DNA from: Sneathiella chungangensis
GTDB taxonomy: Bacteria > Pseudomonadota > Alphaproteobacteria > Sneathiellales > Sneathiellaceae
DNA: 64,000 nt
Reading direction: 5' to 3'
Assembly: GCF_009882935.1 (NCBI RefSeq)
Contig: NZ_WTVA01000001.1
Span: 572,238 to 636,237, forward strand
The notes beneath the pieces were generated by a model. It saw only the letters and a list, made by a program, of their open reading frames with translations. It did not search any database and was not told the origin of the DNA. The stretch's first letter is position 1; every line of letters starts with the position of its first letter. Shown here one piece after another: positions 1-64,000 of this stretch. The position numbers and the translations under genes are program-made.

Positions 1-2
1 TT

Positions 3-125
3 TATGATAAACTTTCGGCGAAAAGTGCGAAAATGACATTACGCTTCTGGCAATTGGAGCGTGATTATCTGGAAGCCATAGAGAAACTCGACGACGATCT
101 AGACGACGACAGGGTTTATCTATGA
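3..125 (+). CDS. 3' end of an unidentified gene (partial)
   Basis: An open frame enters from the left edge and ends at TGA 123-125, giving about 40 C-terminal residues. The tail is strongly acidic (LDDDLDDDRVYL). I do not recognise the family. The start lies outside the window, so neither size nor function can be judged. Confidence 0.45.
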   Translation, partial: YDKLSAKSAKMTLRFWQLERDYLEAIEKLDDDLDDDRVYL

Positions 126-183
126 GTCCTGAAGTAGCGTAACACGGTATCAGGGAACATGTGGATTTGCATGTAGTAAGTGT

Positions 184-1800
184 ATGACTGAACGGGGGCA
201 AGGAAGCGTCGTGTCGCTTCATTCGGATGTGAAAAACGCGAGCGGCTCGGACATTCCGTCGACGCAGAGCATTGTCAGCCGGGAATTCTTCGATGCCGTT
301 TTTGAACAGGCCCCCCCAATGTATATGGCCCGCCCCGACGGCACCGTTATTTATGCCAACAATGGCTATCGGGAACATTTCCGGCCCGGCGCCGCGCAAC
401 GCGTTGAAGACAAGATACTCCCCTCCCTGCCCCAGGATCATCTCGATATCGTCAAGCGCATTGCCGAAACCGGCGAAACGGAAACGCGGCAACTTTCCCT
501 CACCAGCGGCCGGGAAACGGAATATTTCCTCTCTCGCCATTTCCCGATTTTTGATGACGAAGACCAACTGATCGCAATTTGCGGCAGCTTCATCAACTCG
601 ACCCGGCAGGTCAACGCCGAAGCCAAGCTGAGAGAGGAAAAGCGCCGGTTTCTCGACATTACCCGCGCCGCCTCCGACTGGATATGGGAGACGGACGCCG
701 ATGGCCGGCTCACCTTCGTGTCCGACCGCGTCGTGCAGGCAGTCGGCCTGCCGCCGATGCTTCTCAAGGGCAAGAAACTCGCCGATCTGGGCGTTTTCAA
801 GCCCGAGCCGACGGGCGGCAACAAGGCCGAATTCGCCATGGAGCAGCATGTCCCCTTCCGCTCCGTCCCGCTCGAGATCCAGGATACCAGCGGCGACTAC
901 AAGATTTTCAATATGTCCGGCGTCCCTGTCTTCAACGAGAAAGGCCGCTTCGTCGGCTATCGCGGCACCAGCGACGATATCACGGCGCGGCTTCATGCCG
1001 AGGACGAGGCCCTGTCCTCGAAAGCCAATCTGGAGCGGGCAATCAATGAAATCACCAAGAAAAACATCCAGTTGGAGGTAACGGCGAAGAAAGCGCTGGA
1101 ATCGGCGAAGGCAAAGGACACCTTCCTTGCCAATATGAGCCATGAACTGCGCACGCCGCTCAACGCCATCATCGGCTTTGCCGAAGTCATCGGGCTTGAG
1201 ACCTTCGGCCCGATCAGCGATAAATACCGCGAATATGTGGGCGATATCCTGAATTCGGGAAAGCATCTGCTGAGCCTGATCGAGGATATCCTCGACATCG
1301 CCCGGATTGAAAGCGACAAAATCCCGATCGAAATCGTCCCGACCCCGCTCGGCGGCATGGTGGCGGATGCCTATGTCCTCGTGCAGAACCATGCGCGGCA
1401 GAAGAGCCTTGAAATAATCGGCACGCGCATCACCGAGGATGTCAAGCTGGCCGTCGATCCGACCCGGTGCCTGCAGATCCTTGTGAATATCATCGGCAAT
1501 GCCGTCAAATTTACACCGAACGGCGGCACCATCGGGATTGAGTATGAAATCATCGATGATACTTTTGTCGATATCACCGTCTGGGATACCGGTCCCGGCA
1601 TCGCCCCTGAAGATCAGGAGAAGATCTTCGAAGCCTTCAAGCAGGCGCATGAAGGGGTTTACAGCCGCGGCACCGACGGCGTCGGTCTCGGCCTGACGCT
1701 CTCTCTCAAGCTCGCGCGGCTGATGGGCGGCAATATCACGGTGAAAAGTAGCCTTTCTGACGGCAGCCGCTTCAAAATCCGCCTGCCGCTCGCGCATTGA
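184..1800 (+). CDS. Cytoplasmic PAS-domain sensor histidine kinase
   Basis: This 538-residue protein has no signal peptide or membrane segment, so it should sense a cytoplasmic signal. Two PAS-like modules (about 31-140 and 150-270) are followed by a short helical linker and a HisKA domain. The phospho-acceptor is His320 in MSHELRTPLNAIIG. The C-terminal HATPase domain shows an N box (VNIIGNAVKF), a G1 box (DTGPGIAPED) and a glycine-rich lid (GVGLGLTLS). The layout resembles alphaproteobacterial PdhS/DivJ-like kinases, but I cannot assign a partner. No response regulator is adjacent. The next gene encodes a DUF2336 protein, a family often found near signalling genes. Confidence 0.9.
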   Translation: MTERGQGSVVSLHSDVKNASGSDIPSTQSIVSREFFDAVFEQAPPMYMARPDGTVIYANNGYREHFRPGAAQRVEDKILPSLPQDHLDIVKRIAETGETETRQLSLTSGRETEYFLSRHFPIFDDEDQLIAICGSFINSTRQVNAEAKLREEKRRFLDITRAASDWIWETDADGRLTFVSDRVVQAVGLPPMLLKGKKLADLGVFKPEPTGGNKAEFAMEQHVPFRSVPLEIQDTSGDYKIFNMSGVPVFNEKGRFVGYRGTSDDITARLHAEDEALSSKANLERAINEITKKNIQLEVTAKKALESAKAKDTFLANMSHELRTPLNAIIGFAEVIGLETFGPISDKYREYVGDILNSGKHLLSLIEDILDIARIESDKIPIEIVPTPLGGMVADAYVLVQNHARQKSLEIIGTRITEDVKLAVDPTRCLQILVNIIGNAVKFTPNGGTIGIEYEIIDDTFVDITVWDTGPGIAPEDQEKIFEAFKQAHEGVYSRGTDGVGLGLTLSLKLARLMGGNITVKSSLSDGSRFKIRLPLAH

Positions 1801-1842
1801 GGGATTTCCGCGTCTCCCGAAATCGCGGAATTCAGCCCCTCA

Positions 1843-1857
1843 TTAAGGTTTATTTAA
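1843..1857 (+). promoter_or_regulatory. CtrA-type binding site (TTAA-N7-TTAA)
   Basis: The sequence is TTAA (1843-1846), seven bases, then TTAA (1854-1857) followed by C. This is an exact match to the full CtrA consensus known from Caulobacter and relatives. It lies 55-70 bases upstream of the DUF2336 start, a normal position for an activator site. CtrA control is inferred. Confidence 0.6.
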
Positions 1858-1911
1858 CACTAAAATTCTAGAGTGATCCGAAGAGTTTAGAACCCTTTGG
1901 ACGAATTCGTA

Positions 1912-3024
1912 ATGAGCGCTGCCCATCATGAAAATATTGAAGAAATAAAAATGCTTGTCGGTCTGGCGGAAACGAAAACACCGGAGCAGCGGGAATTCCT
2001 CTACAACAGGATCGGTGAGTTTCTTGTCGACGACAAACAGGCCTTTTCCAGCTCCGAAAAGGAAATCATGGCCGATATCATCTGCCGGATCACGGCGGAT
2101 GTGGAAAAATCGATCCGGGCGAATTTTGCGAAAAAGCTGGCAAACCGTGCGGATGTTCCCCCAAGCCTGATGGCGTTTCTCGCCAATGACGACATAGAGG
2201 TGGCCCTGCCGATCCTCCGCGATTGCGGTTTGCTCGCGGAAAATGATTTGCTGGAAATCGTCAAGCTTCGGTCCAAGCAGCATCGTCTTGCCGTCGCGGC
2301 GCGCGACAATATCGGCGAGAATGTCTGCACGGCGCTGTGCGAGATCAATGATCCGGATATCACGGTGACGCTGCTGCAGAACCACACCGCCCAGATGCCC
2401 CTGCTGATGCTGAGCTATCTCGGTGAGCAATCGGAATTCATCCCGGAATATCAGCGCCCGCTTCTGGAGCGCCCGTTCCTGCCCCAACCAATCGCCGAGA
2501 AAATGTACCGCTGGGTGTCCATTTCCTTGCGCGAATATATCTGCGCAAATTTCGAGGTGGATGTGCGGGCGCTGGAAATGGATATCCTGGATCGGGAGAA
2601 GACGATCGAGGCAATCTCGGGTGACAGCGATCCGTCCTTCCGTCTCGTCGAAAAACTGCATCGTTCCGGCGACCTGTCGACAAGGTTCATGATCAAATCC
2701 CTGCATCAGGGAGAAATCGACCTGTTCGAATTTGCTTTCGCCAAGCTGCTTGACGTCGATATCGACCAGGCGCGGGCGATCATCTATACGGACAATCCGG
2801 AAATTCTGGCGGTGGCCTGCCGCAGCCTGAATATCGACCGGGTCATCTTCAAGACAATTTATGACCTCACGGCGTCAATCCGCGACAAATCATCATCAAT
2901 CCTGTCGCCGGTCAAATCGGTGCCGATGGATTTCTATGACCTGCTAACGCAGGAGTCCGCGGCGGCGGCACTCAAGAACGAAGATTTCATGTCCGGAAAT
3001 ATCAAATATTCCGAAACATGCTAG
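1912..3024 (+). CDS. DUF2336 domain-containing protein
   Basis: The protein has 370 residues from ATG 1912. A TTG five codons upstream (1897) is a possible alternative start. It is all-helical and soluble, with repeat-like helical pairs in the N-terminal half, and matches the alphaproteobacterial DUF2336 family in pattern. The family's biochemical role is unknown. Its members recur near sensor kinases and cell-cycle genes, and here the gene follows a PAS histidine kinase and carries a CtrA-type box in its promoter. I infer a role in signalling or cell-cycle output, without direct proof. Confidence 0.8.
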   Translation: MSAAHHENIEEIKMLVGLAETKTPEQREFLYNRIGEFLVDDKQAFSSSEKEIMADIICRITADVEKSIRANFAKKLANRADVPPSLMAFLANDDIEVALPILRDCGLLAENDLLEIVKLRSKQHRLAVAARDNIGENVCTALCEINDPDITVTLLQNHTAQMPLLMLSYLGEQSEFIPEYQRPLLERPFLPQPIAEKMYRWVSISLREYICANFEVDVRALEMDILDREKTIEAISGDSDPSFRLVEKLHRSGDLSTRFMIKSLHQGEIDLFEFAFAKLLDVDIDQARAIIYTDNPEILAVACRSLNIDRVIFKTIYDLTASIRDKSSSILSPVKSVPMDFYDLLTQESAAAALKNEDFMSGNIKYSETC

Positions 3025-3119
3025 GCATTTCGGCCGTTTTACCTCATCGCTTGCAAAACGAGATTAAAACTATATTTTGAAAGGAGAAGTTCGTCTGACC
3101 CTCTTTTCGGAACCGGCGC

Positions 3120-4112
3120 GTGATTGATCCATTCGGCAGGAAAATAAGCTATCTTCGGGTGTCCGTCACGGATCGCTGTGATTTCCGCTGCAAATATTGC
3201 ATGTCGGAGAACATGACCTTCCTGCCGAAAAAGGATGTCCTGAGCCTTGAGGAGCTGGAGAAGATCTCCGCCGCGTTCATCCGCAAGGGCGTGCGCAAGA
3301 TCCGCATTACCGGCGGCGAACCGCTCGTTCGCAAGGGGATTATGGAACTTTTCCGCAACCTCGGCCTCTATATCCGGAGCGGCGAACTCGATGAACTGAC
3401 GCTCACCACCAACGGAAGCCAGCTTGAAAAATATGCGGGAGAGCTTTTTGAGGCCGGCGTCAGGCGCCTTAACGTCTCGCTGGATACGCGCGATCCCTAC
3501 CGCTTCCAGGATATTACCCGCTGGGGCAATTTCGAAAAGGTGATGACGGGGATCAGGACGGCGAAGGCGGCCGGTCTCAAGATCAAGATCAATACCGTGG
3601 CGCTCAAGGGCTTTAATGACCATGAATTCAATGACCTGGTTCGCTGGGTCGGCGATGAGGGGATGGATATCACCTTCATCGAAACCATGCCCATGGGCAC
3701 GATCGACGGCCATCGCTCGGACCAGTATCTTCCGCTCTCGGACGTGAAGCAACAGCTTGCCGAAAACTGGACCCTGACGCCGTCAGCCTATCGGACAGGC
3801 GGGCCGTCCGACTATTTCGATGTGGCGGAAACCGGTGGGCGGATTGGCTTCATTACCCCCCTCACCCATAATTTCTGCGAAAGCTGCAACCGGGTGCGGC
3901 TAACCTGCACCGGCATACTCTATATGTGCCTCGGTCAGGAAGACAGCGCCAACCTGAAGAATGTCCTGCGCGGCGAAAACGGCGCCGCCGCCCTTGATGC
4001 GGCGATCGACGAGGCAATCGGCCGCAAGCCGAAGGGGCATGATTTCGTCGTCGACCGGCAAAATGACGACCGTCCGGCGGTCCCCCGTCATATGAGCGTA
4101 ACGGGCGGCTAA
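3120..4112 (+). CDS. moaA: GTP 3',8-cyclase MoaA (molybdenum cofactor synthesis)
   Basis: A radical-SAM enzyme that makes 3',8-cyclo-GTP, the first step of molybdopterin synthesis. The SAM cluster cysteines are C20, C24 and C27 (CDFRCKYC). The second, substrate-binding cluster cysteines are C253, C256 and C270 (C-x2-C-x13-C). The C-terminal GG needed for activity is present (SVTGG). The start is GTG 3120; an in-frame stop lies at 3096 with no other good start between. At 330 residues the length is normal. nadK follows after 6 bases, so the two are probably cotranscribed. No other molybdenum cofactor gene is nearby. Confidence 0.95.
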
Positions 4113-4118
4113 GGACGG

Positions 4119-4877
4119 ATGAAGATCTACTTTACCGCCAGCGAGTCAGAGGACGCGCAAACCGCCCTTACAATGCTGGAAACCCGCTATCCGCATGTTG
4201 CGTCGGACGAGGCGGAAATTATCGTGGCGCTTGGCGGCGACGGCTTCATGCTGGAAACCATGCACCGGTTTATGGACTCCAACCTGCCGATCTACGGCAT
4301 GAACAAGGGAACCGTCGGGTTTCTGCTCAACAATTACAAGGAAGATGGCCTGGTTGAGCGGTTAAACGCCGGCGAGATCACCGAGTTGCATCCGCTCAAG
4401 ATGACCGCCGTCGACATGCATGGCCGGAAAACCGAGGCGCTCGCCATCAACGAGGTTTCCCTCCTTCGCGAAAGCCGCCAGACCGCGAAAATCCGCATTT
4501 CTATTGACGATCATGTCAAGGTCGCTGAGCTCACCTGCGACGGGATCCTGGTGGCGACACCGGCCGGGAGTACCGCCTACAATTATTCCGCCCATGGACC
4601 GATTCTGCCGGTCAACGCGGGCGTTCTCGCCCTGACCCCGATCAGTGCCTTCCGTCCGAGAAGATGGCGTGGCGCCATACTGCCAAAGGAGGCGCGCATT
4701 GAACTCAATGTGCTTGAGGCGGTAAAACGACCCGTCAGCGCCGTTGCCGATGCTGTCGAGGTGCGCGACGTTGCAACGGTGATCGTTGAGGAAAAACGCG
4801 ATATCACTATCCGGCTGCTGTTCGATCCGGAACATAACCTTGAAAAGCGCATCCTGGATGAGCAGTTTATCCTCTAA
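4119..4877 (+). CDS. nadK: NAD kinase
   Basis: Phosphorylates NAD to NADP in the cytoplasm. The protein has 252 residues with the diagnostic GGDG motif (39-42), the conserved [12 protein letters not shown] segment and the TPAGSTAYN nucleotide-binding loop. The C-terminal [14 protein letters not shown] stretch is typical of alphaproteobacterial members. It starts 6 bases after moaA and probably shares its mRNA. Confidence 0.95.
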
Positions 4878-5006
4878 CGCTGCCCGCTGGCGCCTTAACA
4901 CTTTGTAAAATTTTACTAATTTTTACCTAAGATTTGGCGCAATTCGTAATTCTCTTTTAAGTTTTCATCGGTAATTTTGCTTCATGAGACAATAGTTGGA
5001 GCGGAT

Positions 5007-5030
5007 ATGCCGTGATTGCAACGGCATTTT
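5007..5030 (+). promoter_or_regulatory. Leader hairpin with T-run upstream of parA-like gene
   Basis: ATGCCGT (5007-5013) and ACGGCAT (5021-5027) form a 7-bp stem with a 7-base loop, followed by TTT. It ends about 37 bases before the ParA-like start. It could be a weak terminator for moaA-nadK, but it is 130 bases past nadK, so a leader attenuator is also possible. The rest of 4878-5066 is AT-rich, with a near-CtrA sequence (TTAA-N7-TAAA) at about 4898-4912. Confidence 0.4.
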
Positions 5031-5066
5031 AACCTCCGGCTTCAAGATCCGAGCAGGAGAGTTCTG

Positions 5067-5762
5067 ATGAAGGTTATTGCAGTTGCTTCACAAAAAGGTG
5101 GTTCGGGGAAAACGACGCTCGCCGGACATCTTGCCGTTCAGGCCGAAATGGCCGGACAGGGGCCGGTCGCGCTCGTCGACACCGATCCCCAGGGCAGCTT
5201 GTCAGAATGGTGGAACGAACGCGAGGCGGAAACGCCGCTATTTGCCCGCACGACCGTCGAACGGCTTGGCGCCGATATCGGCCGGATGGAGAAGATGGGA
5301 ATCAATCTTCTGTTCGTCGATACGCCGCCGGCGATCACCTCGACGATTGCGAATGTTATCGGGCTTGCCGATCTGCTGATCATCCCGACCCGCCCGAGCC
5401 CGCATGACCTGCGCGCCGTCGGCGCGACCGTCGAGCTTGCCGAAGGACTGAACACGCCGCTGATTTTCGTGGTCAATGGCGCGACGCCGCGGGCCCGCAT
5501 TACCAGCGAAGCCGCGATCGCCCTCTCGCAGCATGGCACGCTCGCCCCGTCCATCATCCATCAGCGCGTCGATTTCGCCTCCAGCATGATCGATGGCCGC
5601 ACGACGATGGAACTCGACCCCTCTTCGCGGTCAAGCGACGAAATCAGCAAGCTCTGGACCTATATCGAGGAACGGTTGGCACGAATGGAGGCAAACCACC
5701 CGATGCCGCCCTCGCACCATCTTTCCGCCTCGCAGGCGAGCAACGGCGCAGCCTTCAATTAA
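5067..5762 (+). CDS. Orphan ParA-family ATPase
   Basis: The protein has 231 residues from ATG 5067, preceded by an AGGAG ribosome site; an upstream in-frame start at 5016 would add an unlikely tail. It has the deviant Walker A box of ParA/MinD proteins (KGGSGKTT, signature Lys10, catalytic Lys15), the A' motif VDTDPQGS and Walker B FVDTPPA. There is no N-terminal helix-turn-helix, so it is the small ParA type that uses nonspecific DNA or a surface as matrix. No ParB or parS-like gene is adjacent. It heads a three-gene operon with a ribbon-helix-helix protein and a PAS_5-like protein. Positioning of a protein cargo is more likely than DNA partition, by inference. Confidence 0.85.
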   Translation: MKVIAVASQKGGSGKTTLAGHLAVQAEMAGQGPVALVDTDPQGSLSEWWNEREAETPLFARTTVERLGADIGRMEKMGINLLFVDTPPAITSTIANVIGLADLLIIPTRPSPHDLRAVGATVELAEGLNTPLIFVVNGATPRARITSEAAIALSQHGTLAPSIIHQRVDFASSMIDGRTTMELDPSSRSSDEISKLWTYIEERLARMEANHPMPPSHHLSASQASNGAAFN

Positions 5763-5796
5763 TTCCTGATCGCCATACACAAGAAGAAGATTTGTC

Positions 5797-6441
5797 ATGA
5801 AAGCAGCTTTCCTTACAAGTTCACTGATTGCCTCCAAGGGCAAGGCCGCTCCGGCGTCCCCCCGACTGACGCCGCGGAACCTTCTTGATGAAGATGCGAA
5901 CACCGGCGAAAACCGTGTCTCGCGCATTTATCAGCGCGTGCGGGAATATGCGGATCCGCATCCGGACGGCGAAGAGTCTCACGATGACGTGTCCTATGAC
6001 GCCGATCATGCCGCTGACGCCGGCGACATCTCAAGCAACGGTTATTATTCCGAGGAAAGTAAATCCGACGACACCGACGATACGAATGTGAACGGATTTA
6101 ACGGCGCGTCCTATGTGCCCTCGGCCGCCTACAGCGCGCCGACGTCCGCCGCGATGAACGGCGCGGAGAGCGCCGCAGAGGATCTGCCGCCACTTGGCGA
6201 GGAGAAGGCGCAGGAAATTGCCGATGAGGTCGCTAAGCTGAAAAAAGACGGCCTCGGTCGTATTCGCATCTCCGTGCGGATGTCGCCGAAGGATCACCTT
6301 CAACTCAAGCTGATTGCCGCGCATACGCAGATGTCCGCACAATCGATTTTTGAAACTGCTTTGGAAGAATATATCGCCAATCACGGGACCGAAATACTGC
6401 CCCGCAGCTGCGCCTGCGTCCTGGATAAATCGTCCCTCTGA
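5797..6441 (+). CDS. Low-complexity protein with C-terminal ribbon-helix-helix-like domain
   Basis: A 214-residue protein starting 34 bases after the ParA-like gene. Residues 1-150 are low in complexity: a basic N-terminus, then an acidic Asp/Ser/Glu/Asn-rich region that should be disordered. Residues about 163-205 (RIRISVRMSPKDHLQLKLIA and the helix that follows) fit a ribbon-helix-helix fold. I do not recognise a named family. As neighbour of an orphan ParA it may be the partner that ties the ATPase to DNA or cargo; this is inference. Confidence 0.7.
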   Translation: MKAAFLTSSLIASKGKAAPASPRLTPRNLLDEDANTGENRVSRIYQRVREYADPHPDGEESHDDVSYDADHAADAGDISSNGYYSEESKSDDTDDTNVNGFNGASYVPSAAYSAPTSAAMNGAESAAEDLPPLGEEKAQEIADEVAKLKKDGLGRIRISVRMSPKDHLQLKLIAAHTQMSAQSIFETALEEYIANHGTEILPRSCACVLDKSSL

Positions 6442-6457
6442 GTGGAAGTAAACCATT

Positions 6458-7291
6458 ATGCGTGAAAATTTTGATGAAAAACTGGAAGGCGGGCTCGATG
6501 CGGCATCGCTTTCGCGTATCAAGGTCCGGCGTCCGAAAGACGCCGCGAATACCCCGCGCAAGGTGAAATCCGGCGATATTACCGATCGGCTGCAGGCACT
6601 TGCGGAGGAACTCGAGGCGAGCAAACCGGCGCGCAAACCCGCGCCCGCCCCGGAAATCAAGAAATCCGCAGAAGACAAGCCGGTCCCTGTCACCGCCAAA
6701 AAGCAATCCGACGCACCGGCAAAGGCGGCCGCTAAACCGGTTAAGGCGAAGAAACCCGCGCCCGCGCCCAGAAAAAAGATCGAATCGGCCCCGAAACCCG
6801 TTTCCGCCGTGCCACCGCGACGGGCCAACTGGGCGCGCCCCGCGGCAACATCGGGATGGCAGAAAAAGGCTGTCGCGCCGGACATTCTCTCTTACTGGAT
6901 GGAAATCCGCGACGGCAACCGCTATCCGACCTGGCAAAATCTGGATACCGCCAAGATCGGCCGGCATTGGCCCAACTGCACGCTTGTCCATTGCGACCGG
7001 GTGGCGGGACGGCTACAGCTCGAGAACGGGTTCGCCAATGAACTTCGCGCTGTGATGCGGGAGGAAAATCCCCACCGGGAGATAAATTCGGAAATCGAAT
7101 TTTCACCGATGATCGTCGACTGGGTGCTCAGCCTCGCCCGCGACGTCGCAAATACCGGCAAGCCGACCCACGGCACGGAATATTTCCCCTCCACCTTCGA
7201 TGAGATTCCGCTCCGCGTGATTGCCCTGCCGCTCAGCGAGAACCAGGTCGATATCGACCATGTTCTTTGCTACGTACAGAGGCTCGACTAA
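6458..7291 (+). CDS. PAS_5-like protein with Lys/Pro/Ala-rich N-terminal tail
   Basis: A 277-residue protein starting 16 bases after the ribbon-helix-helix gene. The N-terminal 28 residues are a short basic-acidic segment. A long Ala/Pro/Lys linker (about 50-135) follows. Residues about 140-277 look like the PAS_5 family of alphaproteobacteria (ILSYWMEIRDG, WQNLD, LENGFANELR). ParA partners often carry a basic N-terminal peptide that stimulates ATP hydrolysis, and the start of this protein could be one. Its stop overlaps the convergent Spx-like gene by four bases. Confidence 0.7.
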   Translation: MRENFDEKLEGGLDAASLSRIKVRRPKDAANTPRKVKSGDITDRLQALAEELEASKPARKPAPAPEIKKSAEDKPVPVTAKKQSDAPAKAAAKPVKAKKPAPAPRKKIESAPKPVSAVPPRRANWARPAATSGWQKKAVAPDILSYWMEIRDGNRYPTWQNLDTAKIGRHWPNCTLVHCDRVAGRLQLENGFANELRAVMREENPHREINSEIEFSPMIVDWVLSLARDVANTGKPTHGTEYFPSTFDEIPLRVIALPLSENQVDIDHVLCYVQRLD

Positions 7292-7638
7292 CCCGCCAGG
7301 TCTTTCAACGCGGCTTTCTGCGCATCGCCGAAGCCGACGAGATAGGTTCCCTCACAGGCGAAAATCGGCCGTTTCATGAGGGTCGGCGCGCCAAGTAGCA
7401 CGGCCGCCGGCTCTTCCCCCGCAAGCGCCGCCTTCGCTTTGTCATCCAGTTGCCGGTAGGTCGTGCCGCGCCGGTTGATGAGAACATCGCGGTCAATTGC
7501 GGCGAGCCATTTCGCGAGTTCCTCCGGCGCGAGACCATCTTTTCGAAAATCATGGAAGCGATAGGCGATACCGGCCTCATCAAGCCATTTCATGGCTTTG
7601 CGGCAGGTGTCGCAGTTCTTGATGCCATATATAATCAA
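7288..7638 (-). CDS. Spx/ArsC-like (YffB-type) thioredoxin-fold protein
   Basis: A 116-residue small thioredoxin-fold protein. It has an N-terminal CxxC (Cys9, Cys12 in IKNCDTCRKA) and a C-terminal GAPTLMKRPIF segment typical of the ArsC/Spx/YffB family. The Gram-negative YffB branch is probably a glutathione-linked reductase rather than a true arsenate reductase, and no arsenic genes are nearby. It is convergent with the ParA operon and overlaps its last gene by four bases (CTAA serves both stops). Confidence 0.85.
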   Translation of the reverse strand: MIIYGIKNCDTCRKAMKWLDEAGIAYRFHDFRKDGLAPEELAKWLAAIDRDVLINRRGTTYRQLDDKAKAALAGEEPAAVLLGAPTLMKRPIFACEGTYLVGFGDAQKAALKDLAG

Positions 7639-7808
7639 AGGGAATACCTCTTCAGGACAGTTTTTCCGCCTTCCCTTTTACCGCGCGGAAACAGGGCAGC
7701 ACAACCCCGTGCGGCATTTGCGGTGAAATCACGGAATTTCCCGGAAAACTGCGAAATTTCGGTCACAGCCGCGTGCCTCCCGGCGTCACAGCATGGACGG
7801 AGGGAAGA

Positions 7809-9140
7809 ATGGGTATTTTTGGCGGCTGGTTCTCTAAACCATATTCCGACGCGACGGCCAAGCCGTCCGATACCTTCGGCATGACGATTCTGGCGAGCTC
7901 GCTTGCCGACGCCCAGTTGTTGATGATGACCGCGGCCGAACGCGGGATCGAAATTGACGGGGACATCACGCGCGCCGTTCTCGATGCTGAGGATGCACTG
8001 CAAAAAAAGCGGATAACCCCCGAGATTGCCGCGGATTTCTGGCAGGCCTATGAATCCCTCTCCCATACGCTGAGTCCGATCACCATCGACAGCGTCCGCG
8101 CAACCCATGATCTCCGTCAGTTGCGATCCGGCATCTGGGGATATCTCCAGGGCAAGGTTTATGTTCCCTTTTCCCGGAAATCGGCCTTCCGCTACAAGCT
8201 GCTCTCGACGCTGACGCTGCTGTCGCTGATCGCGCTTCAGGTTTTCTGGGCCATCGGCAACACACTGGTTATCGACATCAAGGAGCAGTCCGATCGGATC
8301 GTCGAGCTCGAAGCGCAAGTATTCACGTCGACAAAATCGGACGGATACGGAAACGGCAGCGATCTTTCGAAAAGACAGGCGGAAAGCCCCGGATCAGCGA
8401 TGGAATCCAGCGGTTCCGGCGCCGCCCGCAACGCCGCCGGGCAATCGGAGACGTCAACCGCCGTTGATACGCAGGAACTCAACCGGCGCATTGGCGAGTT
8501 GATCTCCTGGCGCAATGCCGAGGTGATCGAGCTCAAGAACTGGAACCGATTCTGGGGCCGGCTCATTTTCTTCAGCCAGGAAACCTGGGAAAAGCCGGAT
8601 TACAACGACCTGTCGGAGGAGGCGAAAACCCATGTCCATTATGTATCCGCGCAATATGTGCTGCATGCCATATCCGCCTATTTCCTGCCGATATTATATG
8701 GGTTGCTGGGGGCGTCTTTCTATGTCCTGCGCCAGCTGCCGAAAGATATCGAGAAGCTCACCTTCTCCATGAACTCCCATATCGACTACAGCCTCAGGAT
8801 TACGCAAGGACCACTCGCCGGAATTATGGCGAGCTTCTTTTTTACGGAGACACCGGCACAGATCTACTCGATGACGGCGCATTCATCGGCCTTCGCGACC
8901 ATAAAGCTTGGAACGTCGAGCCTCAGCAATTTCAGCCCGCTTGCCGTCGCCTTTCTCGCCGGCTACAGCGTCGAGCTCATTTTCTATGTCATCGACAAGA
9001 TCATCTCGACGGTGACAACCCGATCGACCGCGCCGGCCGCGACCCCGATGGCGCAAAAGGTGAAATCATTCACCGCTAAATCTTCCACCGCCGCCGAGAA
9101 GCCGTCGGCGCCGCCCGTAAATTCGCCCGAGAATCGGTAA
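7809..9140 (+). CDS. Membrane protein of unknown function
   Basis: A 443-residue protein from ATG 7809, preceded by AGGGAAG. The N-terminal 120 residues are soluble and helical. A membrane segment at about 135-160 (LLSTLTLLSLIALQVFW) is followed by a Ser/Gly-rich loop with low complexity. A second segment is at about 280-305 and one or two more near the C-terminus (PLAVAFLAGYSVELIFYVID). The tail is Ala/Pro/Ser/Thr-rich. I do not recognise the family. It lies alone, with no evident operon partner. Confidence 0.7.
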   Translation: MGIFGGWFSKPYSDATAKPSDTFGMTILASSLADAQLLMMTAAERGIEIDGDITRAVLDAEDALQKKRITPEIAADFWQAYESLSHTLSPITIDSVRATHDLRQLRSGIWGYLQGKVYVPFSRKSAFRYKLLSTLTLLSLIALQVFWAIGNTLVIDIKEQSDRIVELEAQVFTSTKSDGYGNGSDLSKRQAESPGSAMESSGSGAARNAAGQSETSTAVDTQELNRRIGELISWRNAEVIELKNWNRFWGRLIFFSQETWEKPDYNDLSEEAKTHVHYVSAQYVLHAISAYFLPILYGLLGASFYVLRQLPKDIEKLTFSMNSHIDYSLRITQGPLAGIMASFFFTETPAQIYSMTAHSSAFATIKLGTSSLSNFSPLAVAFLAGYSVELIFYVIDKIISTVTTRSTAPAATPMAQKVKSFTAKSSTAAEKPSAPPVNSPENR

Positions 9141-9281
9141 TTCGCGCTTGTCCGGGCGGCCTTCCGATCACTCGCGATTCGCGCCGCCAATGCCGCAACC
9201 CCGCAGAAAACATGGTTAATTTGCGCAAAAAATATGCAATTTCAGGGAGTCTCTCTTGCATTCATGCCCGCATATTCAAAT

Positions 9282-9296
9282 TTAACGCAATGTTAA
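9282..9296 (+). promoter_or_regulatory. CtrA-type site (TTAA-N7-TTAA) in a convergent gap
   Basis: TTAA (9282-9285), seven bases, TTAA (9293-9296). It is an exact consensus match but lies between two convergent genes, where no protein-coding promoter is expected. It sits 36 bases before the hairpin at 9332-9388. Confidence 0.5.
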
Positions 9297-9331
9297 GAGT
9301 CCGAGGCGGATGATAAAGTTGTCCAAGGTTG

Positions 9332-9388
9332 ATCGAAGCTGTTTTTGCCCTTTCCACCCCTCCCCTCAACGGCAAAAATGGCTTCGAT
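9332..9388 (+). ncRNA. Candidate small RNA hairpin with C-rich loop
   Basis: ATCGAAGC-TG-TTTTTGCC (9332-9349) pairs with GGCAAAAA-TG-GCTTCGAT (9371-9388); the internal TG/TG positions can form two G-U wobbles in RNA. The 21-base loop is pyrimidine-rich (CCACCCCTCCCC) and complementary to purine-rich ribosome sites. C-rich loops are known from several alphaproteobacterial small RNAs. There is no clear T-run after it on the plus strand. It could instead be a 3' hairpin for either convergent gene. Confidence 0.35.
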
Positions 9389-9399
9389 TACCCCTCTCC

Positions 9400-10530
9400 C
9401 TAAACCGGGTCGATATCGCCTTTTTCCTGCATCGCGAAGAAATCGAGCGCGAAATCCGCCATCTTTCCCGCTTCAATCGCGGCGCGCATGCCCGCCATGA
9501 TCTCCTGATAATAATGCAGATTATGCCAGGTCAGCAGGATGGAGCCGAGCATCTCCTTCGCCTTGAACAAGTGATGAAGATAGCCGCGGCTGTAATTCCG
9601 GCAGGCCGGGCAGGCGCACCGCTCATCTAGCGGGCGCGGATCATCCGCATGCCGGGCATTGCGGATATTGATGGTGCCATAACGCGTGAAGCCCTGCGCA
9701 TTCCGCCCTGAGCGGGTCGGCAGCACGCAGTCAAACATATCGATCCCGCGCATGACCGCGCCGACCAGATCATCCGGCTTGCCTACCCCCATCAGATAGC
9801 GCGGCTTGTCGTTCGGGAGCGCGGGCGTTGTGAACTCCAACGTGCGGAACATTTCCGACTGCCCTTCCCCCACGGCCAGCCCGCCGACGGCATAACCCTC
9901 GAACCCGATGCCGGTAAGGGCGGCCACCGATTCCAGACGTAAATCCTCGTAGGTCGAGCCCTGAACGATACCGAACAGGCCATAGCCAGCCCGTTGCTCA
10001 TAGGCCTCGCGGGAGCGTGCGGCCCAGCGCATGGACCGGCGCATGGAGCTTGCCGCCACCTCCTCCGTCGCCGGATAGGGCGTGCATTCATCGAAGGCCA
10101 TGGTGATGGTCGCGTCAAGATCATTCTGGATCTGCATGGAGCGTTCGGGCGTCAGTTCGAACCGCTGGCCATCGATATGGGATTTAAAGGTGACGCCGTT
10201 TTCATCGATCTTGCGCAGCTCATTGAGCGACATCACCTGAAAGCCACCGCTGTCGGTGAGGATCGGCCGCTCCCAGTTCATGAATTTATGCAGGCCGCCA
10301 AGGCGTTTCACCCGCTCCGATCCCGGGCGCAGCATCAGATGATAGGTATTGCCGAGCAGGATATCGGCGCCGGTCTCGCGCACGGCCTCCGGCGTCATGC
10401 CCTTCACTGTCGCCGCCGTCCCGACGGGCATGAAGGCGGGCGTGCGTATCTCCCCATGGGCGGTATTGAGCGTTCCGCGCCGGGCCGCGCCGTCAACGCA
10501 GGAGATTTTGAACTCGAATGTCTTTGTCAT
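9400..10530 (-). CDS. tgt: tRNA-guanine transglycosylase
   Basis: Exchanges G34 for preQ1 in GUN-anticodon tRNAs. The protein has 376 residues. The general base Asp93 lies in [10 protein letters not shown], the second catalytic Asp in [14 protein letters not shown], and the zinc ligands in [16 protein letters not shown]. It overlaps queA by four bases, so the two consecutive queuosine steps are translationally coupled. The pair sits in the common alphaproteobacterial series gyrA-coaD-ppi-queA-tgt. Confidence 0.97.
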
Positions 10531-11558
10531 GACGTCGGATATAGCAGCGAACAGTCGCCATAGGAATAGAAACGGTATTTCTCCGCGATCGCATGGGCAT
10601 AGGCCGCCTTCATGGTCTCCAGTCCGGAAAAGGCCGACACAAGCATGAACAGCGTTGATTTCGGCAGATGGAAATTGGTGATCAGCAAATCGATCGCCTT
10701 GAAACGGTAGCCCGGCGTGATGAAAATATCCGTCTCCCCCTCGAACGGATGGAGAATGCCCTGCTCATCCGCCGCGCTCTCCAAAAGTCGCAGGCTGGTC
10801 GTCCCGACCGAAACAATCCGTCCGCCGCGGGTGCGGACCTCGTTAATTTTCCTCGCCGTCTCCGCATTGAGGAAGCCCCGTTCCGCATGCATCAGATGGT
10901 CTTCCGTATCCTCGACCTTGACCGGCAGGAAGGTGCCCGCGCCGACATGCAGGGTGGTCGTCACCATCTCGATCCCGCGCGCGCGGAATTTCTCAAGAAG
11001 CGCCTTGGTGAAGTGAAGGCCCGCCGTCGGGGCCGCGACCGCCCCTTCGTCTTTTGCAAAAATCGTCTGGTAGTCGCGCTTGTCCTGCTCATCGACGGGA
11101 CGCAGGCTGCTGATATAGGGCGGGAGGGGGATTTCCCCATGCGCCATCAGCTTTTCCATCAGTTCAGGGCCGGAAGCAGAGAAGGAGAGCGCAACCTCGC
11201 CGCCATCGAATTTTTCCGTAACCAATGCTGTAAAATCATCGGAGAACCGTATGATATCACTAACCTTTAACTTCTTCGCAGGCTTCGCAAAGGCATGCCA
11301 GCTATCGGCGGCGACATTCTTGTGAAGCGTGACCTCGATCTTCGCCGTCCGCCTTGTCCCGCGCAGCCGTGCCGGGATCACCTTGGTATCATTAAAGACG
11401 AGGAGATCGCCTTCGCGCAGCAGTCCAGGGAGATCCGCGACCTTATGATCGGCCAAGGATTTCCCGACCACCAGAAGCTTCGCCGCCTCGCGCGGAACGG
11501 CGGGACGATCGGCAATCCGGTCCGGCGGAAGGGTAAAATCGAACAGGTCAACTTTCAT
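10527..11558 (-). CDS. queA: S-adenosylmethionine:tRNA ribosyltransferase-isomerase
   Basis: Transfers and isomerises the ribosyl group of SAM onto preQ1-tRNA to give epoxyqueuosine, the step after Tgt. The length of 343 residues is normal. Typical motifs are the N-terminal [30 protein letters not shown] and the C-terminal [16 protein letters not shown]. Its end overlaps the tgt start (ATGA). The cyclophilin gene upstream is separated by 63 bases. Confidence 0.97.
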
Positions 11559-11621
11559 GGCGTAAAACGCAAACGAACGACTTGGGACGCCAAGCCGTTC
11601 GTGCCCGGAATTAGAGGAAAT

Positions 11622-12104
11622 CTATTCGACGTCGGCCGCAACCTTCAGGCTGATGATCTTGTCCGGGTCCTTAACGGAGCCATTGTCCATGCTGTTGCCC
11701 TTCTTGATCTTGTGAACGGCGTCCATGCCCTCGACGACCTGGCCCCAGATGGAATACTGGCTGTCGAGATGCGGTGCGCGGTCAAACATGATGAAGAACT
11801 GGCTGTCGGCGCTGTCCGGATGTCCGGCGCGGGCCATCGAGCAAGTGCCCTCAATATGCGCTTCACCGGAGAATTCCGCGCTCAGCTTCTGCCCTGATCC
11901 GCCGGTTCCCGTGCCATGCGGACAGCCCGTCTGGGCCATGAAACCGTCAATCACGCGGTGAAATACAATCCCGTCATAAAAGCCGTCGCGCGCCAGTTCC
12001 TTGATTCGGGTGACATGGTTCGGCGCAAGATCGGGGCGCATCTCGATAACGACGCGGCCGTCCTTCAGTTCAAGATAGAGGGTGTTTTCTAAATCACGGG
12101 ACAT
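11622..12104 (-). CDS. Cyclophilin-type peptidyl-prolyl isomerase (cytoplasmic)
   Basis: A 160-residue cyclophilin that catalyses cis-trans isomerisation of X-Pro bonds. Motifs include FHRVIDGFMAQTG, the SQFFIMFDRAPHLD substrate-site segment and YSIWGQVVEGMD. No signal peptide is present, so it acts in the cytoplasm; many relatives carry an additional periplasmic copy, not seen here. It lies between coaD and queA in one direction. Confidence 0.93.
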   Translation of the reverse strand: MSRDLENTLYLELKDGRVVIEMRPDLAPNHVTRIKELARDGFYDGIVFHRVIDGFMAQTGCPHGTGTGGSGQKLSAEFSGEAHIEGTCSMARAGHPDSADSQFFIMFDRAPHLDSQYSIWGQVVEGMDAVHKIKKGNSMDNGSVKDPDKIISLKVAADVE

Positions 12105-12146
12105 AAATCGCTCCTGTTGCGTCCGGATCCCTCCCGGACAGTAGTG

Positions 12147-12662
12147 TTAGCTGGTTTTATTGCTCCGGATCAGCTCGACGCGCTCGACAATTTTCTGCGC
12201 CGTCGCTGCGGAAACAAATTTCGTAATATCCCCATCCAGCAAGGCAATTTCCTTGACCAGGCTGGAGGCAATGAACTGATGCTGGTCGGAGGCCATCAGG
12301 AAAACCGTTTCAATCTCGGAATTCAGGCGCCGGTTCATGCCCACCATCTGGAATTCATATTCAAAGTCGGATACGGCGCGAAGACCGCGAATAATAATCG
12401 AGGCGCCCACCTGCTCCGCGAAATGCATGAGAAGGTTGTTGAAGGGTTTCACGACGAAATTGGTGCCCGGAAATTCCTCGGTCATTTTCTCGACCATTTC
12501 CACGCGTTCTTCGACGGTAAAAAGAGGATTTTTCCCCGGGTTCATCGCCACACCAATCACCAGCGTATCAACCAGTTTCGACGCCCGCCGGATGATATCA
12601 TAATGGCCGAGGGTGATCGGATCAAAGGTCCCCGGGTACAATCCTACGCGATTCTTCGGCAT
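12147..12662 (-). CDS. coaD: Phosphopantetheine adenylyltransferase
   Basis: Makes dephospho-CoA from phosphopantetheine and ATP, the penultimate step of CoA synthesis. At 171 residues it is close to the family norm. The nucleotidyltransferase motif T/HxGH is seen in GTFDPITLGHYDII, and the second motif is EFQMVGMNRRL. It lies 60 bases downstream of gyrA and in the same direction. Confidence 0.96.
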   Translation of the reverse strand: MPKNRVGLYPGTFDPITLGHYDIIRRASKLVDTLVIGVAMNPGKNPLFTVEERVEMVEKMTEEFPGTNFVVKPFNNLLMHFAEQVGASIIIRGLRAVSDFEYEFQMVGMNRRLNSEIETVFLMASDQHQFIASSLVKEIALLDGDITKFVSAATAQKIVERVELIRSNKTS

Positions 12663-12722
12663 GAAATTTATTTCCTTTCTTTGCTACTTCTTTGCGTTAG
12701 CTTGATTATTCTGCACAGGCGG

Positions 12723-15431
12723 TCAGTCGTTTTCTTCCTCACCGGCGGGATCGGCGTCCTCTCCGCCCTCGTCATCCGATTTCGCATCGGCAAGCGCGGT
12801 GACGGATACGACCTTCTCGCCTTCCGCCGTCTTGAAGAGCGTGACGCCCTGCGTATTCCGGCCGGCGATCCGGATATCGGTGACAGGCGTCCGGATCAGC
12901 TTGCCGCCGTTGGTGACCAGCATGATCTGCTCATCCTCCGTAATCGGGAACGTCGCAACGACCTCCCCGTTCCGGCTCGAGGTTTCAATATTGATGATCC
13001 CCTGGCCGCCGCGGTTCGTGACGCGGTATTCGAAGGCATTCGTCCGCTTGCCATAGCCGTTTTCGGTGATGGCGAGCAGGACTTCCTCATCTTTTAGCAA
13101 GGTCTCATAGGTCTCGGCCGAAATATCGCCATACTCGGTGACGTTGCCACTGTCATCGACGGATTTGCGCGCCCGGAGATAGGCATCGCGGGTTTCCGTA
13201 TCGACGTCGACGTGATTGAGGATCGACATGCCGATGACGCTGTCCCCGTTGGCGAGCTTCATGCCGCGCACGCCGCTTGAATCGCGGCCCTTGAACAGGC
13301 GCACATCGGTTGCGCGGAAGCGGATGCATTTGCCGCCTTTGGCGACCAGCAGCACATCGGAATCAGGCGTACAGATCTGAACGCCGATAAGCTGGTCATC
13401 TTCATCCAGCTTCATGGCGATCTTGCCGTTCGATTTCACGTTGGAGAAATCGCTGAGCTGGTTGCGCCGGACATTGCCCTTGGCGGTCGCGAACATAACC
13501 TCGAGTTCCGACCAGCTTTCCTCCTCCTCGGGGAGCGGCATCAAGGTGTAGATCACCTCACCCTCCTCCAGTGGCAGGAGATTGATGATCGCCTTGCCGA
13601 GGCTCTGCGGCGAGCCGAGCGGCAGCCGGTAGACCTTCAGCTTGTAGACCCGCCCGAAGGAGGAGAAGAACAGCACCGGCGTATGGGTGTTCACGACAAA
13701 GACCTGCGTTACGAAATCCTCGTCACGGGTCTGCATGCCCGCACGGCCCTTGCCACCGCGGCGCTGCGGCCGGTAGGTCGAGAGCGGCACGCGCTTGATA
13801 TATCCCTTGTGGCTGACCGTCAGCACCATATCCTCGCGCTGGATCAAATCCTCGATATCATGCTCGAACTCGTTTTCCTCGATCTGCGTACGCCGCGGAA
13901 CCGCGTATTTCTCCTTCATTTCCAGAAGTTCGTCGCGGATAATCCCGATCAGGCGCGGCCGGCTGGACAGAATATCGAGATAGTCGAGAATTTTCGTTCC
14001 CAAATCCTTGAGTTCGTCACCGATCTCGTTCTGGCCGAGCGCGGTCAGGCGCTGCAGGCGGAGATCGAGGATCGCCCGCGCCTGGGCTTCGGACAGACGG
14101 TAGGTACCGTCGGCATTGATCATATGCTCGGGATCATCGACAAGCCGGATCAGCGCCTCGACGGAGTTCGCCGGCCAGTCGCGGCCCATCAGTTCGGCGC
14201 GCGCCGTTGCCGGGTCCGGCGCCGCACGGATCAGCTTGATCACTTCATCAATGTTGGCAACCGCGATGGCGAGACCGATCAACACATGTGCCCGCTCCCG
14301 CGCCTTGCCCAGCAGGAACTTGGTCCGCCTTGAGATAACCTCTTCGCGGAAATCGAGGAAGGCCTCGAGCAGTTCCCTGACGTTCAGAAGCTCCGGCTTG
14401 CCGCGATTGAGCGCCAGCATATTGACGCCGAAGGAGGTCTGCAGGGAGGTAAAGCGGTACAGCTGGTTCAGTACCACCTCGGCCATCGCATCGCGCTTGA
14501 TCTCGATCACCACGCGCACGCCATGCCGGTCCGATTCATCGCGGAGATCGCCGATTCCGTCGATCTTTTTCGCCCGCACCAGGTCGGCAATCTGCTCGAC
14601 GAGCCGCGCCTTGTTGATCTGGTAGGGAATTTCGCTGACGATCAGGGCCTGACGTTCTTTGCGGATTTCCTCGATATCCACCTTCGCCCGCATGATCACC
14701 GAGCCGCGCCCGGTGGTGAGGCCGCTGATCGATCCGCTGCGTCCGAGGATAATGCCGCCGGTCGGGAAATCCGGACCGGGGATATAGTCAATCAGTTCCT
14801 CGACCGCCATGTCCGGCTTCTCAAGGAGGGCGAGCGCCCCGTCAATCACTTCGCCAAGGTTATGCGGCGGGATATTGGTCGCCATGCCGACGGCAATGCC
14901 GCCTGCGCCATTGACCAGCAGATTGGGATAGCGCGCCGGCAGAACCGAGGGCTCGCGCTCGCTGTCGTCATAGTTATTGACGAAATCAACGGTGTCCTTG
15001 TCTATATCGTCGATCAGGCTCTCGGCCGCCTTTTCAAGCCGCGCCTCGGTGTAACGCATGGCCGCGGCCTTGTCGCCGTCCATCGAGCCGAAGTTACCCT
15101 GCCCCTCAACCAGTTTGAGGCTCATCGAGAAATCCTGCGCGAGGCGCACCATGGCGTCATAGATCGCGCTGTCGCCATGGGGATGGTAACGACCCATCAC
15201 GTCACCGACGACACGGGCGGATTTGCGGAAGGCCTTGTCGGAGGTATAGCCGTTCTCATACATCGCGTAGATGATGCGCCGGTGCACCGGCTTGAGGCCG
15301 TCACGGGCATCTGGAAGCGCGCGCGACACAATCACGCTCATGGCGTAGTCGAGATACGACCGCCGCATTTCCTCCTCGATGGTAACGGGCACAATATGCT
15401 TGTCGAAAGGAGGGTTGGTTACATCGCTCAA
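12723..15431 (-). CDS. gyrA: DNA gyrase subunit A
   Basis: Breakage-rejoining subunit of gyrase, 902 residues. The active-site tyrosine is Tyr127 ([11 protein letters not shown]). The quinolone region reads [12 protein letters not shown], so the residues equal to E. coli Ser83 and Asp87 are the sensitive forms (Ser88 and Asp92 here). The C-terminal domain carries the GyrA-box-like segment [10 protein letters not shown] and ends in an acidic tail ([17 protein letters not shown]), a usual autoinhibitory feature. An inverted repeat lies in its leader at 15459-15480. Confidence 0.98.
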
Positions 15432-15458
15432 GGCAGGGATTCCTGAATAAACTTGCTT

Positions 15459-15480
15459 ATGCCTGAGATGATTCAGGCAT
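15459..15480 (-). promoter_or_regulatory. Inverted repeat in the gyrA leader
   Basis: ATGCCTGA (15459-15466) and TCAGGCAT (15473-15480) form a perfect 8-bp stem with a six-base loop, 28 bases upstream of the gyrA start. There is no T-run. It could be an operator or mRNA hairpin linked to supercoiling control of gyrA; the role is not shown by sequence. Confidence 0.4.
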
Positions 15481-15607
15481 GGGAAAATGGTAAAACTCCC
15501 CTGCCCGAAACGGCTGTGAACAGGGTTGCCCTGTTCTACAAGATATCAGCCCCTCGCGCAACCTTTAGCGGGCCAGAAAGGCGCCCTTTCGCCGCTTGTT
15601 GCGCCCC

Positions 15608-15871
15608 TTAAAGGGCGGCGCTGTCGAGCGCCTGCTGTCCGCGGGAAACCGGCGTCGCCCTGCGCACGCGGTTCGTGACCATCCGGTCATGCAATTTGGT
15701 TATGATCCGGCTTCCCGTCTTTTCAAAAAGGAATGGGAAGACGGCATGGACGGTCGCGCAAAACCCGGCGACAAACAGCCAGAATGCGAAGGTGCCGGAC
15801 ATTTCCATATGCTCGGCATAGCTTTCATTGACGGAAGCGGGATGCTCGGTAAAGAGTTTCAGGATCGTCAT
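15608..15871 (-). CDS. DUF6356 family small membrane protein
   Basis: An 87-residue protein. It shows the family pattern LFTEHPASVNESYAEHM near the N-terminus, one membrane segment (about 26-50, FAFWLFVAGFCATVHAVFPF), and the FLFEKTGSRII and LHDRMV motifs. The family is common in alphaproteobacteria and has no known function. The start codon is ATG 15869-15871. It is divergent from the Lrp-type gene across 153 bases. Confidence 0.8.
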   Translation of the reverse strand: MTILKLFTEHPASVNESYAEHMEMSGTFAFWLFVAGFCATVHAVFPFLFEKTGSRIITKLHDRMVTNRVRRATPVSRGQQALDSAAL

Positions 15872-16024
15872 CTGTCTTGGTCCGGTTTCTAATGGTCATT
15901 CATACTCACAACTTGGGGACAATAATAACCGATCATACGGAAATTTTTGTCCTTTATTGACGCATATGACAATTTATGTGAAACATATTGCTCGTAATTT
16001 TTATATTTTACGGGATATTTACCC

Positions 16025-16483
16025 ATGGATCATATTGACCAGAAAATTCTGACTCGCCTGCAAAAGGACAGCTCCATCGCCGTCGCGGACCTCGCCGGTG
16101 AGGTCGGCTGTTCGCGCACCGCCTGCTGGCGGCGCATCAAGTCGCTGGAGGACGCGGGCATCATCCGCGGCCAGGTCACCCTTCTCGATCGGAGCAAGCT
16201 GAATTTGCCGGTCACCGTTTTTGTCGCCATCAAGACAAGCCGCCATGATGTCGACTGGCTCAGGAAATTCGCCGAGACCGTCGATAAGTTTCCGGAGATC
16301 ATGGAATTCTACCGGATGAGCGGCGATATCGATTATCTGCTGAAAGTCGCGGTGAAGGACGTTGCCGCCTACGATCGGTTCTATCACCGGCTCATTCAGG
16401 AGGTCGAGCTCTCCGACGTCAGCTCCAATTTCGCGATGGAGGAGATAAAGTTCACCACCGCCCTGCCGCTTCAGTCGATTTAG
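16025..16483 (+). CDS. Lrp/AsnC family transcriptional regulator
   Basis: A 152-residue protein with an N-terminal AsnC-type helix-turn-helix (SIAVADLAGEVGCSRTACWR) and a C-terminal RAM ligand-binding domain (about 60-140, with FYRMSGDIDYLLKVAV). Such proteins form octamers and respond to amino acids. The target is unknown; the divergent DUF6356 gene and itself are the nearest candidates. Its TAG stop overlaps the stop of the convergent hydantoinase-type gene by four bases. Confidence 0.92.
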   Translation: MDHIDQKILTRLQKDSSIAVADLAGEVGCSRTACWRRIKSLEDAGIIRGQVTLLDRSKLNLPVTVFVAIKTSRHDVDWLRKFAETVDKFPEIMEFYRMSGDIDYLLKVAVKDVAAYDRFYHRLIQEVELSDVSSNFAMEEIKFTTALPLQSI

Positions 16484-18477
16484 CGGGCAATGCGTGGCCG
16501 TCCGAACGCTACGACGGTCAAAAGGCTCTCGATAAACAATTCGCGGCCGTCGATCAGGGCGACATTGTCTTTGCGGTCGAACGTCGTATGGATTTGCATG
16601 GCGCCCGCGGCCGTCGCCATCTCCTCCGCCTCCCGGGTCAGGAGTTCCTGCGCCGCCAAGGCGGCCGCCTCCAAGGTTGCGAAGTCCAGCGGCTCGCCGC
16701 TGTGATAGAGGCGGAATTCATCCGTTTCCGTCGGCATGATGGTGGCATTGGCGCTGACGCGGACCTGACCCACAACCGCGCCGACGGCATTGGCGACACC
16801 GGCATGATCGGGAATGATCGCCCGGGTGCGCAGGCGCCCCGCGACCTCCGGATAATAGATATGGGCGGAGGCGCCGAGCCCGATCACCGGTTTTCGAAAG
16901 CCGATGCTCAGATCGACGAGCGGATGCGCCTCGGGCCGGCGGGCGGCGCGATAAAGGCTGACCGCAAGGGACGGCGGAAGCTGCTCATTTCCCGCAAGGG
17001 CAGCCTCGATCAGTGTCTCGCTTGATGTCGTCACCAGCGCATCGACAATCATCCGGCTCAGCGCGTCGGCGGAGGGCGCGATCGCCATCCCGCGGCTATC
17101 CTTGTTGCGGGCGAACAGCGCCGCCGCCATCTCCGCCGCCCCGCGGTCCCAGGCATCATGGAGCCGGAGAACATGGGCCGCATCCGACGGCGTAAGGCCC
17201 GCGACCATGACAAGCCCCATGGAGACAAGCCGGTCGAGCGCCGTCAGATACCGGCGCTTCACAATCAGCTTGTCCAGCGCCACCGGCCCTTTTTGCAATT
17301 CATCAAGAAGGTCGCGCTCAAGCGGTTTCAGGGCCGCGAGATGGGCGCTCTGCCGTCCGATGACAGCGGCGAACCGGCCGGAGGTTTCCGTTACCCGCTC
17401 CTGTCCGAGCGCGGCATCGAGCGTGCGATGGACAAGATCGGCATGGTCAAGGGCGAACAGGCTGACCGGCACAAGTCGTCTCGGCCCGAGGCCAATGGCG
17501 AGCGACAGGCCGGACCGCACCGCCGAAACCTCGCTGTCCCCGCCAAGGCCGACGGTATACATCGCCACCGCCTCGACCATTGTCCGCCAGCCGCCGACCG
17601 TCGCCCCCTCCGCATCCAGCCGCGGTCGTCCCCCGTCAAGAAGCGCGATATCCGTCGTCGTGCCGCCGATATCGGAAACCATGGCGTCCGTCTCGCCGCT
17701 CAGATAGGCCGCCCCGACAAGGCTCGCGGCGGGACCGGAGAGAATGGTCTCGATCGGCTTCACCTTGGCAATTTCGGCGGAGATGAGCGCGCCGTCGCCC
17801 TGCACCACCATTAGCGGAGCGTTGATCCTGGTTTGCGCAAGCAGGGCCTCCGTCGAGGCGACCAGATGATGGATGAGATTGATCAACCGCGCATTCAGGA
17901 CCGAGGTCAGCGCCCGTCGCGGCCCGTCGAGCTTGCTGGAAAGCTCATGGCTGCAGGTGACGCTGTTGCCGGAATGGGCGAGGATCAATTCGCGCGCCCG
18001 GAGTTCATGCTCGGGATTGCGGATCGCGAATAAGCCGGCAACGGCAAAGGCGGAAACGCTTCCCTCCATGGCGGCCAGCTCCGCCGTCAGCTTGTCCTCG
18101 TCGAGCGGCGCCAGCGCTTCCCCATGTCCGTTATGGCCGCCGCCGAGGAAAATGACCGGATCGCCTTTAAGGGCCTCACGGAGGTTATTGCGATCAAGCG
18201 CGCTCTCCTCAAAACCGATCATCACCAGGCAGATGCGCCCGCCCTGCCCTTCAACCAGCGCATTGGTGGCGAGCGTGGTCGAAAGCGACACCAGGCCGAT
18301 GTCGCCCGGCGTGATTCCTTCCGCCGCAATCACTTTGGCGAGGGAATTCCCGATACCGATTGCATAGTCTTCCCGCGTCGTCAGCGATTTGGCGCTGGCG
18401 ATGACGCCCTTTTCCTCATCAAACAGCACGGCGTCCGTATAGGTGCCGCCGGTATCAATGCCGAGCAATAAGGTCAT
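16480..18477 (-). CDS. Hydantoinase A/oxoprolinase-family protein (HyuA type)
   Basis: A 665-residue protein from ATG 18477; the open frame runs 90 codons further upstream but that part overlaps the VOC gene and is not coding. The start, LLLGIDTGGTYTDAVLFDEE, is the ATP-binding start of the Hydant_A_N domain. DIGGTTTDIALL (about 265-280) is the second phosphate loop of the ASKHA fold. The family hydrolyses hydantoins, 5-oxoproline or carboxylates acetone with a HyuB partner. No HyuB gene is adjacent, so the substrate is open. The middle has an unusual stretch with a winged-helix look (LLDELQKGPVALDKLIVKRR), possibly an insertion. Confidence 0.85.
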   Translation of the reverse strand: MTLLLGIDTGGTYTDAVLFDEEKGVIASAKSLTTREDYAIGIGNSLAKVIAAEGITPGDIGLVSLSTTLATNALVEGQGGRICLVMIGFEESALDRNNLREALKGDPVIFLGGGHNGHGEALAPLDEDKLTAELAAMEGSVSAFAVAGLFAIRNPEHELRARELILAHSGNSVTCSHELSSKLDGPRRALTSVLNARLINLIHHLVASTEALLAQTRINAPLMVVQGDGALISAEIAKVKPIETILSGPAASLVGAAYLSGETDAMVSDIGGTTTDIALLDGGRPRLDAEGATVGGWRTMVEAVAMYTVGLGGDSEVSAVRSGLSLAIGLGPRRLVPVSLFALDHADLVHRTLDAALGQERVTETSGRFAAVIGRQSAHLAALKPLERDLLDELQKGPVALDKLIVKRRYLTALDRLVSMGLVMVAGLTPSDAAHVLRLHDAWDRGAAEMAAALFARNKDSRGMAIAPSADALSRMIVDALVTTSSETLIEAALAGNEQLPPSLAVSLYRAARRPEAHPLVDLSIGFRKPVIGLGASAHIYYPEVAGRLRTRAIIPDHAGVANAVGAVVGQVRVSANATIMPTETDEFRLYHSGEPLDFATLEAAALAAQELLTREAEEMATAAGAMQIHTTFDRKDNVALIDGRELFIESLLTVVAFGRPRIAR

Positions 18478-18484
18478 GGAAGCG

Positions 18485-18868
18485 TTATACTGGTTGCGGG
18501 AAGGTGAGTAACTCGACCTTGTTGCCGTCGGGATCGGTGAAAAAGGCGCCAAAATAAGTGGTGAGCGCAGCCGGGCGCATTCCCGGTTTCCCGGCATCCG
18601 CGCCGCCGCCCGCGAGCGCTGCCTCGTAGCAGGCGGTGACCAGTTCCTCGCTGCGGGTACGGAGGGCGATGTGACAGCCGGTATCGGCGGCGACCGGCGC
18701 CATTTCGGGGCGCGCATTAATCCAGAATTCGGGGAATTTCTTGCCATAACCGATCATCGTCGGCCGGTCGGCAATGCGCGTCATGCCGAGATGCCCGAGC
18801 ACCGCATCATAGAATTGCCCGCTTTTCGCAATGTCGCTGACCGCAACGGAAACATGATCTATCGCCAT
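18485..18868 (-). CDS. VOC-family (glyoxalase-like) protein
   Basis: A 127-residue protein with two beta-alpha-beta-beta-beta modules. MAIDHVSVAVSDIAKSGQFY supplies the first metal His and DPDGNKVELLTF the last Glu. The family covers metal-dependent lyases and dioxygenases, so the reaction cannot be fixed. It ends 7 bases before the HyuA-type gene in the same direction and may act on the same compound. Confidence 0.85.
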   Translation of the reverse strand: MAIDHVSVAVSDIAKSGQFYDAVLGHLGMTRIADRPTMIGYGKKFPEFWINARPEMAPVAADTGCHIALRTRSEELVTACYEAALAGGGADAGKPGMRPAALTTYFGAFFTDPDGNKVELLTFPQPV

Positions 18869-18897
18869 TTTCTTTCCTCCCTGCTGTTCCTTGTCAA

Positions 18898-18930
18898 ATA
18901 AAAAAGGCCGCCCGCAAGGGACAGCCTTTT
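18898..18930 (-). terminator. Rho-independent terminator of ssb
   Basis: Read on the minus strand, AAAAGGCTGTCC, a short loop, and GGGCGGCCTTTTTT form a stem with one internal mismatch and a T-run, 27 bases after the ssb stop. Confidence 0.8.
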
Positions 18931-18956
18931 CTCACTTTCTTCCCGTCATCCAACGA

Positions 18957-19460
18957 TCAGAACGGTATATCGTCGTCGAAGTCGCCGCCCATGCCGCTGC
19001 CGGCCGGACCGCCATAGCTCCTGTCTCCGCCGCCGCTCGGGGCGCCACCGCCGCCATATTCATTGCCGCCCTGCGCCCCGCCGTAGCCGGCGCCCTGACC
19101 CTGACCGCCACCGGCGCTGTCGAGCATGGTGAGCGCGGAATTAAAGCCCTGCAGCACAACCTCGGTCGAATATTTGGTGATGCCGTCCTGTTCATACTGG
19201 CGGGTCTGAAGCTGGCCTTCGAGATAGATTTTCGAGCCCTTCTTGAGATATTGCTCGGCGATCTTGCAAAGTCCTTCGTTGAAGATCACAACCCTGTGCC
19301 ATTCCGTGCGTTCCTTGCGCTCACCGCTGTCGCGGTCGCGCCAGGATTCGCTCGTCGCCACCCGGAGGTTACAGACAGGCTTGCCGTTGTTCATATAGCG
19401 AACTTCGGGATCCGCGCCCAGATTTCCAACAAGAATGACTTTATTAACGCTGCCCGCCAT
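18957..19460 (-). CDS. ssb: Single-stranded DNA-binding protein
   Basis: A 167-residue protein from ATG 19460. The OB fold starts with [20 protein letters not shown] and includes the TEWHRVVIF strand. A Gly-rich linker follows, and the acidic tip DDDIPF is the docking site for replication and repair partners. The reading frame stays open to 20264, but that part is antisense to uvrA and has no SSB homology. It is divergent from uvrA with a LexA-like site between, the usual arrangement in proteobacteria. Confidence 0.97.
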
Positions 19461-19563
19461 GATGATTTCGCTTCCGATTCTAATTTCCCGTAAAAAATTC
19501 TGGCCAGACAATAACGTGCAAAAGCGCCTCTGGCCAGTGCTTTTCGACCAGAATGTCGACCGT

Positions 19564-19578
19564 GAACAAAATGAAAAC
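19564..19578. promoter_or_regulatory. LexA-like SOS box between ssb and uvrA
   Basis: GAAC (19564-19567), seven bases, AAAC (19575-19578). This is one base off GAAC-N7-GAAC, the reverse complement of the alphaproteobacterial LexA direct repeat GTTC-N7-GTTC. It lies in the shared promoter region of two genes that are commonly SOS-controlled. Confidence 0.55.
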
Positions 19579-19664
19579 ATTTTTTCGGATTGTGACTGGT
19601 AATTTACCGCGTTAACCGATAAATTCCGGCCATCATTCAAGATCACGTCAGGTATATTATCCGA

Positions 19665-22559
19665 ATGCAGAAAATTCTCAGCATCCGCGGCGCCCGCGAA
19701 CACAACTTGCAGAATGTCAATATTGACATCCCCCGCGACCAGCTGGTGGTGATCACCGGGCTTTCGGGCTCCGGCAAGTCCTCCCTCGCCTTCGACACCA
19801 TCTATGCGGAGGGGCAACGGCGCTATGTGGAAAGCCTGTCGGCCTATGCGCGGCAGTTCCTCGAGATGATGCAGAAGCCGGATGTCGATCATATCGACGG
19901 CCTCAGCCCGGCCATCTCGATCGAGCAGAAGACAACCTCGAAGAATCCGCGCTCCACCGTCGGGACGGTGACGGAAATCTACGACTATCTGCGCCTTTTG
20001 TATGCCCGTATCGGCGTTCCCTACTCCCCGGCGACGGGCCTGCCGATCACCAGCCAGACGGTAAGCCAGATGGTCGATCAGGTGATGGCCATGGGGAACG
20101 GCAAGCGGCTCTATCTGATGGCGCCGATCGTGCGCGGCCGCAAGGGCGAATATCGCAAGGAATTCCTCGATCTTCGGAAACGGGGTTTCCAGCGCGTCAA
20201 GGTCGATGGCGAGATTTTCGATATCGAGGAAGTGCCCGAGCTCGACAAGCAGATCAAGCATCATATCGACGTGGTCGTGGACCGGGTCGTGCTGAATGAG
20301 GATATTCAGGGCCGCCTCGCCGATTCCATCGAGACGGCGCTCGACCTCGCGGACGGTCTTTTTGCCGTCGAGGATGCGGATACGAAGGACCGGACGATGT
20401 TTTCGTCGAAGTTCGCCTGCCCGGTTTCCGGCTTCACGATCGAGGAGATCGAGCCGCGCATCTTCTCCTTCAACAACCCGTATGGCGCCTGCACGGCCTG
20501 CGGCGGTTTGGGCACCGAGATGTTCTTCGATCCCGACCAGATCGTGCCCGATGTCACGCTCACCCTGCGCGAAGGCGCCATTGCGCCCTGGTCCCGCTCC
20601 CAGACGCCCGCGCCCTATTACATGCAGACGCTAGAGGCGCTCGCGAAGCATTACGGCTTCACCACCACCGAACCCTGGGAAGACCTTACGGAAGAACAGC
20701 AGAAGGCGATTCTTTACGGCACGGGGGAGGAGAAAATCCAGATCACCTTCGATGACGGCCTGCGCACCTACAAGACCAACAAGCCGTTCGAGGGCGTGAT
20801 CCCGAATATCGAGCGGCGCTGGCGCGAGACGGACAGCAGCTGGGTCCGGGAGGATCTGGAGAAATATCAGGACAAGACCAACTGTTCCAAATGCGGCGGG
20901 CATCGGCTGAAGGAAGAGAGCCTCGCGATCCGCATCAACAACCTGCATATCGGCGAGGTGGTCGAAAAATCCATTCTCGACGCCCGCAAATGGTTCGAGG
21001 AACTTTCCGGCGTGCTGTCGGAGAAAGATAACTCCATCGCCGAGCGGGTGCTCAAGGAAATCAACGAGCGGCTCGGCTTCCTTGTCGATGTCGGGCTGGA
21101 ATACCTGACGCTCTCCCGCTCGTCCGGCACCTTGTCGGGGGGCGAGAGCCAGCGGATACGCCTCGCCTCGCAGATCGGCTCGGGCCTCACCGGCGTGCTC
21201 TATGTGCTGGACGAACCCTCCATCGGGTTGCATCAGCGGGACAATGCCCGGCTTCTCAAGACCCTCGTCAACCTTCGCGACCAGGGCAATTCCGTTATCG
21301 TCGTCGAACATGACGAGGAAGCGATCCTGACCGCCGATCATGTGGTCGATATGGGCCCGCGCGCGGGTCGTCACGGCGGCCGCCTGATCGCGCAGGGCAC
21401 GCCCGAAGACATCATGAAGGAGCCGGAAAGTATCACCGGCAAGTATCTGTCCGGCGAGATGGAAGTCCCGCTTCCCAAACAGCGGCGGGAGGTGAAGGAA
21501 TCGCGCCAGATTCGCATCATCGGCGCGCGCCACAACAACCTCAAGCGGGTCAATGTGAATATCCCGCTCGGCACCTTTACCTGTGTCACCGGCGTCTCCG
21601 GCGGCGGCAAATCCTCACTGATTATCGAGACGCTCTATAAGGCGATCGCGAAAAAGCTCAACAACAACCGCAACCACCCGGGACCGCATGACCGGATCGA
21701 GGGGATCGAATGGCTCGACAAGATCGTCGATATCGATCAGTCCCCCATCGGGCGGACCCCGCGCTCCAACCCGGCGACCTATACCGGCGCCTTCACGCCG
21801 ATCCGCGAATGGTTCGCGGGCCTGCCGGAGGCCAAGGCGCGCGGTTATAAATCGGGGCGTTTCTCCTTCAACGTGAAGGGCGGCCGCTGCGAGGCCTGTA
21901 AGGGCGACGGCGTCATCAAAATCGAGATGCATTTTCTGCCCGACGTCTATGTGCAATGCGACGTCTGCAAGGGGGATCGCTATAACCGCGAGACTCTGGA
22001 AATCAAGTTCAAGGACAAGTCCATCTCCGACGTGCTCAATATGACCGTCGATGATGCCGCCGTCTTCTTCAAGGCAGTGCCGAACGTCCGCGAAAAATTC
22101 GAGACGTTGCAGCAGGTCGGCCTCGGCTATATCCATGTCGGGCAGCAGGCGACGACCCTCTCAGGCGGTGAGGCGCAGCGCGTCAAGCTCGCGAAGGAAC
22201 TCTCCCGCCGGGCGACGGGCCGCACGCTCTATATCCTCGATGAGCCGACCACCGGCCTGCATTTCGAGGATGTGCGCAAACTGATGGAAGTTCTTCAGGC
22301 GCTTGTCGATGCGGGCAACAGCGTTCTCGTGATCGAGCATAACCTGGAAGTCATCAAGACCGCCGACTGGGTCATCGACATGGGCCCCGATGGCGGCGAT
22401 GCGGGCGGCTATCTGGTGGCTGAAGGCACGCCGGAAGACGTCGCGAAGGTCGAGGCAAGCTATACCGGGCAGTATCTGAAAGACATTCTCGCCAAACGGC
22501 CACCGGTCAAGCAGGCGGAAGCCAAGGCGAAAAAGCCAAAGAAGACGAAGGCGGCATAG
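19665..22559 (+). CDS. uvrA: Excinuclease ABC subunit A
   Basis: Damage-recognition ATPase of nucleotide excision repair, 964 residues. The Walker A boxes are [14 protein letters not shown] and [14 protein letters not shown], and both ABC signatures ([24 protein letters not shown]) are present. The second zinc module is complete (CEACKGDG and CDVCKGDR). The first shows CPVSG and CTACGG, so it lacks one of the four classic cysteines, a variant I believe is common in alphaproteobacteria. The C-terminus is Lys/Ala-rich. trmFO starts five bases after its stop. Confidence 0.98.
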
Positions 22560-22563
22560 GATC

Positions 22564-23907
22564 ATGTCAGAGAGCAGAAAACCCGTTCATGTGATCGGCG
22601 GCGGCCTTGCGGGGAGCGAGGCAAGCTGGCAGGTCGCGCGCGCCGGGGTTCCCGTTATCCTGCATGAGATGCGCCCGGTGCGCGGAACCGACGCGCATCT
22701 GACCGATGGCCTCGCCGAGCTTGTCTGTTCCAATTCCTTCCGCTCCGATGACGCGGAAAACAACGCCGTCGGCCTCCTCCACCGGGAGATGCGGGATCTC
22801 GGCTCCCTCATCATGGAAAGCGCCGATATCAATCGGGTGCCGGCGGGCGGGGCCCTTGCGGTCGATCGCGTCGGGTTCTCGAACTATGTCGAGGAAAAGA
22901 TCACCGCGCATCCGCTGATCACCATCGAACGCGAGGAGGTGACCGACCTGCCCCCCGCCGACTGGGAGCAGGTAATTATCGCGACCGGCCCCCTCACCTC
23001 CGGCGCGCTCGCCGAAAAGATCCATGCGGCAACCGGGGCCGATGCGCTTGCCTTCTTCGATGCCATCGCGCCGATTGTCTATAAGGACAGCATCAATTTT
23101 GATATCGCCTGGTTCCAGTCCCGCTATGACAAGGGCGACGGATCGGATTACATCAATTGCCCGATGACCGAGGCGCAGTACCGCGATTTTATTCAGGCGC
23201 TCAATGAGGGCGGCAAGACGGAATTCAAGGAATGGGAGAAGAATACCCCATATTTCGATGGCTGCCTGCCGATCGAGGTGATGGCGGAACGCGGCCCCGA
23301 GACGCTCCGCTTCGGCCCGATGAAACCGGTCGGCCTCACCAATCCCAATTCCGACGAGAAGCCCTATGCGGTCGTCCAGCTGCGGCAAGATAACAAGCTC
23401 GGCACCCTCTATAACATGGTCGGCTTCCAGACCAAGCTTACCTATGGGGAGCAGAAGCGCATTTTTCAGACCATACCGGGGCTGGAAAATGCGGAATTTG
23501 CCCGCCTCGGCGGCCTGCACCGCAACACCTTCATCAATAGCCCCGAGGTTCTGGACAGCCGGTTGCGGCTCAAGAATCATCCGCATATCCGCTTTGCCGG
23601 GCAGATTACGGGCGTCGAGGGCTATGTCGAAAGCACGGCGGTCGGCCTCGTCGCCGGACGGCTCGCGGCGGCCGACATACGGGGGGAGGAATTCATCCTC
23701 CCGCCGATCACCACCGCGCTTGGCGCCATTCTCGGCCATATCACCGGCGGGGCGGACGCCTCGACCTTCCAGCCGATGAACGTCAATTTCGGCCTTTTCC
23801 CGCCGCCGGAAGGTAAAATTCGCAAGAAGGAGCGCAAACAGGCCTATACCCGCCGCGCCGCCGAGGATTTTGCCCGCTGGACAGACAGGAAAATCGCCGC
23901 CGAATAG
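22564..23907 (+). CDS. trmFO: Folate/FAD-dependent tRNA (uracil-54) methyltransferase
   Basis: Makes ribothymidine-54 in tRNA using methylenetetrahydrofolate and FADH2. The protein has 447 residues with the N-terminal FAD-binding loop [15 protein letters not shown], the [13 protein letters not shown] motif and [10 protein letters not shown] with its catalytic Cys. RNTFINSP and [10 protein letters not shown] are further signature stretches. It follows uvrA so closely that the two are probably cotranscribed. Confidence 0.97.
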
Positions 23908-24048
23908 ATTTCCCGGCCGCGCTTATCTGTTTCGCCCGGCAGGTAAACGGCGCTTGGTAACCTTTTGTATAGAATGTTTTCCTATGATCAGGATCGAGCA
24001 ACTCCGGCGGCCCTGCGCCCGGGAGGGCATTGAGACACTGGACATTGA

Positions 24049-25041
24049 ATGAGCAACGCGCAACCAGATCAGGCGGAAGCAAGCGACGCAGCGGGTAAGT
24101 CTATGGAAGAAAAGCGGGATCCGAGCGTTTATTTCGCTTTCGACCACAAGATTTTCACGGTCGACGGCGCCTATTTCAGCCTCACCCATGACACCAAGGA
24201 ACCCTGCTATTTCGTCAATCTCGGCGAGATAAAGGGCGCCATCCCCACAAAGTCGATCTGCAAGGAATTCGGCATCGACAAGGACAGCTCCGATGCCCAG
24301 CTGCTGTCGACCATCGGGAGTGCGCTCAAATTCGTCCGGGAAATCCGCCCCAACGATTCCATCCCGCGCGAGCTTCTCGACGGTTCCGCCTCCTGGTCGA
24401 TCGACGATATGCACAAGGAAATCGCCCGCGGCCGCATCACGGTTCAGGTCGTTTCCTGGCTGAGCGGCAATGAGGAAATCGTCCTCAATATCAAGGAACT
24501 CGAGCAAATTTCCAACGATCCCGACACCAAGGAGAAAGTCCAGGAAGCCTTTCGCGAGATTGCCGAGAAGCTGGGCATCCGGCGCGAGGATGTCGTCGCC
24601 AAGATCGATGATGTCATCCGCGAACTCGCCTATATCGAGGCGCTGCGCGACTACTATACCAAGATCAAGAAAATCAGCACCAACCTTAACCGCCTCGCCG
24701 GCCTTTACCGGCGCGACCGGGCGACATCGGAGGAACTGAACCGGATGCAGATCCTGATCGATCCGGTCATCCGGAAATTCGACCGGACCTTCACCGAAAT
24801 CGATGCGCAGACCTGCGAGGTGATGGTCATTCTCAAGAATTTCCAGCCGACCATCGAAACGATCCGCCGGACCCGCGACGATTTGCATCAGCGCTTCATG
24901 ATCTGGAGCGAGATGGTCGAAAAATGGGACGACATGATCATCGAGGAAGACCCGGCAATCGAACGGCTGCTCAAGGAAACCTACCAGTTCCTCGCCCGCA
25001 ATTTCATGCAGTCGCAGACCTGGCGCCTCGGCAATATGTAG
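24049..25041 (+). CDS. Conserved-looking coiled-coil protein of unknown function
   Basis: A 330-residue soluble protein. Residues 1-120 are mixed alpha/beta (VYFAFDHKIFTVDGAYFSLT). Residues about 130-330 are long amphipathic helices with coiled-coil character (IREL..IEALRDYYTKIKKI; LHQRFMIWSEMVEKW). There is no signal peptide, membrane segment or catalytic motif that I recognise. It lies 141 bases after trmFO and is convergent with the NDUFAF6-like gene. Function unknown. Confidence 0.75.
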   Translation: MSNAQPDQAEASDAAGKSMEEKRDPSVYFAFDHKIFTVDGAYFSLTHDTKEPCYFVNLGEIKGAIPTKSICKEFGIDKDSSDAQLLSTIGSALKFVREIRPNDSIPRELLDGSASWSIDDMHKEIARGRITVQVVSWLSGNEEIVLNIKELEQISNDPDTKEKVQEAFREIAEKLGIRREDVVAKIDDVIRELAYIEALRDYYTKIKKISTNLNRLAGLYRRDRATSEELNRMQILIDPVIRKFDRTFTEIDAQTCEVMVILKNFQPTIETIRRTRDDLHQRFMIWSEMVEKWDDMIIEEDPAIERLLKETYQFLARNFMQSQTWRLGNM

Positions 25042-25046
25042 GCCTC

Positions 25047-25883
25047 TTAGCGCCCGAGCGCGAGCGCCGCTATCTTTCGGACCGGTCCGATATCCATTTT
25101 CCGATCCGCCGGATCATGACTGGAGGCCGTCAGCCGCCTGAGATAGAGGGAGGTGAGCGACGCCAGCCGGTAGGCCGCCTTTTCAGATCGCGGACGCGCT
25201 TTCACGAGGCGCAGGGCCCTCTCCTGCTCGGCCAAGGCAATTTCCGTGAGCTCCCGTGCAATCTCGAAGAAGTGCTGCCGGTTCCCTTTGGAAAACAGCG
25301 TCGCTGCCGTGAGGCCCTTCGCCGTGATCATTTCCTTCGGGACACGCAGGACATCCTGCGCCACGTGATAGGGAATGCCCCGGATAATGCCGCAGAGCGC
25401 ATAGGCCTTGCCAACCTGATAGGCGGCCGCGCCCCCCTCCGCCGTCTCGCCGCCGGAAATGCGATAGAGAAGGCGTTGCAGAACGCCGCCGGTCCGCCCG
25501 GCATAGTCCAGAAGCTGCGTCACCGTTTGGAAGGGAAGCGGGTCGAGATCACAGGCCCGCGCATCGATCATCTCGCGCAGGTCCGCCACCGACAGGTCAT
25601 GAGCGGACAGGGTCTCGGCCAGCGCCTCGGCAACCGGATGCACCGGTACGGCTCCGCCCGCCTCCATAGTTCCAAGGGCGTCGCGCCACCATTGCAGGCG
25701 GATATCGCCGAGCATCGGTTCGGAGACGGTTTCGCGGATGCGGGCGAGTTCCGAATGATAGGCAAGCAGGGCCAGATAGGCGTTGCGAACCGGCGCCGGC
25801 GCGAACAGCACGGTCAGCCAGCGGTCGTAGTCATAGCGCCTAACTTCTTCGGATAAAAAGGAATTCTGATCCGCTCCGGTCAC
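25047..25883 (-). CDS. Squalene/phytoene synthase-fold protein, NDUFAF6-like
   Basis: A 278-residue protein of the squalene/phytoene synthase superfamily. In place of the first DxxxD motif of true synthases it has ELARIRETVSEPMLGDIRL. That segment and the later GKAYALCGIIRGIPYH resemble the mitochondrial complex I assembly factor NDUFAF6. It is therefore unlikely to make prenyl products; a role in respiratory complex assembly is inferred from that relatedness. The active-site loss is seen directly. Confidence 0.75.
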   Translation of the reverse strand: MTGADQNSFLSEEVRRYDYDRWLTVLFAPAPVRNAYLALLAYHSELARIRETVSEPMLGDIRLQWWRDALGTMEAGGAVPVHPVAEALAETLSAHDLSVADLREMIDARACDLDPLPFQTVTQLLDYAGRTGGVLQRLLYRISGGETAEGGAAAYQVGKAYALCGIIRGIPYHVAQDVLRVPKEMITAKGLTAATLFSKGNRQHFFEIARELTEIALAEQERALRLVKARPRSEKAAYRLASLTSLYLRRLTASSHDPADRKMDIGPVRKIAALALGR

Positions 25884-26054
25884 TGTTCATCTCAACTTTC
25901 GAATAGAATCATTATAAAAAAACTGGAAGCCCGCATAATTTTGTATATATCTGTTAGAGTAGCGATAAGCGAGTTCTTTCCCCATTCAGGGGCTTGAATT
26001 TCCACAGAATTATGAACTGAAAAATTGACCAGTAATTTGGCAAGAGGAATTATT

Positions 26055-26645
26055 ATGGCTTTCGAACTTCCCCCCCTTCCCTACGCAAAAAACGCCCTCG
26101 CCCCGCATATTTCGGAGAACACCCTCGATTTTCACTATGGAAAGCATCACAACGCCTATGTGACGAATTTGAACAATCTGATCGGTGACGATTCCCGCTC
26201 CCTTGAGCAAATCATGAAGGAGACCGCGGGCGACGCGGCCAAGGCCGGCGTCTTCAATAACGCGGCACAGGTCTGGAACCATACCTTTTACTGGCACTCG
26301 ATGAAGCCGAACGGCGGCGGCAAGCCGACCGGCGCAATCGCCGCGAAGATCGATGCGGATTTCGGCTCCTATGACAAATTCGTTGAGGAATTCAAGGCCG
26401 CCGGCGCAACCCAGTTCGGCAGCGGCTGGGCCTGGCTCGTGCACGACGGTGGCAAGCTGAAAGTGACGAAAACCGCGAATGCGGCCTGCCCGCTGACCGA
26501 CGGGGCCACGCCCCTTCTGACGATGGACGTCTGGGAGCATGCCTATTATCTCGACTTCCAGAACCGGCGCCCGGACTATATCGCGACCTTCCTCGATCAC
26601 CTGGTCAACTGGGACTTCGCGAACGAGAATCTCGCCAAGGCATAA
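26055..26645 (+). CDS. sodB: Superoxide dismutase (Fe/Mn family)
   Basis: A 196-residue enzyme from ATG 26055, preceded by AAGAGGA. Metal ligands are seen as the His in HYGKHHNAYV, the His in NHTFYWHSM, and Asp and His in DVWEHAYYLDF. The sequence reads as the iron type (AAQVWNHTFYW, FGSGWAWLV). It has no signal peptide, so it is cytoplasmic. A strong terminator follows directly. Confidence 0.96.
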   Translation: MAFELPPLPYAKNALAPHISENTLDFHYGKHHNAYVTNLNNLIGDDSRSLEQIMKETAGDAAKAGVFNNAAQVWNHTFYWHSMKPNGGGKPTGAIAAKIDADFGSYDKFVEEFKAAGATQFGSGWAWLVHDGGKLKVTKTANAACPLTDGATPLLTMDVWEHAYYLDFQNRRPDYIATFLDHLVNWDFANENLAKA

Positions 26646-26662
26646 TCGCTGATTAATTCATG

Positions 26663-26696
26663 AAAAGGCGCTTCCTGCGGGAAGCGCCTTTTTTAT
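26663..26696. terminator. Bidirectional terminator between sodB and the PuuD-type gene
   Basis: AAAAGGCGCTTC and GAAGCGCCTTTT form a 12-bp stem around a six-base loop, with a T-run on both strands. It ends just before the stop codon of the convergent gene and serves both. Confidence 0.9.
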
Positions 26697-26699
26697 TGT

Positions 26700-27314
26700 C
26701 TAGAACAGGTTCTGCGCCGAGACCATGGCGTAGAGCATCGGGATCGACAGCATCGTATTGGTCCGTGAGAACAGCATCGCGGTCCGGGCGGAGGCGGCCT
26801 TGGTTTCCGCATCCGCATCGACAATGCCGAGGGCCCGCTTCTGGTTCGGCCAGATCACGAACCAGACATTGAACCACATGATGATACCGAGCCACATGCC
26901 AATGCCGATGGCGAGACTCTTGTCGACGCTAAATCCGTCCATCCCGCCAAGAGTGAGGGCGTCCAGAAGATAGCCATTCGCCCAGGCGAGCAGCAGCCCC
27001 GTGATAATCGTCGCCATCGCCCCCCAGCGGAACCACCAGAGCGCCGCCGGCGCAATCACCTTGCCGATTGCCGGTTTCTGCTCGTCCGGGATATTCGGCA
27101 TGTTCGGGATCTGCACGAAGTTGAAGTACCAGAGCAGGCCGATCCACATCACCCCGCTCAGGACATGCAGCCAGCGCAGGAAAAAGGCCCCATAGGCATG
27201 ACCGCCCATATCGAAGCCGCCACCGGTCAGCGCCGTGACGATCGCCACCATGATAATTGTGAGAACGATACCCGCAATAACGGTATTTCTGAGGTTTGAT
27301 AAGATACTGGACAT
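26700..27314 (-). CDS. PuuD-type (urate hydroxylase-like) membrane protein without cytochrome domain
   Basis: A 204-residue integral membrane protein with about five hydrophobic segments. It matches the membrane part of PuuD-family proteins (FFLRWLHVLSGVMWIGLLWY, WGAMATIITG, MWFNVWFVIWPNQKR). Full-length urate hydroxylases of this family add a C-terminal cytochrome c domain with CxxCH; none is present here, and no purine genes are adjacent. Conserved His residues suggest haem or quinone binding. True urate oxidation is doubtful. Confidence 0.75.
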   Translation of the reverse strand: MSSILSNLRNTVIAGIVLTIIMVAIVTALTGGGFDMGGHAYGAFFLRWLHVLSGVMWIGLLWYFNFVQIPNMPNIPDEQKPAIGKVIAPAALWWFRWGAMATIITGLLLAWANGYLLDALTLGGMDGFSVDKSLAIGIGMWLGIIMWFNVWFVIWPNQKRALGIVDADAETKAASARTAMLFSRTNTMLSIPMLYAMVSAQNLF

Positions 27315-27439
27315 AACGTCTCCCCTTCCCCTTAAGGATTATCCTGCCGGCACCACACAAAATTCCCCGCCGACAGGATGCGAGGCGAATCATATGTCCG
27401 GAAGGCGCTATATGTAAAGTAGGTAATATATAAGGGAGA

Positions 27440-27817
27440 TCAGACGGCGACGAGGGCCGCGGCGACACGGCGGCGCTCGAGCAGGAGAACATTATAGGTG
27501 CGGACGGCGGCCCCGGTGCTCATGGCATCGATCACGATGCCCTGCTGACGGAGGCTGGCGCGGATATCCTCCTCGATAAAGGCCATCCCGTCACCGCAGC
27601 CGATCAGTAGGATTTCAATCCTGTCGCTCGCGTCGGTGAGGGCGGAGAGACTTTCCAGGCTGAGGTCGTCGATCGTCGGCATGTCCCACGGTTGCGTCTT
27701 TTCCGGCAGGATCAGCACGGAGCCCTCAAACCGGACGCCGCTCACCCGGAAGCCGCCATCACCGTAGCCGTTAATGAGCTGCTGCCCTTCTTTCGGAAGG
27801 CCGGAAATGTCCTGCAT
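27440..27817 (-). CDS. Mth938-like domain protein
   Basis: A 125-residue protein of the Mth938/NDUFAF3-like family (GYGDGGFRVSGVRFEGSVLI, IEILLIGCGDGMAF, STGAAVRTYNVLL). Members are found next to secDF in many alphaproteobacteria. The mitochondrial relative helps assemble complex I together with NDUFAF4/6-type factors. The start is 26 bases after secF in the same direction. Confidence 0.85.
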   Translation of the reverse strand: MQDISGLPKEGQQLINGYGDGGFRVSGVRFEGSVLILPEKTQPWDMPTIDDLSLESLSALTDASDRIEILLIGCGDGMAFIEEDIRASLRQQGIVIDAMSTGAAVRTYNVLLLERRRVAAALVAV

Positions 27818-27843
27818 GATGTCTCCTCAAGCCGACCGGAGGA

Positions 27844-28815
27844 TCAGCTTTTTTCTTCCGCGTCGGCGTCCGCCCGCTCTGCTCCGGCGAACCCCTCTTC
27901 CTCTTCCTTCTGATGCGTCAGGCCGATCTGCAACAGGATCGGCGCGGCGACAAAGATGGAGGAATAGGTGCCGACGACGATACCGAAAATCATGGCCATC
28001 GCAAATCCGCGGATCACTTCTCCCCCGAAAATATAGAGCGCGACGAGCGCCAGCAACGTCGTGAAGGAGGTCATCGTGGTTCGCGTCAGGGTCTCGTTGA
28101 TCGAAAGATTGATCAAATCCTGCACGGACAGCTTCTTGAAACGGCGGAAATTCTCGCGAATCCGGTCATAGACGACAACCGTATCGTTGATCGAATAGCC
28201 GACAATCGTCAGGATCGCCGCGACAGAGGCGAGATTAAATTCGATCCGCGTGATGGCGAACATGCCGATGGTGAGAATCACGTCGTGAACAAGTGCGATA
28301 ACCGCCCCCACCGAATAATGCCATTCGAAGCGCAACCAGATATAGACCAACATCGCGAGGACCGCGACAACTACCGCCTCGGTCGCGGCGATCACCAGCT
28401 CATTCGAGACCGTCGGCCCGACAAATTCGACCCGGCGATAGGAAATGGCGTCGCCATAATCCTGGGCGAGTTGCTGCTTGATGAGGGTTACCGCCTCCTC
28501 CTGCGCCGATGCGTCGCCTTCCTGGCGTTGCACGCGGATCAGGATATCGGTGTCACTGCCAAAGGATTGCAGCGCCACCTGCCCGAGGCCGAGGCCACCG
28601 AGCGAGCTTCGCATATCGCCAAGCTCGGGCGCCTGTTCCATGCCCACCTCGACAAGGATGCCGCCTTCGAAATCGATGCCCTTGTTGAGGCCGAGGCTGA
28701 AAAACAGGCCGATCGACGCCAGGATCAGCACCGCCGACACGATGAACGCCATCATCCTGAATTTGAGGAACGGGATATTCGTGTTATCCGGAATAAGTTT
28801 CAGTTTTCTCATCAT
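27844..28815 (-). CDS. secF: Protein translocase subunit SecF
   Basis: Six-helix membrane subunit of the SecDF complex that helps pull exported proteins across the membrane with proton flow. The protein has 323 residues. The first periplasmic domain begins GLNKGIDFEGGILVEV, and VGYSINDTVVVYDRIREN is the conserved membrane motif. It starts 9 bases after secD. Confidence 0.97.
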   Translation of the reverse strand: MMRKLKLIPDNTNIPFLKFRMMAFIVSAVLILASIGLFFSLGLNKGIDFEGGILVEVGMEQAPELGDMRSSLGGLGLGQVALQSFGSDTDILIRVQRQEGDASAQEEAVTLIKQQLAQDYGDAISYRRVEFVGPTVSNELVIAATEAVVVAVLAMLVYIWLRFEWHYSVGAVIALVHDVILTIGMFAITRIEFNLASVAAILTIVGYSINDTVVVYDRIRENFRRFKKLSVQDLINLSINETLTRTTMTSFTTLLALVALYIFGGEVIRGFAMAMIFGIVVGTYSSIFVAAPILLQIGLTHQKEEEEGFAGAERADADAEEKS

Positions 28816-28824
28816 TCCGGTTCC

Positions 28825-30408
28825 CTAAATCTCGAGTGTCTTCGGGCGCTTGCGCTGCATCCAGAAGGATATCAGCATGCGCGAGAGCATGATCGCCGTG
28901 AACATGGAACTGATAATCCCGATCAGCAGGGTCACCGCGAAGCCCTTTACCGGACCGGAGCCCATGACGAACAGGATGACGGCGGCGATACCGGTCGTCA
29001 CATTGGCATCGATGATGGTGGTGAAGGCACGGGCAAAACCGGATTCGACCGCATTCAGCGGCGATTTGCCGACGCGGATTTCCTCTCGGATGCGCTCGAA
29101 TATCAGCACATTGGCGTCCACCGCCATACCAATGGTCAGCACGATACCGGCGATCCCCGGAAGGGTCAGCGTGGCGCCCAGAACCGACAGGACCGCCATG
29201 ATCAGGAAGATATTCATGGCGAGCGCGACATTGGCGAAGATGCCGAACAGGCCATAGCTCAAGACCATGAAGACGGCGACGGCGATCACACCGATGACGC
29301 CGGCCACTTCACCGGCGGCGATGCTGTCGGCGCCAAGGTCAGGCCCGACGGAGCGTTCCTCAAGGATATCAAGCGGCGCCGGCAGCGCGCCCGCCCGGAG
29401 CAGGAGCGCGAGGTCCTGCGCCCCGGCAACGTCAAAGCCGCCGCTGATCACCGCCGCGCCGCCAAGAATGGGCTCGTTGATGCGCGGCGCGCTGACGACC
29501 TTGTTATCGAGGACGATGGCGAAGGGTTTGCCGACATTTTCCGATGTCGCCCGGCCGAACTGTTTCGCGCCCAGCCCGTCAAAGCGGATGGAGACCACCG
29601 GCTGACCATTCTGGAAGGTCGCCTGGGCGTCTTCAAGATTCTCCCCCGACACCATCACCCGGTTTTCAATGATATAGGTTCTGCTGCCCTCATTAAGCGA
29701 CTGCAGGCGCTTCGATCCGGGCGGCACCCGTCCGGCAGCGCCGACATCGGCGGTCAGGTCGACCATGTGAAAGGTCAGCTGCGCCGTTTCGCCAAGCAAT
29801 CGCTTGATCCGGTCCGGATCGTCGACGCCCGGCAACTGCACCAGGATGCGGTCCCGGCCCTGCCGCTGGATCGTCGGCTCGTTCACGCCGGTTTCGTCGA
29901 CGCGGCGGCGGACAATCTCGATCGACTGGTCAACGGCGGAGCTGAGACGCTGGATAATCGCCGCCTCGCTCGGGGTCAGCGTCACGCGCCCCCCGTCCCC
30001 GACTTCGATCACGACATCGCGCTGCCCGTTCGGCATGATGTTGGACAGGTCCGAAAGCCGCTCGCGCGCCTTTTCCTCGTCCGCCGCATCCCGCAACGTG
30101 AAGGAAACGATTTCGCCGTCATGGCCGAGATCGCGGTACCCGACATTGTCGCCCTGCTGCCGCAGGCTGTCCCGCACGCCGTCAACGAGGCTGTCCATCA
30201 TCTTCGTCTTCACGGCACCGGCATCCACCTGCAACAGCAGATGGGAGCCGCCCTGCAAATCGAGCCCGAGGTTGACCTGCTTCGTCGGCAGCCAGTCCGG
30301 TAAACCGCTCAAACTGGATTTACTGACGAAATTGGGAAGTGTGTAGATTATCCCGAAGGCGCAGACCAGCAGCACAACGATAATCTTCCACATGGGGAAG
30401 CGGTTCAT
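28825..30408 (-). CDS. secD: Protein translocase subunit SecD
   Basis: The 527-residue partner of SecF. It has an N-terminal membrane segment, the P1 head with GLDLQGGSHLLLQVD, VQLPGVDDPDRIK, and the C-terminal six-helix part with GMAVDANVLIFERIREE, which holds the Asp used for proton coupling. It lies between yajC and secF in the standard order. Confidence 0.97.
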   Translation of the reverse strand: MNRFPMWKIIVVLLVCAFGIIYTLPNFVSKSSLSGLPDWLPTKQVNLGLDLQGGSHLLLQVDAGAVKTKMMDSLVDGVRDSLRQQGDNVGYRDLGHDGEIVSFTLRDAADEEKARERLSDLSNIMPNGQRDVVIEVGDGGRVTLTPSEAAIIQRLSSAVDQSIEIVRRRVDETGVNEPTIQRQGRDRILVQLPGVDDPDRIKRLLGETAQLTFHMVDLTADVGAAGRVPPGSKRLQSLNEGSRTYIIENRVMVSGENLEDAQATFQNGQPVVSIRFDGLGAKQFGRATSENVGKPFAIVLDNKVVSAPRINEPILGGAAVISGGFDVAGAQDLALLLRAGALPAPLDILEERSVGPDLGADSIAAGEVAGVIGVIAVAVFMVLSYGLFGIFANVALAMNIFLIMAVLSVLGATLTLPGIAGIVLTIGMAVDANVLIFERIREEIRVGKSPLNAVESGFARAFTTIIDANVTTGIAAVILFVMGSGPVKGFAVTLLIGIISSMFTAIMLSRMLISFWMQRKRPKTLEI

Positions 30409-30420
30409 GAGAAAAAGCCG

Positions 30421-30780
30421 TTACTTTTTGAAAAGCTTGCTGACCGGATTGCCACCCGCAGGCTTGTCGCCTTCCGTCTTGTCGCCGGCGTCTTTCGCCG
30501 CCGGAGCAGGATCGGCCTTGCTCTTGACGTCGGACAGGGTCGATTTCACGACGTCGATGCGAACTTCGGGCGCAACTTCGATCTGCACCACATTGTCATC
30601 GCGCACTTTCGTCACCTTGCCGATGATGCCGCCTGCCGTTACGACATTGTCGCCTCGGCGCACAGCCTCGATCATGGCCTTGTGGTCCTTCGCCCGTTTC
30701 TGTTGCGGGCGGATCAGGAGAAAGTAAAAAACGACGCCGATCAATACCAGCGGCAGAAGTTGAGCGAGTCCTTGGTCCAT
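30421..30780 (-). CDS. yajC: Sec translocase accessory subunit YajC
   Basis: A 119-residue protein with one N-terminal membrane segment (LPLVLIGVVFYFLLIRPQQKR) and the conserved GDNVVTAGGIIGKV motif. It has an Ala/Asp/Lys-rich tail. It is first in the yajC-secD-secF unit, 12 bases from secD. The 247 bases upstream hold its promoter and that of the divergent ATPase. Confidence 0.95.
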   Translation of the reverse strand: MDQGLAQLLPLVLIGVVFYFLLIRPQQKRAKDHKAMIEAVRRGDNVVTAGGIIGKVTKVRDDNVVQIEVAPEVRIDVVKSTLSDVKSKADPAPAAKDAGDKTEGDKPAGGNPVSKLFKK

Positions 30781-31027
30781 TTTGTACAGGTCCTTTGGTG
30801 CAATTCATGACGAAGAGGCGGCAAACCGGCCCGCCCCCGTGAAAATACTGAACGACTTTTATCTTGTTCTTGACCCGCAATGCAAGCCGCAATCCGAAAA
30901 GTCCGATATTTGCGGGACCTTCGACATGACTTGGCAATCGGCCGCTTGAACATTCTGCCATATGGTGGCATTTATGGTGCCTGACCCGTAAATTGGGGTG
31001 ACCGCCCCGCAATTTCAATTGGTGACT

Positions 31028-31894
31028 ATGAGTAACAATGAAATCCTCGCGCAGTTGACGCGCATTGCCGACAGTCTTGACAGGCTTGCACCGGCGGAAA
31101 AGGCCGACGCCGATATCGACAGCGGCGATGCGTTCGTCTGGGAGGCGGAGAGCAACCGGCTTCGCCTGATCCCCAAGGTAAATCATGTGGATATGTCGAT
31201 CCTGCACGGAATCGACCGGGTGCGCGACATTCTCTATGACAACACCCTGCGCTTCGCCAAGGGCCTGCCCGCCAACAACGCGCTTCTCTGGGGCGCACGG
31301 GGCATGGGCAAAAGCTCGCTCGTCAAGGCCAGCCACGCCCAGGTCAACCGGGAGATCAAGCCGCCGCTGGTGCTGATCGAGATCCACCGCGAGGATATCC
31401 CGTCCCTTCCAATCCTGATGCAGCAACTGCAGAAAACGAAACGCCGCTGCGTCATTTTCTGCGACGATCTTTCCTTCGACAGCGACGATTCCACCTACAA
31501 GTCGCTGAAGACCGTCCTTGACGGCGGGCTTGAGGGGCGGCCGGCGAACGTAATCTTCTACGCCACCTCCAACCGCCGCCATATGATGCGGCGGGACATG
31601 ATCGAGAACGAACGCGCGACCGCCATCATGCCGTCCGAGGCGATCGAAGAAAAAGTCTCCCTCTCCGACCGTTTCGGGCTCTGGCTCGGCTTTCACAGCT
31701 GCTCGCAGGACGAATATCTCGAAATGATTCGCAGATATCTCAAGCATTACAAGATCCCCATCGAGGAAGAGCAATTCGTTGCCGAGGCGATCGAATGGAC
31801 ACGCACGCGCGGCTCGCGGTCCGGCCGCGTCGCCTGGCAATATGTTCAGGATATCGCCGGGCGCACCGGAACGGTCATCGACCAGGACAGGTAA
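31028..31894 (+). CDS. DUF815-family AAA-type ATP-binding protein
   Basis: A 288-residue protein from ATG 31028 (GTG 30998 is a possible start ten codons earlier). Walker A is GARGMGKSSLVKA, Walker B CVIFCDDLSF, and YATSNRRHMM is the sensor region. These are the marks of the DUF815 family, whose function is unknown. It is often placed next to yajC-secDF and the pcm/surE cluster in alphaproteobacteria, as here. The next gene starts 40 bases on. Confidence 0.88.
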   Translation: MSNNEILAQLTRIADSLDRLAPAEKADADIDSGDAFVWEAESNRLRLIPKVNHVDMSILHGIDRVRDILYDNTLRFAKGLPANNALLWGARGMGKSSLVKASHAQVNREIKPPLVLIEIHREDIPSLPILMQQLQKTKRRCVIFCDDLSFDSDDSTYKSLKTVLDGGLEGRPANVIFYATSNRRHMMRRDMIENERATAIMPSEAIEEKVSLSDRFGLWLGFHSCSQDEYLEMIRRYLKHYKIPIEEEQFVAEAIEWTRTRGSRSGRVAWQYVQDIAGRTGTVIDQDR

Positions 31895-31934
31895 GACTGA
31901 AATTCTGGGGCCGCAGATTGCCGAAGGAGGCCTT

Positions 31935-32573
31935 ATGGAACATAATTTCTGGCACGAACGGTGGGAAAAGAATGAAATCGGCTTCCACCAGAACAAGCCC
32001 AATGCCCTGCTCGAGAAGCATTTCAGGGATCTGTCGCTCGCCCCGGGCCAGCGCGTCTTTGTGCCGTTATGCGGCAAGACGCTGGACATCGGCTGGCTCC
32101 TCGCCAAGGGATACCGGGTTGTCGGCGCCGAGCTCAGTGAAACGGCCATCCAGCAGCTGTTCGAGGATCTCGGCGTGCCGCCGGAAATCTCCGAACTCGG
32201 CCCGCTCACGCGCTATCGGGCGCGCGATATCGATATCTTTGTCGGCGATATATTTGCGCTCGACAGCAAGACACTGGGGCCGGTCGATGCGGTCTATGAC
32301 CGGGCCGCGCTTGTCGCCCTGCCGGAGGGGATGCGGCAAGACTATGTCGCCCATGTCCGGGAAATTACCGCAACCGCGCCGCAGTTTCTTCTCACCTTCG
32401 ACTATGACCAGGCGGAAATGCCGGGCCCACCCTTCGCCATCGATGACGGGATGGTCCGGAAATACTATGCCGCGGATTATGATATCGAGCGGCTGGAGGA
32501 ACTGGACGTCGCCGGCGGCCTGAAAGGCCGGGTCGCCGCACGCGAAGTCGCCTGGCGACTGCGCCAGCGATAG
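31935..32573 (+). CDS. TPMT-type S-adenosylmethionine-dependent methyltransferase
   Basis: A 212-residue protein from ATG 31935 after an ideal AAGGAGG ribosome site. FWHERWEKNEIGFHQ and VPLCGKTLDIGWLLAKGYRV are characteristic of bacterial thiopurine methyltransferases, which methylate thiols and, in some bacteria, selenium or tellurium compounds. YDRAALVALP is the conserved post-II segment. The physiological substrate is unknown. Confidence 0.92.
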   Translation: MEHNFWHERWEKNEIGFHQNKPNALLEKHFRDLSLAPGQRVFVPLCGKTLDIGWLLAKGYRVVGAELSETAIQQLFEDLGVPPEISELGPLTRYRARDIDIFVGDIFALDSKTLGPVDAVYDRAALVALPEGMRQDYVAHVREITATAPQFLLTFDYDQAEMPGPPFAIDDGMVRKYYAADYDIERLEELDVAGGLKGRVAAREVAWRLRQR

Positions 32574-32667
32574 CGGAAGCGCGGACTTTACCTCAGAGGT
32601 AATTGTCTTCGCTACGGCTTTGACGCAAACTCTAGGGAGTTCAAACAAACAAAGACGAAGACATCCG

Positions 32668-33081
32668 ATGACGAACAACGATCTTACTGCCTATCTTCAT
32701 GACAGAATGCCCCTTTGCGCGACCCTCGGCATGAAGGCCGAGAAAATGACGCCTGAGGAGGTTATCCTGACCCTCGACTGGTCACTCGCCATCTGTACGA
32801 GCGCGGGCATGCTGCATGGCGGCGCGATCATGGCGCTTGCCGATTCAGCGGGCGGCGCGGCGGCCTTCGCCAATCTGCCGGAGGGCGCGAGCGGTACCTC
32901 GACGATTGAATCGAAGACGAATTTCCTGGGCGCCGTCAAGGAGGGCAAGGTGACCGCCACGGCGAAGCCGCTGCATGTCGGCGGCTCGACCATCGTTATT
33001 GAGACAGAAGTCAGAAATGACGCGGGGAAACTCATCGGCAAGGTCACCCAGACGCAAACGGTGCTGCGCCCGCGCGGCTGA
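32668..33081 (+). CDS. PaaI-type hotdog thioesterase
   Basis: A 137-residue protein from ATG 32668. It has the PaaI pattern MLHGGAIMALADSAGGAAAF with the HGG motif and the catalytic Asp region, and SKTNFLGAVKEGKV. It probably hydrolyses an acyl- or aryl-CoA. Another hotdog thioesterase of the same length lies at 58692-59105 but differs clearly in sequence. It is convergent with the LysM/LytM gene. Confidence 0.88.
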   Translation: MTNNDLTAYLHDRMPLCATLGMKAEKMTPEEVILTLDWSLAICTSAGMLHGGAIMALADSAGGAAAFANLPEGASGTSTIESKTNFLGAVKEGKVTATAKPLHVGGSTIVIETEVRNDAGKLIGKVTQTQTVLRPRG

Positions 33082-33086
33082 CCCGC

Positions 33087-34259
33087 CTAGTCGAGCATGG
33101 CGACCGGGTTGACGGCCTTGCCTTTCTTGCGAATTTCAAAATGGAGCTGGCTTTCGGTGACGCTGCCGGTCGACCCGGCATAGGCGATCACCTCGCCCTT
33201 CTTCACCGCGTCTCCCTTGGCGACCAGCGCCCGCTCCGTATGGCCGTAGGCGGTGACATAGCCGTCCGCATGGGAAACCAGAATAAGGTTCCCGAAGGAG
33301 CGCATCTCGTTGCCGACATAGGAAACAACCCCGTTTTCCGCGGCGCGGATCGGCGTTCCCGCCTTCACGGCGATGTTCACGCCGTCATTGTGAAAGCCGG
33401 TTTTCTTCTTGCCGAAGCCGGAAATGATCTGTCCCTTGACCGGCCAGGCGAAGGATTTCCCGCTGCGCGCCGGGGGCGCCTTGGTGGTAAATTTTCGCGT
33501 CGGTACCGGCGGGATGTCAAGCTTCGCCACCTGATAGCCCGCCGCCTCTTCCTCCGGCGCCGGAACAGCCGCCGGCGCGGGGGAATTGGTGACCACGGCG
33601 GGCGCCGGCTTCGCCTGCGGCACCGTAACAACCTCGGGCAGGGAATTGATGATCACCGTTTTAACCGGCTGCGGCGACCCGTTCGCCGATGTCGGCGTCG
33701 GTGCCGGCCATTGGGTCATGTCGGTGGAGGCCACCCGCACCTCGCCTTGCAATTTGATCGGGATCTGCAGTTTCATCCCGGGCATCAGGGTATAGGGCGC
33801 ATCGAGAAAGTTGAAATGCGCGATTTCCGACATTTCCAGGTCATAAACGCGGGAGATCGCATAGAGCGTCTCGCCCGGCCGGACGGAATGGCTGTTGAAG
33901 GCCGGCACCTTGAGCTGCTGGCCCGGATAGATCAGATACGGATCGCGCATGCCGTTCATCTCGATGACGGCCTGCACCGGCACATTGCTGCGCGCGGCGA
34001 CGCGCGAGAGCGTGTCCCCCGCCTGCACGGTCACGAAATGATAGGAGAGTTCCTGGTAATAGGGCGAGAAATCAGCGGGCATGACCACCCGGGCGGATAC
34101 CGGCTCCGGCTTCGGCGCATGAATGACCTTCGCCGTCCGGATGCGCGGAAGATAGTCGTCATACAGGCAGCCTGCCAACAGGGGCATCAGCAGGCAAACG
34201 CAGGCAACGCGACTGAAAATAGATACATACCTCGCCATAATGCGTTCAATATTAAGCAT
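33087..34259 (-). CDS. LysM/LytM (M23) lipoprotein, NlpD-like
   Basis: An outer-membrane lipoprotein of 390 residues (383 if it starts at ATG 34238). The lipobox LLAGC puts the lipidated Cys at 31 or 24. Two LysM peptidoglycan-binding motifs (about 70-118 and 121-166) are followed by a long Pro/Ala linker and a C-terminal LytM domain. Zinc ligands are degenerate: GVNIAV replaces the usual GIDIA, and QLHFEIR replaces HVHFEIR. It is therefore probably a non-catalytic activator of cell-wall amidases, like NlpD/EnvC, consistent with its place beside pcm and surE. Confidence 0.88.
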   Translation of the reverse strand: MLNIERIMARYVSIFSRVACVCLLMPLLAGCLYDDYLPRIRTAKVIHAPKPEPVSARVVMPADFSPYYQELSYHFVTVQAGDTLSRVAARSNVPVQAVIEMNGMRDPYLIYPGQQLKVPAFNSHSVRPGETLYAISRVYDLEMSEIAHFNFLDAPYTLMPGMKLQIPIKLQGEVRVASTDMTQWPAPTPTSANGSPQPVKTVIINSLPEVVTVPQAKPAPAVVTNSPAPAAVPAPEEEAAGYQVAKLDIPPVPTRKFTTKAPPARSGKSFAWPVKGQIISGFGKKKTGFHNDGVNIAVKAGTPIRAAENGVVSYVGNEMRSFGNLILVSHADGYVTAYGHTERALVAKGDAVKKGEVIAYAGSTGSVTESQLHFEIRKKGKAVNPVAMLD

Positions 34260-34290
34260 AAATGGCCGCGAATCACAACAAAATTAACCA

Positions 34291-34308
34291 AACACCATAT
34301 ATAGTGTT
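34291..34308. repeat. Near-palindrome between nlpD-like gene and pcm
   Basis: AACAC (34291-34295) and GTGTT (34304-34308) flank an AT-rich centre (ATATAT), with one mismatched pair. It lies in the 58-base gap upstream of the nlpD-like start. It may be an operator; there is no T-run suited to a terminator. Confidence 0.3.
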
Positions 34309-34317
34309 AAGTTAAGA

Positions 34318-34959
34318 TTATTCAGCAACCCCTTGAACCATTGGTACGAATCGAACGGGTAATAGAGACTCTTCCGTGACCTTGCCGTCGGCATCCCTGG
34401 TTAAGCGCAAAATATGCTGGTTGGTGGAATCCCGGCCCACCGGCAGCACCATGATCCCGTCATTGCCGAGCTGATCGAGAAGCGTTTCAGGCACCTCCTC
34501 CGCCGCGGCCGTGACGATGATCCGGTCGAAGGGCGCCTGCTCCGGCCAGCCCTTGTAGCCATCGCCCAGTTTCGTCGTGATATTGGGGATCTTCAATTCC
34601 CGGAAAATCTCCTCCGCCTGATCCAGCAGGTTGCGGAACCGCTCGATCGAGTAGACGCGGCGGCAGAGCCGCGCCAGGATCGCCGTCTGGTAGCCCGACC
34701 CGGTCCCGATCTCGAGCACCTTGCGGCGCTTGTCGAGCTTCAGAAGCTGGGTCATATAGGCGACCACGTAAGGCTGGCTGATCGTCTGGCCGCTGGCGAT
34801 GGGCAGCGCGATATTCTCATAGGCGCGATCGCGGAAGGTTGGCGGGATAAAGGCGTCACGCGGCACCCGCTCGATCGCCGAAAGGACCTCCGTGTTGCTG
34901 ATCCCCTGCCGGCGCAGCTCCATGATCAGGCGGATTTTCTGGGCCGGGTTGTCAGTCAC
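34318..34959 (-). CDS. pcm: Protein-L-isoaspartate O-methyltransferase
   Basis: Repairs isoaspartyl residues using SAM. The protein has 213 residues from a GTG at 34959, whose GTGA overlaps the surE stop. A longer frame to 35052 exists but lies inside surE. The SAM site is VLEIGTGSGYQTAILA, and ASGQTISQPYVVAYM is the substrate motif. Confidence 0.95.
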   Translation of the reverse strand: MTDNPAQKIRLIMELRRQGISNTEVLSAIERVPRDAFIPPTFRDRAYENIALPIASGQTISQPYVVAYMTQLLKLDKRRKVLEIGTGSGYQTAILARLCRRVYSIERFRNLLDQAEEIFRELKIPNITTKLGDGYKGWPEQAPFDRIIVTAAAEEVPETLLDQLGNDGIMVLPVGRDSTNQHILRLTRDADGKVTEESLLPVRFVPMVQGVAE

Positions 34960-35714
34960 GCAAAGGCCTTCTTGATTTTCTCGGCAAGCGCCACTTTCGT
35001 CAGGTTCAGCTTGAGCGGCGTCACCGAGACCCGGCCATTTGCCACCGACCACAGATCCGTGCCCTTGGGCGGATCGCCGAAGGAGGGGCGATAGCCCAGC
35101 CAGAAATACTGCCGCCCGCGCGCATCGACGCGGTCATCGATAGAGAGGTTGGACAGATCGCGCTTACCCTGCACCGTCACATCGATGCCCTTGACCTGCA
35201 CTTTCGGAACCGCCGGGAAATTCAGGTTCACCAGGACATCCGGTCCCCATTCGAAATCGAGCAGCTTGCGAATGATATCAGGCGCCAGCGCCTCCGCCGT
35301 GTCCCAGTGAAATGTCGCACCGTCCGGCGCGACGCATTGGCTGATCGCGATGGCGCGGACCCCCAGCAGGCATCCCTCGCTCGCCGCCGCGACGGTGCCC
35401 GAATAGAGCACATCCTCACCGAGATTGCCGCCGCGATTGACGCCCGACAGGATCAAATCCGGCCGCTCGTCCTTGAACAGATAGTTCATCGCCATCATGA
35501 CGCAGTCCGTCGGCGTGCCCTCGACCGAATATTCCTTCTCGGCATATTTATTGATGCGGAGGGGGTCGTGCAGGGTGAGAGAGCGCGACGCGCCGCTCTG
35601 TTCCTTTTCAGGGGCGACGACATAGATATCATCGGAAAGCGCGGCGGCAATGCGGCGAAGGGTTTCCATCCCGGGCGCATTGAACCCGTCATCGTTAGTC
35701 AGCAGAATTCGCAA
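34956..35714 (-). CDS. surE: 5'/3'-nucleotidase SurE
   Basis: A metal-dependent nucleotidase of 252 residues. MRILLTNDDGFNAPGM carries the metal-binding Asp pair, and ILSGVNRGGNLGEDVLYSGT is the conserved active-site stretch. It is coupled to pcm by a four-base overlap and follows serS after 22 bases. Confidence 0.96.
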   Translation of the reverse strand: MRILLTNDDGFNAPGMETLRRIAAALSDDIYVVAPEKEQSGASRSLTLHDPLRINKYAEKEYSVEGTPTDCVMMAMNYLFKDERPDLILSGVNRGGNLGEDVLYSGTVAAASEGCLLGVRAIAISQCVAPDGATFHWDTAEALAPDIIRKLLDFEWGPDVLVNLNFPAVPKVQVKGIDVTVQGKRDLSNLSIDDRVDARGRQYFWLGYRPSFGDPPKGTDLWSVANGRVSVTPLKLNLTKVALAEKIKKAFA

Positions 35715-35736
35715 CTTACTCTTCCTTTTCTTCTTG

Positions 35737-37011
35737 TTATTTGGCGCGGATTTCGGTCATTCCGCCCATGTATGGCACCAGTGCCTCGGGAATTTTGATG
35801 GATCCGTCCGCCTGCTGGTAATTTTCCATCACCGCAATCAGCGTCCGCCCGACGGCGAGGCCGGATCCGTTCAGCGTATGCACGAAGCTTGTGCCCTTCT
35901 CGCCTTCCGGACGATAGCGGGCCTTCATCCGCCGAGCCTGGAAATCCCCGCAGTTCGAACAGCTGGAAATTTCCCGGTAGGTATTCTGACCCGGCAGCCA
36001 GACTTCGATATCATAGGTTTTGCGCGCGCCAAAGCCGGTATCGCCGCTACAGAGCACGACGACGCGGTAGGCAAGGCCGAGGCGCTTCAAGATATCTTCC
36101 GCGCAGGCGGTCATCCGCTCATGTTCCTCCGCGGATTTCTCCGGCGTGGTGATGGAGACCATCTCGACCTTCGCGAACTGATGCTGGCGCAGCATGCCCG
36201 CCGTGTCCTTGCCCGCAGAGCCCGCCTCGGAGCGGAAGCAGAGCGTATGGGCGGTGAGCCGCTTTGGCAGCTCATCCTCGCCAAGGATGCTCTCGCGCAC
36301 AAGATTGGTCAGCGGCACTTCCGCCGTCGGGATCATGTACTGATCCTCGCCCGTCTTGTACAAATCCTCTTCAAACTTGGGCAGCTGGCCGGTGCCGAAA
36401 AGACTGCTCCCGCGCACCATCACCGGCGGCGATACCTCAAGATAGCCCTTCTCCAGCGTATGCACATCGACCATAAAAGCTGCAAGCGCGCGTTCCAGCC
36501 GGGCGATCTGGCCGCTGGTGACGACAAAACGCGATCCGGACAGCTTCGCCGCCGTCTCGAAATCCATCAGGCCCAGCGCCTCTCCAAGCTCGTAATGCTC
36601 CTTCGGCTTGAAATCAAATGTCGGGATATCGCCGATGCGGCGGAGTTCGACATTCTGCTCTTCACTCTCGCCCTCTGGCACGTCATCGGCGAGGATATTG
36701 GGAAGTACGCTGAGCTTAGCGTCTAGCGTCTCCTGCAGTTCACGCTCAAGCTCAGTATTTCTCTGCGCCTCATCTTTGAGGTCCGCCACCTCACGGATCA
36801 ACGCATCGGCATCTCCGCCTGACGCTTTAACCTTTCCGATTTCTTTTGCTGCTGCATTGCGCCGCGCCTGCAGTTCTTGCATTTCCGTCTGGACGCTCCG
36901 CCGATAGGCATCAACTTTGAGTAAATCTTCGGACTGCGGCGGCAGGCCGCGCCGCTGCATGGCCGCGTCAAAAGCTTCGGGGTTTTCCCTGATCCATTTC
37001 AAGTCGAGCAT
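35737..37011 (-). CDS. serS: Seryl-tRNA synthetase
   Basis: A class II synthetase of 424 residues. The N-terminal tRNA-binding coiled coil lies at about 25-105. Motif 2 is [19 protein letters not shown], and motif 3 lies near [19 protein letters not shown]. It stands in the usual alphaproteobacterial order tatC-serS-surE-pcm. Confidence 0.97.
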
Positions 37012-37146
37012 ATGAACATCATTTCGGTTTCTGGATGGATGTCCTGTGTATAAGGGCGCGGCCGCCCGCCGTCCAGAGGGCTTTGCGCCCTGCGCGATTT
37101 TTATATCAAATTTGTTGTGGCTGTCCCACAGAAAGGCGGCCCGATC

Positions 37147-38019
37147 TTATTCGGAATCTTCCAGCGCTTCCTTCTCCGCGCGCTTTCTCTCGACCATCCG
37201 CACGCTGAGGATGGAAATCCCGTAAAGCACAATGATCGGGATGGCGAGGGTGATCTGGCTCAAGGGGTCCGGCGGCGTCAGGATGGCCGCGGCAATGAAG
37301 GCGAAGACGACCGCATATTTGAACTTGGCCTTCAGCCCGGCGGAGGAGACGATCCCCACCCGGCCGAGCAGCGTCAGGAGCACCGGCAGCTGGAAACAGA
37401 GACCAAAGGCGAAAATCAGCTTCATGGACAGGCTGAGATACTCGCTGACCCGCGTCTCGGACTGGATCGGCAGCGCCATCGGCTCCGACGGGGCCGGCAG
37501 GTAATTCACCATGTTCGGGAATTGCTCGACCAGCGCCGTAAATGCCTTCGCATAGAGGCTGACATGGCCGTTACTCTCGAAACTCAGCAGGAATTTCCAC
37601 GCGAGCGGCATGACGATTTCGTAGGCGAGCGCGCCGCCCAGAAAAAACAGGATCGGCGTCACCACCAGAAACGGCAGAAAGGCCTTTTTCTCGTTCTTGT
37701 AGAGCCCGGGTGCGACGAATATCCAGATTTGCGAGGCAATAATCGGAAAGGACAGGAAAATGCCCGCGAAAAAGGCGATCTTGATATAGGTGAAGAAGGC
37801 CTCATGCAGGCCCGTGAAAATCATCCGCCGCCCGGCGATATCATCCCCCATCGCCTGCACCAGCGGCCGGACGAGAAAGGCGAACAGATCCTCCGAGATG
37901 ATATAGCATAAAATGAAGGCGACGAGCAGCGCCACAACCGAATAGACGAGGCGGTTGCGGAACTCGATCAGGTGCTCCATCAAGGGAGCCTTGTTGTCGT
38001 CAATATCGCTCTCGTTCAC
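37147..38019 (-). CDS. tatC: Twin-arginine translocase subunit TatC
   Basis: The signal-peptide receptor of the Tat system, with six membrane helices in 290 residues. The N-terminal MEHLIEFRNRLVYSV is the conserved cytoplasmic signature, and ILTPPDPLSQITLAIPIIVL is the C-terminal one. Its start overlaps the tatB stop by four bases. Confidence 0.97.
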   Translation of the reverse strand: MNESDIDDNKAPLMEHLIEFRNRLVYSVVALLVAFILCYIISEDLFAFLVRPLVQAMGDDIAGRRMIFTGLHEAFFTYIKIAFFAGIFLSFPIIASQIWIFVAPGLYKNEKKAFLPFLVVTPILFFLGGALAYEIVMPLAWKFLLSFESNGHVSLYAKAFTALVEQFPNMVNYLPAPSEPMALPIQSETRVSEYLSLSMKLIFAFGLCFQLPVLLTLLGRVGIVSSAGLKAKFKYAVVFAFIAAAILTPPDPLSQITLAIPIIVLYGISILSVRMVERKRAEKEALEDSE

Positions 38020-38483
38020 GACGCTTTGGTTTCCGGCTTGGTCTCAGAGGGGGCGGGAGCGGATTGTGCCGCGGCGGGCGGGGCCGGTTTGTCGGCCGGA
38101 GCGTCGGCTTTTGGAGGCGCCTTTCCTGTCTCGCCGCTCTTGGCGGGCGGCGCGGAATAATTATTGGCACTGTCGCGCGGATCGCGGATCTCGGGCTTCA
38201 CGTCGTTGAACATGCCCTGCATCGAGCCGGTCGGATCGACGGCGTCTTCCACCTGTTTCTTGATGTTGAAGTCCGTGCCCTTCTGGATATCCTTCTTGAT
38301 CTCGTCAAGCTCCGTCTCGCGGGCGAGATCATTGATGCCGGACTGGAATTCCCGCGCCATCGACCGCGCCTTGCGGACATATTTGCCGACGGTCGAGATT
38401 GCCTTGGGCAAGTCTTTCGGCCCGATGACCAGCACCGCGATCACCAGTACGAAGACCATTTCCGTCCAGCCAATATCAAACAT
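38016..38483 (-). CDS. tatB: Twin-arginine translocase subunit TatB
   Basis: A 155-residue protein with an N-terminal membrane helix (MFDIGWTEMVFVLVIAVLVI) that has the polar Glu8 typical of TatB, then GPKDLPKA and an amphipathic helix. The tail is Ala/Pro/Lys-rich. It is coupled to tatC and lies 53 bases after tatA. Confidence 0.96.
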   Translation of the reverse strand: MFDIGWTEMVFVLVIAVLVIGPKDLPKAISTVGKYVRKARSMAREFQSGINDLARETELDEIKKDIQKGTDFNIKKQVEDAVDPTGSMQGMFNDVKPEIRDPRDSANNYSAPPAKSGETGKAPPKADAPADKPAPPAAAQSAPAPSETKPETKAS

Positions 38484-38536
38484 GGCTATTCACATTATCC
38501 GGTTTGAAGGGTTTCACAAAAAGCGGCGCGACGGGG

Positions 38537-38770
38537 TCAGCCCTGCGCCGCCTTGTCCTTGCTGTCAGCCTTTTCGCTGTTATTCGCCGATTCCAGCGCT
38601 TCGGTCTTGCCGCTGTCGGCAGCCTTCGGCTCATCTTCGTCATTCATGCCTTTTTTGAAGTTCTTGATGCCCTTCGCCAGATCACCGGCAACGCGGGGCA
38701 GTTTGCCCGCGCCAAAAATGATGAGCACAATGACAAGGATCAGAATAATTTGCCACGGACCAATACTCAT
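38537..38770 (-). CDS. tatA: Twin-arginine translocase subunit TatA
   Basis: A 77-residue pore-forming subunit. It has a single N-terminal helix (WQIILILVIVLIIFGAGKLP) with the FGxxKLP hinge, then an amphipathic helix and an acidic tail. It is first in tatABC. A short palindrome lies just upstream of its ribosome site. Confidence 0.96.
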   Translation of the reverse strand: MSIGPWQIILILVIVLIIFGAGKLPRVAGDLAKGIKNFKKGMNDEDEPKAADSGKTEALESANNSEKADSKDKAAQG

Positions 38771-38784
38771 GTTCTCAGCTCCTG

Positions 38785-38799
38785 TTCTCGTATCGAGAA
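38785..38799 (-). promoter_or_regulatory. Palindrome in the tatA leader
   Basis: TTCTCG-TAT-CGAGAA, a perfect 6-bp inverted repeat with a three-base centre, 15 bases upstream of the tatA start and just before its AGGAG. It could block the ribosome site as a hairpin or be an operator. The rest of 38771-38951 shows nothing I can name. Confidence 0.35.
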
Positions 38800-38951
38800 T
38801 ATCTCAAATCATATAACGCCCGCAAAAGTCAAAAAAAGATGGTTTATCAGTTATTTCTAACAAAACCCTGCGGGCCGTCCTTCGTTTCACATATAAAGGT
38901 CTATGGGCGTTTATACGACATTTAAATCGCCTTTGATATGGGTTTATCGCC

Positions 38952-40010
38952 CTATTCGCTATTTCCCGGCCGGGGAAAAATAAAAACGCCACTCAAATTA
39001 AGCGATACCGAGCAGCGATCGCCGACCTTCGGCTGGTAAAAGGAGGCAACGCGCGCCGTCGCCTGAAAACCGCTTTCGAAGCGGATATCGATGAGGCTGA
39101 AGGCTCCCAGATTGCGCGACAGCACCACCTCGCCCGTCGGCGCCTTGGGATCGACGACGGGAAGAAAACGGATTGCCTCGGGCCGGACGAGAATTTCATC
39201 GACCGCCCCCTCCCCGATTGCGGCTGAAATCGGTATCGGGCCGAGATCGGTCTCGTAAAAATCGCCATTCCGGCGCGCCGGCACGCGGTTCACCTCACCA
39301 AGAAATGCGGCGATGAACCCGTCGGCCGGGCGGTTATAAAGCTCGCCGGCGCTGCCCTGCTGCATGATCTCTCCCTCGCGCATGACGACAATCTCATCCG
39401 CCATCCGCATCGCCTCCTCCGGGTCATGGGTGACCATCAGCACGGTCGTTCCCATTTCCTTGAGAAGCTTCAAGGTCTCGTCGCGCACCCGGTTGCGCAG
39501 CACCACGTCAAGGCCGGAGAAGGGCTCGTCCATCAGGATGATCCTCGGCGACGGGGCGAGCGCCCGCGCCAGCGCCACGCGCTGCTGCTCCCCGCCCGAG
39601 AGCATATGCGGATATTTCCGGGCCGCCGCCGCCATTCCGACGGTCTCAAGCATTGTTCCGGCGCGCGCGCGCCGTTCTGCAAGGGCCAGGTGCGACAGAC
39701 CGAAGGCGACATTATCCTCCACCGTCAGATGCGGGAAAAGGGCATAGTCCTGAAACATCAGCCCCACCCGGCGATCCTCCGGTCCGACGAAAATCTCGTC
39801 ATTGGCCATCACCTCGCCCTCGATGCTGACCTCGCCTTCGATGGGGCTTTCAAGCCCGGCGGCAAGCCGCAAGGTCGTCGATTTACCACAGCCGGACGGC
39901 CCCAGCAGGCAGACCAGCTTGCCCGCGCCCACCTCGAGATGCGCGATATCGACAGAATTCACGCCGTCATACTGGTGGCGGACATTTCGAAAAACCAGGT
40001 TGCTCATCAA
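38952..40010 (-). CDS. Iron(III)-type ABC transporter ATP-binding protein (FbpC-like)
   Basis: A 352-residue ATPase. Walker A is LLGPSGCGKSTTLRL, the signature LSGGEQQRVALARAL, Walker B IILMDEPFSGLD, and the switch His is in LMVTHDPEEAMRMAD. A C-terminal TOBE-like regulatory domain is present (about 240-350). The type matches FbpC/PotA, and with the fused permease it points to ferric iron uptake. It overlaps the permease stop by four bases. No periplasmic binding protein gene lies in the window. Confidence 0.9.
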   Translation of the reverse strand: MMSNLVFRNVRHQYDGVNSVDIAHLEVGAGKLVCLLGPSGCGKSTTLRLAAGLESPIEGEVSIEGEVMANDEIFVGPEDRRVGLMFQDYALFPHLTVEDNVAFGLSHLALAERRARAGTMLETVGMAAAARKYPHMLSGGEQQRVALARALAPSPRIILMDEPFSGLDVVLRNRVRDETLKLLKEMGTTVLMVTHDPEEAMRMADEIVVMREGEIMQQGSAGELYNRPADGFIAAFLGEVNRVPARRNGDFYETDLGPIPISAAIGEGAVDEILVRPEAIRFLPVVDPKAPTGEVVLSRNLGAFSLIDIRFESGFQATARVASFYQPKVGDRCSVSLNLSGVFIFPRPGNSE

Positions 40011-41764
40011 TAATCGTTTCTCGCAGCTATGTTCTGCCCGGGACGGGATCTGGCAATGGCCCTGCTCAACACGATCACCGGCAGGATGCCGACAAGGACG
40101 ATGGCAAGGGAGGGTCCGGCGGCATCGGCGAGCCGCTCGTCGCTCGCCATTTCATAGGCGCGGATGGCCAGCGTGTCAAAGCCAAACGGCCGCAGCACCA
40201 GGGTTGCCGGCAGCTCTTTCATGACATCGACGAAAACGAGCAATACCGCCGTCATCAGGCTGCCGGAAATGATCGGGATATGCACGCGGACGAGCTTGCG
40301 AAAGCCGGTGACGCCGAGGGTCCGGGCCGCGCGGTCCATATTGGGCGTCACCGTATCGACCCCGGCCTCCACCGTGTTCAGGGAAATCGCCAGGAACCGG
40401 ACGATATAGGCGAACAGGAGGGCAACCATCGTGCCGCTCAGGATAAGGCCGGTCGAGATATTGAAGGTTGCGCGCATCCAGTGATCGACCGTGTTGTCGA
40501 TAAAACCGAAGGGCAGCATGATACCGACTGCGAGGACCGGCCCCGGCACCGCATAGCCCATGGACGCCACCCGGAGCGCCCCCTGCTCCATCCGCGACGG
40601 CGCGCGGGCATCCCGCCGCATGCCATAGATGAGGAACAGCGCAACCACGAGCGACAGCCCGGCGGCGATCAGGGCGACCATCACGCTGTTCATCACCAGG
40701 CTCGGGAAATGCGCGTTGAAGGCGCTGCTGGAATGCAGAAAACTGTCCTTCACGAGCCAGGCGGTCGGCAAGAGAAAGCCAAGGAAGATCGGCAGCCCGC
40801 AGGCCAGCATGGCAAGGATTTGCCGGTTCCGGCCGAGACGGTAGCGGGTAATATTCTGGTAGCGCCCTGTGGTATGGTGGAAGCGGCGCTTGCCGCGGTT
40901 GACCCGCTCGAGCAGGATGAGGGAGAAAACAAAGATCATCAGCACCGCCGCCAGCTGCGCCGCCGCGGCCGGCTCATTGAGGCCGAACCAGGTGCGGTAG
41001 ATGCCGGTGGTGAAGGTATCGACGGCGAAATACTCGACGGTGCCGAAATCACTCAGGGTTTCCATCAGCGCCAGCGCGAGCCCCGTGACGATGGCGGGAC
41101 GGGCGAGCGGCAGCGCGATGGAGAGAAAGCCGCGCCAGGGGCCGCGCCCCAATGTCCGCCCGACTTCCAGCGCGCAGATCGATTGCTCGAGAAAGGCCGT
41201 GCGGCTTACCAGATAGACGTAAGGATAGAGCACGAGACCGAGCATCATCACCGCCCCGCCAAGGCTGCGGATCGACGGAAACCAGTAATCGGCGCGGCTC
41301 CAGCCGAAAATCTCGCGCAGCGCCGTTTGCAAGGGCCCGGCAAAATCGAGCATGCCGGTATAGGTATAGGCAATGATATAGGCGGGCATGGCCAGCGGCA
41401 GGAACAGCGCCCAGGAAAAAATCCGGCGTCCCGGAAACTCGCACATGGTCACCAGCCAGGCGGTGCCGACGCCGATCACCAGGACCAGCGCCGATACGCC
41501 AATCGCCAGCACCAGCGTATTGTAGAGATAGGTCGGCAGCACCGTGCTCGCGAGATGCGACCAGATGTCTCCCGTCGGCGCAAAGACGTAACCGAGCACG
41601 ACGAGAACCGGAATCGAGAGGATCAGCGCGATCAGCAGCACAAGCGCGGTTGCCGGCGATGCGGTCTTGCGCCGGTATCCCCGCCGCGCGAGCGGTTGTT
41701 GATTTTCAAATTCCAGAACGGCCAAAGATGTCCCTCTTTCCTGATAGCGCCAGACGGCCTTCAT
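40007..41764 (-). CDS. Iron(III)-type ABC transporter permease (FbpB-like, two fused domains)
   Basis: A 585-residue membrane protein with about 12 segments and two permease modules, as in FbpB/SfuB. The EAA-type loops are ALEVGRTLGRGPWRGFLSIA and AARTLGVTGFRKLVRVHIPI. A Fur-like box sits 20 bases upstream of its start, so iron repression is likely. The matching solute-binding protein must be encoded elsewhere, or another protein supplies it. Confidence 0.9.
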   Translation of the reverse strand: MKAVWRYQERGTSLAVLEFENQQPLARRGYRRKTASPATALVLLIALILSIPVLVVLGYVFAPTGDIWSHLASTVLPTYLYNTLVLAIGVSALVLVIGVGTAWLVTMCEFPGRRIFSWALFLPLAMPAYIIAYTYTGMLDFAGPLQTALREIFGWSRADYWFPSIRSLGGAVMMLGLVLYPYVYLVSRTAFLEQSICALEVGRTLGRGPWRGFLSIALPLARPAIVTGLALALMETLSDFGTVEYFAVDTFTTGIYRTWFGLNEPAAAAQLAAVLMIFVFSLILLERVNRGKRRFHHTTGRYQNITRYRLGRNRQILAMLACGLPIFLGFLLPTAWLVKDSFLHSSSAFNAHFPSLVMNSVMVALIAAGLSLVVALFLIYGMRRDARAPSRMEQGALRVASMGYAVPGPVLAVGIMLPFGFIDNTVDHWMRATFNISTGLILSGTMVALLFAYIVRFLAISLNTVEAGVDTVTPNMDRAARTLGVTGFRKLVRVHIPIISGSLMTAVLLVFVDVMKELPATLVLRPFGFDTLAIRAYEMASDERLADAAGPSLAIVLVGILPVIVLSRAIARSRPGQNIAARNDY

Positions 41765-41783
41765 AATCCGCGGAACGCAATCG

Positions 41784-41802
41784 GTAAATAATAATCATTC
41801 GC
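41784..41802 (-). promoter_or_regulatory. Fur-like box upstream of the iron transporter
   Basis: The 19 bases match the classical Fur consensus (GATAATGATAATCATTATC) at 14 positions, with the core ATAATCATT intact. It lies 20 bases upstream of the permease start. The whole gap 41765-42122 (358 bases) otherwise holds only the likely leader of the hybrid kinase; a weaker similar stretch lies at about 41925-41945. Confidence 0.6.
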
Positions 41803-42122
41803 AATGACAATGCAAAGGCCGATAACGGCGGCAAAACGCCGCGCCGCCGATTGTCGGGGGATTGATACCTGTATGGATGTTCCGTTTCTCTAGTCCCGGT
41901 CCGGAAAAATAATCAATTTCCGTAGATGAAAATGATTACTAATCAAGATGCCGCAAGAACCGGCAATCCAGCGCATTTTTTAAGGGAAATACGAAAAGGT
42001 CTTATAAAATAACGCGTAAGCTCTTGCGCACTTTTTTAACCAATTTGCTATATTTATTTATCAAAGCCCGGTTTTTATTTTTCCGACCCTTAACAGCGGG
42101 GCTTTTCGGGAGCTTATTTTTT

Positions 42123-44852
42123 ATGGACGCAAGAGTTTTACTCGGTTTCGCGTGGTGTATATTCGTTATTCTTGCGGGGGCGCCCCTCCCCGCGATATCG
42201 GCCCCGGCAAGCGACGCTTTCATCGGCGACGTGGCGGCGCAGACCACCCTTGCCGACCCGCAATCGGACTCCCTGACCCGCGAATATATAGTCGAACTGA
42301 TCGCCGGCGGCTTCCTGCTGGTCATTTTCGCTCTGTTCATCTGGGCCCAGTCGTTAAGACGGCGGGTTAATACGAAGGCGGAGAAGCTGCAAAAGGAACT
42401 TCTGAACAAGCAATCCATCAAGGACGAGCTTCAGCATCAACATAACCTGCTGGCCGAAATCAGTTCCCTCGCCAATGTCGGCGGCTGGAAATTCGATAGC
42501 GTTACCTCCAAGCTCTCCTGGAACCCGATGATCTACAAGATCTATGAAGTGCCAGACGACTTCGTGCCGAATGTCAAAGCCGCCACGAGCTTTTTCGCGC
42601 CGGAGGTGCGGGACCAGGTTCTGGCGGAATTCCGGCAGGGCGTCGCCGACGGCAGCGGCTGGGACATCGAACTTCCGGTGATCACCGCGAAGGGCAACCG
42701 CAAATGGGTACGCTCGCGCGGGAAATGCGAAATGGTGGACGGTAAGGTTGTCGCCATCTACGGCGCCGTTCAGGACATCACGCGCCGCAAGCAGGGCGAG
42801 AAGGAAATTCAGCGCCAGCGAGATCTCCTCGACCAGGTGGGGGCGCTGGCGACCATCGGTGGCTGGGAAATCGATCTGCGGACAAACGCGCACCGCTGGA
42901 GCAAGACGACCTACAAGATCCACGAGCTTTCGAATGATTTCGACCCCAGTGTCGCCAGGGCGGTCGAGCTTTATGCGCCCGAGGCCCGCGACACCATACG
43001 GGATACCTACAACCACGCAATCGAAAGCGGCGAAGGCTGGGATATCGAATTGCCGCTGCTCACCGTCAAGGGCAACCGCAAATGGGTCCGCTCCCACGCG
43101 CAGTGCGAAGTGGAGAACGGCAAGGTCGTTCGCATCTACGGGCTGACCCAGGATATTACGCGCTACCACGAAGTCGAGAACGAGCTCAAGCAGCATAAGG
43201 AAGAGCTGTCGAGCCGGCTGGCCGAAGTGGAATATTCCCGCCAGCAGGTAGAAAAACAGGCGGAAGAACTCGTCACCCTGGCGGAAGAGCAGAATACGCT
43301 TCGCACCAAGGCGGAAATCGGCGAGAGGAGCAAGGCCGAGTTCCTGGCGATCATGAGCCACGAGATCAGAACCCCCATGACCGGAATTATCGGCATGACG
43401 GATCTGCTGCTCCTGGATAACCTGACGCCCGAGCAGGAGAAAAGAGCGCGGACCATCAAGAATTCAAGCGAGCTCCTGCTGACGATCCTGAATGACATAC
43501 TGGACCAGTCAAAGCTCGATTCCGGTAAGTTCGAGCTCAGCAATGTTGACATCCGCCTGCCGGAGCTGGTTGAGGAAACCGTCGATTTGCTGCGCGAGAA
43601 AGCCGAAAGCAAAGGGTTGGAGATAGAATTTGCACCGCCCGCCACTCTGCCCACCGCGATCAATATCGACGCCTTCCGGCTTCAGCAGGTGATCATCAAC
43701 CTGATCTCGAATGCGATCAAATTTACCGATGATGGCGTTATCGCCCTCAATATTGAACCGGACCGGACGCCGCAGGGCGACGACCTTTTGCGCTTTGAGG
43801 TGACGGACAACGGCATCGGTATTTCCGAGGAACAGAAATCACGGCTCTTCATGCGGTTCGAGCAGGCCGACCCATCGACCGCGCGGAAATATGGCGGTTC
43901 CGGACTGGGTCTCTCGATCTGTAAACAGCTGATTGAGCTGATGGGCGGCGACATAGGCGTCGACAGCGACCTTGGAAAAGGCAGCCGTTTCTGGTTCACG
44001 GTCCCCTTGCGGCCCGTCGATCTCGGCGAGGAGACGGTCGATACGGAGGCCGATACGGAAATTGAAAGCCGGCCGCTGCATATCCTGCTGGCCGAGGATA
44101 ACCCGGTCAATCAGACCCTGGTCTCCACCCTGCTGGAACATGCGGGCCATAAGGTGGATATCGTCGGCAACGGGCAGATGGCCGTCGATGCGGTCGCCGA
44201 GGGCGATTTCGACATGGTGCTGATGGATGTCCGCATGCCCGTCATGGAGGGACCGGAAGCCACGAAACATATCCGCGAAAGCGGCCATGAGAAGAGCCAG
44301 ATTCCCATCGTTGCGCTCACCGCCGATGCGATGAAGGAATATATGCCCCGCTATCTCGAAGCCGGCATGAACGCGGTAGAGACCAAGCCGATCCAGCTGG
44401 AAAGCCTGCTTCGGACGATCGATACGGTGATGGCGGAGGCCAGCGACGAGGCCGCCGGGTCCCCCGCTGAGGCCGCGCCGGCCGTTGCCGCGCCCAGGGG
44501 CGATATTGGCGATGCCCGGAAAATGGCTGAGCTCGGCAAGCTGCTCGATGCCGGCGCGATGGCGGGGCTGGTTGAGGATGCCGCGCGGTCGCTCTCGGGT
44601 AACATTGTCCTGATGCGAAAGGGCCTTACGTCGCAAAATGGCGATGACGTTCAGTCCCACGCGCATACGATACGGGGGATGTGCGGCTCGATGGGGGCGC
44701 TACGGCTGGCGAAAGAGGCCGCCTATATCGAAGAGAACATCGATGATCTTGACCGGATCGAGGAATTCCTGCCGACATTCGAGGCGACGGCGGAAGAGAC
44801 CGTCACCTGGTGGACCCAGTTCGTTCCGGCCAAGCAGCGAAAAATCGCCTAG
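42123..44852 (+). CDS. Membrane hybrid histidine kinase with tandem PAS, receiver and Hpt domains
   Basis: A 909-residue protein from ATG 42123, preceded by CGGGAGC; a TTG start at 42024 is less likely. A signal or membrane segment (LGFAWCIFVILAG) and a second segment (AGGFLLVIFALFIWAQ) border a short periplasmic part. Two PAS modules of similar sequence follow, then a coiled coil, HisKA (His413 in MSHEIRTPMTGIIG), HATPase (NLISNAIKFT, GSGLGLSICK), a receiver (Asp702 in MVLMDVRMP) and an Hpt domain (His848 in HTIRGMCGSMGA). It is thus a complete phosphorelay lacking only the output regulator. It lies beside the iron transporter, and its stop overlaps scpB by four bases. Confidence 0.93.
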   Translation: MDARVLLGFAWCIFVILAGAPLPAISAPASDAFIGDVAAQTTLADPQSDSLTREYIVELIAGGFLLVIFALFIWAQSLRRRVNTKAEKLQKELLNKQSIKDELQHQHNLLAEISSLANVGGWKFDSVTSKLSWNPMIYKIYEVPDDFVPNVKAATSFFAPEVRDQVLAEFRQGVADGSGWDIELPVITAKGNRKWVRSRGKCEMVDGKVVAIYGAVQDITRRKQGEKEIQRQRDLLDQVGALATIGGWEIDLRTNAHRWSKTTYKIHELSNDFDPSVARAVELYAPEARDTIRDTYNHAIESGEGWDIELPLLTVKGNRKWVRSHAQCEVENGKVVRIYGLTQDITRYHEVENELKQHKEELSSRLAEVEYSRQQVEKQAEELVTLAEEQNTLRTKAEIGERSKAEFLAIMSHEIRTPMTGIIGMTDLLLLDNLTPEQEKRARTIKNSSELLLTILNDILDQSKLDSGKFELSNVDIRLPELVEETVDLLREKAESKGLEIEFAPPATLPTAINIDAFRLQQVIINLISNAIKFTDDGVIALNIEPDRTPQGDDLLRFEVTDNGIGISEEQKSRLFMRFEQADPSTARKYGGSGLGLSICKQLIELMGGDIGVDSDLGKGSRFWFTVPLRPVDLGEETVDTEADTEIESRPLHILLAEDNPVNQTLVSTLLEHAGHKVDIVGNGQMAVDAVAEGDFDMVLMDVRMPVMEGPEATKHIRESGHEKSQIPIVALTADAMKEYMPRYLEAGMNAVETKPIQLESLLRTIDTVMAEASDEAAGSPAEAAPAVAAPRGDIGDARKMAELGKLLDAGAMAGLVEDAARSLSGNIVLMRKGLTSQNGDDVQSHAHTIRGMCGSMGALRLAKEAAYIEENIDDLDRIEEFLPTFEATAEETVTWWTQFVPAKQRKIA

Positions 44853-45451
44853 AATTCCTCTTCTTCCTCGTCTTCCAGCGCGTCCTCTTCCGCGCGGGCG
44901 AGGTCATTGAAGATACCCGACGGCTCCGTGCTGAGGAGCCCCGCCGCCTTCATTTCATCAAAGCCCGGCAGGTCCTTGATATCGTCAAGGCCGAAATGGA
45001 TCAGGAAATCCTCGGTAATGCCATAGGTGACGGGACGCCCCGGCGTCCGCCGCCGTCCGCGCGGGCGGATCCAGCCCGCCTCGAACAGAACGTCCATGGT
45101 GCCGCGACTGAGCCCGACACCGCGGATTTCCTCGATCTCGGCGCGGGTCACCGGCTGATGATAGGCGACGATCGCGAGGGTCTCAAGCGCCGCGCGGCTG
45201 AGCCGGCGGGTGGTCTCGCGCTCCTCCTCCAGCAGCCAGGAAAGGTCCGGCGCCGTCAGGAATGTCCATTTCCCGGCAAGGCGGGTGAGATTCACCCCCT
45301 TGTGCCGGTAATGCTCCTCAATCGTCGAAAGGATCGCCGGAATATCGGCGCCCTCCGGCAGCCGTTCGGCCAGCGCCGCCTCATCCAGTGGTTCCTTCGA
45401 GGCGAACAACAACGCCTCCGCCATTCGGACATGTTCGGGATCAACAGTCAT
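44849..45451 (-). CDS. scpB: Segregation and condensation protein B
   Basis: A winged-helix kleisin partner of the SMC-ScpAB condensin, 200 residues. AEALLFASKEPLDEAALAER is the N-terminal domain, and LETLAIVAYHQPVTRAEIEE with IRGVG is the conserved second winged helix. The tail is acidic (EDALEDEEEEEF). It overlaps scpA by four bases. Confidence 0.95.
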   Translation of the reverse strand: MTVDPEHVRMAEALLFASKEPLDEAALAERLPEGADIPAILSTIEEHYRHKGVNLTRLAGKWTFLTAPDLSWLLEEERETTRRLSRAALETLAIVAYHQPVTRAEIEEIRGVGLSRGTMDVLFEAGWIRPRGRRRTPGRPVTYGITEDFLIHFGLDDIKDLPGFDEMKAAGLLSTEPSGIFNDLARAEEDALEDEEEEEF

Positions 45452-46242
45452 TCCCCGTTTTTCCTCTTTTTCACTTCAATGGGACCGAAGGTCGCCCCCT
45501 GACGGAGCTCGAGCCGTCCCTCCTTCGCCATCTGCAGGCTCGCGAGCAATGTCGAGGCCTGCGCCGAACGGCGGCTGAAGGGATCGGTCAGGTTATCGGG
45601 AAGATAGGACATCAGGTCAGTCCAGTCCGGCAGCGAGCCCAGCATCTTCTCCAGCCGGTCGAGCGCCGCCTCCACCGAGAAAACCGCATCGCGCATCAGG
45701 CGGAGCGGATTGACGATGCCCTTGCGTTCCTCCTGCGCGGCGTAGGCCTGCAACAACTCCCGGAGCGTACAATCATATTTGGAATGGCGGGTAATCCGGA
45801 TCGCCTCGGGCCGGCCGCGCTGCAGCCGGTCGCGCCCGACGATGCTACCGTTCATCAGCTTTTCCGCCGCCTCGCGCATCGCTTCGAGTTTTTTCAGGAG
45901 AAAGGCGAGCCGGTCGGCCAGTTCCTCCCCGCTCGGCCCGTCGTCTTCCTCCGCCGGTAGCAGCAGCCGCGACTTGAGATAGGCGAGCCAGGCCGCCATC
46001 ACCAGATAATCCGCCGCCACCTCGAGACGGAGCGAGCGGGCCTGTTCGATAAAGGCGAGATACTGCTCGGCAAGCTGCAGGATGGAGATTTTCAGCAGGT
46101 CGACCTTCTGGTCACGTGCGAGGACCAGCAGCACATCCAGCGGCCCTTCATAGCCGTCGAGATCGACCAGCAGCGCATGGGTCGGCAGCGGTATGACATC
46201 GGGGTTTTTCCGCCCGGCCTCATCGAAGGATCCGTTATCCAT
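45448..46242 (-). CDS. scpA: Segregation and condensation protein A
   Basis: The kleisin subunit that bridges the SMC arms, 264 residues. The N-terminal LDGYEGPLDVLLVLARDQKV and ISILQLAEQYLAFIEQAR are family signatures, and AADYLVMAAWLAYLKSRLLL follows. It is coupled to scpB. The M50 protease gene lies 49 bases upstream. Confidence 0.95.
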   Translation of the reverse strand: MDNGSFDEAGRKNPDVIPLPTHALLVDLDGYEGPLDVLLVLARDQKVDLLKISILQLAEQYLAFIEQARSLRLEVAADYLVMAAWLAYLKSRLLLPAEEDDGPSGEELADRLAFLLKKLEAMREAAEKLMNGSIVGRDRLQRGRPEAIRITRHSKYDCTLRELLQAYAAQEERKGIVNPLRLMRDAVFSVEAALDRLEKMLGSLPDWTDLMSYLPDNLTDPFSRRSAQASTLLASLQMAKEGRLELRQGATFGPIEVKKRKNGE

Positions 46243-46291
46243 GCCCCCTCCTCCGTTCTGTCGATTTTACGCCCAATTGCATCTAAAAAAC

Positions 46292-46978
46292 TTAGACCAC
46301 GCCGGCCAGCTTGGCAATCAGATTGACCATATATCCGATGGGCCCGGTCAGCAGCCAGCTGATCGGATCGATTTCCGCGCCGAGCTGGCGGCTGATCATC
46401 GGGACAAGGAATATGACGCCGATCAGGATCAGGAAACCATAGCGTTCCAGCCGCGCGAGCGGAATAGCGAGGCGGTCGGGCAGAATACCGACGGCGACCC
46501 GTCCGCCATCAAGCGGCGGCAGCGGCAGGAGGTTAAAAACGCCCAGCACCACATTGAGAATAATACCGTTTTTAAAATTGTCCGCGAACCAGTGCAGCGT
46601 CGATCCGGGCAGAAAGGCGAGCAGGTGAAACCCGAGGGCGAAGAGAAAGGCGAGCAGGAAATTCATGCCCGGCCCGGCCAGCGCCACCCAGACCATGTCA
46701 CGGCGCGGATTACCGAGGCGGGCGAAATTGACCGGCACCGGCTTTGCATATCCGAACAGGAACGGCGCCTTCACGAGAAGCAGGAAGCCCGGGATAAGGA
46801 TGGTCCCCATGGGATCGATATGCTTGAACGGATTGAAACTCACGCGCCCCTGCCGGAGCGCGGTATCATCACCGAGTTTCCAGGCGACATAGCCATGGGC
46901 GGCCTCATGCAGGGTGATCGCCGCAAGCGCGGGGACGATCCAGACAGAAATCTGGTAGAGAATATTTGCAAAGTCCAT
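46292..46978 (-). CDS. Site-2-type (M50) membrane metalloprotease
   Basis: A 228-residue integral membrane protein. The zinc site is HEAAHGYVAWKLGD (HExxH) and the second motif NLLPLPPLDGGRV supplies the third ligand. It is the short form without PDZ domains and resembles the YwhC/SREBP-cleaving subgroup. Its start shares one base with the nagZ stop. The substrate is unknown. Confidence 0.9.
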   Translation of the reverse strand: MDFANILYQISVWIVPALAAITLHEAAHGYVAWKLGDDTALRQGRVSFNPFKHIDPMGTILIPGFLLLVKAPFLFGYAKPVPVNFARLGNPRRDMVWVALAGPGMNFLLAFLFALGFHLLAFLPGSTLHWFADNFKNGIILNVVLGVFNLLPLPPLDGGRVAVGILPDRLAIPLARLERYGFLILIGVIFLVPMISRQLGAEIDPISWLLTGPIGYMVNLIAKLAGVV

Positions 46979-48018
46979 CAGGCGGTTACCCCGGCAAGCA
47001 GTTCATCGAGCCGAGCCCGGTCGGCCGTCACGTCGATCGTCGCGGGCGCCTGATCGAAGACGCGGTTGCCAAGTTCGATCCGCGCGCGCGCCTTTTCGGT
47101 GAGCGGCGGGCAGGCAGCGGCCACGTCCTTCATTTCCTCGAGCACACCCGAGCAGTGCAGCACAATATCGACACCCGCCGCGAGCGCCGCCCCGGCCCGC
47201 TCCGCAAGGCTGCCCGACAGCGCCTTCATATTGAGATCGTCCGTGAGCAGCAGCCCGTCGAAGCCGATCCCTTCGCGGATGATTGTGGTGATCACCGTCT
47301 CTGACAGGGTTGCCGGATGATCCGGGTCAATCTCGTCAAACAGGATATGGCTCGTCATCCCCCAGGGCAGCAGCGAGAGCGCCGTGAAGGGCGCGAAATC
47401 CGTCTGTTCAAGATCAGGTCGCGCGGCCGTCACATGAGGGAGCTCGTGATGGCTGTCGACCGTGGCGCGGCCATGACCCGGCATATGCTTGATCACCGGA
47501 ATGATCCCGGCCGTCAGCATCTCCTCGGCGACCACCGCGCCGAGACGCGCGACGACCTGCGGATCCGCCGCGAAGGCGCGATCGCCGATGGCCTCGACCG
47601 TCTCCGGCAACCGGAGGTCCAGGCAGGGCGTGCAGTTAACGGTGATCCCCGCCGCCTGCAGGTCCGCCGCAATCAGCCGCGTGGTAAGGCGCAATGCCTC
47701 AATCGCGCGGTCGGGATCGCTTTCATACATCCCGCCAAAAAATCCGAAGGGTTTCGCCTCGAACCAGTGCGGCGCGCGCAGGCGCTGCACCCGGCCGCCC
47801 TCCTGATCGATGAGCACGGGCGCGTCGGGCCGACCGACCGCCGCGCGCAAGGCTTTCACCAGTTTCCTCAGCTGTTTCGGATCCTCGACATTGCGGGCGA
47901 AGAGGATAAATCCGAAGGGCTGTTCCGCCTTGAAAAATTTCTTTTCCGCGCGCGAAAGCGTCAAACCTTCGCAGCCGAAGATCACGGACCGGCAGTCAGA
48001 TAATTCAGCCGCTGACAA
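46978..48018 (-). CDS. nagZ: Beta-N-acetylhexosaminidase NagZ
   Basis: A cytoplasmic family 3 glycosidase of peptidoglycan recycling, 346 residues. KHMPGHGRATVDSHHELP is the mobile loop with the catalytic His/Asp dyad. The nucleophile Asp is in LLTDDLNMKAL. LIDQEGGRVQRL is another signature. It overlaps the SPOR gene by 14 bases. Confidence 0.95.
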   Translation of the reverse strand: MSAAELSDCRSVIFGCEGLTLSRAEKKFFKAEQPFGFILFARNVEDPKQLRKLVKALRAAVGRPDAPVLIDQEGGRVQRLRAPHWFEAKPFGFFGGMYESDPDRAIEALRLTTRLIAADLQAAGITVNCTPCLDLRLPETVEAIGDRAFAADPQVVARLGAVVAEEMLTAGIIPVIKHMPGHGRATVDSHHELPHVTAARPDLEQTDFAPFTALSLLPWGMTSHILFDEIDPDHPATLSETVITTIIREGIGFDGLLLTDDLNMKALSGSLAERAGAALAAGVDIVLHCSGVLEEMKDVAAACPPLTEKARARIELGNRVFDQAPATIDVTADRARLDELLAGVTA

Positions 48019-48889
48019 CGAGACAATCCTGTTTTTGCGCTTTCAGGTCATTGCACAGCTGCTTCGCGCTATCGCGGTCGCCATAGCTGCCAAGCTGCAG
48101 GCGAAAATAGGTTCCCTTATCCTTCACGACCACATCCTCGACCCGGTAGGTGAGACCGGACAGCAGGGATTTGAACTTGGAGGACAAAGTTGAATACTGC
48201 TTTTCCGCCGCATCCTGCGAGCGGAAGGAGCCGACCTGAACGCGGAAGACCGGCCCGCCGGACGGCGCCGGCGCCTCGACCTTCTTGGGGACCGGCGCGG
48301 CGGCAACCTCGACCTTCTTTTCTTCAACCGTCTCTTCGATCTTTTCCTCGGCCTTCTCTACGGTCTTCTCCACGGTCTTTTCCTCGGCGGCCGGTTTTTC
48401 GTCCGCCACCGGCGCCGTCTCCGTCGCCGCTTCGCTCTTGTCCTCGGCGACCGGTTCGTCCTTCGTCGCCTTCTCAACCAGGGCGTCGAGCTTGCTTTCG
48501 TCAGCCGCCTTCTCAGCGTCGCTCATCGCGCTCTCCGCGGTTTTTTCCTCCGGCGTCGCATCTTCCGGCGGCGGCATCAGTTTCTCCACCTTCTCCGGCG
48601 TCTCGCCCGATTTCAGCACGCTGAACACCTGCTTGTCCTGATTTGGAATATCCATGCCGCCGGGCTCTACCGGCTCTTCCTTGACCGGGGAGGTATCGGC
48701 GCTGATGATCGGCGGCGCGAGCTGCACGCCCTTTTTCACGCCCTGGTCATAGGCGTACCAGATACCGATGCCGAAACCGGCAATGATGATGATGGCCAGT
48801 GTGCCGCCGATCCATTTCCGGCGGTTGCTGCGGGGCTCGTCTTCGCTCTCGTAATAATCAATTTCGAGGTAATCGTCATCGCCAGTCAC
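48005..48889 (-). CDS. SPOR-domain membrane protein
   Basis: A 294-residue protein with an acidic N-terminus, one membrane segment (about 27-48), a long Glu/Ala/Lys-rich periplasmic linker and a C-terminal SPOR domain (FRVQVGSFRSQDAAEKQYS, LQLGSYGDRDSAKQL). SPOR domains bind denuded glycan at division sites. The start is a GTG directly after the TAA of the ArgS-like gene, so translation is probably coupled. Confidence 0.9.
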   Translation of the reverse strand: MTGDDDYLEIDYYESEDEPRSNRRKWIGGTLAIIIIAGFGIGIWYAYDQGVKKGVQLAPPIISADTSPVKEEPVEPGGMDIPNQDKQVFSVLKSGETPEKVEKLMPPPEDATPEEKTAESAMSDAEKAADESKLDALVEKATKDEPVAEDKSEAATETAPVADEKPAAEEKTVEKTVEKAEEKIEETVEEKKVEVAAAPVPKKVEAPAPSGGPVFRVQVGSFRSQDAAEKQYSTLSSKFKSLLSGLTYRVEDVVVKDKGTYFRLQLGSYGDRDSAKQLCNDLKAQKQDCLVVSG

Positions 48890-49915
48890 TTAACCATACT
48901 CCTTTACTCTTTCGACGCCGAGAACAGTCGTCCCGCCATCCAGTATTTTATCCAGGGCGCCCAACAGGGCAAAGCGCGCCGGCCCTTCCGCCGTTTCCGT
49001 CAGATAGGCCGACGAAACGGGATGCACCCCTTCAAAGAGCCGGAAAAATAGCAAGGAAAGCGTCTCGAGGAAAGAGGCGAGATAAAAACTGTCTCCTTTG
49101 CGCAGGCAAGCCGCCACCGCCGGCGGCCATCCGCAGAGCGCCCGCGCCAATTCCATCTCGACCGGCAGTTTCAGGACCGACATGTCCACCCCGTTATTCG
49201 CTCCGGCTTTTGCCTGATTTCCCCCCACCCCGAGCCGTTGCAACATCATTCGCGCATAGGGAATGGCGAATACGGGGTTACCGTAGCTCCTGTCTATGGC
49301 CAAAATAGGGCTGAACGCATCGATAAAGCCGGGCGGGTTGGCCAAGAGGGCGAAGCGCGTCTTCTCCTCGGTGCATTTGCCGATGGCCGCCGCGAGCGGA
49401 AATCCGGCCGCCTCGCGCGGTGCGGAGGATATCGGCTCTACCCTGCCGCCCGTGAGCGCCGCCAGCCGTTCCAGTGCCTCGAGATTGGCCTGATCGCGGT
49501 AGCTGTAGAGGTCGATGACCGCCGCCGGGGCGGGAATTTCAGCACAATCCACCGCTAAATCCTCGAGCCCGTAACGGACGCCCTCCATAAGGATCAGCGA
49601 GACCTGGCGGCCCCAGAAATCCGCCGAATACCGGATATTGATATAGCCGTTCTGCTCGAGCCGGACTTCTTTGATCCCGGGGAGCGTCTCAAACCCCGAA
49701 ACGAGGTTTTTTGTCGCCCGGTCAAAATCAATATTTTCCATTGATTTCAATAAAATGGCGGCGTTTGTTGAAAGATCACCCAAATGCCGCGCCTTCGGCG
49801 GACGCAGGCGGACATCCCGGCGCACCGCCGCCTTCGCCCCGGGCGAGAGACCCTCAAGCGCCTCCAGCGCTGAAAACAGCGCGTTCCGGGCCTCGGTTAG
49901 ATAGCTGATGGACAT
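48890..49915 (-). CDS. ArgS-related protein lacking the catalytic core
   Basis: A 341-residue protein that aligns with the two ends of arginyl-tRNA synthetase. Residues about 1-112 match the N-terminal additional domain (HLGDLSTNAAILL, GIKEVRLEQNGYINIRYSAD). Residues about 200-341 match the end of the catalytic region (GNPVFAIPYARM) and the DALR anticodon-binding domain (ELARALCGWPPAVAACLRKG). The Rossmann core with HIGH and KMSKS is absent and replaced by about 75 unrelated-looking residues; full ArgS has about 580. It stands where argS usually stands in alphaproteobacteria. It cannot aminoacylate. A complete argS must exist elsewhere. Confidence 0.8.
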   Translation of the reverse strand: MSISYLTEARNALFSALEALEGLSPGAKAAVRRDVRLRPPKARHLGDLSTNAAILLKSMENIDFDRATKNLVSGFETLPGIKEVRLEQNGYINIRYSADFWGRQVSLILMEGVRYGLEDLAVDCAEIPAPAAVIDLYSYRDQANLEALERLAALTGGRVEPISSAPREAAGFPLAAAIGKCTEEKTRFALLANPPGFIDAFSPILAIDRSYGNPVFAIPYARMMLQRLGVGGNQAKAGANNGVDMSVLKLPVEMELARALCGWPPAVAACLRKGDSFYLASFLETLSLLFFRLFEGVHPVSSAYLTETAEGPARFALLGALDKILDGGTTVLGVERVKEYG

Positions 49916-49965
49916 GGGATGGTTTACATTTCCGGACGGTCAATTGACAAACATGCTTAGGATTA

Positions 49966-49983
49966 ATACATCATTTGATGTAT
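49966..49983. promoter_or_regulatory. Perfect palindrome in the erpA/ArgS-like divergent promoter region
   Basis: ATACATCA (49966-49973), TT, TGATGTAT (49976-49983). It is a perfect 8-bp inverted repeat about 50 bases from both starts. It has the form of a dimeric regulator site; I cannot name the regulator. Confidence 0.5.
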
Positions 49984-50032
49984 AGTCTCTATAACGAAGG
50001 CGGCGCGCATTCGGCATATGGGTATGAAGTAG

Positions 50033-50383
50033 ATGTCTGTCATGGATAAAATGGAACCACCGGTGAAGCTGTCGGAATCGGCGGCCGACCGGATCAACGC
50101 GATTGTCGAGGAGATGAATTCCGACAAGAAGATGCTGCGCGTCGCGGTCAATGGCGGCGGCTGTTCCGGCTTTCAGTACAGCTTCGATCTGGAGGATACG
50201 CAAAATCCCGACGATGTGGTCGTGACCAACAAGGGCGCGACATTGTTGGTGGACCAGCTCTCGCTGATGTATCTCGCGGGGTCGGAAATCGATTTCGTCG
50301 ATGACATGATCGGCGCCTCCTTCCAGATCAAGAACCCGAACGCCACGGCCTCCTGCTCCTGCGGGTCCTCATTTGCCATTTGA
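50033..50383 (+). CDS. erpA: A-type iron-sulfur cluster carrier ErpA
   Basis: A HesB/IscA-type carrier of 116 residues that delivers Fe-S clusters to apoproteins. The three ligands are Cys44 (GGGCSGFQY), Cys108 and Cys110 (CSCGSSFAI). Insertion of clusters would concern MoaA and IlvD, both in this window. A terminator follows. Confidence 0.93.
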   Translation: MSVMDKMEPPVKLSESAADRINAIVEEMNSDKKMLRVAVNGGGCSGFQYSFDLEDTQNPDDVVVTNKGATLLVDQLSLMYLAGSEIDFVDDMIGASFQIKNPNATASCSCGSSFAI

Positions 50384-50404
50384 CCCGTCGGTCAAAGATG
50401 CTAG

Positions 50405-50434
50405 AAAAAAGGCCCGGTTTTCACCGGGCTTTTG
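50405..50434 (+). terminator. Rho-independent terminator after erpA
   Basis: GCCCGGT, a short TTTC loop, and ACCGGGC form a 7-bp GC-rich stem followed by TTTTG. It lies between the erpA stop and the exonuclease start. Confidence 0.85.
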
Positions 50435-50453
50435 TGTGTGACGAGGGGTCGGG

Positions 50454-51227
50454 ATGAAGATAGCCAGCTGGAACATCAATTCGGTGAAGGCGCGCCTGCC
50501 GCGGCTTGTCGATTATCTGAAAGACTACGCCCCCGATGTGCTCTGCCTTCAGGAACTGAAGGTCATTGATGAAAACTTCCCCCGCCTGGAGGTGGAGGAG
50601 CTCGGCTATAATGTCGAGACCCATGGCCAGAAAACCTATAACGGCGTGGCGATCCTCTCCAAATCCCCGATCGAGGATGTGATGCGCGGCCTGCCCGGTG
50701 ACGATACCGACGAGCAGGCCCGCTATATCGAGGCGACGGTGAACAATGTCCGCATCGCCTCTATCTATCTGCCGAACGGCAACCCGACCGACACGGAAAA
50801 ATTCCCCTACAAGCTCGCCTGGATGGACCGGCTGATCACCCGCGCGAAATATCTTCTCACGCTGGAGGAGCCGACGGTGCTCGCGGGCGATTACAACGTG
50901 ATCCCTCAGGATGAGGATTGCTACGATCCCAAGGCCTGGGAAGGCGACGCCCTCACCCGCCCCGAGAGCCGCCACCGCTTCCGCCAGCTCCTCAATCTCG
51001 GCTATGCGGACGCCTATCGCGCCTTCACGAGCGAGGTGAATTATACCTATTGGGATTACCAGCGGGGGGCTTGGGCCAAGGATCACGGCATCCGCATCGA
51101 TCATCTCCTCCTCTCCCCGCAGGCCACGGACCGGATGGAACAAGTCGGTATCGACAAGGGCCCGCGCGGTCAGGAACGCCCCTCCGACCATACGCCGATC
51201 TGGGTGGAACTCTCGGATCTGGGGTAA
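50454..51227 (+). CDS. xth: Exodeoxyribonuclease III
   Basis: An AP endonuclease and 3'-5' exonuclease of base excision repair, 257 residues. Active-site motifs are IASWNINSVKARL, LCLQELK (metal Glu), GDYNVIPQDEDCYDP, and RPSDHTPIWVEL with the catalytic His. It starts 20 bases after the erpA terminator. Confidence 0.96.
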   Translation: MKIASWNINSVKARLPRLVDYLKDYAPDVLCLQELKVIDENFPRLEVEELGYNVETHGQKTYNGVAILSKSPIEDVMRGLPGDDTDEQARYIEATVNNVRIASIYLPNGNPTDTEKFPYKLAWMDRLITRAKYLLTLEEPTVLAGDYNVIPQDEDCYDPKAWEGDALTRPESRHRFRQLLNLGYADAYRAFTSEVNYTYWDYQRGAWAKDHGIRIDHLLLSPQATDRMEQVGIDKGPRGQERPSDHTPIWVELSDLG

Positions 51228-51287
51228 AAAATCTTAACAATTTCCGGCTATGCTGCCTGCATCCATCACTCGCGATGAGGCATGCCA

Positions 51288-52193
51288 ATGGGCCGGTATG
51301 GAAATATTGAGCTGATCACGGAAGACGAAGCGCGGCAAAGCCCGTCGCTCTTTACCGCGAAGATGTCCTGGAAGGGGCATTTTATCGTCGCGATGTTCCT
51401 GCTTGGATGGTCGGTAATTTTCCCGTCGTTTCTGGGGATGAATGGCCTGTTCAGCATAGGCGACAGCCTTTTCACAATGGTCTTTTCAAGCTTTGTCTGG
51501 TTCATCTGCAGCGCCACCGTTTTGATCTGCACCCTGGTTGGACTCATCTTTCTTTTCTCCGCCCTGGCCGCCATGCGGGACAGCAACTGGACGCTCCGCG
51601 CGGCGCCGGAGGGGCTCTATCTCAAGCTCCGGAATTACAGCGATTACCGGCTCAATCCCGCCGATCCCATCGTCGCCTTCATCCCCAGGCGGGAAATCCG
51701 CGAGCTTCGCTTTGTCACCGCAAAGACGCGGATGATCGGCGATAAGGAAATTCCTGAAGATGGAACGCTGCAAAAGGAGGAGAGCCTCGAAATCCTGCTC
51801 TACGGCGGCGATCTTGGCGAGATCGGCGCGGCGCTGGAGGCGGAACGCGCCCGCACCGGCCCGACCCTGATCAAGGGGATCACGGCGCGGGCAAAGGGCG
51901 CGGCGCTTCAGTTGATGGCGGAGACCGGCGTGATCCGCGTCGACTGGACGACGCGCATGACCCGCCTTCAACCCAAGATCGGCAAGGCGCGCGAGGTTCT
52001 GACCGGCCTTTACATCACCGGCGGGCGGCAGGAGCCCGACGAAGCGCCGATCCGCGACCTTTCACCGGAGGAGCAGGACGCGCGCCTTCGCGAGATGGTC
52101 CGCCGCGGCGACAGGATCGATGCCACCAGCCTCGCACGCGACCTCCACGGCCTATCGCTCACCGAAGCGCATCAGTACCTGAAAAGTTTGTGA
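51288..52193 (+). CDS. Two-segment membrane protein of unknown function
   Basis: A 301-residue protein. Two ATGs lie six bases apart (51282, 51288); the second has better spacing from GATGAGG. Two hydrophobic segments at about 28-50 and 60-95 are followed by a soluble region with a beta-rich first half (LRAAPEGLYLKLRNYSDYRL) and a helical C-terminal part. I recognise no domain. It resembles membrane-anchored PH-like (bacterial PH) proteins in outline only. Confidence 0.7.
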   Translation: MGRYGNIELITEDEARQSPSLFTAKMSWKGHFIVAMFLLGWSVIFPSFLGMNGLFSIGDSLFTMVFSSFVWFICSATVLICTLVGLIFLFSALAAMRDSNWTLRAAPEGLYLKLRNYSDYRLNPADPIVAFIPRREIRELRFVTAKTRMIGDKEIPEDGTLQKEESLEILLYGGDLGEIGAALEAERARTGPTLIKGITARAKGAALQLMAETGVIRVDWTTRMTRLQPKIGKAREVLTGLYITGGRQEPDEAPIRDLSPEEQDARLREMVRRGDRIDATSLARDLHGLSLTEAHQYLKSL

Positions 52194-52214
52194 GGGGCGG
52201 CAACTTTCAACGGC

Positions 52215-52577
52215 CTAACCTATCGTCGCCTTCATCGCGTCGTAGTATTCTTCAAGCGCCTCTCTCACCCGGTCACATTCCGTCAACCCGGAGACAATAT
52301 CCCAGCCGGTGTAATTTGAAAAACGGGCATAGCCACGGTCAAACTCCGGATCCCCAGCGAACTTCTGCGTGAAAGCCAGAATAATTTTATTGTCTGCGCC
52401 ACTTCCGCGAAACTCCGTACAAACCTCGCTATAGCTTACAAACGATCCAAGGTTATATAAAAGCTTTTCGGGATCAGCATTCGATTGCTCCGTCGCGGCG
52501 CTCTCACCTTTCTCCGGCGAACCCTGACAGGCGGCGAGGAGAAAAAAAGCTGAAAGCGTGACAAGGAAGATGCGCAT
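52215..52577 (-). CDS. Small lipoprotein of unknown function
   Basis: A 120-residue protein with a signal peptide and lipobox LLAAC (Cys17). A short Ser/Glu-rich stretch follows, then a helical domain with two Cys (VCTEF, LTECDRV) that could pair. Asp2-type sorting residues are absent after the Cys (QG), so outer membrane location is likely. Family not recognised. Confidence 0.65.
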   Translation of the reverse strand: MRIFLVTLSAFFLLAACQGSPEKGESAATEQSNADPEKLLYNLGSFVSYSEVCTEFRGSGADNKIILAFTQKFAGDPEFDRGYARFSNYTGWDIVSGLTECDRVREALEEYYDAMKATIG

Positions 52578-52608
52578 TAAGTATCCTTAAAATTTTCTAC
52601 GATACGTA

Positions 52609-53043
52609 TTAGTAGCTGAGACGGACATTGCGCCCCGAAAGAGAGATTTTTCCTGCGGCCAAGCTGGCTTGATATTTTGTAGTCGTCTTGACACAAGCAG
52701 AGTCCGCATTGAGTAGGCGTTCTTGCGGAAGAAGGAATTTTGTCGAGACAATTTCGTCGCCATCAATGGTGATTTTGGCATATTTCAGCCATTCGGCCGT
52801 CAAATCCTCTTCCATACCGTCGCTTTTTATGTAAAAGCCGCATATTTGAAGGTAGCCATCCTTTTCCGACCGTTGAATGTAAATATCGGTTTTCGACCCA
52901 CCAAATGTACCTGCCCAATTAATCTGAATCGCCTCGAAGCTCTTATCGAACTTCCGATGGGTAATTGGTCCAATCGTGTCCGTCGTTGTGCAGCCAACGA
53001 TCAACAAGACACCGCAAAGGAAAAGAAAACAACGGCGAAACAT
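52609..53043 (-). CDS. Small lipoprotein of unknown function, low G+C
   Basis: A 144-residue protein with a short signal peptide and lipobox IVGC (Cys18), then a beta-rich domain (FEAIQINWAGTFGGSKTDIY, GYLQICGFYIKSDG). Its G+C is visibly lower than that of the surrounding genes, which hints at recent gain. It lies 31 bases upstream of the previous lipoprotein gene, in the same direction. Family not recognised. Confidence 0.65.
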   Translation of the reverse strand: MFRRCFLFLCGVLLIVGCTTTDTIGPITHRKFDKSFEAIQINWAGTFGGSKTDIYIQRSEKDGYLQICGFYIKSDGMEEDLTAEWLKYAKITIDGDEIVSTKFLLPQERLLNADSACVKTTTKYQASLAAGKISLSGRNVRLSY

Positions 53044-53170
53044 GAGTCCCCCTCAATTTCGAAATAAATTCGCGTAAATATTGATATGTATTTCAACCAT
53101 TAAAGGTGGGGTGTCGCCCCGGGTCAAGGAAATTATCGGGTAACCGGCGCGAGAATGGCGCGTTAACCAT

Positions 53171-53204
53171 AAAAAAGCCCGCCGGGGGTTCCGGCGGGCT
53201 TTTT
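53171..53204. terminator. Bidirectional terminator downstream of ilvD
   Basis: AAAAAAGCCCGCCGG and CCGGCGGGCTTTTT form a long GC-rich stem with a small loop and a T-run on both strands, just after the ilvD stop (minus strand). Confidence 0.92.
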
Positions 53205-53222
53205 GAAGGCGGGAGGGCGCGC

Positions 53223-55076
53223 TTAGCGTTTCAGCTGACCCACATCGCGGACGGCGCCTCTTGCGGCGCTGGTGGTGAGAGCGGCATAGGCGCGAAGCGC
53301 CTGCGAGACCTTGCGGGCGCGCGGCTTCGTCGGCGCCCAGCCGGCGTCCCCTTTCGCGTCCATCCGGATCCGGCGGTCGGCCAGTTCCTCCTCGGAGATG
53401 CGCAAATTGATGGTCCGGTTCGGGATATCGATATCGATGATATCCCCCTCCTCGATGAGGCCGATCGCCCCGCCTTCCGCCGCCTCCGGGGAGGCATGGC
53501 CGATGGACAGGCCGGAGGTGCCGCCGGAAAAGCGCCCGTCGGTCAGGAGCGCGCATTGCTTGCCGAGACCCTTCGATTTAAGATAGGAGGTCGGGTACAG
53601 CATTTCCTGCATGCCCGGGCCGCCCTTCGGTCCCTCATAGACAATCACCACCACGTCACCGGCGACAATCTTGTCCCCGAGAATGGCCTCGACCGCGGCG
53701 TCCTGACTCTCGAACAGGCGCGCAGGACCGGAGAATTTGAGGATGCTCTCATCCACGCCCGCCGTCTTCACGATACAACCATCCAGCGCAATATTCCCGT
53801 AGAGAACGGCAAGGCCGCCGTCCTTCGAATAGGCATGGTCTTTCGAACGGATACAGCCCTTCTCGCGGTCCGTATCCAGGCTGGGGTAGCGCTTCGACTG
53901 GCTGAACGCCTCCGTCGTGCGGACCCCGCCGGGGCCGGCGCGGTAAAATTCCTGCACCGTGTTGCTGCGGGTTTTCACGACGTCCCACAGCTCGATCGCT
54001 TCGGCCATGGTGGGGGAATGAACGGTCGGCACATTGGTATGCAGAAGGTCGGCGCGGGACAGCTCGCCCAGCAGGCCCATGATGCCGCCGGCGCGGTGCA
54101 CGTCTTCCATGTGATAGTTTTGCGTCGAGGGCGCGACCTTGCAGAGGTTCGGCACTCGGCGGCTCAGGCGGTCGATATCCTTCATGGTGAAGTCAACCTC
54201 CCCTTCCTGCGCGGCGGCAAGGAGATGCAGCACCGTGTTCGTCGAGCCGCCCATGGCGATATCGAGCGACATGGCATTCTCGAACGCCTTGAACGACGCG
54301 ATCTCCCGCGGGAGCAGGCCCGGCTCGTCCATCTCGTAATGGCGGCGGGTGATATCGACGATGGTGCGCGCCGCATCGAGGAAGAGCTGCTTGCGGTCCG
54401 CATGGGTCGCCAGCATGCTTCCGTTTCCGGGCAGCGCGAGGCCCAGCGCCTCGGTCAAACAGTTCATGGAATTGGCGGTGAACATGCCCGAGCAGGAGCC
54501 GCAGGTCGGACAGGCGGAGCGTTCGACCTCCGCCACCTGTTCGTCGGTGACGTTCGGATCGCCCGCCTGGATCATCGCATCGATCAGGTCGAGGCCGATC
54601 TCCTTGCCGTCGGCCATGCCCTTGCCGGCCTCCATCGGGCCGCCGGAGACAAACACCGTCGGGATATTGAGCCGCATCGCCGCCATCAGCATGCCGGGCG
54701 TGATCTTGTCGCAATTGGAAATGCAGACCAGCGCATCGGCGCAATGGCCGTTGACCATATATTCCACCGCATCGGCAATCACTTCGCGCGAGGGCAGGCT
54801 GTAGAGCATGCCGTCATGGCCCATGGCGATGCCGTCATCGACGGCGATGGTATTGAATTCTTTCGCCACGCCGCCGCATTTCTCGATCTCCCGCGCGACC
54901 ATCTGGCCCAAGTCTTTCAGATGCACATGACCGGGCACAAACTGCGTGAAGCTGTTGGAAATGGCGATGATCGGCTTTTCGAAATCGCCATCTTTCATAC
55001 CGGTGGCGCGCCAGAGCGCCCGGGCGCCCGCCATGTTACGTCCCTGCGTGGTGGTTCTTGATCGATACTGGGGCAT
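53223..55076 (-). CDS. ilvD: Dihydroxy-acid dehydratase
   Basis: An Fe-S dehydratase of valine, isoleucine and pantothenate synthesis, 617 residues from ATG 55076 ([20 protein letters not shown]). A start five codons earlier (55091) is less likely, because an AGAGAG site precedes 55076. Cluster cysteines lie in [11 protein letters not shown] and [35 protein letters not shown] is the C-terminal signature. Confidence 0.97.
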
Positions 55077-55263
55077 TTCGCTCTCTTTCATTAAAACTAT
55101 GGCTTCTAGTTAATACGATCCGTCGCCAAGGACAAGCGCAAGCCCGGAAAACCCGACTGCCGCTGAATTTTTTTTCACATAATTCTACTTATACTTGTTT
55201 TTAGGTTAGATTTTACCATTTATAAGGTTATTTGAATATTGATCAGCATGAGGCGCCATAACA

Positions 55264-56928
55264 ATGCAATGTGAAGGAATAACGCGCGCGGGCGAGCGCT
55301 GTCGAAACAAGGCCCTGGACGACGAAATTTTCTGCGAGGTTCATTTACGGGTAAACCGGACCTATAACCTTGCGCTGCTGGTCCCCTTCCTGACGACGCT
55401 GCTGCTTTGTTATTTCTTCCTGTTCGGCCTGTTCTTCGAGACGCTCCACTACGGAATTTTCGATCTGCATTACCTGAAATATGCTGGCCTCAGCGACTTT
55501 TTCATCAGCATGCTCCGAAACGGCGGCGTGCTGACCATTGTTGTTCTGAAGGCCTGGATTTTCTACACCGCCATCCTCGCCGTCATTTTCGGCCTCTGGC
55601 TGATCGTCAAGGTCGTGATGGTTACCTCCCACAAGCATCTGAAGCCGGTGCGGCGGATGAAGATCATGGGGCTCAGCCTCGGGATATTCATCCTCAACGT
55701 GCTGCATATGTTCGTGGTCCTGCTGCCGAAGCGGAACCGCAAAAATCCGTCGCAGATCCTGATTGGCCGGGAACATCTGGCGCTCTCCCTGCATCGTCAC
55801 CGGCGCGCGCTCGGCGAAGGGTCGGGGCCGGATCCCGCCGACATCGCCCGCGATATCTACCGCCGTTTTCTCGCCGTCTGCACCTTCAACAACCACCGCT
55901 TTTTCGTCACCATCCTGGTGCTGGTCGTCGCCTCGACGGGATCAATCCTCTATGCCGGATATGACGCGCGCAAGATGCGCGAATGCATCATCATGGTCGC
56001 CGACAGGAAAATCCTGCCGGCCGCAGCCGATCCGTCGGCGACGCTCTACCCCGCGCTCAATATGTCGAACCTCTGCCAGAGCGACCTTGCCGATCTTCCC
56101 GATGATGTCGATGTATCCTCAAAATTCCGCCGCAGCCTGACCAGTTTCTTCCGCTTTCCTGTCGTCAATCTGAAGCAGGGAGAGGCGGCGGCGCCGGTTC
56201 TCTACCTCGGCTCCACCGCCCGGTTTGAGCTCTTCTTCAACGGCAGCACCCGCCTGCCCTTCGCCGTGCCCGTGCAAAATCTCGGACCGCTCTTCGATCA
56301 GGGGAACGATGAGGAAGACAGCCGCTTCGCCGCCATTGAAGGAAAAATCGACAGCATCGAGAAACTCGCGCGCGAGAATAACGAAACCATCGCCACGCTC
56401 GGCAAATCGATGCAACAGCGCGAGGAAACGGATACCGCGAACCTCAAGCTGAAACTGGAAGCCCTGGAACGGAGCGCCGCGAAATCCGAGGCCGCGCTCG
56501 ACAATCTCGAAGAAGGGCTCGGCCGGGTCTCCTATGCGCTGAACGAGGTCGAGCTTGACCACACCAAGCGCATCGTCGCGACGATCCCGGATTATTGCTG
56601 GGATCTCTCGCCGCATATGGTGGTGACCTTCAAGACCGGCTCGACCCGGGTGACGGGGGCGGATACGCAAGATCTCATCCGGCAGCTTGCCACGCGCTAT
56701 GCCGGCGGCGGCAGCCGGTTTATCGTCATCTCCGGCCATTCGGACCCGAGTGGATCGAGTTTCGACAACTACCGCCTGTCCCGACAGCGGGCGGCGGCGG
56801 TCACCAACCTGATGCTGGAGGCCGGTCTGGAGAAAACCGCGCTCTATATGATAGGCCGGGGTGAGGACAACAGCAGTAGCCTGCCGCAACGGCGGGTCGA
56901 GATCCGCGACTGCACGAAACCGGACTAG
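55264..56928 (+). CDS. Membrane protein with N-terminal Cys/His motif and C-terminal OmpA-like domain
   Basis: A 554-residue protein with an unusual layout. Residues 1-27 hold C3-x9-C13-x10-C24-x2-H27 (CEGITRAGERCRNKAL), a pattern like the DUF5763-type zinc motif. Three or four membrane segments follow (about 36-60, 85-118, 138-160, 198-218). Then comes a periplasmic part with a coiled coil (about 345-430), and an OmpA-like peptidoglycan-binding domain (about 450-550, VVISGHSDPSGS region and RLSRQRAAAVTNLM). The Cys/His motif should face the cytoplasm. It could link an intracellular partner to the cell wall. I do not know the function. Confidence 0.8.
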   Translation: MQCEGITRAGERCRNKALDDEIFCEVHLRVNRTYNLALLVPFLTTLLLCYFFLFGLFFETLHYGIFDLHYLKYAGLSDFFISMLRNGGVLTIVVLKAWIFYTAILAVIFGLWLIVKVVMVTSHKHLKPVRRMKIMGLSLGIFILNVLHMFVVLLPKRNRKNPSQILIGREHLALSLHRHRRALGEGSGPDPADIARDIYRRFLAVCTFNNHRFFVTILVLVVASTGSILYAGYDARKMRECIIMVADRKILPAAADPSATLYPALNMSNLCQSDLADLPDDVDVSSKFRRSLTSFFRFPVVNLKQGEAAAPVLYLGSTARFELFFNGSTRLPFAVPVQNLGPLFDQGNDEEDSRFAAIEGKIDSIEKLARENNETIATLGKSMQQREETDTANLKLKLEALERSAAKSEAALDNLEEGLGRVSYALNEVELDHTKRIVATIPDYCWDLSPHMVVTFKTGSTRVTGADTQDLIRQLATRYAGGGSRFIVISGHSDPSGSSFDNYRLSRQRAAAVTNLMLEAGLEKTALYMIGRGEDNSSSLPQRRVEIRDCTKPD

Positions 56929-56945
56929 GCGCCCGGCGCGCCTAG
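56925..56945. repeat. Perfect palindrome holding both convergent stop codons
   Basis: CTAGGCGC (56925-56932) and GCGCCTAG (56938-56945) around a five-base loop. The TAG at one end ends the OmpA-type gene and the CTA at the other ends the acyl-CoA synthetase gene. The stem is GC-rich but has no T-run. Confidence 0.6.
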
Positions 56946-58501
56946 CTCACCTGCTTTTCCTTGCCCGACCAGTAGGGCTTGCGTAGCTCCGTCTTCAGGA
57001 TCTTGCCAGCACCCGAGAGCGGTAGCGGATCGGTCACGAAATCGATGCTGCGCGGGCATTTGAACCCGGCAATCAGGCTATGGCTGAATTCGATGATCTC
57101 GGTCTCCGTTGCGCCCTTGCCCTCATGCAGGCGGACGACCGCATGCACCTGCTCGCCCCAGGTTTCGTGCGGGATACCGATGACGGCGCATTCGGCGACC
57201 GCCGGATGCTGATAGACCGCGTTCTCGACCTCTGCGGAATAGACATTCTCGCCGCCGGAGATGATCATGTCCTTCACCCGGTCGACGATATAGACGAAGC
57301 CCTGCTCATCCATATAGCCGCCATCGCCTGAATGCATCCAGCCGCCTTTCAACGCCTCCGCCGTCTGTTCGGGCTTGTTCCAGTAGCCGAGCATGACATT
57401 GGCGCCGCGCACGCAGACCTGACCGACGGTGCCGGGCGGCACTTCCTCGTCATTTTCATCGAAAATCCGGACGTCGCCCGCATAGATCGGCCGGCCCGCC
57501 GATTTGAAGCGGCCCGCGTTCGGCCCCTCCAGCACATGGAATTCCGGCCCGGTGAAGGTGACCAGCGGCGCGCATTCGGTCTGGCCGTAGGCATGGGTGA
57601 AGCCGGCCTCCGGCAGGACCTCGAGCGCCTTCATGATCACCGCCTCCGGCATGGGCGAGGCGCCATAGATGATGTCCTTCAGGCTCGACATGTCATAATT
57701 GGCGATCTCGGGATCATTAACCACCATATTGACCATGGTCGGCACCAGCAGCGTATTGGTGATCCGGTATTTTTCCACCGCCTCCATGGTGCCCTTCGGC
57801 GTAAAGCCCGGAATGAAGACATGCACGCCGAGACCCATGGTGGTGCCGAAGACGGCGGCGCCGTCGGCGATATGGAACATCGGTGCCACATGCAGCCAGC
57901 GCGCATCCTCCTTGAAATTGAAGCAGGGCATGGCGTTCAGCGTATTGACGACAAAATTCGTATGGCTCAGCATCACGCCCTTGGAGACGCCGGTCGTGCC
58001 GCCGGTGTAGAACAGCCCGGCAAGATCGTCATAGCCTCGGCCCGCATCCGGCACCGGTTCATGCGCCGCCACCAGTTCCTCATAATTCAGCATGCCGGCG
58101 GGCGTGTCGCCATCGCCGATATAGATCACCTCCCGCAGCGAGGAGACGCGCTTTCGAAGTTCCGGCACCGCCCCGGCAAAGGCATCGTCGACGAGCAGGA
58201 TTTCGGATCCCGAGTCGTTCAGCCAGTAGGCGAATTCCGGCACCGCGAGACGCGTATTCACCGGCACGAACACCCCGCCCGCCCAGGGCGTCGCATAATA
58301 GAATTCGAGATAGCGATCGGAGTTGAGCGCGAGGATCGCCACCCGCTCCCCACCGGTAATGCCGTAACCGCGGAGCGCGCCCGCGAATTTCTGCACCCGC
58401 AGCGCAAATTCCTTGTAGGTCCGCTCGCGACCCGCACAGATGGTCGCGAGGCAGTCCCCCTTGGTCTGGACCGCCCGCGTCAATAATTGTGAAATAAACA
58501 T
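56942..58501 (-). CDS. AMP-binding acyl-CoA synthetase
   Basis: An ANL-superfamily ligase of 519 residues that activates a fatty or other carboxylic acid to its CoA ester. The P-loop is LFYTGGTTGVSKGVMLSH, with the motifs YGQTECAPLV and HSGDGGYMDEQGFVYIVDR. The catalytic Lys is in PLSGAGKILKTELR. The substrate cannot be read. It is divergent from a hotdog thioesterase across 190 bases, which suggests linked CoA-ester metabolism. Confidence 0.92.
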   Translation of the reverse strand: MFISQLLTRAVQTKGDCLATICAGRERTYKEFALRVQKFAGALRGYGITGGERVAILALNSDRYLEFYYATPWAGGVFVPVNTRLAVPEFAYWLNDSGSEILLVDDAFAGAVPELRKRVSSLREVIYIGDGDTPAGMLNYEELVAAHEPVPDAGRGYDDLAGLFYTGGTTGVSKGVMLSHTNFVVNTLNAMPCFNFKEDARWLHVAPMFHIADGAAVFGTTMGLGVHVFIPGFTPKGTMEAVEKYRITNTLLVPTMVNMVVNDPEIANYDMSSLKDIIYGASPMPEAVIMKALEVLPEAGFTHAYGQTECAPLVTFTGPEFHVLEGPNAGRFKSAGRPIYAGDVRIFDENDEEVPPGTVGQVCVRGANVMLGYWNKPEQTAEALKGGWMHSGDGGYMDEQGFVYIVDRVKDMIISGGENVYSAEVENAVYQHPAVAECAVIGIPHETWGEQVHAVVRLHEGKGATETEIIEFSHSLIAGFKCPRSIDFVTDPLPLSGAGKILKTELRKPYWSGKEKQVS

Positions 58502-58691
58502 TCCCTGCTCCCTGTCTGCTTTTTTTATGAAGTATTAGAGAAATCGCGCCGAAGGTAAAGACCATGCCTTCTAATCAACCGAATTAATTGCGCCGGACAG
58601 GGCGGCCCGCGCGAAAAAGATTGGATATTGTCTCCCCCGCCAACTTGCGCCATTGTGAGGCAGGCGTAAATTTCAATAACAACAGGGCTTT

Positions 58692-59105
58692 ATGTCACAT
58701 ATCACCGTAAAGGAAGCAGAAGACTTCTATACCAACAGCTTCGCCCCCTGGATCAAGGCGATGAATATCAGCATCGTCGAAATCGGCGAGGACAACGCGA
58801 CGCTCCGTATCCCCGCCTCGTCCGATCTGAACCGGCTTGGCGGCATGATCTGCGGTCAGGCGATCATGGCGCTCGCCGATACCGCCATGGTCTTCGCGGT
58901 CGCCGCCAATGCGGGCGGGTTCGTTACCATGACCTCGGTCAACATGGCGACAACCTTCCTGCGCCCGGCTGAGGGCGAGGAAATGTTCGCCGAGGCGCGG
59001 GTTATCAAGACCGGCAAGCGGCTGGTTTATGGGGAAGTCAGTCTGCATATGGGCAATGCGGCGAAACCCGTCGCCCATGTCACGACGAGCGTGATGCTGC
59101 TGTAG
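58692..59105 (+). CDS. PaaI-type hotdog thioesterase
   Basis: A 137-residue protein. It shows GGMICGQAIMALADTAM in place of the usual HGG motif (GGMICGQ), so the histidine is absent, while the following LAD helix and the TSVNMATTFLRPA strand are present. It probably hydrolyses a CoA ester, perhaps one made by the divergent acyl-CoA synthetase. It is only distantly like the other thioesterase in this window. Confidence 0.85.
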   Translation: MSHITVKEAEDFYTNSFAPWIKAMNISIVEIGEDNATLRIPASSDLNRLGGMICGQAIMALADTAMVFAVAANAGGFVTMTSVNMATTFLRPAEGEEMFAEARVIKTGKRLVYGEVSLHMGNAAKPVAHVTTSVMLL

Positions 59106-59111
59106 CCGGCG

Positions 59112-59537
59112 CTATTTCCGGAACAGGGACCCCTGCCGGTGATCGTCGATCAGGCGGTCGGAGGGTTCGGGGCTCGCAAGGCGGATGCGCTGCTGCCTCG
59201 GCGCGTCGTCCCGGTCGTAGACATCGTCGTAGAAATCGCGGCCCGTCGCCGCCATGCGCACGACCTTCTCCGTCTCCGCGCCGAAACTATGCCGCGCCGG
59301 GCGGAACCCCTGCGCCAGCAGCGAATGATAGTGCCAGGCGTTGTAGACGAAGATGAAAACCGGGACGGAGAATCCCAAGGTCGCGATATTCACCAGCGAC
59401 ATGCCGATAAATCCAAGGACATGCCCCCTGTAGAGGGCGGGGAACGGCCCGAAAAACAGGCAGGTCCAGGAAATGCCCGTATAGGCAATTGCCCGTTTAC
59501 GGGTTTGCGGCTCGATCATCGGAATAGCGTAGGCCAT
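59112..59537 (-). CDS. DUF2628-like small membrane protein
   Basis: A 141-residue protein from ATG 59537, preceded by GGAGG. TGISWTCLFFGPFPALYRGH fits the DUF2628 pattern (a short stretch before two membrane segments), followed by GFIGMSLVNIATLGFSVPVF. The C-terminal part is charged. The function is unknown. The 259 bases up to 59796 (its promoter region and the amidase 3' end) show no gene. Confidence 0.72.
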   Translation of the reverse strand: MAYAIPMIEPQTRKRAIAYTGISWTCLFFGPFPALYRGHVLGFIGMSLVNIATLGFSVPVFIFVYNAWHYHSLLAQGFRPARHSFGAETEKVVRMAATGRDFYDDVYDRDDAPRQQRIRLASPEPSDRLIDDHRQGSLFRK

Positions 59538-59796
59538 GATTGCCTCCAAAGCAGAAAATCCGCCGCTCCCGGGCTCATCCTTGGCCGCTCGAGCCCAAGT
59601 GTTACGGCGCGTATCTCCTTCGATAAGAGGTAGCAAGAATTTCTTTACAAAATCTTGCGAACCGCCTGCAATTTGACGAAAGTTTTAGAGACCACGCGCG
59701 GCGGAATCAAAATTTCGTTTGATATCAGTCTCTTATGAAAGGCCGCCGAAAATATGACTTTTTCTTGGAGTCTTTGAGGATTATCCGCCGTGACCG

Positions 59797-61251
59797 TCAG
59801 TCGTACCCGGGCGGCGGGGTGAAGCCGCCAAACGCCTCCTCGATCAGCTGGCAGAGCTTGAGCGAGGTCTTGTCCTCCCCATAGGCCGCGACCGCCTGCA
59901 GTCCGACGGGAAGGCCGCCGGGCGTGATCCCCGCCGGCACCACGGTGGAGGGCAGATCGACCATATTCGGATAGCCCGCCCAGAACATCTGATCGGTGCT
60001 CGGCTGCAAATTGCCGTTGATATCGATCATCCGGTCCTGCCGCTCCCCCTTCTGGTTCTGCGGGAACGCCGGTCCGGCGGCGGCGGGACAGATGAGGATG
60101 TCCCATTCCCCGAAAAATTCCTGCCATTTCAGGGCCATGAGTTTTCGCTCGTTATTGATGCGCAGCCATTCCTTGTGCGGCAGGGTCCCGGCGCGCGCCA
60201 TCAGGGTGAGGTAGCTCTTATCATTCGGATCGGCCTCGGCGACGATCTTGCGAAAGCGCGCGAGTTGCTCGTCGGAAAGCGCGCCCGACGTTGCCGCCCG
60301 CAGCAGCAGGATATAGGTCTCATAAGCTGCCGCGATGGGGATATCGGGCCGCGCCGTACGGCTCACCCGTGCGCCTTCCGCTTCCAGCCTGTCGGCAATC
60401 TTGTTCAGCGCCGCCTGATAGTCGTTATCCACATCGAAGCCTTCGGCACTGGTCATCACGGCGATGCGGAAATCCTTCAAATGCCGGTGCCGCGCCGGTT
60501 TCAGCCGGAGCGTCCAGGCGGCATTCTGCGGGCTTCCCGCCCCGGCCATGACATCGAGCGCGACTTCGAGATCGAAGGCGGACCGCGCAAGCGGGCCGAG
60601 CACGGCAATATCGCTGTCCGCGACGATCCCCGGCGGCTTCTGGCCATGGCCCGGAATAATGTTATAGGTCGGCTTGTGGCCGCAGACGCCGCAGTAATGG
60701 GCCGGATTGCGGATCGAGGCGCCGATGTCGGAGCCCGTCTCGATGCCCGAAAGACCCGCCGCCAGCGCCGCCGCCGAGCCGCCTGAGGAGCCGCCCGGCG
60801 TCAGGCCGAGGTCCCAGGGGTTGTTGGTGGTGCCATAGATATCGTTGAAACTCTGCCAGTCGGCGAGCATGAAGGGCACGTTGGTCTTGCCGAAGATATT
60901 CGCGCCCGCATCCAGCAGCCGCTGCACACTCAACGCGTTTTTTTCCGGGTAATGGTCCTTCCAGGCCGGATTTCCCCAGGTCGAGGGACTGCCGACAAAG
61001 TTATAGGATTCCTTGATCGTCATCGGCACGCCATGCAGCGGGCCCAGCACATCGCCCCGGATGCGCGCGGCATCGGCGGCGCGCGCCCGGGCCCGCGCGC
61101 CCTTTTCGTCCATCCAGATCACGGCGTTAAGATCGCCGTTATATTTACCGATGCGCGCCAGATAATGATCGAGCAATTCCTCCGCGCCGATTTCACCGGA
61201 GGCGATGCGCGCCGCCTGCTCAACGGCGGAGGCAAAATGTATGGCTGTCAT
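59797..61251 (-). CDS. Amidase (amidase signature family)
   Basis: A 484-residue enzyme from ATG 61251, preceded by GGGAGGGA. The amidase signature is complete: catalytic Lys in GVPMTIKES, the GGSSGGSAAALAAG loop, and the nucleophile Ser in GIETGSDIGASIRNPA. It resembles stand-alone amidases rather than GatA, and no gatB or gatC is near. The substrate is unknown. Confidence 0.9.
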   Translation of the reverse strand: MTAIHFASAVEQAARIASGEIGAEELLDHYLARIGKYNGDLNAVIWMDEKGARARARAADAARIRGDVLGPLHGVPMTIKESYNFVGSPSTWGNPAWKDHYPEKNALSVQRLLDAGANIFGKTNVPFMLADWQSFNDIYGTTNNPWDLGLTPGGSSGGSAAALAAGLSGIETGSDIGASIRNPAHYCGVCGHKPTYNIIPGHGQKPPGIVADSDIAVLGPLARSAFDLEVALDVMAGAGSPQNAAWTLRLKPARHRHLKDFRIAVMTSAEGFDVDNDYQAALNKIADRLEAEGARVSRTARPDIPIAAAYETYILLLRAATSGALSDEQLARFRKIVAEADPNDKSYLTLMARAGTLPHKEWLRINNERKLMALKWQEFFGEWDILICPAAAGPAFPQNQKGERQDRMIDINGNLQPSTDQMFWAGYPNMVDLPSTVVPAGITPGGLPVGLQAVAAYGEDKTSLKLCQLIEEAFGGFTPPPGYD

Positions 61252-61461
61252 GTCGGGGTCCCTCCCTGGACTGGAACCGGTTTGCGCCCGGTTTCTCATT
61301 TACGGTTTTCGCCCATGAAGTCTAAAGCGTTTTAAACCCCCCGCTCAATCAAAATTTTTGGCGCTTGAGATTGCAGCAGGAAATCCGCTATATGATCCTG
61401 GGGGACGAGATTATGTCGGCTGCGATGCAAACGACTGGAAACGGGGGATCACAAGTAGAGT

Positions 61462-62205
61462 ATGTCCGATACGTCATTACGGCTTCGCGGGTCGATTACG
61501 CTTCTAATTATTTGCAATATTCTGGCGCTGGTTTTGCTGGTCACGAACCTGACCGGCCTTTACGACACCGTCTGGCAGGCCATCGATACCCGCGTCTTTC
61601 GCGCCCTTAACGGCACCATAGGCCCGGACTCCGCACTTACTCATTTCTGGGGCTGGACGAACAGCAAGACCTTCGATCGCACGACCTTCGTCGTCATGAT
61701 GGGGTTTTGCGTCTATCTGGTGATGTCGACGGAGAGGCCGAACCGCATTGCGGCGACGGCGAAGATCATCGCGATCGGCCTGCTGATCGCGATTGCCGTC
61801 GGCTTCTCGAAGAAGGTGCTCGGCGGATTTTTTCACCCGAGCCCCGGTTACCTGCTCACCGACTATTACAATGTGAATGATTTCATCACGGGCTATACGG
61901 TCAAGACCACGACCGACCATTCCTTTCCCGGAGATCACGCAATGACCAGCGCGCTGTTTGCGGGCGGGGTGATCCTGCTGTTCCGCGGGCGGATCTACGC
62001 CATGGCCTTCAGCGTCCTGTTGATTTTTATTGTCTGCCTGCCCCGGATGGCCGGTGGCGGCCACTGGTTCACCGACGTTATCGTCGGCGGCGGCGCGGCC
62101 TGCCTGATCCTGCTGCCCTGGCTTGTCGTCAGCCCCTATGTCGCCTGGGTGGAACGCGCCTTGAGCTGGGGATGGGGCAAGGTCCCCGCGCTCATTCGGA
62201 AATAG
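61462..62205 (+). CDS. PAP2-family phosphatase with altered first motif
   Basis: A 247-residue integral membrane protein with about six segments. Motif 2 is SFPGDHAMTS and motif 3 PRMAGGGHWFTDVIVGG, with the catalytic histidines. Motif 1 normally reads KxxxxxxRP; here it is KKVLGGFFHPSP, so the Arg is replaced by His. The family includes lipid phosphatases and LpxE/LpxT-type enzymes that modify lipid A or undecaprenyl pyrophosphate. Substrate unknown. Confidence 0.88.
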   Translation: MSDTSLRLRGSITLLIICNILALVLLVTNLTGLYDTVWQAIDTRVFRALNGTIGPDSALTHFWGWTNSKTFDRTTFVVMMGFCVYLVMSTERPNRIAATAKIIAIGLLIAIAVGFSKKVLGGFFHPSPGYLLTDYYNVNDFITGYTVKTTTDHSFPGDHAMTSALFAGGVILLFRGRIYAMAFSVLLIFIVCLPRMAGGGHWFTDVIVGGGAACLILLPWLVVSPYVAWVERALSWGWGKVPALIRK

Positions 62206-62234
62206 CCGGACGCGCAAACGCGCCCGTCCATCTC

Positions 62235-64000
62235 CTAAAGCTCCGCGAGGCGGGCCGCCGCATCCTTCAGCTTGGCGAGCTGGGTTTCGGCATCGGCGAG
62301 CTTCGCCTTTTCCCCCGCGACCACATCGGCAGGCGCGTTGGCGACGAACTTCTCGTTCCCGAGTTTCTTGTTGAGCCCCGTCATATAGCCAGACAGCTTG
62401 CCAATCTCTTTCTGAAGGCGGGCCTTCTCCGCATCGAGATCCATGGCGCCCGCGAGCGGCAGGATAACCGTCGCGCCCTTATGGACGAACTGGAGCGCGC
62501 CCTTCGGCACCTCCGCATCCGTCGCGTAAGATTCGAGCCGGGCCATTCGGGCGATGATATCCCAGTGCTTCTCAAGCCGGGCCTTATCCTCCGCGCTGCC
62601 GTCATTGAAGATGAGCGGGATTTTCGCGCCGGCCGGAACGTTCATCTCGCTGCGCACACCGCGAATGCTGGTGATCAGCTCCTGCACCCAGTCCATCTCC
62701 GCCGTGGCGGCTGCAAAATCCGCGTCCGCCGGATAGACGGGCCAGTCGGCAACGATCAGGTCCGATTTCCGCGTGGCGGCGACGCTGCCCCAGAGCTCCT
62801 CGGTCACGAAGGGCATGAAGGGATGCAGGATTTTCAGGATCTGGTCCAGCACCCAGGCCGCCGTTGCCTGCGTTTCCGCCTTGTCATTGCCCTGGAACGG
62901 CAGTTTCGCGAATTCCAGATACCAGTCGCAGAAGACATTCCAGGTGAAGGCGTAGATGGCGTTCGACGCATCGTTGAAGCGATATCCCTCGATCGCCGCG
63001 CGCACTGCGCTTTCGCATTTCACCGTCTCGCCGACAATCCACTGGTTGATGGTTTCCTTGACCGCGAAGGGATCGAAGCCTTCTGGAACGGCACAGTCGT
63101 TCATCTCGCAGAAACGTGCCGCATTCCAGAGCTTGGTCGCGAAGTTACGATAGCCCTCGACCCGCTGTTCAGAAAGGCGGACATCGCGGCCTTGCGCCGC
63201 ACTGGTGGAGAGGAAGAAGCGCAGCGCATCGGCGCCATATTTATCCATCAGGTCCAGCGGATCGACCACATTGCCCTTGGATTTCGACATCTTCGCGCCC
63301 TGCTCATCACGGACCAGCGCATGGATATAGACCGTGTGAAACGGCACTTCTTCCATGAAATGCAGGCCCATCATCATCATCCGGGCGACCCAGAAGAAGA
63401 TGATATCAAATCCGGTGACGAGCGTATCGGTCGGGTAATAGCGGGCAAGCTCCGGCGTCTTGTCGGGCCAGCCCAAGGTCGAGAAGGGCCAGAGCGCGGA
63501 GGAAAACCAGGTATCGAGAACGTCATTGTCCTGAGCGAGCTCTTCCTTGCGGCCATAATGCGCCTCGGCGGCGGCAAGGGCCTCTTCCTCCGTTTCCTCA
63601 ACGAAGATCATGCCGTCGGGACCGAACCAGGCGGGAATGCGATGCCCCCACCAGAGCTGGCGCGAGATGCACCACGGTTGGATATTGCGCATCCAGTCGT
63701 AATAGGTGTTGGTCCATTTCTCGGGCACGAATTTCGTCTTGCCGTTCTCCACCGCGCGGATGGCGGGCTGGGCCAAGGTCGCCGCATCGGCGAACCACTG
63801 ATCGGTGAGCAACGGCTCGATCACAACGCCGGAGCGGTCGCCATAGGGGACCGTATGCGGATGATCGTCAATTTTCTCGAGCAGGCCGAGGCTTTCCATC
63901 TCGGCGACGACTTTTTTCCGCGCCTCAAACCGCTCCATGCCCTGATATTCTTCCGGCACCGCGTCATTCAGATGCGCGTTCTCATCCATGATATTGATCA
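62235..64000 (-). CDS. valS: Valyl-tRNA synthetase, 3' part (N-terminus beyond the window)
   Basis: The last 587 residues or so of a class I synthetase; the reading frame continues past the right edge as INIMDENAHL. It includes part of the editing region, the AKMSKSKGNVVDPLDLMDKY signature, the anticodon domain and the C-terminal coiled-coil arm (about the last 70 residues, KARLQKEIGKLSGYM). WTNTYYDWMRNIQPWCISRQ is typical of ValS. It is convergent with the PAP2 gene. Confidence 0.96.
   Translation of the reverse strand, partial: INIMDENAHLNDAVPEEYQGMERFEARKKVVAEMESLGLLEKIDDHPHTVPYGDRSGVVIEPLLTDQWFADAATLAQPAIRAVENGKTKFVPEKWTNTYYDWMRNIQPWCISRQLWWGHRIPAWFGPDGMIFVEETEEEALAAAEAHYGRKEELAQDNDVLDTWFSSALWPFSTLGWPDKTPELARYYPTDTLVTGFDIIFFWVARMMMMGLHFMEEVPFHTVYIHALVRDEQGAKMSKSKGNVVDPLDLMDKYGADALRFFLSTSAAQGRDVRLSEQRVEGYRNFATKLWNAARFCEMNDCAVPEGFDPFAVKETINQWIVGETVKCESAVRAAIEGYRFNDASNAIYAFTWNVFCDWYLEFAKLPFQGNDKAETQATAAWVLDQILKILHPFMPFVTEELWGSVAATRKSDLIVADWPVYPADADFAAATAEMDWVQELITSIRGVRSEMNVPAGAKIPLIFNDGSAEDKARLEKHWDIIARMARLESYATDAEVPKGALQFVHKGATVILPLAGAMDLDAEKARLQKEIGKLSGYMTGLNKKLGNEKFVANAPADVVAGEKAKLADAETQLAKLKDAAARLAEL

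Follow-up and report, generated by a model that had tools for sequence, protein, structure and literature searches.

Catalytically inactive relatives of aminoacyl-tRNA synthetases have been described, and gene duplication is the presumed source of many. According to PMC7237682, vertebrate DALRD3, which occurs beside a full ArgRS, carries a DALR domain like that of ArgRS but no synthetase catalytic motif that can be recognised; the same study recognises no domain in the protein's N-terminal part and reports homologues in vertebrates only. In a complex with METTL2, it recognises tRNA(Arg) for m3C formation (PMC7237682). SLIMP, a SerRS-like mitochondrial protein of insects, has kept tRNA binding and lost charging; it differs from the present case in deriving from mitochondrial SerRS in insects (PMC9437257). 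That review treats other synthetase relatives, and the term 'ArgRS' is absent from its main text. A further protein, NrtL (NCBIfam NF045898), is annotated as an ArgS-related anticodon-binding protein, has 327 positions, and from its name and length is presumably also core-less. Our literature search on Sneathiella and arginyl-tRNA synthetase returned no paper, and searches on ArgRS and synthetase paralogues, Sneathiella genomes and argS transfer (mostly antibiotic-resistance noise) yielded no title on a core-less ArgS.

Here we describe a 341-residue protein of Sneathiella chungangensis that retains both end domains of ArgS and is without most of the catalytic core (hereafter core-less ArgS). 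Like DALRD3, it has a DALR domain without a synthetase catalytic motif in an organism that also encodes a full ArgRS; unlike DALRD3, it keeps the ArgS N-terminal domain and the ancestral argS locus. DALRD3 is the closest known working model. The comparison with DALRD3 is by description, and locus and profile scores point to descent of the core-less gene from alphaproteobacterial argS.

Domain make-up and predicted fold

The gene lies in a window of 64,000 nucleotides (the whole stretch of DNA analysed) with the following features, residue numbers being those of core-less ArgS:

46292..46978, minus strand: M50-type membrane protease gene, conserved neighbour
46978..48018, minus strand: nagZ-like gene, conserved neighbour
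48005..48889, minus strand: SPOR-domain gene, GTG start immediately after the core-less ArgS stop
48890..49915, minus strand: core-less ArgS gene, 341 codons plus stop (open reading frame, Pfam, structure model, order-wide retention)
48893..49279, minus strand: DALR anticodon-binding domain, residues 213-341 (Pfam DALR_1 at 237-338; alignment)
49280..49396, minus strand: post-KMSKS segment, residues 174-212, with near-invariant C181, F197, S202 and Y211, none of them in canonical ArgS
49397..49570, minus strand: Rossmann core remnant, residues 116-173, a strand-helix-strand without HIGH followed by the deletion junction (model and alignment)
49571..49915, minus strand: N-terminal additional domain, residues 1-115 (Pfam Arg_tRNA_synt_N at 24-95; model; alignment)
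49637..49645, minus strand: Y91-I92-N93, in the place of E. coli F82-x-N84 (positions matched by motif)
50033..50383, plus strand: erpA-like gene, divergent neighbour
50454..51227, plus strand: xthA-like gene, conserved neighbour

We take the neighbours to be nagZ, M50, erpA and xthA; the name SPOR for 48005..48889 comes from an earlier reading of the sequence and is likewise presumptive. For the core-less gene itself, the initial annotation was right in coordinates, strand, length and intact frame. It had also described an ArgS relative that kept its two end domains and had lost the Rossmann core with its motifs, and Pfam profiles bear out the first part: Arg_tRNA_synt_N (PF03485) matches residues 24-95 (E 1.4e-5) and DALR_1 (PF05746) residues 237-338 (E 6.3e-6), both above cut-off, while the catalytic domain tRNA-synt_1d (PF00750) gave no match up to E 1.

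Canonical alphaproteobacterial ArgS resembles core-less ArgS in locus, N-terminal domain, DALR domain and profile similarity, and differs in having a full catalytic core with HIGH and KMSKS. In an alignment with 20 such enzymes, the canonical H, G and H columns of HIGH hold none of those residues in any of 20 core-less members, and the KMSKS stretch is without counterpart; the missing part runs from about the second Rossmann strand to just past KMSKS. The protein has 341 residues against 575-632 in the canonical enzymes, a deficit of about 250. A catalytic ArgS is marked by a class I catalytic domain bearing HIGH and KMSKS-type signatures, which core-less ArgS lacks; its N-terminal additional and DALR domains are present by Pfam and predicted fold, and we would expect it to carry out no charging.

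An AlphaFold2 model built from 19 genus sequences was confident (mean pLDDT 89.9, pTM 0.88), and its top Foldseek match was E. coli ArgRS (E 3.1e-6). With VIA-align 2, 316 of the 341 residues aligned to E. coli ArgRS (5b63) with Z 21.2 and rmsd 3.6, the aligned part of the E. coli chain spanning residues 1-577; the predicted fold is therefore that of ArgRS over most of the protein, and not a different one. The model also qualifies the described loss of the Rossmann core: HIGH, KMSKS and the PF00750 match are gone, but a strand-helix-strand at about residues 124-163 persists as a surviving piece of the first half of the core.

Distribution, locus and origin

Close homologues with the same deletion, whose absence together with dN/dS near 1 the initial annotation had named as counting against its reading, are encoded in 22 of 25 genomes of the order Sneathiellales, comprising Sneathiella and one sister-genus genome. 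The three genomes without one are only 56-66% complete, and all 18 good genomes (completeness of 90% or more, contamination of 5% or less) carry it. Within the genus, identity to the window protein ranges from 62% down to 29%, and the sister-genus protein shares 25%; since one of the 22 carriers belongs to the sister genus, the core was probably lost no later than the split between the two genera. In one genome (G001) the gene is split over two contigs, and in another (G008) it has an apparent frameshift (L051 5791-6795); because the full argS of G008 (G008:C12:832409-833487) is also broken in frame, both breaks are probably assembly errors. G008 and G001 were excluded from alignments, dN/dS and residue counts, and the sister-genus sequence from the second alignment (A2) and dN/dS.

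Beyond this genome set, a scan of genome contigs with the single window protein gave no match, and an alignment-based scan recovered 14 loci, labelled Sneathiella (seven), Sneathiellales (one) or less resolved or other (six, including one Rhodobacteraceae MAG); at least two of these (L087, L091) are on contigs whose lengths match none of those in the genome set. Among the matches listed for 386 class genomes and 397 phylum genomes, none outside the order was a full-length core-less match; half matches among those listed were to three frames that are short or cut, in G242 (386 aa), G051 (449 aa, at a contig end) and G411 (341 aa). The order-wide search with the core-less profile also gave weak matches to full E. 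coli-type ArgS (E 4e-6 to 4e-4), and a plasmid search gave weak N-domain matches alone, to four Azospirillum records.

The gene order is constant wherever contigs reach far enough, the sister genus included: xthA, erpA and then, divergently, core-less ArgS, SPOR, nagZ and M50. This place had been called the canonical position of argS, and so it proved in class genomes with canonical-type ArgS, where full argS has nagZ and/or SPOR beside it at 19 of 20 loci; erpA lies within the fetched stretch in 15 of the 20, in one case on the other side. The reported coupling to SPOR is also borne out, the TAA stop of core-less ArgS abutting the SPOR GTG. A Shine-Dalgarno-like AAAGGAG for SPOR sits inside the last codons of the core-less gene (window 48887-48905), so the conserved C-terminal KE of core-less ArgS may in part reflect the SPOR ribosome site.

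The genome search that the initial annotation had proposed found exactly one full catalytic ArgS domain, on a contig other than that of the core-less gene, in a full-length argS of E. coli type. PF00750 was matched in 22 of 24 related genomes (in two pieces in G008) and was absent from G001 (91% complete) and G016 (56% complete). With the core-less family profile, the 20 canonical alphaproteobacterial ArgS reach 101-148 bits, against 11.7-31.2 bits for full ArgS frames from Sneathiellales. The full ArgS of the genome scores 370 bits against E. coli ArgRS, 721-1151 bits against full ArgS of order relatives (761 in the sister genus), and 60-90 bits against canonical alphaproteobacterial ArgS. 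In a tree, the core-less family forms one clade (99/99) and the Sneathiellales full ArgS another (100/100); both sit on long branches, and the tree does not settle where either attaches. By profile score and position, descent of the core-less gene from canonical alphaproteobacterial argS is well supported, and the simplest history seems to be that an E. coli-type ArgS replaced the ancestral enzyme and that the old gene lost its core in place.

NrtL was considered as a family for these proteins and rejected. Of 20 core-less proteins, 19 match NF045898 at E up to 0.01, but five of them score 47.6-64.5 bits (the window protein 60.7) against a cut-off of 340, which was reached in none of 398 phylum genomes. 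The full ArgS of the S. chungangensis genome reaches 63.5 bits and three canonical ArgS 148-157; because these three match NrtL better than core-less ArgS does, the matches are taken to reflect common ArgS ancestry. NrtL may have undergone a similar loss independently.

The core-less gene is under purifying selection

In seven close pairs, dN/dS of the core-less gene was 0.23-0.36, with codon-bootstrap upper limits of 0.31-0.49 (Nei-Gojobori with Jukes-Cantor correction); values near 1, which the initial annotation had named as a sign of decay, were not observed. Uncorrected pN/pS was higher than in these neighbours: the six closest pairs gave 0.34-0.43, where SPOR and nagZ each gave 0.13-0.18. 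In the six nearest pairs involving the window protein it was 0.46-0.54. By segment (pooled over ten pairs of five relatives), pN/pS was lowest in residues 174-212 (0.26) and 0.35-0.43 in the other three. The family has 37 columns in which one residue is present in at least 19 of 20 members. Some of these residues are common to ArgS (D47, N93, P214, F216, E253, R314), and others are new to the core-less family (C181, F197, S202, Y211, Y304). L288, L289, F291 and S301 are further new residues that are near-invariant in the family. C181 (window 49373-49375), shortly past the deletion junction, is present in 19 of 20 members, while 19 of 20 canonical ArgS have valine there.

For comparison, 20 class genomes were chosen for lack of a core-less profile match, and not by type of full ArgS. 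nagZ was found in 19 of them; 13 of these loci were fetched, 12 of which are not cut by a contig end. In each of the 12, SPOR is directly preceded by one frame on the same strand, 390-457 codons long (771 in a single case), and the three such frames checked are HD-domain, dGTPase-like. No frame of the 13 loci matched the core-less profile even at E 10; with the canonical ArgS profile there were just two weak matches, to frames of about 900 codons. As no argS remnant was detected before SPOR in the 12 loci, SPOR in these lineages needs none. In a control genome whose locus is not among the 13 (G054), a full ArgS lies about 1.5 kb before nagZ. A dGTPase-type gene is also present in the S. chungangensis genome, on another contig (G000:C11:75305-76555, L179).

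These data bear on two accounts in which the protein itself would matter little. The gene might be on its way out, its frame open by recency alone, and it is true that its uncorrected pN/pS exceeds that of SPOR and nagZ, that many canonical ArgS residues are gone, and that the G008 copy has an apparent frameshift. Yet that frameshift is likely an assembly error, dN/dS and its bootstrap limits are low in all seven pairs, every good genome of the order retains the gene at identities down to 29% in the genus and 25% in the sister genus, and several of the 37 near-invariant columns hold residues other than those of ArgS; we regard decay as the least credible of the accounts considered. Nearly as improbable is that the gene persists only to space the operon, or to serve SPOR as a leader or in translational coupling. 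The abutting stop and start codons and the Shine-Dalgarno-like motif would suit such a role, but all four segments show selection on amino acids (pN/pS 0.26-0.43), an ArgRS fold is confidently predicted, and all 12 informative control loci have SPOR directly after one other frame without an argS remnant. The combined suggestion of the initial annotation, of a relic in decay that is retained so that SPOR can be translated, is likewise disfavoured by dN/dS, order-wide retention, the new near-invariant residues and the 12 remnant-less loci, and pure decay and operon-spacer readings were set aside on pN/pS, dN/dS and the control loci.

tRNA-binding residues and candidate roles

In E. coli ArgRS, F36, Q40, A78 and N84 hold A20 of tRNA(Arg), N84 with a hydrogen bond, and F82 stacks on it (PMC8975779). 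With positions matched by motif, N93 occupies the N84 position in all 20 core-less members and Y91 the F82 position in 17, while the F36 position (residue 45) is aromatic in 16 and L in the window protein. Near this putative pocket, D47 is present in 20 of 20 members, and G46 and N51 in 19 each; the A78 position holds A in just five of the 20. The four tRNA(Arg) genes found (UCU, CCG, ACG and CCU) all have GGA in the D-loop, which we read as containing A20.

Retention of canonical-conserved columns (kept in at least 15 of 20 members) is uneven, at 7 of 23 in the N domain, 6 of 34 in residues 116-173, 1 of 16 in residues 174-212 and 16 of 46 in the DALR domain. Because the DALR motifs VQYAHAR, EPHR, FH..W and LRF are largely lost in the family, anticodon reading by core-less ArgS is doubtful. 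This pattern of residues suggests that elbow or D-loop binding has been retained and anticodon reading altered or lost. The proteins are slightly acidic (pI 4.6-5.9 in 19 of 20 members), as are the matching parts of canonical ArgS.

The initial annotation had suggested that the protein may bind tRNA(Arg) without charging it. The predicted ArgRS fold and the largely kept D-loop pocket fit this suggestion, and charging in this genome is available from the separate E. coli-type ArgS; tRNA binding, with tRNA(Arg) as the putative target, is what we infer from the residues. We therefore propose, as a reading that we consider more probable than not, that the ancestral argS has been exapted in place as a non-catalytic tRNA binder or adaptor. 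The core-less gene would be the ancestral argS of alphaproteobacteria, which has not moved from its original site, and an E. coli-type ArgS encoded elsewhere would have taken over tRNA(Arg) charging before the sampled Sneathiellales diverged. The old gene would then have lost most of the Rossmann core, with the short strand-helix-strand left as the link between its N-terminal domain and what now follows, the post-KMSKS helices and then the DALR domain; this order and timing are likewise what we infer. Selection would maintain a stable non-catalytic protein of about 340 residues that may hold tRNA, chiefly at the elbow and D-loop, through its N-terminal pocket, and that may act as an adaptor or chaperone for another enzyme, either the acquired ArgS or, as with DALRD3, a tRNA-modifying one.

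Two other roles would also account for a selected, ArgRS-like protein. Exaptation for a tRNA-free job, for example as a protein-protein scaffold in cell envelope or iron-sulfur biology near SPOR and erpA, would accord with the change of most DALR signature residues and the appearance of new near-invariant ones, and the adjoining genes are presumably envelope and Fe-S genes. That neighbourhood, however, was inherited from the ancestral argS and so says nothing on function, and few residues are as well kept as N93, D47 and N51 of the pocket; we judge a tRNA-free role unlikely, if a serious alternative. A special case of the adaptor reading is that core-less ArgS is an additional tRNA-binding subunit that acts in trans on behalf of the acquired ArgS, in the manner of Arc1p. 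Both genes co-occur in the order, the sister genus included, but E. coli ArgS, to our knowledge, needs no such helper. Moreover, Arg_tRNA_synt_N was found once per genome in 19 of the 20 control genomes, in frames of 555-770 codons, and none had a second, in a search whose profile sees just 15 of the 22 core-less genes. We regard a trans-acting subunit as improbable.

Returning to exaptation as a tRNA-binding adaptor, its most specific form is that an essential synthetase, once displaced, became through deletion in place a core-less tRNA adaptor that reads the D-loop, and so a bacterial counterpart of DALRD3. One cell would then have two ArgS lineages, distantly related, that recognise tRNA(Arg), one for charging and one for another purpose, a proposal that we offer tentatively, as possible rather than probable. 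Notable here is that the displaced ancestral gene itself was seemingly kept at its own locus after replacement. The family offers a comparative case of exaptation with about 20 natural variants, the ancestral enzyme, and control lineages without a detected remnant; if tRNA is bound, what the tRNA-binding parts of a synthetase do without an active site becomes directly testable in bacteria.

Upstream of the core-less gene, a promoter scan around its start called nothing, including at two blocks between this gene and erpA (window 49943-49971). Read on the erpA strand as ATTGACAAA and AATACAT, these blocks are at least 90% conserved in the 19 genus sequences and resemble erpA promoter elements.
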